44,400 bases of DNA from Nitrospirae bacterium JdFR-81 (GTDB taxonomy: Bacteria > Nitrospirota > Thermodesulfovibrionia > UBA6902). Of the stretch, positions 1-44,400 are shown piece by piece (position 1 is the stretch's first letter; each line of letters begins with the position of its first letter). The notes under the pieces are model-generated. The model saw only the letters and a list, made by a program, of their open reading frames with translations, had not been told where the DNA came from and searched no databases. Location of the stretch: the NCBI GenBank assembly GCA_002011735.1, contig MTOQ01000087.1, forward strand, positions 1 to 44,400. The letters are read 5' to 3'. The translations under genes and the position numbers were made by a program.

Positions 1-102
1 TTTCCAGTGATGGATCTTGACAGGATGATAGATATCTTTCAAATTTTCTTCCCAAAAAGTCTTAATAAGGGTGGATACTATGTCTCAACCAATGACCATT
101 AG
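1..102 (+). CDS. possible C-terminal end of an upstream gene (partial)
   Basis: Frame 1 is open from the window edge to a TAG at 100-102, giving 33 residues ending in KGGYYVSTNDH. It lies 12 bases before the DUF2318-like gene, as an upstream operon member would. I do not recognise the family. Part of it coincides with a 23-base motif that recurs at the other end of the window, so it could instead be intergenic repeat that happens to be open. Confidence 0.3.
   Translation, partial: FPVMDLDRMIDIFQIFFPKSLNKGGYYVSTNDH
68..90 (+). repeat. 23-base dispersed repeat, copy 1
   Basis: This stretch matches 44310-44332 on the minus strand at 21 of 23 positions, the first 17 being identical. Copy 1 lies just before the DUF2318-like gene. 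Confidence 0.45.
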
Positions 103-114
103 AATTAAGGTGGT

Positions 115-522
115 ATGATTGGGGTCCTGTTTATAGTCCTGGTGATCTTAACCGCATGTTCAGGGGGCCACCCATACCAGCAGGCACCCTTTGATGGCAG
201 AAAGGTGGTCATAGAGACAGGGGGATTAAAGGACGGCATTCCGGTATTTTATACATTTGAAGGGATAAACTTCTTTATAATCAAGACAGGCGATAAGGTC
301 CGCGCTTACCTTGATGCCTGTCAGGAGTGTTATATACACAGAAGGGGTTTTAGATACGAAGAAGGCGCCCTGATATGCAACTACTGCAACATCAGACACC
401 CTGTAGGCACACTGGACAGGGGCCAGGGGAGGTGTCATCCGATCAGGCTTAAGGGAAGGCTTAAAGGGCATTTATACGAGATAGACAAGGATCAGCTCCT
501 TGAAAGGCAGGGATATTTTTAG
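115..522 (+). CDS. DUF2318-like Fe-S/thiol lipoprotein
   Basis: This is a 135-residue protein. It starts with a short hydrophobic segment and a lipobox-like LTAC (Cys15), so it is probably a membrane-anchored extracytoplasmic lipoprotein. The body has a CQEC pair near residue 69 and an ICNYC pair near 88, followed by a late Cys in GQGRCHP. This matches the pattern of the DUF2318 'Fe-S-containing membrane protein' family, whose biochemical role is unknown but which often travels with iron or metal transport genes. The start is ATG 115, where an AAGGTGG lies almost on top of the codon (short spacing) and ATG overlaps the TGA of a 12-codon upstream reading frame (80-118). The stop overlaps the convergent sulfite-reductase-like gene in a shared TTAG. 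The signal segment lacks the usual positive n-region, so the exact start is unsure. Confidence 0.7.
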   Translation: MIGVLFIVLVILTACSGGHPYQQAPFDGRKVVIETGGLKDGIPVFYTFEGINFFIIKTGDKVRAYLDACQECYIHRRGFRYEEGALICNYCNIRHPVGTLDRGQGRCHPIRLKGRLKGHLYEIDKDQLLERQGYF

Positions 523-1415
523 TTATCCTCCATGAAGGCTTCCATGCCAAGCCTCTCTATCACCTCTGAGAGGCGTTCTCTCTTTCTTGTGCTTCCAGGC
601 CTCAGGGCCGCCTTTTCCTGATAGTTCCTCAGCACCCTGTCAATGATCTCAAGCACCTCGAAGTCATCCACCCAACGCATATACTCTACACCAAACCTCA
701 CTGTTGAGCCTTCCTTGCCACCTATCAGAACCCTGAAGCCTGTCCTGCCCTTCTTTAGAACCCCATACTCACATGCATTGAGACACCTGCCACAATACTG
801 ACATCCCTCTGTCACCCTGACCCTACCATCAACCACCTCAACGGCATCAAAAGGACAGGACTCCATACAGGCACGACAACCCTCCTTACATACATTACCA
901 TCCACCACAACCTCAGCCATGGCAACAATACCTATATCTGTATTGTATGGCCTTGAGCAACCATTCAGACAACCTGCAAAGGATATGGTAACCTTATTTG
1001 GCATATCCCTGTCCCCAAAGTTGTGACTCACCATCATGCCTATCTCCTGCACAGGTCTGACAGAACTGGAACACCAATCAGGGCAGGTAAAGATATTCCT
1101 CACAGAGGTGCCTGCCCCACCAGGAAAGAGCCCTGCTATATAGAGCTCCCTCAATGCCCTGTCAAGATCCTTCTGTCTTACCTCTGGTATCTCAAGATTG
1201 TGTCTCGGGCTCAGATGGACCTTGCCAGAACCATACTCCTCGGCCACCAACTTTATCGTCCTGAGCTGTGAGGCAGAGTACATGTTTCTGTATGGCCTTG
1301 CACATGTCCTCAGGTTCACCACCTTCTCTCCAACCACCTCTATATCCTTTGCAAGCACACCCTTAATGATGCCCACCTTCGGCATCTCAAGATTGAATGT
1401 CTCCCTCTTCATCAT
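519..1415 (-). CDS. siroheme sulfite/nitrite reductase-like protein with embedded 2x[4Fe-4S] domain (paralog 1)
   Basis: This 298-residue cytoplasmic protein belongs to the nitrite/sulfite reductase superfamily. Residues 35-80 form the ferredoxin-like half domain, with the typical SASQLRTIKLVAEEYGSG stretch and an LSPRHNLEIP strand. Residues 107-165 carry the siroheme/[4Fe-4S] region: Cys111 and Cys115, then Cys149 and Cys153 in SFAGCLNGCSRP. A two-cluster ferredoxin is inserted at 176-219 (CxxxCxxCxxxCP and CxxCxxCxxxC). About 300 residues with one half domain is the size of small Dsr-like or AsrC-like proteins rather than assimilatory SiR. The first Cys pair is CxxxC instead of the usual Cx5C. 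The gene overlaps the upstream paralog by ATGA, so the two products are probably made together and may form a heteromer. Whether the substrate is sulfite, nitrite or something else cannot be told. Confidence 0.8.
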   Translation of the reverse strand: MMKRETFNLEMPKVGIIKGVLAKDIEVVGEKVVNLRTCARPYRNMYSASQLRTIKLVAEEYGSGKVHLSPRHNLEIPEVRQKDLDRALRELYIAGLFPGGAGTSVRNIFTCPDWCSSSVRPVQEIGMMVSHNFGDRDMPNKVTISFAGCLNGCSRPYNTDIGIVAMAEVVVDGNVCKEGCRACMESCPFDAVEVVDGRVRVTEGCQYCGRCLNACEYGVLKKGRTGFRVLIGGKEGSTVRFGVEYMRWVDDFEVLEIIDRVLRNYQEKAALRPGSTRKRERLSEVIERLGMEAFMEDN

Positions 1416-2233
1416 ATCGGTCCTCCACCCTGCCTCTCAAACACATCGGCGATCCTCTCGCCTTCCTCTGCCACCTCGCGATACCATCTGATAACCCTCT
1501 CTATCTCTTCAAGAAGGGAATCTTCAGAGGAGAGGCTCTTATAAAAAACCCCCTCTCTGGGCCTTATCCCGCCCTTTCCACCCAGAAACAGGTCAAAGCT
1601 CCTTGCCCTTACCCTTATGGTGCCAGGCCTGCAGATATTTGTGCAGAATCCGCACCTGACGCATCTATCTGTATCTATCACCACACCCTCATCAGTGATG
1701 GTGATCGCATCAACCTGACAGCCAAGTGGTTCTTTTACACACAAAGAGCACCTCTTACACTCCCTGTCGGTCAACTCTATCTCTACCCTCGCTATCACCC
1801 CGATATCCGATGTCCTTGAACGAACACATGAAAAATCACACCCTGATAGCGAGATAACCATCTTACCAGGCATCACCACGCCCATATAGAGATCGTTCAG
1901 CCTCTTTGCCATCCTGTCCATCGCTGTGGCATTGTAGAGACACCACCTTGAACATGCTATAACATTCCTCAGATGCCTGCCGATCGGGCCTGTGGAGAGT
2001 CCTGCCCCCTTCAACTGCTGGAGAACCTCCTCAAGGCATGAACTCAACACGTCAGGTATCTCCACTGTCTGGCGGGGTGTGACATGAACCACCCCTGAAC
2101 CATACCTTTCAGCTATATCGGCTATAACACCGATCTGGTTGGCGGTCAGCTCAGAGGAATAGGGTGCTGATGGCCTCAACCTGAGTGTGACCTTCCCCTC
2201 TATCCTGCCAGGGAGGATCCCTCCATTATCCAT
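1412..2233 (-). CDS. siroheme sulfite/nitrite reductase-like protein with embedded 2x[4Fe-4S] domain (paralog 2)
   Basis: This is a 273-residue homolog of the downstream gene with the same layout: half domain at 25-60 (ERYGSGVVHVTPRQTVEIP), siroheme/cluster cysteines 94, 98, 132 and 136 (SGCDFSC), and a ferredoxin insert at 159-205. The first ferredoxin motif is altered to CxxCxxCx6C; the second is a normal CxxCxxCxxxC followed by RPG. The first siroheme-side pair is again CxxxC, so this spacing is a property of the pair and not a local error. It is first in a two-gene unit and is translationally coupled (ATGA) to paralog 1. A candidate -10 lies directly before the ATG with an FNR/CRP-like palindrome further upstream, suggesting redox or anaerobic control and a leaderless transcript. 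The name stays generic because neither DsrA/B nor AsrC identity can be shown. Confidence 0.78.
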   Translation of the reverse strand: MDNGGILPGRIEGKVTLRLRPSAPYSSELTANQIGVIADIAERYGSGVVHVTPRQTVEIPDVLSSCLEEVLQQLKGAGLSTGPIGRHLRNVIACSRWCLYNATAMDRMAKRLNDLYMGVVMPGKMVISLSGCDFSCVRSRTSDIGVIARVEIELTDRECKRCSLCVKEPLGCQVDAITITDEGVVIDTDRCVRCGFCTNICRPGTIRVRARSFDLFLGGKGGIRPREGVFYKSLSSEDSLLEEIERVIRWYREVAEEGERIADVFERQGGGPI

Positions 2234-2241
2234 ACCTAAAG

Positions 2242-2247
2242 TTTATA
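2242..2247 (-). promoter_or_regulatory. candidate -10 of the sulfite-reductase-like pair
   Basis: Read on the minus strand this is TATAAA, with no recognisable -35. Transcription would start near 2235, one or two bases before the ATG at 2233, so the message would be essentially leaderless. A missing -35 fits a class II activator-dependent promoter. Confidence 0.4.
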
Positions 2248-2268
2248 CCCAACCGAGGAGGGACTCAT

Positions 2269-2282
2269 ATGATATAAATCAT
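2269..2282. promoter_or_regulatory. FNR/CRP-family-like palindrome
   Basis: ATGAT-ATAA-ATCAT is a perfect dyad outside its four-base centre and contains TGAT-N4-ATCA, the core of FNR/DNR-type operators (TTGAT-N4-ATCAA). Its centre is about 41 bases upstream of the predicted transcription start near 2235, the classic class II activator position. It overlaps the end of pth. No regulator gene is in the window, so the cognate factor is inferred. Confidence 0.4.
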
Positions 2283-2860
2283 AAGGTGGGATGAGAATCC
2301 TTACGCCTTTTATGAAACCTGTTCTGTGCGATGGCCATGCCCTTTGTGAGAATAATCGAGACCGCCTCTGTAGCCTCCTCGACCATCCTCTCAACATCTG
2401 ATCTCTCACTCTTCAGAAAGGGTGACAGGACATACCTTTCTGGAGAAAGCCTCTCTGATCTCCCGATACCCAGTCTGAGCCTTATAAAATCACCTGTTCC
2501 AAGTGACCGGATTATTGATTCAACACCACGATGACCACCTGATGAGCCACCCCTCTTTATCCTTATAACCCCCAATGGAAGGTCGAGGTCGTCATGGATA
2601 ACAAGGATATCATCGATATCATTAAACCTCCTGAATGCCGTGCTCAGGGCAACTCCGCTCCTGTTCATAAAAGTAAGGGGTTTTAGAAGGACTATCCCCT
2701 TCCCTTCCATCAACCCCTTGCCATATATATAGTTCTTTGTCTTGTATCTCAGGTTTATAGAGGACTTCTCAGAGAGCAGATCAATAACCCTGAACCCTAT
2801 GTTATGCCTCGTCCCTTCATACTCCTCACCAGGATTACCCAGGCCTGCTATAAGCCACAT
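2279..2860 (-). CDS. pth: peptidyl-tRNA hydrolase
   Basis: This is a 193-residue protein of normal Pth length. It hydrolyses peptidyl-tRNA released from stalled ribosomes in the cytoplasm. Family signatures are visible in order: LIAGLGNPGEEYEGTRHNIGF (tRNA-end binding and catalytic His20), the KPLTFMNRSG stretch, and DDLDLPLG followed by RGGSSGGHRG. The gene starts 12 bases after rplY with a GGGTGAAGGG sequence close before ATG 2860. The order prs-rplY-pth is conserved in many bacteria, so this identification is very safe. Confidence 0.97.
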   Translation of the reverse strand: MWLIAGLGNPGEEYEGTRHNIGFRVIDLLSEKSSINLRYKTKNYIYGKGLMEGKGIVLLKPLTFMNRSGVALSTAFRRFNDIDDILVIHDDLDLPLGVIRIKRGGSSGGHRGVESIIRSLGTGDFIRLRLGIGRSERLSPERYVLSPFLKSERSDVERMVEEATEAVSIILTKGMAIAQNRFHKRRKDSHPTL

Positions 2861-2872
2861 CCCTTCACCCTT

Positions 2873-3547
2873 TTATCCCTCCTTCTCCTCCTTCTCTACC
2901 TTCTCCTCCTCTTTTGCCTTCTCCTTTACAAGTTCGGGCTCAGCAGCCTCTTCCTCAGCAGGCGGTGCTGCCACCTCCTCAACCTTTGGTTCAAGCACGG
3001 TCAGGATAACCTCTTCAGGATCTGTCAGTATCCTCACGCCCTCAGGAGGCTGGAGATCACTCACATGGAGGGAGTGGCCGATCTCTATGTGTCCTGCGTC
3101 CACCTCGATGGCCTCTGGTATCTGTGTTGGCAGACACTCCACCTCAACCTCCCTGAGATGCTGCTCCATGATCCCGCCCTTCTTTACACCCGCAGGCTCT
3201 CTCGTTATCATAACCGGCACCATCAGGCTTATCCTCTCCTTGAGCGATACCTCTATAAAGTCCACATGGAGCAACTCATCTGTCACAGGATCGGTCTGGT
3301 AGTCCTTTATGAGCACATGGTGATCATGGGTCGTGCCATCCCCGTTGCTGAGTTCGATCTTCAACAGGGCGTGTTCTCCAAGTCCCAGCGATATCAGCCT
3401 CCCTATCTCCCTCTTCTGGAGTTTTATATGGGTCGCCTTACCCTTTGAATAGATAACAGCAGGCAGAAGCCCCTCTCTCCTGAGCCTCCTTGCCTTACCC
3501 TTTCCAATCTCCTGCCTCTTTTCTGCCTTGATCAAAATCTCTTCCAT
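2873..3547 (-). CDS. rplY: 50S ribosomal protein L25/Ctc family
   Basis: This 224-residue protein is the long (CTC-type) form of L25, a 5S rRNA-binding ribosomal protein. Residues 1-95 are the 5S-binding domain (EIGKGKARRLRREGLLPAVIY near the start). Residues 100-185 are the second beta domain found in Ctc proteins, and the last 35 residues are a very acidic tail rich in Glu and Lys that is probably disordered. It sits between prs and pth as usual. A good AAGGAGG lies before ATG 3547. The acidic tail is longer than typical but of a kind often seen. Confidence 0.96.
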   Translation of the reverse strand: MEEILIKAEKRQEIGKGKARRLRREGLLPAVIYSKGKATHIKLQKREIGRLISLGLGEHALLKIELSNGDGTTHDHHVLIKDYQTDPVTDELLHVDFIEVSLKERISLMVPVMITREPAGVKKGGIMEQHLREVEVECLPTQIPEAIEVDAGHIEIGHSLHVSDLQPPEGVRILTDPEEVILTVLEPKVEEVAAPPAEEEAAEPELVKEKAKEEEKVEKEEKEG

Positions 3548-3578
3548 CTCTATATACCCTCCTTATGATTTTAAAGAC

Positions 3579-4520
3579 TCAATCGAATAAAGAGCTGACC
3601 GATGTCTCCTCATGGATCCTCTTTATCGCCTCACCAAGGAGCCTTGCGACCGAAAGCACCGTTAGCTTCTTACACCTCTCCTGCTTGTTATCCATGGGTA
3701 TCGTGTTTGTCACGATCACCTCTTCAAGCCCTGAGGCGTTTATCCTCTCCAGTGCAGGGCCTGAGAGCACTGCATGGGTGCATGCAGCTATAACCCGCCT
3801 TGCACCGTTCTCCTTTAATGCAGAGACAGCGTTTGTGACCGTCCCTGCTGTATCGATCATGTCGTCAAGGAGTATCGCATCCTTGCCCCTCACATCACCT
3901 ATGACATGCATCACCTCGGAGACATTCGCCTTCTCCCTCCGTTTATCGATAATGGCAAGCGAGGCATTAAGCCTCCTTGCAAAGGCCCTTGCCCTTTCAA
4001 CCCCTCCTGCATCAGGCGAGACAATGACTATGTTGTCTGCATACTTGTTTCTCACATACTCCGCAATAACAGGGGCCGCGTAGAGGTGATCAACAGGGAT
4101 ATTAAAGAAGCCCTGAATCTGGCCCACATGGAGGTCGACCGTAAGGACCCTGTCAGTGCCTGCGGTTGTGATGAGATCCGCCACCAGCTTTGCAGAGATC
4201 GGAACGCGTGGAAGCACCTTCCTGTCCTGGCGGGCATATCCATAATAAGGGATGACAGAGGTGATCCTTCCAACAGACGCCCTCTTGAACGCATCGAGCA
4301 TGAGGAGCAGCTCCATCAGGTTATTATTAACAGGATGGCAGGTGGACTGTATCAGAAAGACATCAGAACCCCTGACATTCTCGTTTATCTGGACCATTAT
4401 CTCACCATCACTGAATGTGGACACAGTAGCCTCACTAACAGGCACACCTATATAATCTGCTATCTCCTCTGCGAGTCTCCTGTTTGAATTACCCGTGAAT
4501 AATTTGATCCCCTCAGGCAT
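3579..4520 (-). CDS. prs: ribose-phosphate pyrophosphokinase
   Basis: PRPP synthetase converts ribose-5-phosphate and ATP to PRPP for nucleotide, His and Trp synthesis. The protein is of typical length (313 residues). Visible signatures include [20 protein letters not shown] at the N terminus, the [20 protein letters not shown] segment, the [11 protein letters not shown] metal-binding region, and the PRPP loop near [13 protein letters not shown] at 4523 directly precedes ATG 4520. An AAGGAGG ends four bases before the ATG but only one base before the GTG, so ATG is the likelier start. The gene follows tRNA-Gln on the same strand, and rplY follows 31 bases downstream. Confidence 0.97.
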
Positions 4521-4547
4521 CACCCCTCCTTTAACAAAAATACCAGA

Positions 4548-4573
4548 TTAAAAATCAGAAAGAAGTCCTCTGA
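4548..4573 (-). terminator. weak stem-loop with U-run between tRNA-Gln and prs
   Basis: On the minus strand TCAGA pairs with TCTGA around a nine-base loop and is followed by TTTTTAA. The stem is only five pairs, so this may be a partial terminator or a tRNA 3'-processing boundary, not a strong stop. Confidence 0.35.
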
Positions 4574-4585
4574 GTTTTTAGTCCC

Positions 4586-4660
4586 TGGCTGGGGCGGGAG
4601 GATTCGAACCTCCGAATGGGAGATCCAAAGTCTCCTGACTTACCACTTGTCGACGCCCCA
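4586..4660 (-). tRNA. tRNA-Gln (anticodon UUG)
   Basis: Read on the minus strand, TGGGGCG at the 5' end pairs with CGCCCCA at the 3' end, followed by discriminator G and an encoded CCA. The anticodon arm GGAGA-CTTTGGA-TCTCC places TTG in the anticodon, and the T arm GGAGG-TTCGAAT-CCTCC is canonical. The U1 to A72 pair is characteristic of tRNA-Gln. It lies between ispE and prs, a conserved position. Confidence 0.97.
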
Positions 4661-4687
4661 ATCATGAAGGGACTTAAAACCCAAAAC

Positions 4688-5566
4688 CTACTTTATAATC
4701 GTCTGCACCACCGCTGTCCAGAGGTCTCCAAAACCCCTTGACGCCTCCTCTGCCCTCTCCCATGATTCAAACACACCAAAAACCGTTGATCCACTACCAC
4801 TCATCAATGAGAATACAGCACCTTCCCTCCTGAGCCTCTCCTTAATCTCGGCGATCAGGGGGAATGCACTCAAGGTAACCACCTCAAGGTCATTCAGGAT
4901 AGCATGATTAAACCTTGATATACCCTCTATATCGGCCCCTCTTATGCAATTGACAAACAACTTAATATTATCAGAATTATCAAGACCTTTTGTCAACTTA
5001 TCCCCCCTGTGCTCATCAAACCTTGTGTATGCCCACCTGGTGGATACCTCAAAATGTGGCTTTACAAGCAGTAGAGAGAGTGGCCTGCTGGCCTCATACT
5101 GGATCACCCTCTCCCCCCTGCCCTCCACATAGGTAAGTCCCCCTTTCAGGAAGGAAGGGACATCAGAGCCAAGCTCAGAGGCCATCCTGTACAGTTCAGG
5201 TTCAGGGATGTGAAGTGACCATAACCTATTCAGGACCACCAGGGTTGCCGCAGCATCACTACTGCCACCGCCCAGGCCTGCACCCATCGGGATATTCTTC
5301 TTGAGCTCGATAATGATACCCTTATCAACATGGTATCTCTCCTTAAGTAGCCTTGCTGCCCTGTATACGAGATTCTCCTCCACGGGGATATCAAGATTCG
5401 TCTTGATGATCACCCTGTCTGATAGGGTAAACCTCAGTTCGTCATAAAGGGTGACCTTCTGGATGAGACTCCTTATCTCGTGGTAACCATCATCCCTCAG
5501 CCCAAGGATCTTCAGGAACCAGTTTATCTTTGCAGGTGCATTAAGGGTCAGTGATTCGCCTGCCAT
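4688..5566 (-). CDS. ispE: 4-diphosphocytidyl-2-C-methyl-D-erythritol kinase
   Basis: This 292-residue GHMP kinase phosphorylates CDP-ME in the MEP isoprenoid pathway. Residues 8-32 hold the substrate-binding start (APAKINWFLKILGLRDDGYHE with its conserved Lys), and residues 92-108 the GHMP ATP-loop (NIPMGAGLGGGSSDAAAT). A C-terminal SLMSGSGSTVFGVF completes the fold. The start ATG shares one base with the TAA of the upstream TPR gene (TAATG), so translation is coupled. tRNA-Gln lies 27 bases downstream on the same strand. Confidence 0.97.
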   Translation of the reverse strand: MAGESLTLNAPAKINWFLKILGLRDDGYHEIRSLIQKVTLYDELRFTLSDRVIIKTNLDIPVEENLVYRAARLLKERYHVDKGIIIELKKNIPMGAGLGGGSSDAAATLVVLNRLWSLHIPEPELYRMASELGSDVPSFLKGGLTYVEGRGERVIQYEASRPLSLLLVKPHFEVSTRWAYTRFDEHRGDKLTKGLDNSDNIKLFVNCIRGADIEGISRFNHAILNDLEVVTLSAFPLIAEIKERLRREGAVFSLMSGSGSTVFGVFESWERAEEASRGFGDLWTAVVQTIIK

Positions 5567-7161
5567 TATTCGGTATTCTTCAGTTCACGGATCTTCTTCT
5601 CAACCCTCTCTTTGAGCCCCTCCTCTTTTTTGTGAAACTCAAGGGACTTCTTCCACGCATCCAGTGCGGCATCCTTGTTGTTGAGTTTTAGATAGATGTC
5701 TCCAAGGTGTTCGTAGATGACAGGATCGTCATTGATCAGTTCCAGCGCCCTCTTTATCTCCCTGAGGGCCTCCTTATACATGCCCTTTTTATAGTAGACC
5801 CACCCGAGGCTATCGATTATATAGCCACTGTCAGGCCTGAGCTCAATGGCCCTCTTGATCAGATCAAGGGCGCGATCAAGCTTTATCCCCCTCTCGGCAT
5901 AGGTATAACCAAGATAATTGAGTGCATCAACATGGTCAGGGTTTATCTCAAGCGTCCTGTTGAGGTATTTGACCATCTCATCATACCTCTTCATCTTCTC
6001 ATAGACAACAGCAAGGTTGAAGTTAAGCTCGTCACTGTCAGGATCAAGCCTCAGCCCGTTCAGAAAGGTCTGCTCTGCCATCTTATAATCCTTCTTCTCC
6101 ACATATATAAGCCCTATGTTGAGATAGAGGTCAGGCTTTTTAGGGTCTTTTGTAAGGAGTATCCTGAACCTGTCAAGGGCTTCATCATACCTCTCCATCA
6201 CCACCAGGAGCTGGGCCAGGAGGTATAATGCATCAACATCATCTGGGTCTGTGGATATAACCCTGCGTAACTGCTCCTCTGCCTCCTTATACTGCTTGTT
6301 GTTTATATAAAGCCTTGCAAGTATCTTCCTCGTCTCTGGATCATCAGGCAGGATCTTTACAATCTCAGTCACCTCATCAATCGCCTCATTATACTTGCCT
6401 GTGGTGATATAAAGACCTGCAAGCCTCTTCCTGGCCTCTATATACCTTGGATCAAGCCTTATCGCCTCTTTATAGTTCGAGATAGCACTCTCTGTATCCT
6501 TCAGACCTTCATAGGCAAGGCCCAGCATGAAATATCCAGCAGGCATTGATGGATCGAGGCTGACAACCTCCTTGAACTCTTCTATGGCCTCCTTATATTC
6601 ACCCATCTCGATAAAGAGCCTGCCAAAGTGGTATCTCAATGAGACATCATACGGGGCCTGTTCCCTCGCCCTCTTGAGTATCTCAACGGCCTCATTATTC
6701 CTGCCCTCGTCAATGTATATGCGTGTAAGATATATATAAGGGGTAATCTCCTCTGGCTCCAGTCCCAGCCACCTCCTATACACCTCTGCCGCCTTCTGCA
6801 TCTCCTTCTTCTGTACATACAATTTCCCAAGTAATGCGAGGAGAGGCACATAGTCGGGATGATCTTTAAACGCCCTCTCTGCCATCCTCAGTGCATCATC
6901 GACCTTACCCCTTCTGAAATACATGGAACTCAACTCCGTCATCAGATACACCGAACCTGGATCCTCTGCAAGGGCATTCTCAAGATGCCTAATTGCGCCA
7001 TCCCAGTCATGGTGCATCTCTGCCTCTGCACTGAGGAGGTATTCATAATAGGCCTTCTTTGAAGGCTCAGGTGCAACAGGTCTGGTTGTTGTGGTGTAAC
7101 AACCCACAAAAGAGATCAGTATTAGAGCCAGGACGAATCTTGATAGAAGCCTACCCATCAT
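5566..7161 (-). CDS. TPR-repeat lipoprotein
   Basis: From ATG 7161 this is a 531-residue protein with a type II signal (MMGRLLSRFVLALILISFVGC), so it is probably an outer-membrane or periplasmic lipoprotein. The rest is about a dozen consecutive 34-residue tetratricopeptide repeats with the usual A/G/Y-P spacing (for example LRLDPDSDELNFNLAVVYEKM and ALNYLGYTYAERG). TPR arrays are protein-binding scaffolds; the partner is unknown. A longer version from TTG 7212 is unlikely because it would place cytoplasmic residues before the signal and has no ribosome-binding site. No Shine-Dalgarno precedes ATG 7161, but a good promoter does, with its predicted start on the ATG itself. The gene is first in a unit with ispE. 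Confidence 0.88.
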   Translation of the reverse strand: MMGRLLSRFVLALILISFVGCYTTTTRPVAPEPSKKAYYEYLLSAEAEMHHDWDGAIRHLENALAEDPGSVYLMTELSSMYFRRGKVDDALRMAERAFKDHPDYVPLLALLGKLYVQKKEMQKAAEVYRRWLGLEPEEITPYIYLTRIYIDEGRNNEAVEILKRAREQAPYDVSLRYHFGRLFIEMGEYKEAIEEFKEVVSLDPSMPAGYFMLGLAYEGLKDTESAISNYKEAIRLDPRYIEARKRLAGLYITTGKYNEAIDEVTEIVKILPDDPETRKILARLYINNKQYKEAEEQLRRVISTDPDDVDALYLLAQLLVVMERYDEALDRFRILLTKDPKKPDLYLNIGLIYVEKKDYKMAEQTFLNGLRLDPDSDELNFNLAVVYEKMKRYDEMVKYLNRTLEINPDHVDALNYLGYTYAERGIKLDRALDLIKRAIELRPDSGYIIDSLGWVYYKKGMYKEALREIKRALELINDDPVIYEHLGDIYLKLNNKDAALDAWKKSLEFHKKEEGLKERVEKKIRELKNTE

Positions 7162-7167
7162 ATAATT

Positions 7168-7196
7168 ATTATCGCACAGAGTATCGGCAAAAACAA
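7168..7196 (-). promoter_or_regulatory. sigma-70 promoter of the TPR-ispE unit, possibly leaderless
   Basis: On the minus strand TTGTTT (7196-7191) and GATAAT (7173-7168) are separated by exactly 17 bases. A start seven bases past the -10 falls on the A of ATG 7161. There is no Shine-Dalgarno between promoter and gene, which fits a leaderless message. Confidence 0.55.
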
Positions 7197-7216
7197 CATA
7201 ACCATCTTTCAAGGAG

Positions 7217-7245
7217 TTGCCAAATAGAACAGCAAAATGATAAAT
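7217..7245 (+). promoter_or_regulatory. sigma-70 promoter of the rfaE1-aminotransferase unit
   Basis: TTGCCA (7217-7222) and ATAAAT (7240-7245) are 17 bases apart. Transcription would start near 7252, six bases before ATG 7258 and downstream of the alternative ATG 7237. It is back to back with the TPR promoter. Confidence 0.45.
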
Positions 7246-7257
7246 TTACATTCAAAC

Positions 7258-8229
7258 ATGGTCAGGGATATCTTCGATAGATTCAGCGATACAGGGATAC
7301 TCGTTATAGGAGACCTCATGGTTGATCGTTATATATGGGGCAAGGTCAGGAGGATATCCCCTGAGGCACCCGTGCCTGTTGTTGAGGTATCAAACGAGGA
7401 GATACTCCCCGGTGGTGCTGCCAATGTGGCCAACAACCTTGTATCCCTTGGTGGCAGGGTCTTTGTATCAGGCGTCATAGGAGACGATGATATGGGCACA
7501 AGGTTGAAGACGGAGCTTGATAAAAGGGGCATCAATACAGACGGGATAATCGTGAGCAGAGAGAGGCCAACGACCATAAAGACCAGGATCATAGCCCATA
7601 ATCAGCAGGTGGTTAGATTCGACCATGAGGTAAAGACAGATATAAACCGTTCGACCATCTCTGCGATCCTCGACTATGTAAAGAGGTGTCTGCCTGACAT
7701 AAAGGGGATAATAATCTCGGATTATTGCAAGGGTGTGATAACAAAGACCTTTATGAAGAGACTGCTTGAGATGATGGATCTAAAGAGGTTCATAGCCGTT
7801 GATCCAAAGGTGGGGCACTTTGATTATTACAGGGGGGTAAGCTTAATAACACCGAACATAATGGAGGCATCATCAGGCTCTGGCATAGAGATAACCGATG
7901 AAGAGAGCCTTATCTCGGCAGGCAGGAGACTCATTGAGAGGATAGGCTGTAAGGCCGTCCTCATAACCAGGGGTGAGGAGGGGATGACATTGCTTGAAAA
8001 GAATGGTAAAGTAACACACATACCCACCTTTGCCAAAGAGGTGTATGATGTGACAGGCGCAGGTGACACCGTTATTGCAACGTTTACACTCACACACTGC
8101 GCAGGTGCATCCCTCAGGGACGCTGCTATATATGCAAACCATGCAGCAGGTATTGTGGTGGGAGAGGTCGGCACAGCCGTCATAAACAGGGATGAACTGA
8201 TATCAAATATAACAGGAGCAAAGGGATGA
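7258..8229 (+). CDS. rfaE1: D-glycero-beta-D-manno-heptose-7-phosphate kinase
   Basis: This 323-residue PfkB-family sugar kinase makes heptose-1,7-bisphosphate for the LPS inner core. Landmarks are GDLMVDRYIWGKVRRISPEA at the N terminus, PGGAANVANNLVSLGG, and the catalytic DVTGAGDTVIATF near residue 267. The cytidylyltransferase half of bifunctional HldE is absent, so this is the stand-alone kinase (RfaE1/HldA). ATG 7237 is in frame, but it lies within the promoter spacer and would precede the predicted transcript start, so ATG 7258 is preferred. Its product begins 15 residues before the GILVIGD core, as in homologs. No Shine-Dalgarno is seen. The stop overlaps the aminotransferase start in ATGA. 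Confidence 0.9.
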   Translation: MVRDIFDRFSDTGILVIGDLMVDRYIWGKVRRISPEAPVPVVEVSNEEILPGGAANVANNLVSLGGRVFVSGVIGDDDMGTRLKTELDKRGINTDGIIVSRERPTTIKTRIIAHNQQVVRFDHEVKTDINRSTISAILDYVKRCLPDIKGIIISDYCKGVITKTFMKRLLEMMDLKRFIAVDPKVGHFDYYRGVSLITPNIMEASSGSGIEITDEESLISAGRRLIERIGCKAVLITRGEEGMTLLEKNGKVTHIPTFAKEVYDVTGAGDTVIATFTLTHCAGASLRDAAIYANHAAGIVVGEVGTAVINRDELISNITGAKG

Positions 8230-9419
8230 TACCATCAAAAAGGGCACAATCAATAAAACCATCACCCACACTATCCATTGATACAAAGGCAAAGGCCCTC
8301 AGGGCAGCAGGAGAGGACATCATCAACTTTGGTGTTGGTGAGCCTGATTTCGACACACCTGCCAACATAAAGGAGGCTGCCATAAAGGCGATAAGGGATG
8401 GCTTCACAAAATACACACCAGTGGGCGGAATCGTTGAACTGAAGGACGCCATCATCGAAAAGTTCCAAAGAGACAACAACCTCTCTTATAGCAGAGACGA
8501 GATTATCGTCTCATGCGGTGCCAAACACTCCCTTTATAATATAGCCGAGGCGCTATTTAATCCTGGAGATGAGGTTATAATACCCGCACCATACTGGGTC
8601 ACATACCCCGACCAGGTGATACTCAATGACGCAGTGCCTGTTGTTATAAATACCGACGAAAAGAACTCCTTCAGATTGACACCAGAGCTTATCAGGGAGA
8701 AGCTGTCAGAAAAGACAAGGGCATTGATACTCAACTATCCCTCCAATCCAACAGGGCTCTCATATGACCACGACAGCCTCCAGAGGATAGCCGAGATGGC
8801 AATTGAACACGACCTTTATATCATCTCTGACGAGATATACGAGAAACTCACCTATGATGGGTTTAAACACACAAGCATCGCCTCCCTTGGAGAGGAGGTA
8901 AAGAAGAGGACCCTGGTGGTGAATGGCCTCTCCAAGTCCCATGCAATGACGGGCTGGAGGATAGGCTTCACGGCAGGGCCAAAGGAGATCATCTCTGCTA
9001 TGACAAAGATACAGAGTCAGTCCACATCAAACCCCACATCCATAGCACAGATGGCTGCTGTAGAAGCGCTTAGGGGGCCACAGGACTTCATACCCATGAT
9101 GGTCTCAGAATTTGACAAGAGGAGGCTCTATATCCTCGAACGACTCAACGGCATCGAGGGTGTATCAACCATAAAACCTGTCGGGGCATTCTATGTATTC
9201 CCGAATGTATCCTACTATTATGGAAGGGCCAGCAACGGATTCAGGATCAATTCATCACTTGACCTCTCCGAGTATCTACTGGACAGGGCCAGGGTGGCAG
9301 TGGTACCAGGCTCTGCATTCGGGAACGATGATTATATAAGACTCTCTTACGCGACATCCATGGATAATATAAAGAAGGGGCTGGACAGGATCGAGGAGGC
9401 ACTCGCCGGTCTGAGGTGA
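8226..9419 (+). CDS. PLP-dependent aspartate-type aminotransferase (class I, Ib subgroup)
   Basis: This is a 397-residue fold-type I aminotransferase resembling thermophile aspartate aminotransferases. Motifs in order are INFGVGEPDFDTP, TKYTPVGGIVELKDAI, the APYWVTYPDQV Trp that stacks on PLP, NYPSNPTG with the PLP-binding Asn, SDEIYEKLTYDG, and the Schiff-base Lys237 in NGLSKSHAMTGWRIGF. It transfers amino groups between aspartate (or prephenate in some members) and 2-oxoglutarate. It is translationally coupled to rfaE1 by ATGA. The exact amino-acid range cannot be read from sequence. Confidence 0.92.
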   Translation: MIPSKRAQSIKPSPTLSIDTKAKALRAAGEDIINFGVGEPDFDTPANIKEAAIKAIRDGFTKYTPVGGIVELKDAIIEKFQRDNNLSYSRDEIIVSCGAKHSLYNIAEALFNPGDEVIIPAPYWVTYPDQVILNDAVPVVINTDEKNSFRLTPELIREKLSEKTRALILNYPSNPTGLSYDHDSLQRIAEMAIEHDLYIISDEIYEKLTYDGFKHTSIASLGEEVKKRTLVVNGLSKSHAMTGWRIGFTAGPKEIISAMTKIQSQSTSNPTSIAQMAAVEALRGPQDFIPMMVSEFDKRRLYILERLNGIEGVSTIKPVGAFYVFPNVSYYYGRASNGFRINSSLDLSEYLLDRARVAVVPGSAFGNDDYIRLSYATSMDNIKKGLDRIEEALAGLR

Positions 9420-9486
9420 CCCTATTAATAAAATTGAAAAAGTTTTATAATATTTAAAATGCCACCTTCAGGATGAGCAGGGAAGA

Positions 9487-9939
9487 ATGCTGAGAGAGAT
9501 GAAGATAGAGGGTCTGTTATTTGATCCCCGAAGCAATATGTATATATTGCTCCTCAAAGAGGTCAACGGCCACGAGACACTACCAATCTGGATAGGCAAA
9601 CCAGAGGCCGACTCCATCGCCCTCGCCCTGGGTAAGATAGTCACACCAAGGCCACTGACCCATGACCTGCTGAAGAATATCATATATGAATTAAAGATGA
9701 AGGTGACAAAGGTCGTTATCACAGAGATAATCGACAACACATACTATGCAGGCCTGTACATAGAGAAGGAGGGCACAGAGATACCGATTGATTCAAGGCC
9801 GAGTGATGCTATAGCGGTGGCGATAAGGGTTAATGCACCGATATTTGTGGATGAGAATGTGATCACCTACAGGAACAGCGATGAGCTTGAAGACTGGTTA
9901 AAGAACCTCAAACCAGAAGACTTCGGTAACGTGATGTAA
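9487..9939 (+). CDS. bifunctional nuclease family protein (DUF151)
   Basis: This 150-residue protein has the whole BFN/DUF151 domain: LPIWIGKPEADSIALAL near residues 33-49, RPLTHDLL, and the conserved SRPSDAIAVAIRVNAPIFV at 101-119. Family members are reported to have RNase/DNase activity in plants and are single-domain cytosolic proteins in bacteria; the bacterial role is poorly known. An AGGGAAG precedes ATG 9487, and a second in-frame ATG lies at 9499. A TATAAT at 9446-9451 without a clear -35 is the only promoter-like element in the 67-base gap. recO follows after 11 bases. Confidence 0.9.
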   Translation: MLREMKIEGLLFDPRSNMYILLLKEVNGHETLPIWIGKPEADSIALALGKIVTPRPLTHDLLKNIIYELKMKVTKVVITEIIDNTYYAGLYIEKEGTEIPIDSRPSDAIAVAIRVNAPIFVDENVITYRNSDELEDWLKNLKPEDFGNVM

Positions 9940-9950
9940 CCCCATCCATT

Positions 9951-10667
9951 GTGCTGACCAGGACAGAGGGTATCGTCCTTAAAAATCAAAAACATGGTGA
10001 GGCCGATTTAATAGTAACATACCTGACCCCTGATCGTGGTATAATCAAGGCATTTGCAAAAAGCCCCCACAAGATAAAGAGCAGGTTTGGGAGCAGTCTT
10101 GAACCACTCACACACTCAAGGATATCCCTGTTCGGTAAAGAGCAATCCATCCCAAAGATCACCCAATCAGACATCATAAACACATTCTACCGACTGAGAG
10201 AGAGCTATGACGACCTCATAAACATATCCAGGCTCATAAGGGTCATGTTATCCATCATTCCAGAAGACACACCCAACAAGAGGCTGTTCAACTTCTTTTT
10301 GGGCATCCTCAACCTCATGGACTCATCCACAGGAGACCAGAGACACATCCTGTATCTCATAGCCCTTATCCGCCTCCTTGCGATGACAGGATATGCACCG
10401 AGGCTGAACAAATGTGGCAGATGCGGTAAAAAGGGTATTAATTTCTATCCTGGGGCAGGCACCATACTGTGTGATGGATGCGCAGGTGGCCAGGAGATAA
10501 AAGGACCCCCTGTGAGGGTCAATGGTGATATCATAAACTTTTATTCACACTCCATCGAATGGCCTGTGCAGAAGCTGACAAGACTGAGACCCCGCAAAGA
10601 ACTCCTCTCCACACTCTCCAGCATCATGGAGAGACACCTCTCACAGAATCTCGGCATCAGGCCATGA
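9951..10667 (+). CDS. recO: DNA repair protein RecO
   Basis: RecO helps load RecA on SSB-coated DNA in gap repair. The 238-residue protein is of normal length, with an N-terminal OB-fold (EGIVLKNQKHGEADLIVTYLTPDRGIIKAFAKSP), a helical domain and a four-Cys zinc motif (CGRCGKKG and CDGC near residues 155-178). The start is GTG 9951 without a visible Shine-Dalgarno, 11 bases after the DUF151 gene, so the two are probably cotranscribed. Confidence 0.95.
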   Translation: MLTRTEGIVLKNQKHGEADLIVTYLTPDRGIIKAFAKSPHKIKSRFGSSLEPLTHSRISLFGKEQSIPKITQSDIINTFYRLRESYDDLINISRLIRVMLSIIPEDTPNKRLFNFFLGILNLMDSSTGDQRHILYLIALIRLLAMTGYAPRLNKCGRCGKKGINFYPGAGTILCDGCAGGQEIKGPPVRVNGDIINFYSHSIEWPVQKLTRLRPRKELLSTLSSIMERHLSQNLGIRP

Positions 10668-10684
10668 AGCCACCTGTTCTATAT

Positions 10685-10935
10685 TCATCCTTCTCTTATT
10701 AAGTCAGGAAACACCGTCTCCACAAACCCTGAGGGGGGTTGACCATCTTCGGTTTATATATCCTGCCTTTCCTTGCCTTATTAAAGTCCTTTTTGTCTCC
10801 AGTGATAAGATAATCAGCACCGCACGTAATAGCAGAGATAAGCACAGGGACATCCTTATCAGGAATGGATCTGTTATACCCCTGACAGCCTGTTTCGAGG
10901 GCAACCTCTCCTACCCCGCATCTCCCGCCTCTACT
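10685..10935 (-). pseudogene. PIN-domain toxin/nuclease remnant, truncated and frameshifted
   Basis: Directly after and in frame with the hypD stop codon, the minus strand encodes a typical PIN C-terminal part: DKDVPVLISAITCGADYLITGDKKDF, with the conserved acidic and Thr-Gly-Asp positions. The frame then breaks at a six-base homopolymer (10733-10738), and the C-terminal piece PSGFVETVFPDLIREG followed by TGA at 10687-10685 continues in another frame. One extra base in the run would restore the frame. The N-terminal half of a PIN domain, including its first catalytic Asp, is missing. No start codon or ribosome-binding site is apparent. It is probably the relic of a VapC-like or PIN_3-type toxin gene; no antitoxin is seen beside it. 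Confidence 0.6.
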
Positions 10936-11970
10936 TTATCGATTCTTAAACCATATATTGCATGCCCCCTCGATGGAGACCATACAGGGGCCCTTTGGTC
11001 TTTCTGGAGTGCATGCCTTTTTGAACAGCCTGCAATCATCGGGATAGGCCTTTCCCAGGACCACCCTGTCGCATATACATCCAGGGATCTTTGACTCTTT
11101 CACCTCCTTCAAACCAAAGACCCTCTTTGCATCTGCCCTGGCATACTCATCCCTCAGCTCAAGACCTGACCGGGGAATATTTCCTATGGCCCTCCAGTTC
11201 ACATCAGAGACCGTGAAGTACTTATTAATGAGTCTCTGTGCGGTTGTGTTGCCCTGTGGCCTTACAACGTGCCTATACACATTGCCTACATATGGCCTTC
11301 CATCATTTATCTGCCTGAGTAGTTCTAAAAGGCCGAGTAATAGATTCTCGGGCTCAAAACCTGCAACGACAACAGGAATACCGTATCTCTCAGGGAACAC
11401 CCTCCATGCATCTGCCCCCACAATGGCAGAGACATGCCCTGGTGCAATAAACCCATCTATGCCTATCTCTGAATCCATGACAAGGACCTCCATTATCCTG
11501 GGTGTCAATCTATGAGAACTGAGTATATAGAGGTTTTCGGGCATGCCGGTCTCAAGGATCGCTGCAACAGGCGCTGTGGTTGTCTCAAAGCCTATTGAGA
11601 AGAAGATCACCTTTCTGTCCTTATCCTCCCTGGCGATCCTCACCACCTCTGATGGAGAGGTGACCATCCTGAAGTTCCTCCCATTGGAGATGATCGAGCC
11701 CTCTCTTGATGGAACCCTGAGCATATCACCATATGTCACAAGCAGAACATCATCCCTCCTTGAGAGTTCTATCGCATTTATGATGTCGCTTTCAGGACAT
11801 ACACACACAGGACACCCAGGGCCTGGTATGAGTTCCAGGCCCTCTGGCATGAGGCTCCTTATACCTGATGAGGATATAGTATGCTCGTGAGAGCCACACA
11901 CATTCATTATCTTGAGCCTCTTGCCTCTGGGGATGAGTTCCCTGATCTGTCGGATGACCCCTTCAACCAT
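10936..11970 (-). CDS. hypD: hydrogenase maturation protein HypD
   Basis: HypD is the [4Fe-4S] scaffold on which the Fe(CN)2CO unit of [NiFe]-hydrogenase is assembled together with HypC, using cyanide delivered by HypE/F. The 344-residue protein shows the conserved MNVCGSHEH (residues 22-30), the cysteine loop PGPGCPVCVCP (50-60), FFSIGFETTTAP and the C-terminal cluster cysteines in SKIPGCICDRVVLGKAYPDDCRLFKKAC. GAGGGACAGGCC precedes ATG 11970. It is separated from hypC-A-B-E by about six kilobases of other genes on the same strand, whereas it usually sits between hypC and hypE. No hypF is in the window. Confidence 0.97.
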   Translation of the reverse strand: MVEGVIRQIRELIPRGKRLKIMNVCGSHEHTISSSGIRSLMPEGLELIPGPGCPVCVCPESDIINAIELSRRDDVLLVTYGDMLRVPSREGSIISNGRNFRMVTSPSEVVRIAREDKDRKVIFFSIGFETTTAPVAAILETGMPENLYILSSHRLTPRIMEVLVMDSEIGIDGFIAPGHVSAIVGADAWRVFPERYGIPVVVAGFEPENLLLGLLELLRQINDGRPYVGNVYRHVVRPQGNTTAQRLINKYFTVSDVNWRAIGNIPRSGLELRDEYARADAKRVFGLKEVKESKIPGCICDRVVLGKAYPDDCRLFKKACTPERPKGPCMVSIEGACNIWFKNR

Positions 11971-12195
11971 GGCCTGTCCCTCACCAGACCAGGGAGAGGA
12001 GGGAGATTATCTTGGTCTGAAGGCGATTATATTTACAGGAGATAACCACACACTCTTCAGAACGATAGCAAAAGCCGTCCTTGACAACCACATGAGTGCT
12101 GATACCTGTCATTGACCTGAAGGGGCACGGGAGATGGAGTTTGCCACTTGTGATGGAGTATTGTTTTTGCAAAAAATAGTTCTCTATATGGATCT
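11971..12195. other. 225-base gap without a confident gene
   Basis: No confident gene is seen. On the minus strand an 83-codon frame (11981-12232) crosses it but overlaps the upstream gene. On the plus strand 1972 bases would not be reached; instead ATG 11972-12115 encodes 47 residues whose core IIFTGDNHTLFRTIAKAVLDNH vaguely recalls the first helix of low-molecular-weight phosphatases (CTGNxCRSxxAEAxL) without its catalytic Cys. It may be a decayed fragment or chance. Confidence 0.25.
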
Positions 12196-12813
12196 TCATC
12201 TCTTCAGTCCTGTCAGCCTGTCCCTCAGCCACCTCATGATATCATCGTATGAGGGTGGCATCACAAGGAACAGCTCTATGTCCTTTGAGAGCTGGAGTTT
12301 AACCCTCACATCATCCTCCATTATAAGGATGGCGGCCTCTCCTGCTGAGATGTTGCTGTCTATTGCATTCTGCAGGTGTTTGAGCCTCCTGTCAAGTGCC
12401 TCCTTATAGAATTCGTATATCTTGTCCGAGACCTCCCTTGACCTTACGATGGCGAGGCAGTTCCTCCAGTCTATATAGGCATTGAGTATATCCCTGTCTT
12501 CGATCGGTTGTATGACAGCTCCCTGTTCAACCCTCTTCTTGACAAGGGAGTGTGCCCTCTCATTTATCCTGTTCAGGATATTAAGGGCCTCTTCACCGTC
12601 ACCATAGATACTCTCACACAGTATCTTGCTCGCCCTGCCTGCTATCTCTAACCTCTCCAGCTGCTTCTCTACATCCTCCCAGAATCTATTAACAAGGTTA
12701 TTATACTCCTCCTCAGCATCCCTGACAGGATATACATTTGGCACAAAGTACAACTTCCTCTTCCCTGAAAAGCTCTCTACCTCTGGCCTCTGTATCTTCC
12801 CCAGCTCAACCAT
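12196..12813 (-). CDS. conserved-looking protein of unknown function
   Basis: This is a 205-residue soluble protein with no signal peptide or membrane segment. It is strongly helical and charged in the middle, and the C-terminal 50 residues (EAAILIMEDDVRVKLQLSKDIELFLVMPPSYDDIMRWLR) look like a folded alpha/beta end with a conserved-looking PPSYDD. I do not recognise the family. It begins 15 bases after the octaheme cytochrome with AAAGG before ATG 12813, so it is probably in the same transcript. Being cytoplasmic, it is unlikely to be a direct electron-transfer partner of the cytochrome. It contains two cysteines and no metal-binding pattern. Confidence 0.75.
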   Translation of the reverse strand: MVELGKIQRPEVESFSGKRKLYFVPNVYPVRDAEEEYNNLVNRFWEDVEKQLERLEIAGRASKILCESIYGDGEEALNILNRINERAHSLVKKRVEQGAVIQPIEDRDILNAYIDWRNCLAIVRSREVSDKIYEFYKEALDRRLKHLQNAIDSNISAGEAAILIMEDDVRVKLQLSKDIELFLVMPPSYDDIMRWLRDRLTGLKR

Positions 12814-12828
12814 TGTACCTTTATTATA

Positions 12829-14322
12829 TTACTCCTCGATCCCTGATTTCACCTCTATCATATCCCTCATATCCTGGATATTCTCTGATAGCTCCCACCA
12901 TCCGAGGTTAAATCCTGTGTAGTCATAGGCACCGGTCATCGCCGAGGCGTATCGCACTGTATTGGCATAAAAGAGCCACTGTTCAACCCACATCTTCTCG
13001 ATGCTTTCATCAAAGGGGTTTGCGGGATCCTCTATGCCCATATCCCATGCCTTCTGCATCAACATGGTGGCCGTAAGGACCATCTCATCGACCTTCCTGA
13101 TATGTTCATGGACCTTGTCAAAGTGTCCATTTATCCAGTCCCTGTTATGACAGCCATTGCATATCGCCTTCATCTTATTGAGCCTTCTCATCTGTTCTTC
13201 TTTATCAATGAGGAATCCTGTTGCCAGTGCGCCTGAAAAGGTGGTGGGCATGGGGAGACCGTCACCATTCCTGATTATGGTGGTATCTCCGGATCTGGGC
13301 TGGGGGTGACTGTAGATGAGACCAAATAGCCTTATCCATAGCCTTGAACCAAAGTCGTGTGTCCTCTCTGCGATGACCTCGCCCTGGGGTGATACAAGCA
13401 GGCTGTTATGACATGTTGCACATGTTGGAGCCGTGAAGTCTTCTCCTATGACCCAGGGGACGGCATCAAAATTCCACTCTTTATGCTTTGAGAGGAATAT
13501 ATTCCCGTGCTTGCTCACCTTATAGACATACCACGCTGGCACATCTGGCTCTGCATGGCACTGCGAACAGGTGTAGGGTTTCCTTGCCACCTCGATGGAG
13601 AAGGCGTGTCTTGCATGGCATGAGGTGCAGGAGCCAATACTCCCATCCGGGTTCTCCCTCCCAACACCCTGATTCGGCCAGTTGATAAGATCAGGTATCC
13701 TGATGCTCCCTATCTTGGTCCTTATCGTCTTCATCCCCTTTACCTCAACCTTTGTCCCGTGACATCCGAGGCAGACATCATTAAGGACCATGGCAGATGG
13801 CTTCTCCTGGATGATCCTTCCATTTCTGATCTTCTGCACGCCGGTAATGGTCTCTACAAGGGTGTGATAAAGAGGGTTATCCATCAGGTTCTTCCGCGCC
13901 TGTGCCTTCTTGCTCCCTGAATACTGGGCGACCTCAACAGGGTGGCATGTGGCGCAGTCATTAGGTGTGACTATCACATTCACCTTAAAACCCATGTGAT
14001 CAAAATTGTCCCTGTGCCTCTCAGGATTCTGGCCGTGACACTCAAAACAGCCGACCACATACCCAGAAAATTCATCAGGTATCTCCTCTGCAGATACCCT
14101 CCTCTGGAGCCTGTCCTTCTTGATTGCAGCCTGTGGGGTGACCTTTGAGTGGCGGCTTGTAAGCCAGTCCTGGACGATCCCAGGGGTATAGAGCTGGTGG
14201 CATCCAATACACGCCTCTGTCTGTGGACTGATGTCCTTTATCCTTTCAGATGATGCGTCCTCTAAGGGCAGGAATAGAAGAAAGGCCAGTAGTATTATTG
14301 ATCTCACACTGATGATCTTCAT
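12829..14322 (-). CDS. octaheme c-type cytochrome, hydroxylamine-oxidoreductase-like
   Basis: From ATG 14322 this is a 497-residue exported protein (signal MKIISVRSIILLAFLLFLPLEDASS) with eight CxxCH haem sites: CIGCH, CFECH, CATCH, CLGCH, CTSCH, CSQCH, CATCH and CNGCH. Eight haems, the haem spacing and a C-terminal helical region ending AMTGAYDYTGFNLGWWELSE fit the HAO-like octaheme family. Members oxidise hydroxylamine or hydrazine, or reduce nitrite. Homologs in organisms that do not oxidise ammonia are thought to act reductively. I cannot tell whether the Tyr that cross-links P460 in true HAO is present. A GTG at 14358 would add 12 residues ahead of the signal and is less likely. It follows the FBP aldolase/phosphatase gene after a hairpin; no membrane quinol-dehydrogenase partner is adjacent. 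Confidence 0.85.
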   Translation of the reverse strand: MKIISVRSIILLAFLLFLPLEDASSERIKDISPQTEACIGCHQLYTPGIVQDWLTSRHSKVTPQAAIKKDRLQRRVSAEEIPDEFSGYVVGCFECHGQNPERHRDNFDHMGFKVNVIVTPNDCATCHPVEVAQYSGSKKAQARKNLMDNPLYHTLVETITGVQKIRNGRIIQEKPSAMVLNDVCLGCHGTKVEVKGMKTIRTKIGSIRIPDLINWPNQGVGRENPDGSIGSCTSCHARHAFSIEVARKPYTCSQCHAEPDVPAWYVYKVSKHGNIFLSKHKEWNFDAVPWVIGEDFTAPTCATCHNSLLVSPQGEVIAERTHDFGSRLWIRLFGLIYSHPQPRSGDTTIIRNGDGLPMPTTFSGALATGFLIDKEEQMRRLNKMKAICNGCHNRDWINGHFDKVHEHIRKVDEMVLTATMLMQKAWDMGIEDPANPFDESIEKMWVEQWLFYANTVRYASAMTGAYDYTGFNLGWWELSENIQDMRDMIEVKSGIEE

Positions 14323-14340
14323 CACCCATCCAAGGAATAA

Positions 14341-14364
14341 GGGCGAGTGGAAGCCCACCCGCCC
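14341..14364 (-). terminator. GC-rich stem-loop between fbp and the octaheme gene
   Basis: GGGCG-A-GTGG pairs with CCAC-C-CGCCC around a four-base loop, nine pairs with one mismatch. On the minus strand it is followed by TTATTCC, not a clean U-run. It could attenuate transcription or protect mRNA between the two genes, not stop it fully. Confidence 0.4.
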
Positions 14365-14374
14365 CTTGGATCAA

Positions 14375-15472
14375 TCATTCAGCCTTAAACCTGTTCTTGA
14401 ACTTCTTCATCAGCTGATCCATTGTTGTATATTCGAGATCCTGGAGACCGAGCCTGTGTGGCTCAAACGGACCATGCTGTCTCATGTAGTTTGCAATCTC
14501 ATTACACTTTCTCCTCGCCTCATCAAATGAAGGATCGTTAAAGAGATCAACAGGCCCAATGAGTTTACCATCCGCTATCTGGAACCCAGCGGCTATGACC
14601 CTTGGTGGGCCATCAAACCTCGATGGTGTCGCATGATGGAATGGCACGGGCATAAGCGGTCCATGGTGTGAGCCCCTCATCCATCCCTCGACTATATGTG
14701 GGAATGCAAATGGCTCGAGTGCCTCTCCAACAGCAGGGAACCCTGACTGGCACCTCACGATCAGGACAGGATCGTCCTTACCGACATACTTGCCAGCGAT
14801 AAGGCTGAGCTTCTGTGTGGAGGCCACTGCGCCTATCTCTCCGTCTCTCTTCCTGTATATCGCCTTTATCATGTATTTTCTCATCGCTCCTATAAACATC
14901 AACAGGTGATACATCTCCTCAGGACAGGTGAACCTTATGGTCTTGCTCTCATAAACATCAACCACCTCGAATATAAAGCCATCATGCATGGCAGGGTCGA
15001 TCACTATGCCTGCTGTATTGAAAGGATCTGCAAACATCTTGAACAGGGGCAGGTTCCACGCACCTGGTGAGGTCTTATCACCCATGAATACGATGACAGG
15101 CTCGCTCTTGCGTTCCTCAAACTCCATCTCTGCAACCCCTGGCCCCATACCCTTCACATTCCCACTGAAGGTGTCACTCAGCAGGTCCTGTCCTGCACCA
15201 TAGAGCTTGAGGGACTTTGCGACCTTTGTGCATGCAAGAAAGGTATCCCATGCAAGCTTGTGAATATCCTTGTTCTCGACCCCCTTCCTGTGAGTCATTA
15301 TGAGTTCGAGGTCATCCCCGCAATGGGTGACATGGAAGTCGATGAGCTTCTTGCCCTTCTTTGCCTGGGTCAGCCTCTTTTTTGCCTCCTCAAGAAGCTC
15401 GGGGTGGATGGTAGAGTGCCCGACGTATCCACCTATGTCCGCCTTGATCACACTTAAGGTAAGTCTTGCCAT
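14375..15472 (-). CDS. fructose-1,6-bisphosphate aldolase/phosphatase (archaeal type, class V)
   Basis: This is a 365-residue bifunctional FBPA/P, which condenses triose phosphates and dephosphorylates FBP in one active site and so drives unidirectional gluconeogenesis. Family landmarks are the N-terminal SVIKADIGGYVGHSTIHPE with Asp and His metal ligands, HCGDDLELIMTH, YGAGQDLLSDTFSGNVKGMGPG, MGDKTSPGAWNLPL and YRKRDGEIGAVAS with the catalytic Lys region. Length matches the family (360-390). AAAGGAGG stands seven bases before ATG 15472, and a separate extended -10 promoter lies upstream. The enzyme is typical of archaea and deep-branching thermophilic bacteria, which supports the proposed host type and autotrophic or gluconeogenic growth. 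Confidence 0.95.
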   Translation of the reverse strand: MARLTLSVIKADIGGYVGHSTIHPELLEEAKKRLTQAKKGKKLIDFHVTHCGDDLELIMTHRKGVENKDIHKLAWDTFLACTKVAKSLKLYGAGQDLLSDTFSGNVKGMGPGVAEMEFEERKSEPVIVFMGDKTSPGAWNLPLFKMFADPFNTAGIVIDPAMHDGFIFEVVDVYESKTIRFTCPEEMYHLLMFIGAMRKYMIKAIYRKRDGEIGAVASTQKLSLIAGKYVGKDDPVLIVRCQSGFPAVGEALEPFAFPHIVEGWMRGSHHGPLMPVPFHHATPSRFDGPPRVIAAGFQIADGKLIGPVDLFNDPSFDEARRKCNEIANYMRQHGPFEPHRLGLQDLEYTTMDQLMKKFKNRFKAE

Positions 15473-15508
15473 GATTCCCCTCCTTTCCAGTGTTATTAAA
15501 GCCTTTAT

Positions 15509-15537
15509 ACTATACCATTTTGTGAGATTTCTTTGAA
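15509..15537 (-). promoter_or_regulatory. sigma-70 promoter before fbp (extended -10)
   Basis: On the minus strand TTCAAA (15537-15532), 17 bases, then TATAGT (15514-15509) preceded by TGG, an extended -10. The start would be near 15502, leaving a 30-base leader with AAAGGAGG. This implies fbp and the genes behind it can be expressed apart from the hyp genes. Confidence 0.5.
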
Positions 15538-15555
15538 GGGTCTATTGATTGATCT

Positions 15556-16443
15556 TCACAGTGTCAACACTGCAACACCAATCATTACTACAGAGACTTC
15601 CTCAGGCCTATCCACAGGTGTACGTATATGGATCGTCCTGTCCCCTGGGTCAATCCCTTCTACTATCCCGAGTGCCATATCCCTGTTCATCTCATCCCTG
15701 AGTGATACAAGCCTGTCCTTCAGTTCAGATATGGCCAGCCTGTGCGGCCTCCCTGTAAACCTTATCCCCTTCTCACCATAAGGTATCCTTATGACAGGTG
15801 CATCCATAAAATAGGCCCTGAACCTCTCAAGACGGTATTGACTCCTCCTCTGGATGCCCTTCAAACTCACCACTGAGGGGACAGGTATCCTATGAATCTT
15901 TATGGATGAATGGTTTATGAATGGCTCTATTATGTCCTGTAGCTCCCATGCACGTTCAAGGGTGATGATAAGATCAGGCGATATAAGATCGATCTTGTAT
16001 TGTTTCAACACCCTGGCCGATGGCCCTGATACAAGCCCTGTTGTATCGATCAGCACCTTTGCACAGGATCTGACAGCCCTCTCTGTTATCAACTTGGTAC
16101 CGACAAGCACAGGGACAAGATTGCCTGAGGGTGTCAGTGTGCCTGTAAAATAGAAGTCCTCAACCTGGATATATTCCCAGCCCTTAAACCCACCATCCAG
16201 CTTGCCCCAGCCGATGGTTGTGGGAAGGCCCACATGGGATTGACCCACATCCAGGTCAACAATTGCTGTGGTTGTCTGTCTTGAGGTTATATCCGCAATA
16301 CATTCAATAAGCGTTGTCTTCCCAGCGTCCGCTCCGCCTATAATCATTATGGTTTTATGGTGTGGATCAAGGATCTCTTCTATGATGCGTTCATCCTCTA
16401 TAAAGTCTCTTAAACGAGATCGCATCTTCATACATATGGACAT
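15556..16443 (-). CDS. Clp1/Grc3-type polynucleotide 5'-kinase-like P-loop protein
   Basis: This 295-residue protein has a Walker A loop GGADAGKTT (residues 36-44) and a second motif DLDVGQSHVGLPTTIGWG (63-80), the D-x-D-x-G-Q-x signature of the CLP1_P/Nol9/Grc3 RNA kinase family. A later IDTTGLVSGPSA fits the Walker B region. Relatives phosphorylate 5'-OH ends of RNA or DNA in eukaryotic and archaeal RNA processing, and bacterial copies are rare and little studied. The C-terminal 80 residues resemble the family's small domain. The first 13-18 codons overlap the end of the upstream DUF72 gene (16391-16443; ATG 16431 and 16425 are alternatives), so it is translated as part of the hyp-DUF72 unit. 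The substrate is unknown. Confidence 0.8.
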   Translation of the reverse strand: MSICMKMRSRLRDFIEDERIIEEILDPHHKTIMIIGGADAGKTTLIECIADITSRQTTTAIVDLDVGQSHVGLPTTIGWGKLDGGFKGWEYIQVEDFYFTGTLTPSGNLVPVLVGTKLITERAVRSCAKVLIDTTGLVSGPSARVLKQYKIDLISPDLIITLERAWELQDIIEPFINHSSIKIHRIPVPSVVSLKGIQRRSQYRLERFRAYFMDAPVIRIPYGEKGIRFTGRPHRLAISELKDRLVSLRDEMNRDMALGIVEGIDPGDRTIHIRTPVDRPEEVSVVMIGVAVLTL

Positions 16444-17113
16444 TGTTAAACATTATATATGTATTCCTCTGTGCATCTATCATGGACCCGAGCCTCTTCA
16501 AGTCCTCCTCCGTATACCTGTATTTATAACCCCCTATACCGTGCAGTCTATAGTACTGTATCCTTCCATGAACCTGTATGGCCTTAAATGGATCGACCAC
16601 ATGCACAAGGTCAAGCTCTTTGCAGAGCCCCCTTATCTCATCATCCTTCCACATACCCCTGGGCTCCCATGCGAGGATGAGCCCGTCCCTTTTTATAATG
16701 GAGAAGAACCTCTTCATGTTCTCTTTATTGCCTGTGGACGGTTCAAAGCTTGCAGGTGACTGGAATACGATGATCCTTGCACCCAGTATATCTGCTATCT
16801 GTTTTATAAGCTCAAAAGCCTCGAAGACCTCATCTGTTGGCTTAAATGAGCCATAGCATCTCATCCTTGAAGGGGGGATCCTTATCTTGAGCCTTCTATA
16901 GGTGGGGCTACTGGGTTCGTGCGTTATTAATTGCCATGCCTTGATGGTATATTCAAAGCCCCTGGGAGAGCCATCCCGCCACCTCTCTATCGTCCTGAGC
17001 TCAGGCGGTTGATAGAATGTCTGCTGTAACTCAACGACATCGAAATCCTTAAAATATCTATCTCTTGAAACAGGGAATCCACAACATCCTATCCTCAGCC
17101 CCTTCCTCAGCAT
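16391..17113 (-). CDS. DUF72 (YecE-like) TIM-barrel protein
   Basis: This is a 240-residue protein of the DUF72/YecE family, which adopts a TIM-barrel related to sugar isomerases and has no proven activity. Typical elements are RIGCCGFPVSRDRYFKDFDVVELQQTFYQPP at the N terminus, FEYTIKAWQLITH, GSFKPTDEVFEAFELIKQIADILGARIIVFQSP, LAWEPRGMW and the YYRLHGIGGYKYRYTEEDL end with its conserved Arg-Leu-His-Gly. ATG 17113 lies inside the end of hypE (seven-base overlap) with AAGGAT just before it. The 3' end overlaps the Clp1-like gene. The tight overlaps make it part of the hyp operon, but no functional link to hydrogenase is known. Confidence 0.9.
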   Translation of the reverse strand: MLRKGLRIGCCGFPVSRDRYFKDFDVVELQQTFYQPPELRTIERWRDGSPRGFEYTIKAWQLITHEPSSPTYRRLKIRIPPSRMRCYGSFKPTDEVFEAFELIKQIADILGARIIVFQSPASFEPSTGNKENMKRFFSIIKRDGLILAWEPRGMWKDDEIRGLCKELDLVHVVDPFKAIQVHGRIQYYRLHGIGGYKYRYTEEDLKRLGSMIDAQRNTYIMFNNVHMYEDAISFKRLYRG

Positions 17114-18096
17114 ATCCTTGGCAACATCTCATGATCAAGTGGCTCAAGCACCCTCTCACCGCCTATCCGTGTCTTCAGCCTCACACCACGAAAATCTCCT
17201 GTCACCCTTCCGATGATCGAGGCATGCCTGCCAAGGCCATCCCTCCTGAGCCTCTCCAGCACACCTCCAGCATCCTCCTCCGAGACCACGATCACCGCCT
17301 TACCCTCATTAGCGAGATACAAGGGATCATATCCGAGCATATCTGATATAAACCTCACATCCTCCCTTACAGGGACATCCCCCTCAGAGACCATGATCCC
17401 AAGCCCTGTTGCCTCTGATAGCTCACACAGCACCGTGGCAAGTCCACCCCTTGTCGGATCCCTCATCCACTTGAGGCCATCTATATCGTAAAGTGGTGCG
17501 AGTAGACCGTTGAGCGGTGCACAGTCACTCTGGATAGATGTCTCTATATCGAACTCGTTCCTTATCAGTGCAATGGCCGTCCCGTGGTCTCCCATGGTCC
17601 CGCTGACGATTATCACATCCCCATCCACCACATCCCCTACAGAGAGGGGTCTGACCACCTCCCCTATGCCTGTCGTATTTATGTAAACACCATCGCACCT
17701 ACCCCTCTCAACCACCTTTGTATCACCTGTCACTATCCTCACCCCTGTATCATCGGCGATCTTCCTTATACTCCTGAGTATCTCTTCAAGGTCAACAAGC
17801 GGGAGACCCTCCTCAAGGATAAAACCGATGGATATATACCGAGCGATAGCACCCCTCACAGAGAGGTCATTTATGGTCCCGCATATGGAGAGCTTGCCTA
17901 TGTCCCCGCCTGGGAAGAAGAGGGGCTGTATAACATATGAATCCGTCGTTATAGCCGAATGCGGTCCGAGGGTTATATAGGCTGAGTCTTCAAGCTCCCT
18001 TAATTCAACAGAATCCAAATATCTCATGAAGAGCCCCTCTATCAAGTCCCTTGTGGGCCTCCCTCCGCTTCCATGTCCTAACTCTATGAATGACAA
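17107..18096 (-). CDS. hypE: hydrogenase maturation protein HypE
   Basis: HypE dehydrates the thiocarboxamide carried on its C-terminal Cys to a thiocyanate, the cyanide donor for the [NiFe] site. The protein has the PurM-like fold with LGHGSGGRPTRDLIE at the start, TTDSYVIQPLFFPGGDIGKLSICGTINDLSVRGA, GIMVSEGDVPV, and ends in the diagnostic PRIC with the reactive Cys last. GTG 18102 is in frame but forms the tail of the AGGAGG (18107-18102). TTG 18096, five bases further on, is therefore the likely start, giving 329 residues. hypB ends inside the same Shine-Dalgarno, and the stop overlaps the DUF72 start. Confidence 0.96.
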   Translation of the reverse strand: MSFIELGHGSGGRPTRDLIEGLFMRYLDSVELRELEDSAYITLGPHSAITTDSYVIQPLFFPGGDIGKLSICGTINDLSVRGAIARYISIGFILEEGLPLVDLEEILRSIRKIADDTGVRIVTGDTKVVERGRCDGVYINTTGIGEVVRPLSVGDVVDGDVIIVSGTMGDHGTAIALIRNEFDIETSIQSDCAPLNGLLAPLYDIDGLKWMRDPTRGGLATVLCELSEATGLGIMVSEGDVPVREDVRFISDMLGYDPLYLANEGKAVIVVSEEDAGGVLERLRRDGLGRHASIIGRVTGDFRGVRLKTRIGGERVLEPLDHEMLPRIC

Positions 18097-18105
18097 GACC
18101 ACCTC

Positions 18106-18813
18106 CTAAGGGGTCCTCTTCCTTGCCTTTATCAACAGGTCAACCCATTCATCAATGCCATCGCCTGTCCTTGATGAGGTTACGATGGTCTCCAGGGAGG
18201 GGTTTATTGATAGGGCAAACTCTGTGGCCTTCTTTATGTCAAAGTCAGTGTATGGTATGAGGTCAGCCTTTGTAATGACGAATACACTGGATGTCCTGAA
18301 TGCCTTTGGATATTTAAGTGGCTTATCGGCCCCTTCGGTCACTGATACGAGCACGACCCTCAGATGTTCACCAAGCTCAAAGAACGATGGACATACAAGG
18401 TTACCAACATTCTCTATAAAGAGGATATCCAGCCTCCTTCCATCAAGCCTCCCCTCCAGTTCGTGTAGCCCCCTGTGTATCAATGAGGACTCCAGATGGC
18501 ATGCACCACCTGTGGTGAGCTGCACGGCCACCGCACCCTTCTTCCTTATCCTCTCTGCATCTATCTCTGTCTCGATATCGCCCTCAAGCACCCCTATCCT
18601 GAACCTCCTGCCAAGCCTCTCGATGGTCCTTTCAAGGAGGGTGGTCTTTCCAGAACCTGGTGAGCCTATGAGGTTTATGGCGATTGTGCCTGTGCTATCA
18701 AGGTGTCTCCTGTTATCCAGGGCGATCTCCCTGTTGGCCCTGAGGATATCCTGATTCACCTCGATCGTCCTCCGCCTGCCTTCACCACATCCGCATGTAT
18801 CACACATCATCAC
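18106..18813 (-). CDS. hypB: hydrogenase nickel incorporation GTPase HypB
   Basis: HypB is the GTPase that works with HypA to insert nickel into [NiFe]-hydrogenase. The 235-residue protein has an N-terminal CxxCGC metal site (CDTCGCG, residues 4-10), a P-loop GSPGSGKTT (50-58), the EGDIETEIDAERIR and TTGGACHLESSLI metal-binding switch segments and the ITKADLIPY guanine-specificity motif. The His-rich nickel-storage stretch of some HypB proteins is missing. Three consecutive ATG codons begin the gene, overlapping the hypA TGA. Confidence 0.97.
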   Translation of the reverse strand: MMMCDTCGCGEGRRRTIEVNQDILRANREIALDNRRHLDSTGTIAINLIGSPGSGKTTLLERTIERLGRRFRIGVLEGDIETEIDAERIRKKGAVAVQLTTGGACHLESSLIHRGLHELEGRLDGRRLDILFIENVGNLVCPSFFELGEHLRVVLVSVTEGADKPLKYPKAFRTSSVFVITKADLIPYTDFDIKKATEFALSINPSLETIVTSSRTGDGIDEWVDLLIKARKRTP

Positions 18814-19160
18814 ACCTCTATCTCTATATCCTTTATATCCATCTCCTCACCAGAGACGAGCCTGAGATTGTATGACCCGCACATAGGACACCTTGGAAGG
18901 TATAAATCATCCGCCTCAAACTCCCTGCCACAGTCATTACATCTATATATCAGGGGAACCTCATCTATCCTCATCTCTGTAGATGTGAGTACGGGATGTG
19001 CTGTCTTGACCACCTCAAGGGCAAACCTCAGGGAATCTATGACAATCCCAGCCCCCCTGCCTATCCTCAGGTTTGCAGCGAGAACCCTCTTTGCCCTGTT
19101 CTCCTCCGCAATCCTCACTATCTCATCCACTATACCTGTTGCTATGGACAGCTCATGCAT
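18810..19160 (-). CDS. hypA: hydrogenase nickel chaperone HypA
   Basis: HypA binds nickel through its N terminus (MHE) and zinc through two CxxC pairs, and passes nickel to hydrogenase with HypB. From ATG 19160 the protein is 116 residues and starts MHELSIATGIVDEIVRIAEE as in the family. The zinc ligands are CNDC and CPMC near residues 75-96. GGAGG lies six bases before this ATG. A longer frame to 19259 exists but would bury the essential MHE start. The gene overlaps hypC by eight bases and hypB by four. Confidence 0.97.
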   Translation of the reverse strand: MHELSIATGIVDEIVRIAEENRAKRVLAANLRIGRGAGIVIDSLRFALEVVKTAHPVLTSTEMRIDEVPLIYRCNDCGREFEADDLYLPRCPMCGSYNLRLVSGEEMDIKDIEIEV

Positions 19161-19392
19161 CCCCTTCCTCCATAAGCCCGAGAAGCTCCTCATACCCCTT
19201 CCATATCTCGTCAGCCTCCCTCTTGTCGAGCTTTTCAATAGCAAACCCAACATGCACAATCACATAGTCACCGATCTTTATCTCACCCTCGGGCAAGAGC
19301 TGGAGCCCTATATTCCTCCTCACACCCTTTGCCTCGGCCACACCAAAGGGATAGTCTATCTCAACAAGCCTCATCGGAACCCCAACACACAT
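19153..19392 (-). CDS. hypC: hydrogenase maturation chaperone HypC/HybG
   Basis: This is a 79-residue HypC-family chaperone that carries the Fe(CN)2CO unit with HypD and delivers it to the hydrogenase large subunit. It starts MCVGVPMRL, where the Cys next to Met1 is the essential ligand, and contains the GDYVIVHVGFAIEKLD signature. It is first in the hyp string; AAGGGG lies immediately before the ATG and GGAGG further upstream. No [NiFe]-hydrogenase structural gene is in the window, so its target is elsewhere. Confidence 0.96.
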   Translation of the reverse strand: MCVGVPMRLVEIDYPFGVAEAKGVRRNIGLQLLPEGEIKIGDYVIVHVGFAIEKLDKREADEIWKGYEELLGLMEEGDA

Positions 19393-19541
19393 ACCCCTTT
19401 GACAACCCTCCTGTTTTTTTGATATATTACCATACCTTCATGTATTTATGATGCCCATTTTTCAGGGGCAGGTCTGAGATTCACCCATAATTTAATTCCC
19501 TGATACCACAGCAAGCGGGGTGATCAGAAGGTCACTGACCA

Positions 19542-20483
19542 ATGGCCATGATAAGGATCAACAACCTCACCAAGTATTATGGAGACTTCTGTGCGGTAAA
19601 TAACATAAGCCTTGAGATAAAGAAGGGAGAGGTTCTTGGCCTTCTTGGACCAAACGGTGCAGGCAAGACCACAACCCTGAGGATACTCACCTGTTACATG
19701 CCTCCCACCTCTGGTACCATAACGGTCGGTGATTATAACATCCATGACCACCCACTTGAGATAAAAAGGATGATAGGCTATCTACCCGAGTCTGCTCCCT
19801 TATACCATGACATGCTCGTGTATGATTACCTCGGGTTTGTTGCTGATATAAGAGGGCTCAAAGACAACAGGAAAGAGGAGAGGATAAGGGAGCTCAGCCA
19901 GACATGTGGACTTAAAGAGGTGATGCACAGACCCATCGGTGAGCTTTCCAAGGGCTATAAACAGAGGGTCGGCCTTGCCCATGCCATGATGGGAGACCCT
20001 GAGATACTCATACTCGATGAACCCACATCAGGGCTCGATCCCAATCAGATCGTTGAGATACGGGAGATCATAAAGAGGATAGGCAGGGAGAGGACCGTAA
20101 TATTATCCACCCATATACTGAGTGAGGTTGAGGCCACATGCGACAGGGTGGTGATACTGCATCGTGGAAGGATAGTGGCCGATGACAGGACAGAGGCACT
20201 CAGGACATCCGCTGGTGACAGAAGGAATATACGCCTGACGCTCCAGGGTGCCAAGGCCGAGGATGTGAGTAAGGTACTCTCAGGCATTGAGGGTATATAC
20301 AGTGTGGGCGCAGGAGGGCCTGAGGATGGGGCTATCAGGTTCACCCTCACATGTGACCCAAAGAAGGATGTAAGGGCCGACATCTACAGGGCGATCAAGG
20401 CGCATGACTGGATAATCCTGGAGTTTTATCAGGAGACAAGGACACTGGAGAGCGTATTCAGGGAGCTGACAGGAGAGGGTTGA
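19542..20483 (+). CDS. ABC transporter ATP-binding protein (GldA-like)
   Basis: This 313-residue cytoplasmic ATPase has Walker A GPNGAGKTTT (about residues 36-45), Q-loop region YLPESAPLYHDM, signature LSKGYKQRVGLA, Walker B ILILDEPTSGLDP and switch His in STHILSEVE. The C-terminal 80 residues are a DUF4162-like end. With the permease, GldG-type and DUF4340 genes behind it, it belongs to the GldA/F/G class of ABC exporters, best known from gliding Bacteroidetes but widespread in non-gliders, with unknown cargo. ATG 19542 or 19548 could be the start; an AAGG lies upstream. Confidence 0.93.
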   Translation: MAMIRINNLTKYYGDFCAVNNISLEIKKGEVLGLLGPNGAGKTTTLRILTCYMPPTSGTITVGDYNIHDHPLEIKRMIGYLPESAPLYHDMLVYDYLGFVADIRGLKDNRKEERIRELSQTCGLKEVMHRPIGELSKGYKQRVGLAHAMMGDPEILILDEPTSGLDPNQIVEIREIIKRIGRERTVILSTHILSEVEATCDRVVILHRGRIVADDRTEALRTSAGDRRNIRLTLQGAKAEDVSKVLSGIEGIYSVGAGGPEDGAIRFTLTCDPKKDVRADIYRAIKAHDWIILEFYQETRTLESVFRELTGEG

Positions 20484-20485
20484 GC

Positions 20486-21202
20486 ATGGGCCTGTTCTTA
20501 AACTGGAGACATTTATTGAGGAAGGAGTTCAGGGGCTTCTTCGTCTCTCCAATCGCATATATTGTTATATGTGTCTTCCTTGTCGTCTCAGGGTGGTTCT
20601 TCTTCTCCACATTCTTCATCTTCAATCAGGCAGAGATGCGTGACTTCTTCCAGCTACTGCCCATAATCCTGGTCTTCATCATCCCTGCGATAACCATGAG
20701 GCAGTTCTCAGAGGAGATAAACATCGGTTCATACGAGCTCCTCACCACCATGCCCGTGACATTCCCTGATGTCATCATCGGCAAGTTCATCGCATCATTA
20801 TGCTTTGTGGCGATTATGCTGTTTCCAACGGTGGCATATGCGGTCTTCATATCGCTCCTTGGTGAGCTCGACTGGGGTCCGGTAATCGGTGGATACATCG
20901 GTGCCCTGTTCCTTGGCGCCTCATTCGTCTCGATCGGGCTCTTTGCATCTGCCCTGAGCAGGAACCAGATCATCGCCTTCATCATCGGCATGACGATATG
21001 CTTCTTCCTGACCATAATAGACAAGATGCTCTTCTTTTTGCCAGAGTCACTCCTTGGTCTGTTCCAGTATATCGGGGCTGATTACCACTTCAGGAACATC
21101 TCCAAGGGGATCATAGATTCAAGAGACCTGCTCTACTTCATCACGGTCTCTTTTATCGGTCTCTATTCAACACATCTGGTGCTTGAGCAGAGGAGGCGAT
21201 GA
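20486..21202 (+). CDS. ABC transporter permease (GldF/ABC-2 type)
   Basis: This is an about 238-residue integral membrane protein with six predicted membrane segments and the ABC-2 core motif RQFSEEINIGSYELLTTMPVTFPDVIIGKF. It forms the channel part of the exporter with the preceding ATPase. TTG 20480 overlaps the ATPase stop (TTGA) and would add two residues. ATG 20486 has AGAGGG about eight bases upstream and is preferred. The stop overlaps the next ATG (ATGA). Confidence 0.92.
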   Translation: MGLFLNWRHLLRKEFRGFFVSPIAYIVICVFLVVSGWFFFSTFFIFNQAEMRDFFQLLPIILVFIIPAITMRQFSEEINIGSYELLTTMPVTFPDVIIGKFIASLCFVAIMLFPTVAYAVFISLLGELDWGPVIGGYIGALFLGASFVSIGLFASALSRNQIIAFIIGMTICFFLTIIDKMLFFLPESLLGLFQYIGADYHFRNISKGIIDSRDLLYFITVSFIGLYSTHLVLEQRRR

Positions 21203-23367
21203 AGGGGATGAGGAGATACACAAGGTTCATCATGTATCTCACCATAGCCGTATTGATAAACCTCATCAGCCTCAATCTCTTCTTCAGGATCGACCTCACA
21301 AGGAACAAAAGATACTCGTTATCACCACTCAGCAAGAGGGTCGTCTCCACCCTGTCAGAGCCCCTCACCATCAAGGTCTTCTTCACAAAGAACCTCCCTG
21401 CCCCGTATAACAACATAGAACGATACCTCAGGGACCTGCTTGAGGAATATGCAGACGCAGGCAGCCGATACTTCAATTATCGCTTCTACAGCGTGAGCAA
21501 GGGCGAAGGTGCCACAGAGGAGGAGATAAGGAAGAACCAGCGGCTGGCAGAGGACTATGGCATATACCCTGTCCAGATACAGCATATAGAGCATGACCAG
21601 TTGAAGTTCCAGAATGCATATATGGGCATGGTCTTTATCCATGGCGACCTGATAGAGAAGATCCCTGCCATCACGTCAACGGACGGCCTTGAATACAGGA
21701 TCACAAGCACCATCGAGAGGATGAATAACAAGATAAGTGCACTCATAAACCTTAAGGAGGACATAAAGGTAAAGCTCTTCCTCTCATCATCACTCAGTAT
21801 CGTTGGACCATATATGAACCTCACCGGACTCAACAGACTGCCTGATGAATTAAAGAGGGTGGTGGAGAGACTGAATGCAAAGAACTATGGGCGACTCTCC
21901 TTCATCCACCTTGATCCCACAAAGGACAGCTCCCTTGATAAGGAGGCCGAGCAATACGATATCCTGAAGCTCCAGTGGAGGGACTTTACAGACAGTCATG
22001 GTCGCAGGATAACCCATGGCTATGGATATGCAGGCATTGTGGTTGAATATGGCGATAAATCAGAGACCATCCCCCTGATCCAGATCGTCAGGCTCCCGAT
22101 ATTCGGCACCCAGTACAGCCTTGTTGATATAGACACAATAGAGGAGTCCATCAATGGTGTAATAGATGGTCTTATTGAGGCGAATGAGAGGATCGGCTAT
22201 CTCGTTGACCATGGCACACTGGAGATGCCTGTCACTGGGTTCATGAACAGGATCGAATCGCATCCTGACTCGATATCCAGGTTTATCGACTTCCTTTCAA
22301 GGAGCTACTCGGTGAAAGAGGTGAGGCTTGATGAGGGTATACCAGAGGGGATAAAGACGCTGATCATCGCAGGGCCAAAGGATGAATTCACGGATTACGA
22401 GCTCTTCCAGATAGACCAGTTCCTGATGAAGGGCAGGAGCCTCGCCATATTCCTTGATCCGTTCAAGGAAGAGATGCCACCGATGCACGAGAGGAATCCA
22501 TATATCCAGGCACAGCCATCCTATAAACCTGTGAAGACAGGGCTTGAGAGACTCCTTGAACACTATGGCCTAAAGGTCAGAAACTCCTATGTCCTTGACG
22601 AAAACTGTTATAAACAGAGGACAAGGACGAGGCTTGGCTTTAGCGAGAGGAACATATACTTTGCACCCCTTATAAAGGATGATGCAATAAACCATGATCT
22701 GGATTATCTCAAGGACATCAAGGGTCTCATCATGCTGAAGGCCTCACCTGTGATGATAGATGAGGAAAGGATTAAGAACAATGGTCTCAAGGCCCAGCTC
22801 CTCTTTTCATCCTCTGATAAGTCATGGGAGATGTCAGAGAGGGTGGACCTCAACCCCCTCTTCCTCCAGCCACCAGCGAGTGATGATGATAAGAAGAGCT
22901 ATCCAATGGCATATATGGTTGAGGGGAGGTTCAAGAGCTTCTTTGCAGACAGGCCCATCCCTGTGAAGGAGGATTCGGACAGTAACAAGAAAGAGGGGAA
23001 GAAGACCAAAGGGCCCGAGGTCCAGACAGAGGGTGAGGTGATAAAGCTCTCAAGACCTGCCAAGATATTCCTGATAGGCACATCGGAGATACTGAAAAAC
23101 AGCGTTATAGATGAGGATGGCTCTCAGCCCAACAGTGTATTCGTCCTGAATGTGATAGATTATCTCAATGGAAGGGACTCCTACATAGAGATGAGGGGCA
23201 AGACCGAGCTCTTTAATCCCCTTAGAGAGACGACCCCTGCTGTAAAGGCAACGATCAAGGCCATAAATATCGCTGGGCTGCCCGTGCTCGTGATCATCTC
23301 GGGCATGGTGGTATGGTTCAGGCGATCATCAAGAAAGAGGGCCATCAAGGAGAGGTTCAGCAGATAG
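21199..23367 (+). CDS. GldG-like ABC auxiliary membrane protein
   Basis: This is a 722-residue protein with one N-terminal membrane segment (about residues 9-30), a long extracytoplasmic part and a C-terminal membrane segment (about 690-712) followed by basic residues. The N-terminal region (NKRYSLSPLSKRVVSTLSEPLTIKVFFTKNLPAPYNN) is typical of the ABC_transp_aux/GldG family (PF09822 type), with the IIAGPKDEFTDYELFQIDQFLMKGRSLAIFLDP segment in the middle. GAGGAGG precedes ATG 21199, which overlaps the permease stop. A charged KKEGKKTKGPE stretch near 595 is probably a linker. The role is unknown apart from belonging to the exporter. Confidence 0.9.
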   Translation: MKGMRRYTRFIMYLTIAVLINLISLNLFFRIDLTRNKRYSLSPLSKRVVSTLSEPLTIKVFFTKNLPAPYNNIERYLRDLLEEYADAGSRYFNYRFYSVSKGEGATEEEIRKNQRLAEDYGIYPVQIQHIEHDQLKFQNAYMGMVFIHGDLIEKIPAITSTDGLEYRITSTIERMNNKISALINLKEDIKVKLFLSSSLSIVGPYMNLTGLNRLPDELKRVVERLNAKNYGRLSFIHLDPTKDSSLDKEAEQYDILKLQWRDFTDSHGRRITHGYGYAGIVVEYGDKSETIPLIQIVRLPIFGTQYSLVDIDTIEESINGVIDGLIEANERIGYLVDHGTLEMPVTGFMNRIESHPDSISRFIDFLSRSYSVKEVRLDEGIPEGIKTLIIAGPKDEFTDYELFQIDQFLMKGRSLAIFLDPFKEEMPPMHERNPYIQAQPSYKPVKTGLERLLEHYGLKVRNSYVLDENCYKQRTRTRLGFSERNIYFAPLIKDDAINHDLDYLKDIKGLIMLKASPVMIDEERIKNNGLKAQLLFSSSDKSWEMSERVDLNPLFLQPPASDDDKKSYPMAYMVEGRFKSFFADRPIPVKEDSDSNKKEGKKTKGPEVQTEGEVIKLSRPAKIFLIGTSEILKNSVIDEDGSQPNSVFVLNVIDYLNGRDSYIEMRGKTELFNPLRETTPAVKATIKAINIAGLPVLVIISGMVVWFRRSSRKRAIKERFSR

Positions 23368-23378
23368 GGGGTGAATGG

Positions 23379-24284
23379 ATGAAGAGGGAGATCATAATAC
23401 TTGCGATCATCATAATCCTCCTGGGTGTGTATCTCGCTATAAAGAACAAAGGAACGACCCACTACAGCCTTCCAGAACTCCCTGAGATAAAGGCAGAGGA
23501 CATAGATAGGGTGACCATTAAGAAGGGAGAAAGGCTCATCACCCTCAAGAAGAACGATGATCAATGGCAGATAATGCCACAGGGATATCCTGCTGATGGG
23601 TCCAGGGTGGAGAGGATCATTGATGTGATAAAGGGCCTCAAACTCGTCACCCTCGTCTCTGAGGCGAAGGACTACAGAAGATACGACCTTGCAGGAGACA
23701 ACAAGATAACGGTCACCGCCTACAAGGGTGATAAGGTTCTGAGGGGTTTTGACATCGGAAAGCCAGCACCCACCTATAGACACACCTTTGTAAAACTCAG
23801 GGATGACCACAGGGTCTATCATGCAGACGGGAGCTTCAGGAGCAGCTTCGATCTCACGATTGACAACCTCAGGGACAAAAGGGTGCTGAGCTTTGACCAG
23901 GACAGGATTGAAGAGGTTGTATTCAAAAAGGGCAAGGAGACACTCACCATTGTAAAGACAGAGGTCACAGAGAAGAAGGATGATAAAGAGGAGAAGAAGA
24001 CCGTATGGAGACAGAAGGATGGGAAGGGGATTGATGAGGCAAGGTTCAAGGAGATACTCAGGACACTCTCACACCTCAGATGCCAGGGGTATATGGATGA
24101 GAAGGCATCAGAGGGCCTTGATAGGCCTCTCCTTACAGTGACCATCAAAGGAGAAAGGACATACACCCTTGATATATTCAGCAAGGAAGGCAACCGATAC
24201 CCTGCTCGATCCTCAGAGAATAAATATCCCTTTTATCTCTCCTCATGGCTGGCAGAGAAGATCATGGAATTTGAGAAGCTATAG
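23379..24284 (+). CDS. DUF4340 domain protein
   Basis: From ATG 23379 this is a 301-residue protein with an N-terminal membrane anchor (REIIILAIIIILLGVYLAI) and a repetitive beta-rich extracytoplasmic part typical of DUF4340 (KGERLITLKKNDDQWQIMPQGYPADGSRVERIIDVIKGL). DUF4340 proteins almost always follow GldG-like genes, as here, and are thought to be part of the same envelope complex. AGGGGGTGA precedes the ATG. A frame extending to 23313 overlaps gldG and is not needed. Confidence 0.9.
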   Translation: MKREIIILAIIIILLGVYLAIKNKGTTHYSLPELPEIKAEDIDRVTIKKGERLITLKKNDDQWQIMPQGYPADGSRVERIIDVIKGLKLVTLVSEAKDYRRYDLAGDNKITVTAYKGDKVLRGFDIGKPAPTYRHTFVKLRDDHRVYHADGSFRSSFDLTIDNLRDKRVLSFDQDRIEEVVFKKGKETLTIVKTEVTEKKDDKEEKKTVWRQKDGKGIDEARFKEILRTLSHLRCQGYMDEKASEGLDRPLLTVTIKGERTYTLDIFSKEGNRYPARSSENKYPFYLSSWLAEKIMEFEKL

Positions 24285-24324
24285 CTCGCCTGCCATTGTG
24301 TTCCCAGAAAAGATCAAAAATCCC

Positions 24325-24353
24325 TTGACAACCAAGGTGCCATCCTCTATATT
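24325..24353 (+). promoter_or_regulatory. strong sigma-70 promoter
   Basis: TTGACA (24325-24330), 17 bases, TATATT (24348-24353). The start would be near 24360, giving a leader of about 65 bases before the small membrane protein gene at 24426. Confidence 0.65.
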
Positions 24354-24425
24354 TGCTAAAGATATGCAAGAACACGGGAGACAGACCTATCAGGAGGAGA
24401 CGTAGAGAGTGGCCCTGGGAAAGAG

Positions 24426-24893
24426 ATGGAAGGCTTTATCGACATCGGTTATACTGAGGCACTAAGAGATTTTACATTCTGGATTGTATTCGGGATTGCA
24501 TTAGCATTTATAGCCCAACGTATTTGTGCTAATCCCAGATACCGGAGGGCACAATTCACCGAAGGACAGGCCCATCCCCTGTTAGGGTGGATACTGGCCA
24601 TTGCTATACTCATTATATTTGTGAGGTTTGGCTTCCCGATGTTCTTCTATAGATTTTATGGCGTGCAGATTACGCAGGACAGAATCATATTATACTATCC
24701 CCTCAGCAGGCGGGTTGAGCTAAACAAACAAGACGTCTCCCGTTCAGGGACAAAAAGATATCCTGCTGCCAGGACACCATGGCATGGGAAATACATCTTC
24801 TTGGACACCAAGGATGGTTATCGTTACAAGAGCATCATAACCCCTGGGGCAGAGCATGCATGGAATAGAATGCGAGAAAGGGGCCTGCCCTGA
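24426..24893 (+). CDS. small membrane protein, PH-domain-like, unknown function
   Basis: This is a 155-residue protein with two membrane helices (about 15-35 and 50-72) and a C-terminal cytoplasmic beta-rich segment (VQITQDRIILYYPLSRRVELNKQDVSR) that reads like a bacterial PH/YdbS-like fold. No specific family is recognised. GGAAAGAG just before ATG 24426 is a weak ribosome-binding site. It has its own promoter and is separated from the DUF4340 gene by 141 bases, so it is likely an independent unit. Confidence 0.65.
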   Translation: MEGFIDIGYTEALRDFTFWIVFGIALAFIAQRICANPRYRRAQFTEGQAHPLLGWILAIAILIIFVRFGFPMFFYRFYGVQITQDRIILYYPLSRRVELNKQDVSRSGTKRYPAARTPWHGKYIFLDTKDGYRYKSIITPGAEHAWNRMRERGLP

Positions 24894-25014
24894 CAGACTG
24901 TAGGAGTATAAAGCTGGAAGGTTCAACCATTGGAGATGAAGAGGGCCTTAAGAGACTGAGCAGAGAGTGCAAGGGCCGAGGGCTGTAACTGAATGTCCAA
25001 TCCTTGAAGCCCTG

Positions 25015-25042
25015 GAAGGGTAGAAAAGGGTCTTTACCCTTC
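25015..25042. terminator. stem-loop after the small membrane protein gene
   Basis: GAAGGGTA pairs with TACCCTTC around a 12-base loop. It is followed by TGATCTTAAACC, without a U-run, so termination is uncertain. The remaining 24894-25111 gap shows no gene. Confidence 0.35.
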
Positions 25043-25111
25043 TGATCTTAAACCTTTCCTGATCATCCTGTGTCTAATTCAGTGAAGACACCACAGAGGG
25101 AGGATCGGACT

Positions 25112-26533
25112 ATGTGGAGAGCATTAAAGTTCTTGGTGTGCCATTTAATGATAGCCTTATCTATCCAGACAAATGCCTCAGCAGAGATTCTTTCACCATG
25201 GCCAAAGGCAGGGCATGACCCCCAGAACACCAGGAAGTCAGAATACAGAGGTCCTGAGATTCCGGTCATTATCACAAAGGTAAGACTCGTCGGCCAGGAG
25301 GTGATCAACAACTCAGGTATCACCATCGGCAGTGACGGGACATTTTATGTGGGCACATGGGGACATTCATATATCAGTGGTCTGGATTCCTATTCTGATG
25401 GCAAGATGTATGCCATTGATAAGGATGGAAATATCAAGTGGTGCTATGATCCAGGGATAGTTGATGATGGCAACATCCTGAGACAGTTCGGCACTATTGA
25501 GACCACGCCTGCACTGGACCCTGAGGACCCATCGGTCATATACTTTGGGAGGGGAGACGGGAGACTCTTCAGCCTGAAAGACAATGGCTATAATGATTTT
25601 GAGGTGAGATGGATATACGACACCACCAGAGACAGCGAATGGGGCAGGTGGTTCGGAAGACCCATCCGTGGAGGTCAGATATTCACCTCACCTGCTGTTG
25701 GGCCTGATGGACGGGTCTATTTTGCCATAACAAAGGCCCCTGGGACGGATACCGCAATATATGCGGTTGATAAGGATTCGGGCAGATTATGCTGGAGATA
25801 CCCTGAGGAGGGATCCCTCGCTTCAAATAAGATAGTTACAAACCCAGTGATCGGGAATGGATACGTCTACTTTGCGACAAAACGGAACATATATGCGTTT
25901 GAATTATACGCCAGGTGCGGCATCCCAACAGGGCCTGTATGGACCTATGCCTATAACGATGAGCCTCTTGACTACTTCTTCTTTACAGGTCTGATGTTAA
26001 GGGGCTATAGACTCTTCGCCAATAGCGCCTCGCTCTGGAAGGGAAAGGGCAAGGTCTTTGTCATCAATGCAAGGTCAGGCAAGGAGGAGAGGATCATTGA
26101 ATTTGATAAGGCGGTGGTCAGCGCTGTTGTTGGAAACAGGGGCAGGGTATATGTGAGTATGAGCGATTACGGTGATGGTGAAGGCCAGACAGGCTCACTC
26201 CTGATCCTTAATTATGATGGAGAGATCATTAAAAGGATCGATTTCAACGATGGCATCTCTACCATAACGCTCGATAAACATGAGAATATATACCTTTATC
26301 TTGGGGGCAATACCGACAGTGGTGAGCCTGGCTCGGTATATTCCTACACCATGAATGGAGACCTCAGGTGGGGCCCATTGTATCTGGACGCACCTGTAAT
26401 GACCTCCCCCATCTCGATAGACGGAATGGGAAGGCTGGTAATCGGTGATGCCCCCTGCAAACACCATGATTGTTCCAGGGGAGAAGACCCAAAGATATAT
26501 ATAATTGGAGACATCCGCATATCATCCCCTTGA
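25112..26533 (+). CDS. secreted PQQ-like beta-propeller protein
   Basis: From ATG 25112 this is a 473-residue exported protein with signal MWRALKFLVCHLMIALSIQTNASA. It contains several propeller-blade repeats with the pattern GxxYxxxxDGxxxW (YAIDKDGNIKWCYDPG, YAVDKDSGRLCWRYPEEG, YSYTMNGDLRWGPLY) and recurrent tests of the type SPAVGPDGRVYFA. The C terminus has clustered Cys and His (APCKHHDCSRG). Such proteins bind proteins or PQQ-like cofactors; quinoprotein active-site residues are not evident. GGGAGGA stands eight bases before the ATG, better than the upstream GTG 25070. It is the first gene before the thiol and sulfur group. Confidence 0.82.
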   Translation: MWRALKFLVCHLMIALSIQTNASAEILSPWPKAGHDPQNTRKSEYRGPEIPVIITKVRLVGQEVINNSGITIGSDGTFYVGTWGHSYISGLDSYSDGKMYAIDKDGNIKWCYDPGIVDDGNILRQFGTIETTPALDPEDPSVIYFGRGDGRLFSLKDNGYNDFEVRWIYDTTRDSEWGRWFGRPIRGGQIFTSPAVGPDGRVYFAITKAPGTDTAIYAVDKDSGRLCWRYPEEGSLASNKIVTNPVIGNGYVYFATKRNIYAFELYARCGIPTGPVWTYAYNDEPLDYFFFTGLMLRGYRLFANSASLWKGKGKVFVINARSGKEERIIEFDKAVVSAVVGNRGRVYVSMSDYGDGEGQTGSLLILNYDGEIIKRIDFNDGISTITLDKHENIYLYLGGNTDSGEPGSVYSYTMNGDLRWGPLYLDAPVMTSPISIDGMGRLVIGDAPCKHHDCSRGEDPKIYIIGDIRISSP

Positions 26534-26561
26534 CCCCGTACCATACTGCAGGGTTTATACT

Positions 26562-26849
26562 GTGAAGTGGAAGGGGGTTATATATTATGACAGGCAGAGG
26601 ATCGAGGTCTTCAGTGCCGGATGCCCATTATGCAAAGAGGCGATCGAGATGGTCAGGAGGAATACCTGCCCTTCCTGTGAGGTCAGTGTGCTTGACATGA
26701 ACGACCCTGCAGTATCAAAGAGGGCCAGAGAGCTTGGGATCAGGACCGTCCCTGCGGTTATGATCGATGGCAGACTTGCGGACTGCTGTAAGGGCACAGG
26801 TCCTGATGAGGCCACCCTGAAGTCCCTGGGGCCGGGCAGGGCACTGTAA
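26562..26849 (+). CDS. thioredoxin/glutaredoxin-like protein
   Basis: This small thioredoxin-fold protein has CPLC as active site (VFSAGCPLCKEAIEMV), a second CPSC, the cis-Pro region RTVPAVMIDGRL and an unusual CC pair in ADCCKGTGPDE. I recall similar small thiol proteins as 'thioredoxin family protein' with the same CCxGxGPDE end. A disulfide-relay or thiol-transfer role is inferred. The start is unclear: GTG 26562 has no Shine-Dalgarno, whereas ATG 26587 has a good AAGGGGG nine bases upstream but is out of frame by one base, hinting at a recent indel at the N terminus. The frame itself is open up to ATG 26505 inside the preceding gene. Confidence 0.72.
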   Translation: MKWKGVIYYDRQRIEVFSAGCPLCKEAIEMVRRNTCPSCEVSVLDMNDPAVSKRARELGIRTVPAVMIDGRLADCCKGTGPDEATLKSLGPGRAL

Positions 26850-26929
26850 CGGGTGATGCGTGATGACTGATGAGAAAAGAACCAGAGGATGTGAGAGAAG
26901 ATAAAAAACGGGGATCGTCTATCTTGCTG

Positions 26930-26957
26930 TTGAAAAAGATGTGGCGATTGGTATAGG
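26930..26957 (+). promoter_or_regulatory. candidate sigma-70 promoter of the rhodanese-DsrE group
   Basis: TTGAAA (26930-26935), 16 bases, TATAGG (26952-26957). The start would be near 26964, with a leader of about 43 bases including AAAGGAGGG before ATG 27007. The -10 is imperfect. Confidence 0.4.
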
Positions 26958-27006
26958 ATATGTTGTGAATTTAGAGGGTAATACTTATCATTGAAAGGAG
27001 GGTATT

Positions 27007-27951
27007 ATGCAGAGGGGAAGGTCCATCCTTAAGAAAGGGGTATTTCAGGGTGTTCTTGTATTGTTGCTTCTTTTATCCATCCTCGTCCTTTCCCATCCTG
27101 CCATCGCTGATGGGAAGGTGCAGCCACTTGTTGAGACAGAGTGGCTTGCAAAAAACCTCAATAAGCCCGGCATCCGTGTGGTATATGTGGGCAGTATGGC
27201 ACCAAATGATATGGCCAAATTCGGCAGTAAACACATCCCTGGCTCCATGTACTGGAGCCTGAAGAGCCTTATGAAGGTTCTCGGCGACGGCAGTACCCCC
27301 CCAAATAAGGCCGAGTTTGAGGCACTGATGAGCAGGCTTGGTATAGGGAATGATACACACGTAGTGCTCTATGGTGAGGGTGGTGGAAACCCGTTTATCA
27401 CCAGCGCATTCTGGCTCATGGATTACTTCGGACACAAGAAGGTGAGCTATCTGAATGGTGGTATGGCGAAGTGGGCACAGGAGGGACGAAAGATCGCATC
27501 AGGCCCACCACCAAAGGTAAACCCCACAAAATACACTGCAACACCTGATCCATCCATCTTTGCAGATGCTGACTATGTCCTTAAGAATCTGAAAAATCCT
27601 GATGTTGTCATAGTTGACACCCGTGCTCCTGATGAATACACAGGGAAGAATGCAATGGGTAATAAGAGGGTTGGCCATATACCAGGTGCCGTTAACCTCA
27701 ATTTCTACACCACAAATCTCAACAAGGACGAGACATTCAAGTCTGTCAAGGACTTAAAAGCGGCTTATGAGTCAAAGGGTGTGACAAAGGACAAGGAGGT
27801 CATCACATACTGCCAGGGTGGTATCCGTGCTGCCCACACATACTTTGTGCTTAAACACCTCCTCGGTTATCCGAAGGTCAGGAACTATGTCGGCTCATGG
27901 GGCGAATGGGGCAACAGGCTTGACCCCAAAAAGTATCCTGTAGAGAAATAG
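27007..27951 (+). CDS. secreted two-domain thiosulfate sulfurtransferase (rhodanese)
   Basis: This is a 314-residue tandem rhodanese with signal peptide (hydrophobic 13-33, cleavage near AIA-DG). The N-terminal domain (38-165) has the structural PGSMYWSLKSL pattern but YGEGGG where a catalytic Cys would be. The C-terminal domain (185-305) has Cys269 in the active loop CQGGIRAA. It takes a sulfane sulfur from thiosulfate or polysulfide onto Cys269 and passes it to a nucleophile, here in the periplasm. AAAGGAGGG precedes ATG 27007. The DsrE-like gene 21 bases downstream is a plausible sulfur-relay partner across the membrane only if a transporter such as YedE lies between them. Confidence 0.93.
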   Translation: MQRGRSILKKGVFQGVLVLLLLLSILVLSHPAIADGKVQPLVETEWLAKNLNKPGIRVVYVGSMAPNDMAKFGSKHIPGSMYWSLKSLMKVLGDGSTPPNKAEFEALMSRLGIGNDTHVVLYGEGGGNPFITSAFWLMDYFGHKKVSYLNGGMAKWAQEGRKIASGPPPKVNPTKYTATPDPSIFADADYVLKNLKNPDVVIVDTRAPDEYTGKNAMGNKRVGHIPGAVNLNFYTTNLNKDETFKSVKDLKAAYESKGVTKDKEVITYCQGGIRAAHTYFVLKHLLGYPKVRNYVGSWGEWGNRLDPKKYPVEK

Positions 27952-27972
27952 ATCAAATAAAGGAGGTCTCAG

Positions 27973-28275
27973 ATGAAGCTTGGCATACTTGTCAATACCC
28001 AGAGACACGCAAAGGAACTTGTCGGCATCACAAAGGCAGCCCTTGCAAAGGGGCATGAGGTGATCATTTTTATCATGGATGAGGGGGAATACCTCCTCAG
28101 CAACCAGGATGTTGTCAACCTCTGTAATGAGCCCAATGTCAGAATGGCCTACTGTGACCACAATGCCCAGAAACTGGGCATATCAAAAGAGGGGATCCCT
28201 GATAAGATCACATGTGGCAGTCAGTTTGATAATGCCACAATGAATCACGAGGCTGACAGGGTTATTGTCTTATAA
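27973..28275 (+). CDS. DsrE/TusD-family sulfur-relay protein
   Basis: This is a 100-residue cytoplasmic protein with the DsrE fold pattern: KLGILVNTQRHAKELVGITKAALAKGHEVIIFIMDEGEYLL, then YCDHNAQKLGIS, where the Cys sits exactly as the conserved sulfur-carrying Cys of TusD/DsrE (C-x3-A-x2-x-G). A second Cys occurs in TCGSQFDNATM. DsrE-type proteins accept and donate persulfide sulfur, usually with TusA or DsrC partners. AGGAGG six bases before ATG 27973 makes the start secure. It lies between the rhodanese and a tiny DsrH-like gene, the same E-then-H order as in dsrEFH/tusDCB, but with the F/C member missing. Confidence 0.85.
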   Translation: MKLGILVNTQRHAKELVGITKAALAKGHEVIIFIMDEGEYLLSNQDVVNLCNEPNVRMAYCDHNAQKLGISKEGIPDKITCGSQFDNATMNHEADRVIVL

Positions 28276-28333
28276 ACCACTGAATAACACAGATTATAAA
28301 CACGGATTAACGCAGAGATAAGGAGGAGGGCAA

Positions 28334-28501
28334 ATGAAGATCTTACATATCCTGAATGATGGCCCAACAGACCTTTCAACAAGGATAATAGAGGAGCACA
28401 AAAAGGAGCACGAGGTGAAGGTTGTGGAGCTCTCGAAGGTGGACTCTTATGAGTCCCTGGTGGATGACATCTTCTCTCATGACAGGGTGATCTCCTGGTA
28501 G
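28334..28501 (+). CDS. 55-residue DsrH/TusB-like mini-protein
   Basis: ATG 28334 follows AGGAGGAGGG by a few bases and opens a 55-codon frame. It begins MKILHILNDGPTDLSTRIIEEH and ends VDDIFSHDRVISW. The opening (LHxLNxxP) and the terminal Ser-Trp resemble DsrH/TusB, which is normally about 95 residues and ends in a similar Ser-Trp. The central part, including the usual Cys position, is absent here, and there is no cysteine at all. It could be a structural partner for the DsrE-like protein, not a sulfur carrier. It stands alone 58 bases after the DsrE-like gene. Confidence 0.7.
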   Translation: MKILHILNDGPTDLSTRIIEEHKKEHEVKVVELSKVDSYESLVDDIFSHDRVISW

Positions 28502-28587
28502 TAAGAAGGGTTTAAACAGCCGATTAAAAAGGATTAAGAAGGGCAATGGAGCTATTATAGATAAAAGTGCTCAGGCCTGTTTGATTA

Positions 28588-30273
28588 ATGTCAGATGACA
28601 GACAAACCTCTCTTGAATATATCCTGATAATCTCGCTTCTTGCCCTTCTTGTCTTCCTCACACAATACACATTCAGGTATCTTGATGACAACAGGCTCAC
28701 AAGCTGGCAGTGGGCCTTTAACGGTGTGGCTGTTGAGAGGATATTCATCTATCTTGTTGCAGGCCTTTTCGTGGCCTGTCTCCTCTCGATCCCATCCATC
28801 CTTGAACATAGGCCTGTCCCATCCCTCATGCTCATCACCTATGCTGTCTCGGCATTTTTTTTCTCTGAGCCTGAGGTGATCGTTGATGCCGCAAGATACT
28901 TTACACAGGCAAAATATCTTGAATTGAGTGGCATAGGATACTTCCTTAAAGAATGGGGGAGGAATATCAATGCCTGGACAGACATGCCCCTCATACCCTT
29001 TCTCTACGGACTGGTCTTCAGATACATAGGAGAATCGAGACTGGCAATTCAATTATGCACAACATCCCTCTTCTCTCTAACAGTGGTGCTCACCTATCTG
29101 ATAGGCAGGGATTTATGGAACAGGGAGACAGGTATTTATGGTGGGCTATCCCTCCTGGGTATGCCCTATCTCTTTACACAGGTGCCCCTTATGCTTGTTG
29201 ATGTGCCAACCATGTTCTTCCTAACCCTATCTATATTCACCTATATCAGGGCGGTGAGATCGGGCAAGGTGTGGATCATCCTGTCCTCTGTATCAGTGGT
29301 CTGCACCATCCTCTCAAAATATTCAACCCTGCTCATGTTGACCATCATGGCTGTCATATCTCTCATCTTTTTTATAGAGGCAGGGGAACACAGGGGATTT
29401 TTAAGAGGCGAGGTTATCAGACGATCCGTGATGGTGTGCCTGGCCACAGGTGTGCTCACAGGCCTTATGGTGCTCGCCCGATTTGATGTCATCAAGGCAC
29501 AGATAGACCTGCTCCTGAATTACCAAAGGCCTGCACTCAGGGGATGGAGCGAAGGCCTTGTATCCACCTTTCTATATCAGATCCACCCATTTATTACGAT
29601 CGCTGCCATCTCTTCTGTATATGTGGCATTCAGGAGGAGGGATCAAAGATACCTGATCATCTCATGGCTCATCCTGATAGTGCTCTTTATGCATATAAGG
29701 AGGATAAGGTATACCCTGATCGTCTTTCCGATGTTCGCCCTTATGGCATCATACGGCCTTTCGGCCCTCAACCATAATGGGAGAGGCAGGATGGTCAAGA
29801 GGCTCTCTTCTTACATAGCGGTGATCTTCTCGATTATCATCGCGACCACTGTGTATCTGCCATTTCTCCAGAGGATGGCCCCTGTGAACCTGAAGGATGC
29901 AGGAGGGTTCCTGAATTCAAAGGGGATAAAGGCCATAAGGGTTATAACCACAACCTCTGGAGAGAGGATACTCAATCAGGCCGTCACTGTCCCGATCCTT
30001 GATATATATTTCAATGGAGACATCCACTATAGACAGGATGAGCCACCTCCACCATTTGAGAGGATCAGGATGTCACCCCTGAGATTCACCTGGGAATACA
30101 GGGTGCCTGATTATTACAATAACAGAGTGGATGCAGAGGCCCTTGTGGTTATATCCAACAGACCTGACGCCCTGTTAGCTGAACCGCCTTCAGGGGTGAG
30201 TAAGGAGGTCATCGATTTTCAGAGGAGCACAGGTTTCTTCCGCTACAGCCCCTCTGTGAGGATATATTACTGA
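28588..30273 (+). CDS. GT-C glycosyltransferase, ArnT/PMT (GT39-like) family
   Basis: This is a 561-residue polytopic membrane protein with about 11-12 membrane helices and a C-terminal globular part (about 440-561). The first loop has acidic residues (SEPEVIVDAARYFTQAKYLELSGI) as in GT-C enzymes, which use polyprenyl-phosphate sugar donors at the outer membrane leaflet. A later IRRIRYTLIVFPMFALMASYGLS is typical of PMT_2 proteins. The acceptor is unknown; it could modify lipid, polysaccharide or an envelope protein. No Shine-Dalgarno is evident before ATG 28588. Its place inside the sulfur group is unexplained. Confidence 0.8.
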   Translation: MSDDRQTSLEYILIISLLALLVFLTQYTFRYLDDNRLTSWQWAFNGVAVERIFIYLVAGLFVACLLSIPSILEHRPVPSLMLITYAVSAFFFSEPEVIVDAARYFTQAKYLELSGIGYFLKEWGRNINAWTDMPLIPFLYGLVFRYIGESRLAIQLCTTSLFSLTVVLTYLIGRDLWNRETGIYGGLSLLGMPYLFTQVPLMLVDVPTMFFLTLSIFTYIRAVRSGKVWIILSSVSVVCTILSKYSTLLMLTIMAVISLIFFIEAGEHRGFLRGEVIRRSVMVCLATGVLTGLMVLARFDVIKAQIDLLLNYQRPALRGWSEGLVSTFLYQIHPFITIAAISSVYVAFRRRDQRYLIISWLILIVLFMHIRRIRYTLIVFPMFALMASYGLSALNHNGRGRMVKRLSSYIAVIFSIIIATTVYLPFLQRMAPVNLKDAGGFLNSKGIKAIRVITTTSGERILNQAVTVPILDIYFNGDIHYRQDEPPPPFERIRMSPLRFTWEYRVPDYYNNRVDAEALVVISNRPDALLAEPPSGVSKEVIDFQRSTGFFRYSPSVRIYY

Positions 30274-30316
30274 AGCCCCCACGATGCCTTAAAAGGAACA
30301 GTGCATCTGCCATTAT

Positions 30317-30332
30317 TGTTCCATTTGGGACA
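30317..30332. promoter_or_regulatory. candidate enhancer (UAS) for the NtrC-type regulator, yedE side
   Basis: TGTTCCATTTGGGACA fits TGTYC-N6-GGACA. The same pattern occurs at 36762-36777 beside the response regulator gene. Its centre is about 75 bases upstream of the start predicted from the -24/-12 element, a normal distance for a sigma-54 enhancer. Confidence 0.6.
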
Positions 30333-30372
30333 GTAGAGTGCCATTTACACCCTTATATCAGTGGATTTTGGC

Positions 30373-30388
30373 TGGCATGGACTTTGCG
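30373..30388 (+). promoter_or_regulatory. sigma-54 (-24/-12) promoter of yedE
   Basis: TGGCATG-GACT-TTGC matches TGGCACG-N4-TTGCW except for one T and the last base. GG (30374-30375) and GC (30386-30387) have the obligatory spacing. The start would be near 30399, before the AAAGGAGG at 30410-30417. Confidence 0.7.
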
Positions 30389-30422
30389 TAAGGAAGGGAT
30401 AGGTTACCTAAAGGAGGCTGCA

Positions 30423-31856
30423 TTGGATACAGGCACAAGAAAGAGGCGCTTTTGGGCACTTGCAATAGTAGGCTTCTTCTCATTAATCAGCATATCTACA
30501 TATACCTATAACGAAAACTATATCTACCTCTCGGTCTATCTCTGGTTCGGTTTTATCTATGGCATGTGCCTCCAATATGGGAGGTTCTGCTTCGCCTCTG
30601 CATTCAGGGACCTCTTTGCCGTGGGGGTGCCGAGGATGGCAGTGGGGATAATGATAGCGATAATATTCTTTGCCTTTGTCTCTGCCTTTGTAACCGCAAC
30701 AGGTATAAGCACCTTCCACCCCTCACCTGTCAGCCTCCACTCGGTGATAGCAGGACTGTTCTTTGGCATAGGCATGGTGTTTGCAGGAGGCTGTGCCTCG
30801 GGCTCCCTCTATAAGACAGGAGAGGGCAGTGGAACCGCCCTCCTTGTGGTGCTTTCTATAAGCCTCACCCAGTCGACATTCGTTGATATCGGCGGAGTCT
30901 TCAATAAATTGGTTCCACATTCATGGCGTGAATCGGCCCTCTCCAAGGGACTCCCTGATGCCATCAATGTTGGGGATGGATGGGTGGATCAGTATCTTGC
31001 AGGCTATGTCTGGAACCAGCCAATAACAACATTTGCAAAGATGTTAGGGCTTGACAATGAGAGCTTTGTCGGCGCCTATGTGGGCAACCTCCTTGTTGGG
31101 GTTGTCTTGCCTGCCCTGTTTCTTCTGACCATTGTATACATCCTCTTTGCCAAGAAGAGGTACGAGAAAGAGATCAGAAAGTTAAAGAATATCAGCACCC
31201 TTGGAATAAAGGATCACCTTTCGGGCTTCTGGAGCATGATCCTCTCTTCAAAAAGGACGGCTATCGCAGGACTCATCCTTGGCATCGCTGCAGGGCTCCA
31301 TATGTTTGTGATCGAGGGGATGCGGATAAAGTTTGGGGTGAGGAATGCAGGCGAGATACTCAAGAGGATCGGCTTTGATTTCGGCCTCTCGGTCAGGGGT
31401 ACGGTCTTTGATCCTGGCTACTGGTATGTGACAACACAGGAGGCCCAGTGGGTTGGATGGGTCTTCCAGAAGATGGGATGGAACCACATGGACAACATAT
31501 TCTTTGGTTACATCAATGGCATACCCAACCCTGCTTTTAACCCTGCTGACTGGATGTCCCTTGCGCTTATCGGAGGGGCTGCGGTCATGGCATTGCTGAA
31601 TAACGAGTTCAAGTTCAAGATGCCAACAAAGGAGCTTGCTATATGGGCAATGGTCGGTGGCTTCTTCATGGGCATCGGATCGAGGCTTGGACTCGGATGT
31701 AATGTCGGTGCATTCTTTGTCAGGGTTGCCAATGGTGATCCTGCAGGCTGGCTATTCGGCATAGGGATGATCGTTGGCGCCTATATCGGGGTTAAATTCT
31801 TCAACTGGTGGACAGAGAGGAAGATGGCAAAGGAACTGGAGGGAATGAATTTTTAG
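30423..31856 (+). CDS. yedE: YeeE/YedE-family thiosulfate or sulfur transporter
   Basis: From TTG 30423 this is a 477-residue membrane protein with two YeeE/YedE halves. Each half carries conserved Cys/Gly motifs: CLQYGRFCFASAFRD, then GGCASGSLYKTGEGSG in the first, and GLGCNVGAFFVR in the second. The family moves thiosulfate or sulfane sulfur into the cell through cysteine-lined channels (YeeE) and often pairs with TusA or DsrE. The start is set by AAAGGAGG five bases before TTG. The longer frame from TTG 30384 would overlap the sigma-54 promoter. Two single-pass mini-proteins and a secreted rhodanese follow on the same strand. About 12 membrane segments are visible, with a soluble linker near 245-275. 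Confidence 0.9.
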   Translation: MDTGTRKRRFWALAIVGFFSLISISTYTYNENYIYLSVYLWFGFIYGMCLQYGRFCFASAFRDLFAVGVPRMAVGIMIAIIFFAFVSAFVTATGISTFHPSPVSLHSVIAGLFFGIGMVFAGGCASGSLYKTGEGSGTALLVVLSISLTQSTFVDIGGVFNKLVPHSWRESALSKGLPDAINVGDGWVDQYLAGYVWNQPITTFAKMLGLDNESFVGAYVGNLLVGVVLPALFLLTIVYILFAKKRYEKEIRKLKNISTLGIKDHLSGFWSMILSSKRTAIAGLILGIAAGLHMFVIEGMRIKFGVRNAGEILKRIGFDFGLSVRGTVFDPGYWYVTTQEAQWVGWVFQKMGWNHMDNIFFGYINGIPNPAFNPADWMSLALIGGAAVMALLNNEFKFKMPTKELAIWAMVGGFFMGIGSRLGLGCNVGAFFVRVANGDPAGWLFGIGMIVGAYIGVKFFNWWTERKMAKELEGMNF

Positions 31857-31866
31857 AGGTGAGATC

Positions 31867-32052
31867 ATGGACAGGTTCTTCCTGGTGATAGTCCTGATAG
31901 TCGGCCTGTTTGTTGGATATCTGATAGGCTACAGCATCCCTCCGTTTATAGAGGCAGGCGTATTCACCGGAAGGCAGGAGAAGGGGGTCAAGGTGATGAT
32001 TGATGAGAAGGTGAAGAAGTACTATGAGAAGCTCTATGAGGAAGAGGAGTGA
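31867..32052 (+). CDS. single-pass mini-membrane protein 1
   Basis: This is a 61-residue protein with one N-terminal membrane helix (residues 4-24, LVIVLIVGLFVGYLIGYSI) and a soluble, charged tail ending KKYYEKLYEEEE. It starts ten bases after yedE with AGAGGTGA before ATG 31867. Its tail resembles that of the next gene (YERYFKELYKEE), so the two are probably diverged duplicates. I recall two hypothetical small genes as regular members of yedE-tusA-dsrE clusters in sulfur disproportionators; this pair may be those genes. No function is known. Confidence 0.75.
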   Translation: MDRFFLVIVLIVGLFVGYLIGYSIPPFIEAGVFTGRQEKGVKVMIDEKVKKYYEKLYEEEE

Positions 32053-32258
32053 ACAAGTGGCTCATGATACTCATAATAATCTGTGTGATCCTCTCCTTTC
32101 TGGTCGGCTTTAACATATCTAAAAGGTCAGGTATCCAGCCTGGCTACTTTGAGAAGGCCGAGGCACCTGCATATGGGGTCGGGGGAGAGGAGAAGCTGGC
32201 CCCTGGTCTGGGTGAAGAGTACGAGAGATACTTTAAGGAGTTATACAAGGAGGAGTGA
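32049..32258 (+). CDS. single-pass mini-membrane protein 2
   Basis: This is a 69-residue protein with an N-terminal membrane helix (residues 3-22) and a tail with the same closing pattern (EEYERYFKELYKEE) as the previous gene. The GTG start overlaps the preceding TGA (GTGA), showing tight translational coupling and suggesting a fixed one-to-one ratio with mini-protein 1. The central YFEKAEAPAYGVGGEEKLAPGLG is Gly/Ala/Pro-rich and probably flexible. It has no cysteines. A role as a YedE or rhodanese accessory subunit is inference from position only. Confidence 0.72.
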   Translation: MNKWLMILIIICVILSFLVGFNISKRSGIQPGYFEKAEAPAYGVGGEEKLAPGLGEEYERYFKELYKEE

Positions 32259-32324
32259 AAGGGGGTGAGAGGGGAGTTATTGGTGGAGGGTCTCAGAGAA
32301 TCTAATAAAAGGAGGTGAAGAGGG

Positions 32325-33374
32325 ATGTATAAGAGATATTCCATATTACTCCTGATAGTGGCCTTTTTGCTTTCGCTCACGGGCTATTCCCAGGCTGCTC
32401 AATGGGCAAATCCAGAATTGCTCCTTTCAGCAAAGGAGCTCAAGAAGCACATCGGTGATCCCCAGTGGGTCATCCTTGACTGCAGGGATCTGAAGTACTA
32501 TGCAAAAGGGCATATACCAGGAGCCATCAGTCTTGGTAAGAGGTGCAAAAAGGCACTGAGGGACAGCACCTCGAGGGTATTCAAGGACATATCAAAATAC
32601 GAAAGGCTTCTTGGAAAGGTCGGTATTGACAACAACACCCATGTGGTTGTCTACGGAGAACACATAAAGACAGACACAATAAAGGATGCAGCCGTGGCCT
32701 TCTGGATACTTGAATACCTCGGACATGACAAGGTGCATATGCTCAATGGTGGTATCGATGCGTGGGTGAATGCAGGCTACAGCCTCACGCCCGAGCCCAC
32801 CATCCTGCCACAGAAGAGGTTCAAGGCCCGTGTGGTAAAGAGCAGATACGCCTCGACAGAGGAGATAGTAGAGATAGCAACAGGCAAGAAGAAGGGTGTC
32901 CAGCTCATTGACGCAAGGACTCCAAAGGAGCATAAAGGGGCTGATATAAGGGCGATAAAGGGCGGTCACATCCCCAATACCACCATAAACATATCACACA
33001 AGGACACCTTTGACAGGTCAAAGGACCCAGAGACCGGAAAGATGAGAGACAATGGCTTTCTCTCTCCTGACAGGGTTGCAGAGTTCTATAAGACACTTGA
33101 CAAAAACAAGCGGACAATCGCATACTGCCAGACAGGCACACGCTCAACACTGACCTATCTTGAGCTCAGGCTCCTGGGCTTTAAAGACCCTGCAAACTAT
33201 GATGATTCCTGGAGGGTCTATGGCTCATCATTCGAGAACTATCCTGTTGCCGCACCCAATGGTCCACAGTATTATAACTTCGCAAAGGTGAACAAGACGC
33301 TCAAGAAACTCAAGAAGAAGATCAAGGAGCTGGAGAAGAAGATAGAGGAGCTGACATCCAAGGAAAAGGAATAG
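32325..33374 (+). CDS. secreted two-domain rhodanese with C-terminal coiled coil
   Basis: This is a 349-residue exported sulfurtransferase (signal MYKRYSILLLIVAFLLSLTGYSQA). The N-terminal rhodanese domain (30-155) has YGEHIK in place of a catalytic loop, but a Cys in LDCRDL and one in GKRCKK. The C-terminal domain (170-300) has the active Cys268 in CQTGTRST. Residues 315-349 are a Lys/Glu-rich coiled coil (KKLKKKIKELEKKIEELTSKE) absent from the first rhodanese, which may mediate oligomerisation or docking to the two helical mini-proteins. AAGGAGG precedes ATG 32325 by a rather long spacing. It follows yedE and the mini-proteins, so all four are likely one sigma-54 transcript. Confidence 0.9.
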   Translation: MYKRYSILLLIVAFLLSLTGYSQAAQWANPELLLSAKELKKHIGDPQWVILDCRDLKYYAKGHIPGAISLGKRCKKALRDSTSRVFKDISKYERLLGKVGIDNNTHVVVYGEHIKTDTIKDAAVAFWILEYLGHDKVHMLNGGIDAWVNAGYSLTPEPTILPQKRFKARVVKSRYASTEEIVEIATGKKKGVQLIDARTPKEHKGADIRAIKGGHIPNTTINISHKDTFDRSKDPETGKMRDNGFLSPDRVAEFYKTLDKNKRTIAYCQTGTRSTLTYLELRLLGFKDPANYDDSWRVYGSSFENYPVAAPNGPQYYNFAKVNKTLKKLKKKIKELEKKIEELTSKEKE

Positions 33375-33399
33375 TCAGGTTATAGGAGAAGGGATAGAG

Positions 33400-33436
33400 G
33401 ATAAGAGGTCAGGACTTTTCGTCCTGGCCTCTTATC
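33400..33436. terminator. long perfect stem-loop between rhodanese 2 and the stress protein gene
   Basis: GATAAGAGGTCAGGAC and GTCCTGGCCTCTTATC form a 16-pair stem (one G-U) around TTTTC. No U-run follows on either strand; the plus strand continues TAAAAAGGAG, the ribosome-binding site of the next gene. It may act as an mRNA-processing or stabilising element or as an imperfect terminator. Confidence 0.5.
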
Positions 33437-33451
33437 TAAAAAGGAGAGACG

Positions 33452-33907
33452 ATGAAGAGGGTTTTGATAGCCGTTGATGAGACAAGAGGGACAAAGGATA
33501 TGTTTGAAAAGGTGGAGGGGTTCTGCAGGTGTATAACTCCTGAACAGATCATCCTTATCTATGTGGAGAAGATTGAGGGCTTCTCATTAATGGATGAGAT
33601 GCTCGGTGATGCAGAGATGTCAACGCTCAGGGAGGAGATCGACAAGACAGAGGTCAAGGAGGCCCTTGATAAAAGGGCGAGGGCGGTGCTTGAGTATTAC
33701 AGGGGACGGATCGGGACATCACAGCCTGTAAAGACCATTATAAGGACAGGCCATCCTGCAGAGGAGATATTGAGGTGTGCCGAGGAAGAGGATGTCGAGC
33801 TTATCATCATCGGCACAAGGGGGAGCAGGGTCGGCAGATTCTTCATAGGGAGTGTCAGTAGAGAGGTTGTGAATAATTCAAAGGTGCCTGTCCTCCTGGT
33901 AAAGTAA
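33452..33907 (+). CDS. universal stress protein (UspA family)
   Basis: This 151-residue single UspA domain has the ATP-binding signature near the C terminus: IIIGTRGSRVGRFFIGSVSREVVNNSKVPVLLVK, i.e. the G-x2-G-x9-G-S pattern, and the N-terminal RVLIAVDETRGT Asp. Nucleotide binding is therefore likely. USPs of this type are small cytoplasmic regulators, often next to transporters. AAGGAG lies before ATG 33452. It converges on the DUF-type membrane gene with only three bases between the stop codons. Confidence 0.93.
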   Translation: MKRVLIAVDETRGTKDMFEKVEGFCRCITPEQIILIYVEKIEGFSLMDEMLGDAEMSTLREEIDKTEVKEALDKRARAVLEYYRGRIGTSQPVKTIIRTGHPAEEILRCAEEEDVELIIIGTRGSRVGRFFIGSVSREVVNNSKVPVLLVK

Positions 33908-33910
33908 GGA

Positions 33911-34276
33911 TCAGAGTTTAACGCCCCGTTCCTTGAGTGACTTTATATCCAGGCCAAAGGCATCGAGGAACTGGAATATCCTGTTCCGTGGAGGAATGTT
34001 GTAAATAAAGACTCCTGCGGTGGCCACATAGGTTATCAACTTTGTGGCAGGTGGCAGGCTGAACACCGTAATTATGCCCAGCAGAAAGAAGGCACCAGAG
34101 AGATAGAGCATCCTCTCATAGGCCGTATCAAGGAGCCTCTTAAACTCAAAAAAAGTGGCCTTTTCAAGCTCAGGGAATGAATCAGGCCCTACCCTTTCAA
34201 GCCCCTTCTTTCTGACCACATACATATATAGGAGGATGAACCCGGTCAAGAAATATATGGTTGCTTCTGTAGTCAT
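33911..34276 (-). CDS. small membrane protein, last gene of the exporter operon
   Basis: This is a 121-residue protein with an N-terminal membrane helix (about 3-22), an amphipathic middle (residues 30-55) and two more helices (about 57-73 and 78-95), followed by a soluble tail. I do not recognise a family. It follows the YeiH-type gene by 58 bases, behind a 12-pair stem-loop that may reduce its expression. No clear Shine-Dalgarno precedes ATG 34276. Its position makes an accessory role for the exporter plausible but unproven. Confidence 0.68.
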   Translation of the reverse strand: MTTEATIYFLTGFILLYMYVVRKKGLERVGPDSFPELEKATFFEFKRLLDTAYERMLYLSGAFFLLGIITVFSLPPATKLITYVATAGVFIYNIPPRNRIFQFLDAFGLDIKSLKERGVKL

Positions 34277-34296
34277 CTCTAATTTTTATTAAAGGA

Positions 34297-34324
34297 GAAG
34301 GGGGTGTAGGATTACACCCCCTTC
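34297..34324 (-). terminator. 12-pair intra-operon stem-loop
   Basis: GAAGGGGGTGTA pairs perfectly with TACACCCCCTTC around GGAT. On the minus strand it is followed by TCCTTTAATAAAAATT, without a strict U-run. It probably gives partial termination or 3' protection of the exporter mRNA. Confidence 0.5.
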
Positions 34325-34334
34325 AACGCCCTCC

Positions 34335-35930
34335 CTATGGCTTTACATACCCTGCTATATTCGGTATCTGCATGCCATGGTGGAATAGATAGGCGATAAG
34401 CGCTGCAACAGGTATTATGAAGAAGAAGAGGGAGACGAAATAGACCCATACCATCTTCCCAAACTGGGCCTCTCTGAGCTTCTTGAAGTCCGTAATGATA
34501 CCAAGGCTCATAAAGGTCAGCATGAAGAACAGCTTTCTCATGCCCTTCTCTATCGGGACGGCCCCTGCCTTTACTGACTTCAGGAACGGCATCGCCTCAG
34601 GTGCGCCTGACTGTCCAGGACCGAAATACAGGGCGAGCAGGAAGAACCAGCAGAAGAAATATCCAAGGACGAACTTCGGGAACCTGTGCCAGACCTCTGA
34701 GGCAGGAACCTTCTCGCCCGGCCTTCGTTCTATCCGATACACCCATACCATGGCAAGCACAAAGGCCCATATCCCTATGAACATGTCGATCCACACCTTT
34801 GTCATAACCGCACTTGAGGTTATAATACCAGCCGGCCATTTTACAGCCCCGTTCGTCTCAACCTCTATCTTGTTCCGCATGAACTCATCCATCAGTTCTC
34901 CTGCGGCTGCATCAGCCCCGTCTGTCTTGACAGACATGCCCATGGCAGCACCGGCCACAAGGGGGTCTTTTGTGGTGGGCCATACATGGGTATAAAACCC
35001 TGGCAGTATGATGAGCTCGATCACCGCCCATACGACCACAAGAGCAGAGACCATGATCGAGACGACCGGCTTTGCCCTCACAGCACCACCTGTTGCCACA
35101 GCGGCTGAGACACCACAGATGGATATGCCTGAGCCGAGCACAGCTGCTGTCTTGCGCGGGAGGTTGAAGATCTTCCTGGAGATTATATACACGCCAGGCC
35201 AGAATATCATATATGCGACTATGGTTGCTGCAGCACCTGCAACAAAGAGTTCAAAGGTGAGCCCTGCTGCCTCCTTCCCAAGCTTCTGGGACATACCGGC
35301 AAGCTTGATGGGCAGGTATCCAAGCTTCACACCAAGTGTAACGATAGCGGTCTTGATATACCATTCGGGCTTTGCCGCCTCACTCAGGAATCTGGCAAAA
35401 CCCCTGAAGAAGTTCCCTATGATCAGGCCAACTATCAGTGCGAGTATAAATGAACCACCTCCACCGAGTGAGAGTGCAAAGTTCAGACCATACTGGCGCA
35501 TATTCAGCTTATTGGCCGCTATGAATGCGTGGTGCCCTATAAACCAGCAGGCTATGGTGAGGAAGTAGATGATCGTCCAGCCCACAAAGAACCTCTTCAC
35601 GTTCCACTTCATCGCACCAGCACCAATGCATGTGGCTATGGTGAATATCACATATGTCCATATCACGCTCCACCAGCCAAGACCCTTATAAAACCCCTTG
35701 GCGGTCACGCTGTACTTCTTTCCCAGGGCATAAAAGGCGTGTCCGATGGCGCCCTTCCCCTCTGGCGGCGGACTGAAGACCCACTTTGTTGGATAGGTGA
35801 TCCAGCCCACAAGATCAACCCCTGCAAGGGTGAAGAGGGAGAGAAAGAAGAAACCAACACCCAGCCATACAGCCCACCAGTCCTCTGTGGTCAGCATCCC
35901 TGTATACCATCTCCTCTCGGGTTGAGCCAT
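34335..35930 (-). CDS. YeiH/PF03601-family putative sulfate or sulfite exporter
   Basis: From ATG 35930 this is a 531-residue polytopic protein, about 190 residues longer than typical YeiH proteins. The family core is recognisable: LSLGGGGSFILALIVGLIIGNF, IKTAIVTLGVKLGYLPIKLAGMS, AAVLGSGISICGVSAAVATGGAVRAKP and FMLTFMSLGIITDFKKLREAQFGK. The extra length is an N-terminal set of membrane helices (residues 20-150) and a long central loop (GMSVKTDGADAAAGELMDEF). The family is annotated as a sulfate exporter mostly by association; direct proof of substrate is thin. Export of sulfate or sulfite would suit a disproportionating or thiosulfate-using cell. AAAGGAGG stands six bases before the ATG. The operon is preceded by a consensus sigma-54 promoter. 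Confidence 0.87.
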   Translation of the reverse strand: MAQPERRWYTGMLTTEDWWAVWLGVGFFFLSLFTLAGVDLVGWITYPTKWVFSPPPEGKGAIGHAFYALGKKYSVTAKGFYKGLGWWSVIWTYVIFTIATCIGAGAMKWNVKRFFVGWTIIYFLTIACWFIGHHAFIAANKLNMRQYGLNFALSLGGGGSFILALIVGLIIGNFFRGFARFLSEAAKPEWYIKTAIVTLGVKLGYLPIKLAGMSQKLGKEAAGLTFELFVAGAAATIVAYMIFWPGVYIISRKIFNLPRKTAAVLGSGISICGVSAAVATGGAVRAKPVVSIMVSALVVVWAVIELIILPGFYTHVWPTTKDPLVAGAAMGMSVKTDGADAAAGELMDEFMRNKIEVETNGAVKWPAGIITSSAVMTKVWIDMFIGIWAFVLAMVWVYRIERRPGEKVPASEVWHRFPKFVLGYFFCWFFLLALYFGPGQSGAPEAMPFLKSVKAGAVPIEKGMRKLFFMLTFMSLGIITDFKKLREAQFGKMVWVYFVSLFFFIIPVAALIAYLFHHGMQIPNIAGYVKP

Positions 35931-35968
35931 ATCGCACCTCCTTTCCTTTGAGATTCGGTCTCCCCACC

Positions 35969-36220
35969 TCATCCCTCTATCTCCACCACCCTGTCAAAAT
36001 AGTGGTGGGTATACTGCCGTATCCATTGAGGGATGGAGGAGCTGTCAAACTCCATAATAACCCTCACCCTCTCACCCTGCCCGATCTCTCCCCGCTCCCT
36101 GAGGAGTTCTCCCATCCTGATATCAAGCTCATCAAGCGTGGGTGAAGAGAGTGTCATTGATTCGTTCCTTACAACCCATTCCCTTCCGTTGTGGGTGATC
36201 TTGAACACCAGCCTCTTCAT
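35969..36220 (-). CDS. 83-residue small cytoplasmic protein of the exporter operon
   Basis: From ATG 36220 this protein begins MKRLVFKITHNGREWVVRNESMTLSSPTLDELDIRMGELLRERG and ends YTHHYFDRVVEIEG: a compact alpha/beta mini-domain with no cysteines or membrane segment. It resembles, from memory, the small DUF5395-type proteins, but I am not certain. It starts two bases after the preceding stop (TGATCATG), so it depends on coupled translation, having no Shine-Dalgarno of its own. A longer frame to 36325 overlaps the upstream gene and is rejected. Function unknown. Confidence 0.7.
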   Translation of the reverse strand: MKRLVFKITHNGREWVVRNESMTLSSPTLDELDIRMGELLRERGEIGQGERVRVIMEFDSSSIPQWIRQYTHHYFDRVVEIEG

Positions 36221-36222
36221 GA

Positions 36223-36423
36223 TCAGTTGAATACAGAGGTGGGGACCACAAGCAGGCCGATTATCAGGGCGATAATCGCTATCACGAATGACCAGAGGAC
36301 GAGCTTTGTCTCGACCGGATCCCACTCCTCAGCGCCTGCGAGCACATCTTCGGCCTCAAGCGCCTCACCGGTGAGGGAACCTGTCCCTGATATCTCCTTC
36401 TTTTGTTTTACTTCTTCGGCCAT
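36223..36423 (-). CDS. 66-residue tail-anchored membrane protein
   Basis: The first 40 residues are acidic and soluble (EEVKQKKEISGTGSLTGEALEAEDVLAGAEEWDPVE), and residues 43-63 form one membrane helix (LVLWSFVIAIIALIIGLLVVP) close to the C terminus. AAGGAGGTAAGGAGA precedes ATG 36423. It is the second gene of the sigma-54 operon. Single-helix subunits are common accessory parts of transport complexes, which is the best guess here. Confidence 0.72.
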   Translation of the reverse strand: MAEEVKQKKEISGTGSLTGEALEAEDVLAGAEEWDPVETKLVLWSFVIAIIALIIGLLVVPTSVFN

Positions 36424-36437
36424 TCTCCTTACCTCCT

Positions 36438-36593
36438 TTACTCAAGGATTTTTCTCTGCCTCCTCCCTATCACCTCCCTTCCAGGCAGGATAGACAGGGG
36501 TCGCCCCTGGATGAAATTGCAGGAGACATCTATAGGGCTATAGGTGGGATTGAGGGGTGGGAAAGGGGTCTGTCTATCCTGAATATTATTCAT
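36438..36593 (-). CDS. 51-residue small protein, first gene of the exporter operon
   Basis: ATG 36593 stands five bases after AAGGAGG and opens a 51-codon frame. The product begins MNNIQDRQTPFPPLNPTYSP, contains one Cys (DVSCNF) and ends with a basic stretch (GRRQRKILE). It is soluble and rich in Pro and Ile. The stop merges with the Shine-Dalgarno of the next gene. The Shine-Dalgarno is within a stem-loop (36597-36611), and the frame contains both arms of a 12-base inverted repeat. No family is recognised; it may be a leader peptide or a real small protein. Confidence 0.5.
   Translation of the reverse strand: MNNIQDRQTPFPPLNPTYSPIDVSCNFIQGRPLSILPGREVIGRRQRKILE
36486..36581. repeat. 12-base inverted repeat with inner hairpin
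   Basis: CAGGATAGACAG (36486-36497) is the exact reverse complement of CTGTCTATCCTG (36570-36581). Inside lies CAGGGG-TCG-CCCCTG (36495-36509), which shares CAG with the outer arm, so the long-range and local pairings exclude one another. This is the shape of a switchable leader RNA in the sigma-54 transcript. Confidence 0.5.
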
Positions 36594-36596
36594 CTC

Positions 36597-36611
36597 CCCC
36601 TCCTTGAGGGG
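36597..36611 (-). promoter_or_regulatory. hairpin sequestering the ribosome-binding site of the 51-residue gene
   Basis: On the minus strand CCCCTC-AAG-GAGGGG is a six-pair hairpin whose loop and 3' arm are the AAGGAGG Shine-Dalgarno before ATG 36593. Folding would hide it from the ribosome, and melting or ribosome movement would expose it. Confidence 0.5.
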
Positions 36612-36674
36612 ATCACCTACTTATAAGATTACTCAAAAGATACCAAATGTCAAGGTAAAATCCACCAATTTTAT

Positions 36675-36690
36675 AGCAAGTATCGTGCCA
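36675..36690 (-). promoter_or_regulatory. consensus sigma-54 promoter of the exporter operon
   Basis: On the minus strand TGGCACG-ATAC-TTGCT matches the -24/-12 consensus at every defined position. The start would be near 36664, giving a 71-base leader to the 51-residue gene and about 240 bases to the membrane protein gene. Confidence 0.85.
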
Positions 36691-36761
36691 TCATGACATG
36701 GCCACAAATCCCTTCTCCAGGGCAGGATATTGTCCTGAATCGTCCTCTCCATGATCGGCCC

Positions 36762-36777
36762 TGTCCATTTTGGGACA
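36762..36777. promoter_or_regulatory. candidate enhancer (UAS) for the NtrC-type regulator, exporter side
   Basis: TGTCCATTTTGGGACA fits TGTYC-N6-GGACA, as does 30317-30332. Its centre is about 106 bases upstream of the exporter start and about 50 bases before the histidine kinase gene, so the regulator may also control itself. A second dyad, CAGGATATTGTCCTG, lies at 36723-36737. Together with the sigma-54 promoter and leader, this accounts for most of the 36424-36818 interval. Confidence 0.6.
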
Positions 36778-36818
36778 ATAAGCTTGAAAAAGGGGGGGGT
36801 CTTTGAGTCAAAATTAAG

Positions 36819-38501
36819 ATGAGCCCTTCTTTCAGGCTCAGGGACAAGATGGACTGGATGCTCTATCACATCCTTGAGGAGTCCCTGATAGCGATTATAA
36901 GTATAGTCATCGCTCTGAGGAGCCTCGTCTCATCAAGATCAGGACACCTTACAGGAGAGGTCAGAAGCAGGCTCTTCCTCATCGGTTCGGCCTTCATCCT
37001 GCTCGGTATCAACAGCGCGGTTCATGCATTCATCCATGCAAACAGGCTAAACGAGAACCTCCTGTATCAGACACTCCTTGGCTACTGCCTTGGCCTCCTG
37101 ACCCTGATAGTTGCGGTCTCATCGGAGAAGCCGTGGACCAAGAAGCCCATGCCCTTTCTCTACATCCCCCTCCTCCTGCTCCTGTATCCAGGCATATACA
37201 CCTCCTTCCCCCTGTTTGGGGAGTTCAGGCCACTTGTATGGATCGTGATAGCCTACCTCTCGGGTATTGTATGTATGCTCTATATCTCTGCCTATTATCG
37301 CACAAGGGCCGGAAGATACCTCTTCTCTTCCTTTGGCCATGCCCTCATCTGCACCTCTGCCATCATGCTCTTCTTCCCTGCATCAATAGGGTCAAGACCC
37401 TGGATATATGGGCACCTGTTAAGACCGCTCGGTTTTATAACCCTCTTCTTCAGCATGAGGCGTGAGGATCTCACAAAGCTGACCGGCAGCATCCTCTACA
37501 AGGCCCTCACTGCATTCAGTCTGCTTGCCGCGGTCCCGTTATTTGTATATGGATTCTTTGTGTTTTATGAGAATATCCATCCCATCAACTTTATTGGAAG
37601 GAACTTTATAGTCTTTGCCCTTGTCCTGACAACACTCATGTCAGCACTCATATTCGGGCTTGGCCTTATCATAAGGCTTGTAAGGCCAATCCTGCTCCTC
37701 AAGGATTCGGTGAGTGGCCTCGTAGAGAGGGGACTGAATGAGAAGATCGAGATAAAGAGCAATGATGAGATAGGTGAGCTCTCCCGTGCATACAATGAGA
37801 TGGTGGTAAAGTTGCGCCAGTCGATCGCAGAACAGGACAGACTGAGCAGGCTTGCCGCCACAGGGGAACTCTCTGCAACCCTGGCCCATGAGATAAAGAA
37901 TCCGCTCAATGCCATCTCTGTTGCAGCAGCCTATATCAAGGAGCACTACAAGGGGAAGCTCATCAGGGAGTTTATAAAGATCATCCAGAATGAGGCATCG
38001 AGGATAAACAAGCTGACCACCTCCCTCCTGAACTTTGCAAAGCCTGTGAGGCCTGAGCTTGCAGCCTCCAACATAAATAACCTCGTCAGAGAGACCGTCT
38101 CACTCCTGAGACAGGAGTCACAGGAGAACGAGGTGGAGATAAGGGTTGAGACGGACGACAGTATCCCCCCTTTTAATTTTGACTATAACCAGATAAAGCA
38201 GGTGCTCCTAAACCTCATCATAAACTCTTTTGATGCCGTGGATGGTGGAGGGTGGGTCAAGATACAGACAAGGTCATCCAACGGGAACGTACTCCTGTCT
38301 GTTGAGGACAATGGCAGGGGGATACCACCCGAAAACCTTAAGAATATATTCAACCCATTCTTCACCACAAAGACGCACGGGACAGGCCTGGGGCTTGCCA
38401 TCTCAAAGAAGATCGCCAAGGAGCATGGAGGTGATATACTGATCGAGAGTGTGCCATCAAAGGGGAGCAAATTCACACTCCTGCTGCCTTTAAAGAGATG
38501 A
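36819..38501 (+). CDS. membrane sensor histidine kinase (NtrB-like partner)
   Basis: This is a 560-residue kinase. Residues 14-215 hold seven membrane helices forming an unclassified membrane-embedded sensor. Two more helices (about 229-250 and 262-288) lead into a HAMP domain (288-340, SVSGLVERGLNEKIEIKSNDEIGELSRAYNEMV). HisKA follows with His357 in ATLAHEIKNPLNAI, then HATPase_c with N box NLIINSFDAV, G1 VEDNGRGIP and G2 HGTGLGLAISKKIAKEHGG. A membrane-buried sensor suggests a signal from the membrane or a transported species. ATG 36819 and ATG 36849 are both possible starts. The stop overlaps the response regulator start (ATGA), so the two form an operon. Confidence 0.93.
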   Translation: MSPSFRLRDKMDWMLYHILEESLIAIISIVIALRSLVSSRSGHLTGEVRSRLFLIGSAFILLGINSAVHAFIHANRLNENLLYQTLLGYCLGLLTLIVAVSSEKPWTKKPMPFLYIPLLLLLYPGIYTSFPLFGEFRPLVWIVIAYLSGIVCMLYISAYYRTRAGRYLFSSFGHALICTSAIMLFFPASIGSRPWIYGHLLRPLGFITLFFSMRREDLTKLTGSILYKALTAFSLLAAVPLFVYGFFVFYENIHPINFIGRNFIVFALVLTTLMSALIFGLGLIIRLVRPILLLKDSVSGLVERGLNEKIEIKSNDEIGELSRAYNEMVVKLRQSIAEQDRLSRLAATGELSATLAHEIKNPLNAISVAAAYIKEHYKGKLIREFIKIIQNEASRINKLTTSLLNFAKPVRPELAASNINNLVRETVSLLRQESQENEVEIRVETDDSIPPFNFDYNQIKQVLLNLIINSFDAVDGGGWVKIQTRSSNGNVLLSVEDNGRGIPPENLKNIFNPFFTTKTHGTGLGLAISKKIAKEHGGDILIESVPSKGSKFTLLLPLKR

Positions 38502-39847
38502 GATACAAGATACTGATAGTGGAGGATGAGGTCAGCTCACTGAAGGTGCTATCCACGGCACTCAAGGGTGAGGAATTCGATGTCGAGACCTCAACCACTG
38601 CCGAGGACGCACTCAAGATGATAAACGGTGACCATTATGACCTCGTTATATCAGACTATAAACTGCCAGGGATGAACGGAGAGGATCTCCTTGAGAGGAT
38701 AAGGCTGAAGAACCCCCATATCCCTGTCATATTACTTACGGCCTACGGGACGATCGACCGTGCCGTCCAGGCCATGAGAAAGGGGGCCTATACATATCTC
38801 ACCAAGCCCGTGAATCTCAATGTCCTTGCATCAACGGTAAGGGAGGCCCTGAGGGAGAGGGCACTGGAGTTCCCTGAGCGACAGCAATTCCTGAATATCA
38901 TCGGAAAGTCAAAGCCGATGCAGGAGGTCTTCTCCATGATCCAGAGGGTCAGCAAGACCGAGGCCAGTGTCCTGATACTGGGAGAGAGCGGGACAGGCAA
39001 GGAACTGGTTGCAAGGGCCATCCATTACACATCCCTGAGGTCAGACAAGCCATTCATCCCCATAGACTGCACCACCATCCCTGTGGAGCTCATGGAGAGT
39101 GAGCTGTTTGGATATGAGAAGGGGGCCTTTACATGCGCGTATACTAACAAGATAGGCCTGATCGAGATGGCAGAAGGTGGAACGGTCTTCTTTGATGAGA
39201 TTGGAGATCTCGACTTCACGCTCCAGAAGAAACTCCTGAGGTTCCTGCAGGAGAAGAAGTTCCACAGACTCGGTGGCAAGACTGAATTGAGTGCCGATGT
39301 GCGTGTGCTCACGGCAACAAACAAGAACATAGAAGAGGCGGTTGAGAAGGGAGAGTTCAGGGCAGACCTCTATTACAGGCTCAATGTGATCACGATTAAC
39401 ATGCCACCCCTTCGAGAAAGGAGGGATGATATCCCGCTGCTTGCATCCCATTTTCTTGAGGAATACAGCAAGAAGAACAAGAAGGACATACGTGGTTTTG
39501 ACCCACAGGTGATGGACATACTGATGAACTATGACTGGCCAGGGAATGTGAGGGAGCTTGAGAATCTGATAGAGAGGGCGGTGATCCTCTGTCCATACGA
39601 CCAGATCACCATGGAATGCCTGCCCCGCAAGTTGAGGGAGATGGATCAGGAAGAGGATCTGGAGGGAGAAGACCTGAACCTCGTAGAGACGGAGAAGAGG
39701 GTTATACTCAAGGCCCTTAACAAGACATCATGGAACCAGTCACAGGCCGCGAGACTGCTTGGGATCACACGGAAACAGCTGAGGACAAGGATGAAGAATC
39801 TGGGCCTGCTGGGTGACAAGGATAATGCGCCTGATAAGGACGGTTAA
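38498..39847 (+). CDS. NtrC-family sigma-54-dependent response regulator with GAFTCA variant
   Basis: This 449-residue regulator has a receiver with phospho-acceptor Asp53 (LVISDYKLPGMNG), an AAA+ domain with Walker A GESGTGKE (162-169) and Walker B VFFDEIGDL (230-238), and a Fis-type helix-turn-helix (WNQSQAARLLGITRKQLRTRMKNLGL). The sigma-54 contact loop reads GAFTCA (209-214) instead of GAFTGA, a Gly to Cys change caused by TGC at 39134-39136. Its partner kinase is encoded just upstream. Two sigma-54 promoters with a shared upstream palindrome in the window are its likely targets (exporter operon and yedE operon). The stop shares bases with the convergent phosphatase gene. Confidence 0.95.
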   Translation: MRYKILIVEDEVSSLKVLSTALKGEEFDVETSTTAEDALKMINGDHYDLVISDYKLPGMNGEDLLERIRLKNPHIPVILLTAYGTIDRAVQAMRKGAYTYLTKPVNLNVLASTVREALRERALEFPERQQFLNIIGKSKPMQEVFSMIQRVSKTEASVLILGESGTGKELVARAIHYTSLRSDKPFIPIDCTTIPVELMESELFGYEKGAFTCAYTNKIGLIEMAEGGTVFFDEIGDLDFTLQKKLLRFLQEKKFHRLGGKTELSADVRVLTATNKNIEEAVEKGEFRADLYYRLNVITINMPPLRERRDDIPLLASHFLEEYSKKNKKDIRGFDPQVMDILMNYDWPGNVRELENLIERAVILCPYDQITMECLPRKLREMDQEEDLEGEDLNLVETEKRVILKALNKTSWNQSQAARLLGITRKQLRTRMKNLGLLGDKDNAPDKDG

Positions 39848-40365
39848 TCAGATCTGACCAGTCCTTCCTCTATCAGCCTCTTCTTAAGGGCCTTTGTCCT
39901 GTGCCTTCCAAGGTAACAATGGATATACACCTTCCTCTGGGCCTTCATCCTCCTTATAAACTCTACGATCCTGTCCATCACCTGCCTGTTATATTCACTG
40001 TTAAGGCTGAAATAGCTCATCGGATAGCTATAGAGCCTTACACCAACTATCCTTGCAACCCTCTCCTCCCTGTTATAAAGGGCCTTCTCCTGCGGGAGGC
40101 TCGTATTCAGAAGGCTTATGACGTCTGTTATGCCCTGTGTCTTCTTCAGCCTCCTCAGCTCATCCACATGGGGATATGGCCCTATGAGGATATTATCGCT
40201 CAGGACCTCCACCTCACCCTGTATGAGGTGCAGGGGGTAGAGGTATTGCTCAAAGTAGTCAAAATACACCAGAAATGCGAATATCAGGTATATGATAAAG
40301 ACAGAGAATAACAGAAACCTTGGTAGGAAATAACACAGACCCTTAACTGCCTGAGTGAACCTCAT
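39844..40365 (-). CDS. membrane-anchored Cys-X5-Arg (dual-specificity-type) phosphatase
   Basis: This 173-residue protein has an N-terminal membrane helix (about 15-35) and a C-terminal phosphatase-like domain with the P-loop HCYLGRHRT (Cys150, Arg156) preceded by the KVYIHC strand. The usual general-acid Asp is not obvious; the equivalent loop reads YSYPMSYFSLNSEY. Such enzymes remove phosphate from Tyr/Ser/Thr or from lipids. Being last in a polysaccharide-synthase operon, it could control the synthase or a Tyr kinase elsewhere. The start overlaps the GT2 gene by 23 bases. The stop interlocks with that of the response regulator (TTAA). Confidence 0.75.
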   Translation of the reverse strand: MRFTQAVKGLCYFLPRFLLFSVFIIYLIFAFLVYFDYFEQYLYPLHLIQGEVEVLSDNILIGPYPHVDELRRLKKTQGITDVISLLNTSLPQEKALYNREERVARIVGVRLYSYPMSYFSLNSEYNRQVMDRIVEFIRRMKAQRKVYIHCYLGRHRTKALKKRLIEEGLVRSD

Positions 40366-41761
40366 CTGCCCTGATCTCTCTTCTTTCTGGTTTGCCCCAA
40401 TCCTTTCTCCAGAAGGTAAAAGTGGCTATCATCCTCTCAACGGTGATGAGCTGTCTGTAGCCAAGCATCTCGAGGAAACCAAAAAGACAGAGCTTGAGCA
40501 GATCCTTCAGACTCCTGTATCTCTTATAGAGGATGTCGTCGAGGAGGACGGAGCCAACATTGATCCACATACTCCAGAGTATGGCTATAACAAAGAAGAG
40601 GAGTGCAAATTCCTTACTGAGGAAGCCAAAGATAAAGAAGAGGATAAACCCCGCATACCCCAAAAACTCCACGATAGGGCCAAGGCCCTCGACCAGCCCG
40701 AAATAGAGGAAGCCTGTGGTTCCAATAGCCCCATAAAGTGGGTTCAGAAACATCCCCCTGCTAAAGCATAGACTATCTATCAAACCCCTGTGCCACCTGT
40801 TACGCTGTTTCAGTAGTGATTTGAGGTCAGAGGGCACCTGCGTAAAGCATATGGGATCAGGGACGAAGATGATCCTGTAGGGGATACCCTCCTTCCTACA
40901 GTGTCTATGGAGCCTTACAACAAGGTCCATATCCTCTCCGACCGTCTCCCTGTAGCCTCCTATCGCCTGTGCCATATCCTTCCTGAACAGGCCAAAGGTC
41001 CCTGATATGATCATCAGGCTTCCCATATGACTCCACGCAGTCCTTCCAGTGAAGAACGCCCTCACATATTCAACCGCCTGGAAACACTCGATCGCCTTCC
41101 TTGGTGCCCTGACCTCTGTGACGACACCATTCTCGACCTTTGAGCCATTCAAGACCCTGACGATCCCACCTGTAGCGATCACCCTCTTGTCCTCAACAAA
41201 TAGACGGGAGGCCCTGAGCAGTGCACCACGTTCAGGGAGTGAGTCCGCATCAATACTGCAGAAGATGGGGTAGGATGAGACATTTATGCCTGCGTTCAGT
41301 GCATCAGCCTTGCCCCCTCTCTCCTTATCTATAACTATGAGGTTGGGATAGTCAATGGAGGTGAAGATCCTCCTGATGGGTTTATGCCTGACGGTTAATC
41401 TCAAGGGCCTCTCAACCGTTACCAGCCTGAACGCCTCCTTTAACCTCTCAAGTGTAGAGTCGGTAGAGCCATCATTAACCAATATCACCTCAAATTCAGG
41501 ATAATCAAGGGCGAGCAGGTTCTTTATGTTCGCTATAATGGTCTTCTCCTCATTATATGCAGGCACGAGTATCGAGAGGGGCCTGTAGTATGAACCTGTA
41601 AGGCGGTTGAGGATCTTATGATATGACGCCCTTGCCGCATAATTCCTGATATCAAATAATGCAAGGATGGTGAAGACCGTATATGCACTATTCAAGATAA
41701 GGAAATAGAGGATTATGATGATCTGAAAAACGAGCAGGAATATCGCCAGCGCCTCAAACAT
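40343..41761 (-). CDS. processive family 2 glycosyltransferase (PgaC/BcsA-like synthase)
   Basis: From ATG 41761 this is a 472-residue inner-membrane synthase. An N-terminal membrane segment (4-35) precedes the GT-A domain: ILVPAYNEE, NDGSTDST (96-103), SIDADS (169-174), GEDMDL (275-280) and the processive QRNRWHRG (319-326). At least four C-terminal helices follow (about 335-445). The complete D, DxD, ED, QxxRW set marks a processive beta-glycan synthase such as those making poly-GlcNAc, hyaluronan or cellulose. The sugar is not predictable; a PilZ domain is absent. AGGAGG precedes ATG 41761, and the longer frame to 41884 runs through the upstream gene. Confidence 0.93.
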   Translation of the reverse strand: MFEALAIFLLVFQIIIILYFLILNSAYTVFTILALFDIRNYAARASYHKILNRLTGSYYRPLSILVPAYNEEKTIIANIKNLLALDYPEFEVILVNDGSTDSTLERLKEAFRLVTVERPLRLTVRHKPIRRIFTSIDYPNLIVIDKERGGKADALNAGINVSSYPIFCSIDADSLPERGALLRASRLFVEDKRVIATGGIVRVLNGSKVENGVVTEVRAPRKAIECFQAVEYVRAFFTGRTAWSHMGSLMIISGTFGLFRKDMAQAIGGYRETVGEDMDLVVRLHRHCRKEGIPYRIIFVPDPICFTQVPSDLKSLLKQRNRWHRGLIDSLCFSRGMFLNPLYGAIGTTGFLYFGLVEGLGPIVEFLGYAGFILFFIFGFLSKEFALLFFVIAILWSMWINVGSVLLDDILYKRYRSLKDLLKLCLFGFLEMLGYRQLITVERMIATFTFWRKDWGKPERREIRADEVHSGS

Positions 41762-42866
41762 GTATATTGGCCTCCTGTAGCAGGTATCTTGCCACATCCT
41801 GCACAAACCTGTCGTTAGAGTCCCGCTCCTGCTCGAGCACGGAGATACCCTCCCTCCCGAGCCTCGATAAGGCCCTTGCAGCATTGAGCCTCACAAAGTA
41901 TGCCTGATCATAAAGCACCTGTCTGAGGGAATTGATAACTTCACCATCCACATCACCTGATATGGCCCCCGCGGTAACGGCCCTGACCCTCCAGTCACTG
42001 TGTGAAAGTCCCTCGATCATCCGTTCCTTACCGAGGCCACCAAGCAGGCCAAGCGCCCTTATGCATGCAACCCTCATGAGCGGGTCTTCGGGATAGGTCT
42101 GTATATACTCATCCATCACGCCAACGGCCTCCCTGAGCCCTGAGACCCCAGTGGCACTGATTATGTCCTTCTTCAATCCAACAGGTATATCCCCATCATC
42201 CTTTATCCTCTTGAGGAATTCAACAAACCTGTCCCCGAGCCCCTTCTCCTTCAATGTGTTTATGGCGTTTGTATAGATATATTCATTGAATTTTGAAGAC
42301 CGTGATATCCCCCCAGTGGCAAGCCTCCTCGTAATTATCCACAGGACATCCTCATCAGCTATCAGACTCAACCCCCACAGTGCCTTTGCCCTCACCTCTC
42401 TCACTGGGTCGTTGTTGAGTATGTCAATAAAGAGGTTCCTCAGCTCATACAGCCTGTAAAGCCCAAGCGTCTCTATGCCATAGAACCTCTTTGTCCACGA
42501 CCTTGAGTAAGCCATCCTTCTGTAGAAATCTACAACAGAGTTCTCTTTGAGGAGCATCCTGATCCTCTCTGTCTTTGCCTCACCCACCTGTGAAAGGAGG
42601 TTAACACACGCCTCCGAGAAGGCATCATATTCGATCCTCTTAGACGGCCTGTTCAATGCAGGGTGGTCTCCTCCAAGATAATCCCCGATTGCCCTCCTGT
42701 AAAGGTCGATCAGCTCCTCCCTCCTCCTCTCCCTCCTCTCCACATATGTCTTGTGTATCACAAGGATAACAAACAGGAGGAGGGTCGTAAGGAAAAGAAA
42801 GTATATCGCATAAACAAGATAATCCTTGAGAAGGATTGGAAGGATTATGTCCTCTAAGCTCCTCAC
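41754..42866 (-). CDS. membrane-anchored HEAT-repeat protein
   Basis: This is a 370-residue protein with an N-terminal membrane helix (about 14-38) followed by basic residues and then a helical solenoid of HEAT repeats from about 110 onward (VREVRAKALWGLSLIADEDV, MRVACIRALGLLGGLGKERM, DWRVRAVTAGAISGDVDGEV, YFVRLNAARALSRLG). The positive residues after the helix place the solenoid in the cytoplasm. It lies between the outer-membrane barrel gene and the synthase gene, with an eight-base overlap into the latter, and probably scaffolds or regulates the synthase. Confidence 0.88.
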   Translation of the reverse strand: MRSLEDIILPILLKDYLVYAIYFLFLTTLLLFVILVIHKTYVERRERRREELIDLYRRAIGDYLGGDHPALNRPSKRIEYDAFSEACVNLLSQVGEAKTERIRMLLKENSVVDFYRRMAYSRSWTKRFYGIETLGLYRLYELRNLFIDILNNDPVREVRAKALWGLSLIADEDVLWIITRRLATGGISRSSKFNEYIYTNAINTLKEKGLGDRFVEFLKRIKDDGDIPVGLKKDIISATGVSGLREAVGVMDEYIQTYPEDPLMRVACIRALGLLGGLGKERMIEGLSHSDWRVRAVTAGAISGDVDGEVINSLRQVLYDQAYFVRLNAARALSRLGREGISVLEQERDSNDRFVQDVARYLLQEANIHV

Positions 42867-42870
42867 AGCC

Positions 42871-44223
42871 CTACCACCAGAGCCTCACCATTATCGAAAA
42901 GCCCTCTTTATCATAACTGCCCGACCTGTGGCTGTAGTAATACTCACCACCGATGCTGAATGGTGCGAAGGGCCTGTATTCAAGTCCAACCTTGTGGGAG
43001 TACTGGTCGATCCTCTCGATGTCCTGTGTTGCACCTATCTCAACGGCTGACTGGCCGATGGCAAAGCTATAGAAGCAATTAAATCTATGGTTTGGCTCGT
43101 AGTGGATCTTGCTGAGGAATGTGAGGGTCTCCTTGTCAGGGTTGATAAAGATCGTCTCACTGAGGGTTATTGCCCTGGGCATGTAATAGAATATGGCAGG
43201 TGTGAACCTGTCAACAGAGGAATCCTTGAACTCTGTATGTGTGTAGCCGAGTGAAAAATCAAAATTCCCGTATCCCTGATATACCGCTCCACCAAAGCTC
43301 CACCTGGCAAGAAAATCAGGGTCAGGACTGAAGGTGAAAGATATATATCCCCACCTCTTTGTCTTCTCTCCAAGCTTGGAGTATATATCGAGACCCATCT
43401 GCGTATCCCTCATACCGAACCTGTCTATATCAGCATAGCTGAGGACAAATGTCTTCTCAAAGAGCCTCTGCGATATCTGGACAGTGTACTTCTCCTCGTC
43501 CTCAATACCCAGTGTATAATCATAAAATTCAGCCTTTATCAGGAGTGAGTTTCTCCTGACCCTGTAGAACAGGTCGTCCCTTGAACGGTATATCTCCTTC
43601 CTCCTCTCATCTGAGAGGTTGTAAAGCGTCTCCTTTGCCTTCTTTATATCACCATTGAGTATGAGTGATTCTATATATAACTCTTCAAATCCCTTGTCTT
43701 CTGGATACAGGGTCTTCAGCTCTGTGAATATCTTTAATGCATCATCATACCTTCTCTGCCTTATATATAGCATCCCGAGCCTGTAACCCGTACCGTATCT
43801 ATCCCTACCTGATTCATATAGTGCCTTCAACCTCCTCTCTGCCTCGCCATATTCGCCTCTATCAATAAGCCCTTCTATCTCATGCAGCTCCTTTGAGAGT
43901 ATGACCTTCTCCATCTCCCTCTCTGTCTCCTCAGAGGGCCTGACCTCAAGGAGCCTCCTGTATACCCTGATCGATTCATCGTATTTCTTCTGCCAGTATA
44001 GTACCCTTGCCAGTATACCAAGGAGCTCTGAATTGTCAGGATACTGATTGAGCATCTCCCTGAGCACCCCTTCTGCCCTGCCGAGTTCTTTTGATCTTAT
44101 ATAGTCTTTCACCATCTGCATTCCCTCATCATAACCGATCCCACCTGCCCTGACAGGGTAACTGTACATCCCTATAAAAATAAAAAAAAGAAGAAAGATC
44201 AGGATCATCTTCTTCATGATCAT
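42871..44223 (-). CDS. TPR plus YaiO-like outer-membrane beta-barrel protein
   Basis: This is a 450-residue exported protein: signal peptide (MIMKKMILIFLLFFIFIGMYSYPVRA), TPR repeats at about 30-215 (LGRAEGVLREMLNQYPDNSELLGILARVLYWQKKYDESI and others), then a C-terminal 12-strand-type barrel (225-450) with alternating aromatic strands ending in MVRLWW, a typical outer-membrane C terminus. The architecture equals PgaA/BcsC/AlgK-E logic: a periplasmic TPR scaffold joined to an export pore, though the barrel is of the smaller YaiO type. AAAGGAG lies before ATG 44223, with ATG 44217 as alternative. It is first in the polysaccharide operon behind a TTGACA promoter. Confidence 0.88.
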   Translation of the reverse strand: MIMKKMILIFLLFFIFIGMYSYPVRAGGIGYDEGMQMVKDYIRSKELGRAEGVLREMLNQYPDNSELLGILARVLYWQKKYDESIRVYRRLLEVRPSEETEREMEKVILSKELHEIEGLIDRGEYGEAERRLKALYESGRDRYGTGYRLGMLYIRQRRYDDALKIFTELKTLYPEDKGFEELYIESLILNGDIKKAKETLYNLSDERRKEIYRSRDDLFYRVRRNSLLIKAEFYDYTLGIEDEEKYTVQISQRLFEKTFVLSYADIDRFGMRDTQMGLDIYSKLGEKTKRWGYISFTFSPDPDFLARWSFGGAVYQGYGNFDFSLGYTHTEFKDSSVDRFTPAIFYYMPRAITLSETIFINPDKETLTFLSKIHYEPNHRFNCFYSFAIGQSAVEIGATQDIERIDQYSHKVGLEYRPFAPFSIGGEYYYSHRSGSYDKEGFSIMVRLWW

Positions 44224-44263
44224 GGCTCCTTTCTTAAAATATCCCTGTGTAAAGGGTTCTTAC

Positions 44264-44293
44264 TTAATACCAAAAAACAGGGGAATCTGTCAA
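44264..44293 (-). promoter_or_regulatory. sigma-70 promoter of the polysaccharide operon
   Basis: On the minus strand TTGACA (44293-44288), 18 bases, TATTAA (44269-44264). The start would be near 44257 with a 34-base leader. Confidence 0.6.
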
Positions 44294-44298
44294 GGTCT

Positions 44299-44400
44299 TT
44301 ACTCTTTCCGGTTAGGACATAGTATCCACCCTGCGAATAATAAACCATGGAAGAGGAGGAATATCAGACCCTTCGTCCCCAGGGATAAAGAAGAAGCCTC
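44299..44400 (-). CDS. possible C-terminal end of a further minus-strand gene (partial)
   Basis: One frame is open from the window edge to TAA at 44301-44299 and gives 33 residues with a hydrophobic stretch (GLIFLLFHGLLFAGWIL). It could be the end of a membrane protein or a chance frame; it overlaps the second copy of the 23-base repeat and the promoter region. Confidence 0.2.
   Translation of the reverse strand, partial: EASSLSLGTKGLIFLLFHGLLFAGWILCPNRKE
44310..44332 (-). repeat. 23-base dispersed repeat, copy 2
   Basis: Inverted relative to copy 1 at 68-90, with 21 of 23 bases equal. It lies just upstream of the promoter of the TPR-barrel gene. Confidence 0.45.

Follow-up and report, generated by a model that had tools for sequence, protein, structure and literature searches.

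The window, a stretch of 44,400 nucleotides of contig MTOQ01000087.1 from Nitrospirae bacterium JdFR-81 (an anaerobic Nitrospirota bacterium with a genome of 2.05 Mb), most likely harbours an undescribed NtrC-family sigma-54 regulon devoted to sulfur import, trafficking and anion export. It is highly probable, judging from sequence data, that a two-component kinase and regulator encoded next to one of the promoters bind paired palindromes and activate the sulfur-uptake and predicted anion-exporter operons via sigma-54. A two-promoter regulon of this kind, combining sulfur import with a YeiH-type exporter under the adjacent kinase-regulator pair, was already proposed in the initial annotation, and the proposal is supported by conservation in two phyla, gene neighbourhood, a shared recognition helix and co-occurrence across genomes. 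The sites and promoters are as follows:

30285-30300, no strand: partner site of the yedE operon, TGCCTTAAAAGGAACA, which precedes the primary site by 32 bp (score 7.0)
30317-30332, no strand: primary regulator site of the yedE operon, TGTTCCATTTGGGACA, with the top weight-matrix score in the window (22.3)
30373-30388, plus strand: sigma-54 (-24/-12) promoter of the yedE operon, TGGCATGGACTTTGCG (score 14.9), kept upstream of orthologs
36675-36690, minus strand: sigma-54 promoter of the YeiH-type operon, TGGCACGATACTTGCT (score 18.6)
36731-36746, no strand: weak partner half-site of the YeiH-type operon, minus strand AGGACGATTCAGGACA, 31 bp from the primary site (score 2.2)
36762-36777, no strand: primary regulator site of the YeiH-type operon, TGTCCATTTTGGGACA, minus strand TGTCCCAAAATGGACA (score 20.8, second in the window)

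Both primary palindromes are present where the initial annotation placed them, and the distances of ~75 and ~106 bp, taken from the palindrome centre to the predicted start, were confirmed. That annotation recognised a single palindrome per promoter; the primary sites stand, while the second, weaker partner 31-32 bp away had been overlooked. Both partner sites of the window (30285-30300 and 36731-36746) are weaker than those of most relatives. When a matrix built from Desulfobulbales alone was applied, the two palindromes ranked first with scores of 22.6 and 18.6, the next-best site of the window reaching 12.8, and none of 60 mononucleotide shuffles attained the score of either.

The bare pattern TGTYC-N6-GGACA is, by itself, poor evidence. 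With one mismatch allowed it has 11 matches in the window against 6.1 expected, a number equalled in 9 of 100 shuffles, and its 10 occurrences in the whole genome are fewer than those of the reversed control. This lack of enrichment in window and genome is what would be expected if two short palindromes were alike by chance, an explanation that is contradicted by the composite, cross-phylum and matrix tests and to which only a negligible probability can be assigned. The composite search, for TGTYY-N6-RRACA located 30-90 bp upstream of a sigma-54 box, returned exactly two matches in the whole genome, namely the pair in the window, with none in the controls; at a spacing of 90-150 bp the genome contained no match. 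The other eight genomic places of the bare motif are devoid of a nearby sigma-54 box scoring ≥13.5. Random placement of the motif throughout the genome, which had been named as grounds for abandoning the regulon, is thus not observed once a promoter is required. Chance similarity was also rejected on account of the palindrome at 30317-30332 being kept upstream of yedE orthologs.

The first promoter precedes a cluster of five genes:

30423-31856, plus strand: YeeE/YedE-family sulfur transporter (PF04143, E=2e-39)
31867-32052, plus strand: small membrane protein 1, without Pfam match, kept beside yedE
32049-32258, plus strand: small membrane protein 2, without Pfam match, kept beside yedE
32325-33374, plus strand: two-domain rhodanese (PF00581) with a signal-peptide-like N-terminus
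33452-33907, plus strand: universal stress protein, Usp (PF00582), kept in the cluster

A dsrE-like gene (PF02635) lies nearby at 27973-28275, and no tusA was noticed beside the yedE of the window, although tusA is present in many ortholog loci. The transporter scores 106 bits against the model of the thiosulfate transporter TsuA, below the curated cut-off of 400, and has orthologs of 70-80% identity in Nitrospirota and Desulfobacterota. Upstream of related yedE genes in these two phyla the palindrome and a sigma-54 box were found in 30 of 36 loci (background 0.8%), compared with none of 42 loci of Proteobacteria/Rokubacteria; yedE paralogs of the same class, 51-56% identical, carry no site. 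Class-wide, the composite was detected in 50 of 231 genomes and the reversed control in only 7. Elsewhere the palindrome and sigma-54 promoter precede yedE, tusA, dsrE-like, rhodanese and PF03601 exporter genes, the rhodanese orthologs having a palindrome and promoter of their own.

The geometry of these sites bears on the possibility that the palindromes serve a repressor or a one-component sulfur sensor acting alongside sigma-54 rather than an activator. Dimeric repressors fit palindromes equally well, and in one locus (L059) the site lies within ~60 bp of the gene start. However, sigma-54 promoters require an enhancer-binding activator, and the sites are located 29-178 bp upstream of the -24 element in nearly all cases. 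In 35 of 36 promoters the offset of the partner is exactly 31 or 32 bp, and in the loci examined no conserved gene for a one-component regulator was noticed next to yedE. A repressor or one-component sensor is therefore considered very unlikely, and the palindromes are better regarded as putative activator sites.

The second promoter faces an operon on the opposite strand, here listed in the order of transcription:

36223-36423, minus strand: small membrane protein, first gene of the operon, 77-85% identical in two genomes, where it is located upstream of DUF5395-YeiH
35969-36220, minus strand: DUF5395 protein (PF17373, E=2e-26)
34335-35930, minus strand: YeiH-type membrane protein, putative anion exporter (PF03601, E=2e-17)
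33911-34276, minus strand: small membrane protein, last gene of the operon, kept beside YeiH in two other loci (L128, L241)

The YeiH-type protein reaches 31 bits against TIGR00698 (YeiH sulfate exporter; cut-off 232.6) and matches only the broader PF03601. Because its closest relatives are devoid of the palindrome, while PF03601 exporters of another subfamily carry it, the gene looks like a lineage-specific recruit to the regulon.

The palindrome at 36762-36777 also adjoins the gene of the kinase, which is followed by that of the regulator:

36819-38501, plus strand: histidine kinase, a multi-helix membrane sensor followed by HAMP, HisKA and HATPase (Pfam)
38498-39847, plus strand: NtrC-type response regulator with receiver, sigma-54 AAA+ and Fis HTH domains (Pfam), recognition helix LGITRKQLRTRMKNL and loop GAFTCA

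Self-regulation of the system, which the initial annotation held possible, finds no support here: only 42 bp separate the palindrome from the kinase gene, too few to accommodate a sigma-54 promoter that faces the kinase; kinase-facing sigma-54 boxes do occur in some Desulfobulbales loci. Full-length orthologs of the kinase are present in both phyla. Its sensor half yielded no Pfam family beyond HAMP and no PDB relative, and a fold comparison with the structural model of the sensor (moderate confidence) produced generic seven-helix hits but nothing significant. The regulator combines a receiver (PF00072, E=4e-28) in which the aligned phosphoacceptor D53 is invariant, an AAA+ sigma-54 activation domain (PF00158, E=2e-68) and a C-terminal Fis-type HTH (PF02954, E=2e-14). 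The sigma-54 contact loop reads GAFTCA in this protein, a form found in 11 regulators of the group, against 15 with GAFTGA; the departure from GAFTGA counts against the proposed reading. The sigma-54 gene itself, rpoN, was identified in the genome at G000:C16 (PF04552, E=3e-62). The regulator falls below every NCBIfam equivalog cut-off (NtrC, AtoC, ZraR, NtrX and others), the best being ntrC with 439 bits versus 559.

NtrC-type regulators are numerous in this genome (35 matches); hence the assignment of the palindromes to the adjacent regulator rests on neighbourhood, helix and co-occurrence. The helix LGITRKQLRTRMKNL is common to the regulators of palindrome-bearing genomes, in both phyla a regulator with this recognition helix (RKQLRT) is encoded at a distance of 4-8 kb from yedE, and orthologs of kinase and regulator adjoin the palindrome and yedE in two further genomes (G064, G115). 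A same-helix regulator occurs in 37 of the 50 composite genomes (odds 17.8, P=9e-16), and the association persists when genera are counted (P=6e-9), the reversed control giving P=0.39; these Fisher values include no correction for phylogeny. A close homolog of the regulator was found in 7 sampled palindrome-side genomes and in none of 3 palindrome-free ones. At the threshold used, 25 regulator-positive genomes gave no composite match and 13 composite-positive genomes no close ortholog of the regulator. The latter, together with the abundance of NtrC-type proteins, would suit palindromes that are sigma-54 enhancers of another NtrC-type regulator, with the adjacent pair serving other genes. Such an arrangement appears unlikely, though, given the helix and neighbourhood common to two phyla and the co-occurrence just described; moreover, in two of the 13 exceptions (G115, G221) the loci end at contig edges, and where different-helix regulators stand beside YeiH (G001, G055) the palindrome is missing as well. 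Near RRQLRTKM-type regulators no covarying palindrome with paired spacing was detected.

The sequence shows the sites, promoters, genes, conservation and co-occurrence, from which binding, phosphorylation, activation and substrates are inferred. With the adjacent pair as the regulatory system, the membrane kinase would phosphorylate the NtrC-type regulator, which would bind the palindromes in pairs whose members stand 31-32 bp, or three helical turns, apart (consensus TGTCC(C)-N4-(G)GGACA) and, assembled into an AAA+ oligomer, drive the sigma-54 polymerase at both promoters. The products of the first operon (YedE, two small membrane proteins, rhodanese and Usp) may import and transfer sulfane sulfur or thiosulfate, while those of the second (the small membrane protein, DUF5395, the YeiH-type exporter and the last small membrane protein) would probably export an oxidised sulfur anion. 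The signal perceived by the kinase is probably a sulfur compound or the redox state, although this is a guess. It is quite possible, if somewhat short of probable, that regulator and paired palindrome constitute a switch of ancient origin, common to Nitrospirota and Desulfobacterota, by which both phyla control intermediate-sulfur metabolism and in which the DNA-binding half remained constant and the sensor half (membrane or PhnD-like) was swapped. Intermediate-sulfur metabolism here denotes the disproportionation of sulfur or thiosulfate, or else sulfate reduction running in reverse.

The system resembles NtrBC, ZraSR and AtoSC of the NtrC family in its kinase, its receiver-AAA+-Fis regulator, paired palindromic upstream sites and -24/-12 promoters, but differs from them in the unassigned membrane sensor, the GAFTCA loop, the sulfur-gene targets, a consensus of its own and scores below the equivalog cut-offs. 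In Acidithiobacillus, sigma-54-dependent two-component systems adjoin sulfur-oxidation genes (TspSR and the sigma-54 system at tetH); the same paper describes RsrSR of A. caldus, which recognises AACACCTGTTACACCTGTT and works on a -10/-35 promoter (PMC5093147). Likened by description, TspSR and the tetH system share the type of system and the sulfur-gene setting with the window, whereas phylum, genes and targets differ. The sensor TtrS uses a PhnD-like fold (PMC5408782). A parallel to the tetrathionate and thiosulfate sensors TtrSR/ThsSR is seen in other Nitrospirota, where the kinase that accompanies the same-helix regulator adjoins a tandem PhnD-like (PF12974) protein; the kinase of the window, in contrast, carries a membrane sensor that matches no Pfam family, and PhnD-like proteins were found only in other genomes. 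The YTD gene cluster of sulfur disproportionators comprises yedE, tusA, dsrE and conserved hypotheticals (PMC8780430, PMC12998232). By gene content it is comparable to the cluster described here, in that YedE stands with DsrE-like and TusA proteins and with small ones, the phyla being the same; the window cluster, however, adds rhodanese and Usp and lacks a noticeable tusA beside yedE.

No regulator of the YTD cluster is described in the sulfur-disproportionation papers searched (including PMC8780430 and PMC12998232), nor do these report the present regulon; the word stem "regulat" is absent from a 2026 study of YTD cluster genes. Likewise, the D. vulgaris sigma-54 regulome paper contains no report of the regulon, and neither TGTCC nor GGACA occurs in its text. 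How anaerobes switch on genes for sulfur import and disproportionation is thus essentially undescribed. A defined regulator and operator would provide a handle for predicting operons of the pathway in uncultured Nitrospirota and Desulfobacterota, and the regulon could tie orphan genes (small membrane proteins, DUF5395, PF03601 exporters and radical SAM neighbours) to it; a reporter could test which sulfur compound is the inducer. A possible, as yet unproven, link to the window regulon is offered by the proteomics of Desulfolithobacter dissulfuricans, in which the response regulator GF1_10760 was detected only during thiosulfate disproportionation, as were two universal stress proteins whose locus tags, GF1_10730 and GF1_10800, lie close to it (PMC9751629).

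Both copies of the TGTYC-N6-GGACA palindrome described in the initial annotation were found where it had placed them. Each is centred upstream of a sigma-54 promoter, ~75 bp from the predicted start in the first case and ~106 bp in the second. The second copy indeed adjoins genes for a histidine kinase (36819-38501, +) and an NtrC-type response regulator (38498-39847, +), which start 42 bp away on the opposite strand. In one operon yedE (PF04143) is followed by genes for a pair of small membrane proteins, a two-domain rhodanese and Usp; the other opens and closes with a small membrane protein gene, between which lie those for DUF5395 and a YeiH-type (PF03601) membrane protein. The genome contains one rpoN match.

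Promoter elements of the two operons (partner site, weaker second site beside the palindrome)
30285-30300, partner site, yedE side (score 7.0, offset 32)
30317-30332, palindrome, yedE side
30373-30388, + strand, sigma-54 promoter of the yedE operon
36690-36675, - strand, sigma-54 promoter of the YeiH-type operon
36731-36746, partner site, YeiH side (score 2.2, offset 31)
36762-36777, palindrome, YeiH side

The palindrome alone is not beyond chance, whereas its combination with a sigma-54 box is. With one mismatch allowed, the window holds 11 matches against 6.1 expected, a number equalled in 9 of 100 shuffles, and the exact palindrome occurs at 10 places in the genome, below the reversed control. 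Genome-wide, the proposed regulon signature did not hold for the bare motif, which is found elsewhere too, but did hold for the composite: sigma-54 boxes preceded by a relaxed palindrome at a distance of 30-90 bp number exactly two in 2.05 Mb, namely the window pair, with none in the reversed control of the genome and nothing added at 90-150 bp. A weight matrix trained on Desulfobulbales sites alone gave the two palindromes the highest scores in the window (22.6 and 18.6; next 12.8); none of 60 mononucleotide shuffles matched either value.

The search of related genomes suggested by the initial annotation showed the composite to recur upstream of yedE. Palindrome and sigma-54-like box are kept at YedE orthologs of five genomes (G004, G007, G011, G044, G048), and the composite is present in 50 of the 231 genomes of the class (reversed control, 7). 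Scanning public genomes with a YedE alignment yielded 80 loci; the composite precedes yedE in 30 of 36 from Nitrospirota and Desulfobacterota (one of the 36 is labelled Rokubacteria, but has the regulator and a weaker site), as against 0 of 42 from Alpha-, Beta-, Gammaproteobacteria and Rokubacteria. Among random 500-bp windows drawn from these loci the rate was 0.8%, some being other true sites. Since YedE paralogs of the same class (51-56% identity) lack the site, it goes with this type of YedE rather than with YedE in general.

NtrC-type activators usually occupy two dimer sites on one helix face upstream of the -24 element. In 35 of 36 promoters the best second site by matrix lies 31 bp (22) or 32 bp (13) off, the remaining one at 41 bp; random positions attain the partner-site score at a rate of 0.0005. 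Both window pairs are present in weaker form.

The recognition helix of the window regulator, LGITRKQLRTRMKNL, recurs in the form LGI[ST]RKQLRTKM among regulators from genomes that have the palindrome. Many Nitrospirota and Desulfobulbales loci carry a gene for a same-helix regulator 4-8 kb from yedE; in genomes G064 and G115 kinase-regulator orthologs adjoin palindrome and yedE. Among ten whole genomes, a close regulator homolog was found in 7/7 sampled from the palindrome-bearing side and 0/3 without the palindrome. Class-wide, 37 of 50 composite-positive genomes encode such a homolog (odds 17.8, P=9e-16; at genus level, P=6e-9), and reversed-control genomes showed no association (P=0.39); since the statistics are uncorrected for phylogeny and a composite match is lacking in 25 genomes that do have the regulator, the figures are indicative. 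In G001 and G055 the regulator beside YeiH differs in its helix, and the YeiH operons there have no palindrome. The sigma-54 contact loop of the window regulator reads GAFTCA, not GAFTGA; the cysteine is shared by 11 regulators of the group from Nitrospirota and Desulfobacterota.

The sensor half of the kinase, a multi-helix membrane domain (36819-37800), returned no Pfam family, PDB relative or significant fold match, and H17, E20, H69, H73, H199 and R202 are invariant in an 11-member alignment spanning two phyla. In other Nitrospirota a same-helix regulator adjoins a kinase together with a PhnD-like protein of tandem type, the fold used by TtrS (PMC5408782); this hints at sulfur oxyanions as input. 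At loci L220 (3575-6842, tandem PF12974), L213 (2921-6458) and L167 (4104-7365) the kinase accompanying the same-helix regulator is a different one and a PhnD-like protein is present, the sensor apparently having been swapped and the DNA-binding half kept constant.

The genes that follow a composite in the various loci are yedE (34), a DsrE/F-like 90-aa gene (8), and rhodanese (8), tusA-type (7), membrane protein (3) and kinase (1) genes; in genomes labelled f13, four composites precede a Usp gene ahead of TauE-like and complex-I-like genes. There, L182 (9376-9931) and its relatives L183, L185 and L193 carry a double palindrome with a sigma-54 box before the operon for Usp, the TauE-like protein and complex-I-like subunits. 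The exporter-regulon link is recurrent, since palindromes also precede PF03601 exporters of another subfamily (G044, L059, L220, L234, L251); G044 has a clear sigma-54 box as well, the other four no suitably placed box of usual spacing. The nearest relatives of the window YeiH (77-89%) lack the palindrome site, and the window YeiH was apparently recruited into the regulon in this lineage. At L127 (7519-14404), a close YeiH relative (89%) with DUF5395 adjoins a different two-component system and has a sigma-54 box without palindrome.

Most likely, the kinase-regulator pair controls both operons, the regulator being phosphorylated on a sulfur-related or redox cue. We infer binding, phosphorylation, substrates and signal as follows: the membrane domain would sense the cue, the kinase would phosphorylate the regulator, and the latter would activate both operons, one importing sulfane sulfur or thiosulfate to be handed on by rhodanese, the other disposing of an oxidised product. 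YeeE/YedE-family proteins import sulfane sulfur or thiosulfate in characterised bacteria (PMC11073785, PMC11582611).

NtrC-family two-component sigma-54 regulons are well known. This probable regulon, of which a literature search found no description, is a further member of that kind; its interest lies in cross-phylum conservation and testability. Its gene content overlaps that of the YTD cluster, which has been put forward as marking sulfur disproportionation (PMC8780430, PMC12998232), although the role of that cluster is contested (PMC13293266). Thiosulfate disproportionation was the only condition under which Desulfolithobacter dissulfuricans showed a response regulator and two Usp proteins whose locus tags lie close together (PMC9751629), possibly from the same locus as this cluster. 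The yedE-to-rhodanese interval of L213, L217, L220, L236, L237 and L247 holds genes for an FAD oxidoreductase, B12-binding and SPASM radical SAM proteins and GT2, a set conserved across two phyla.
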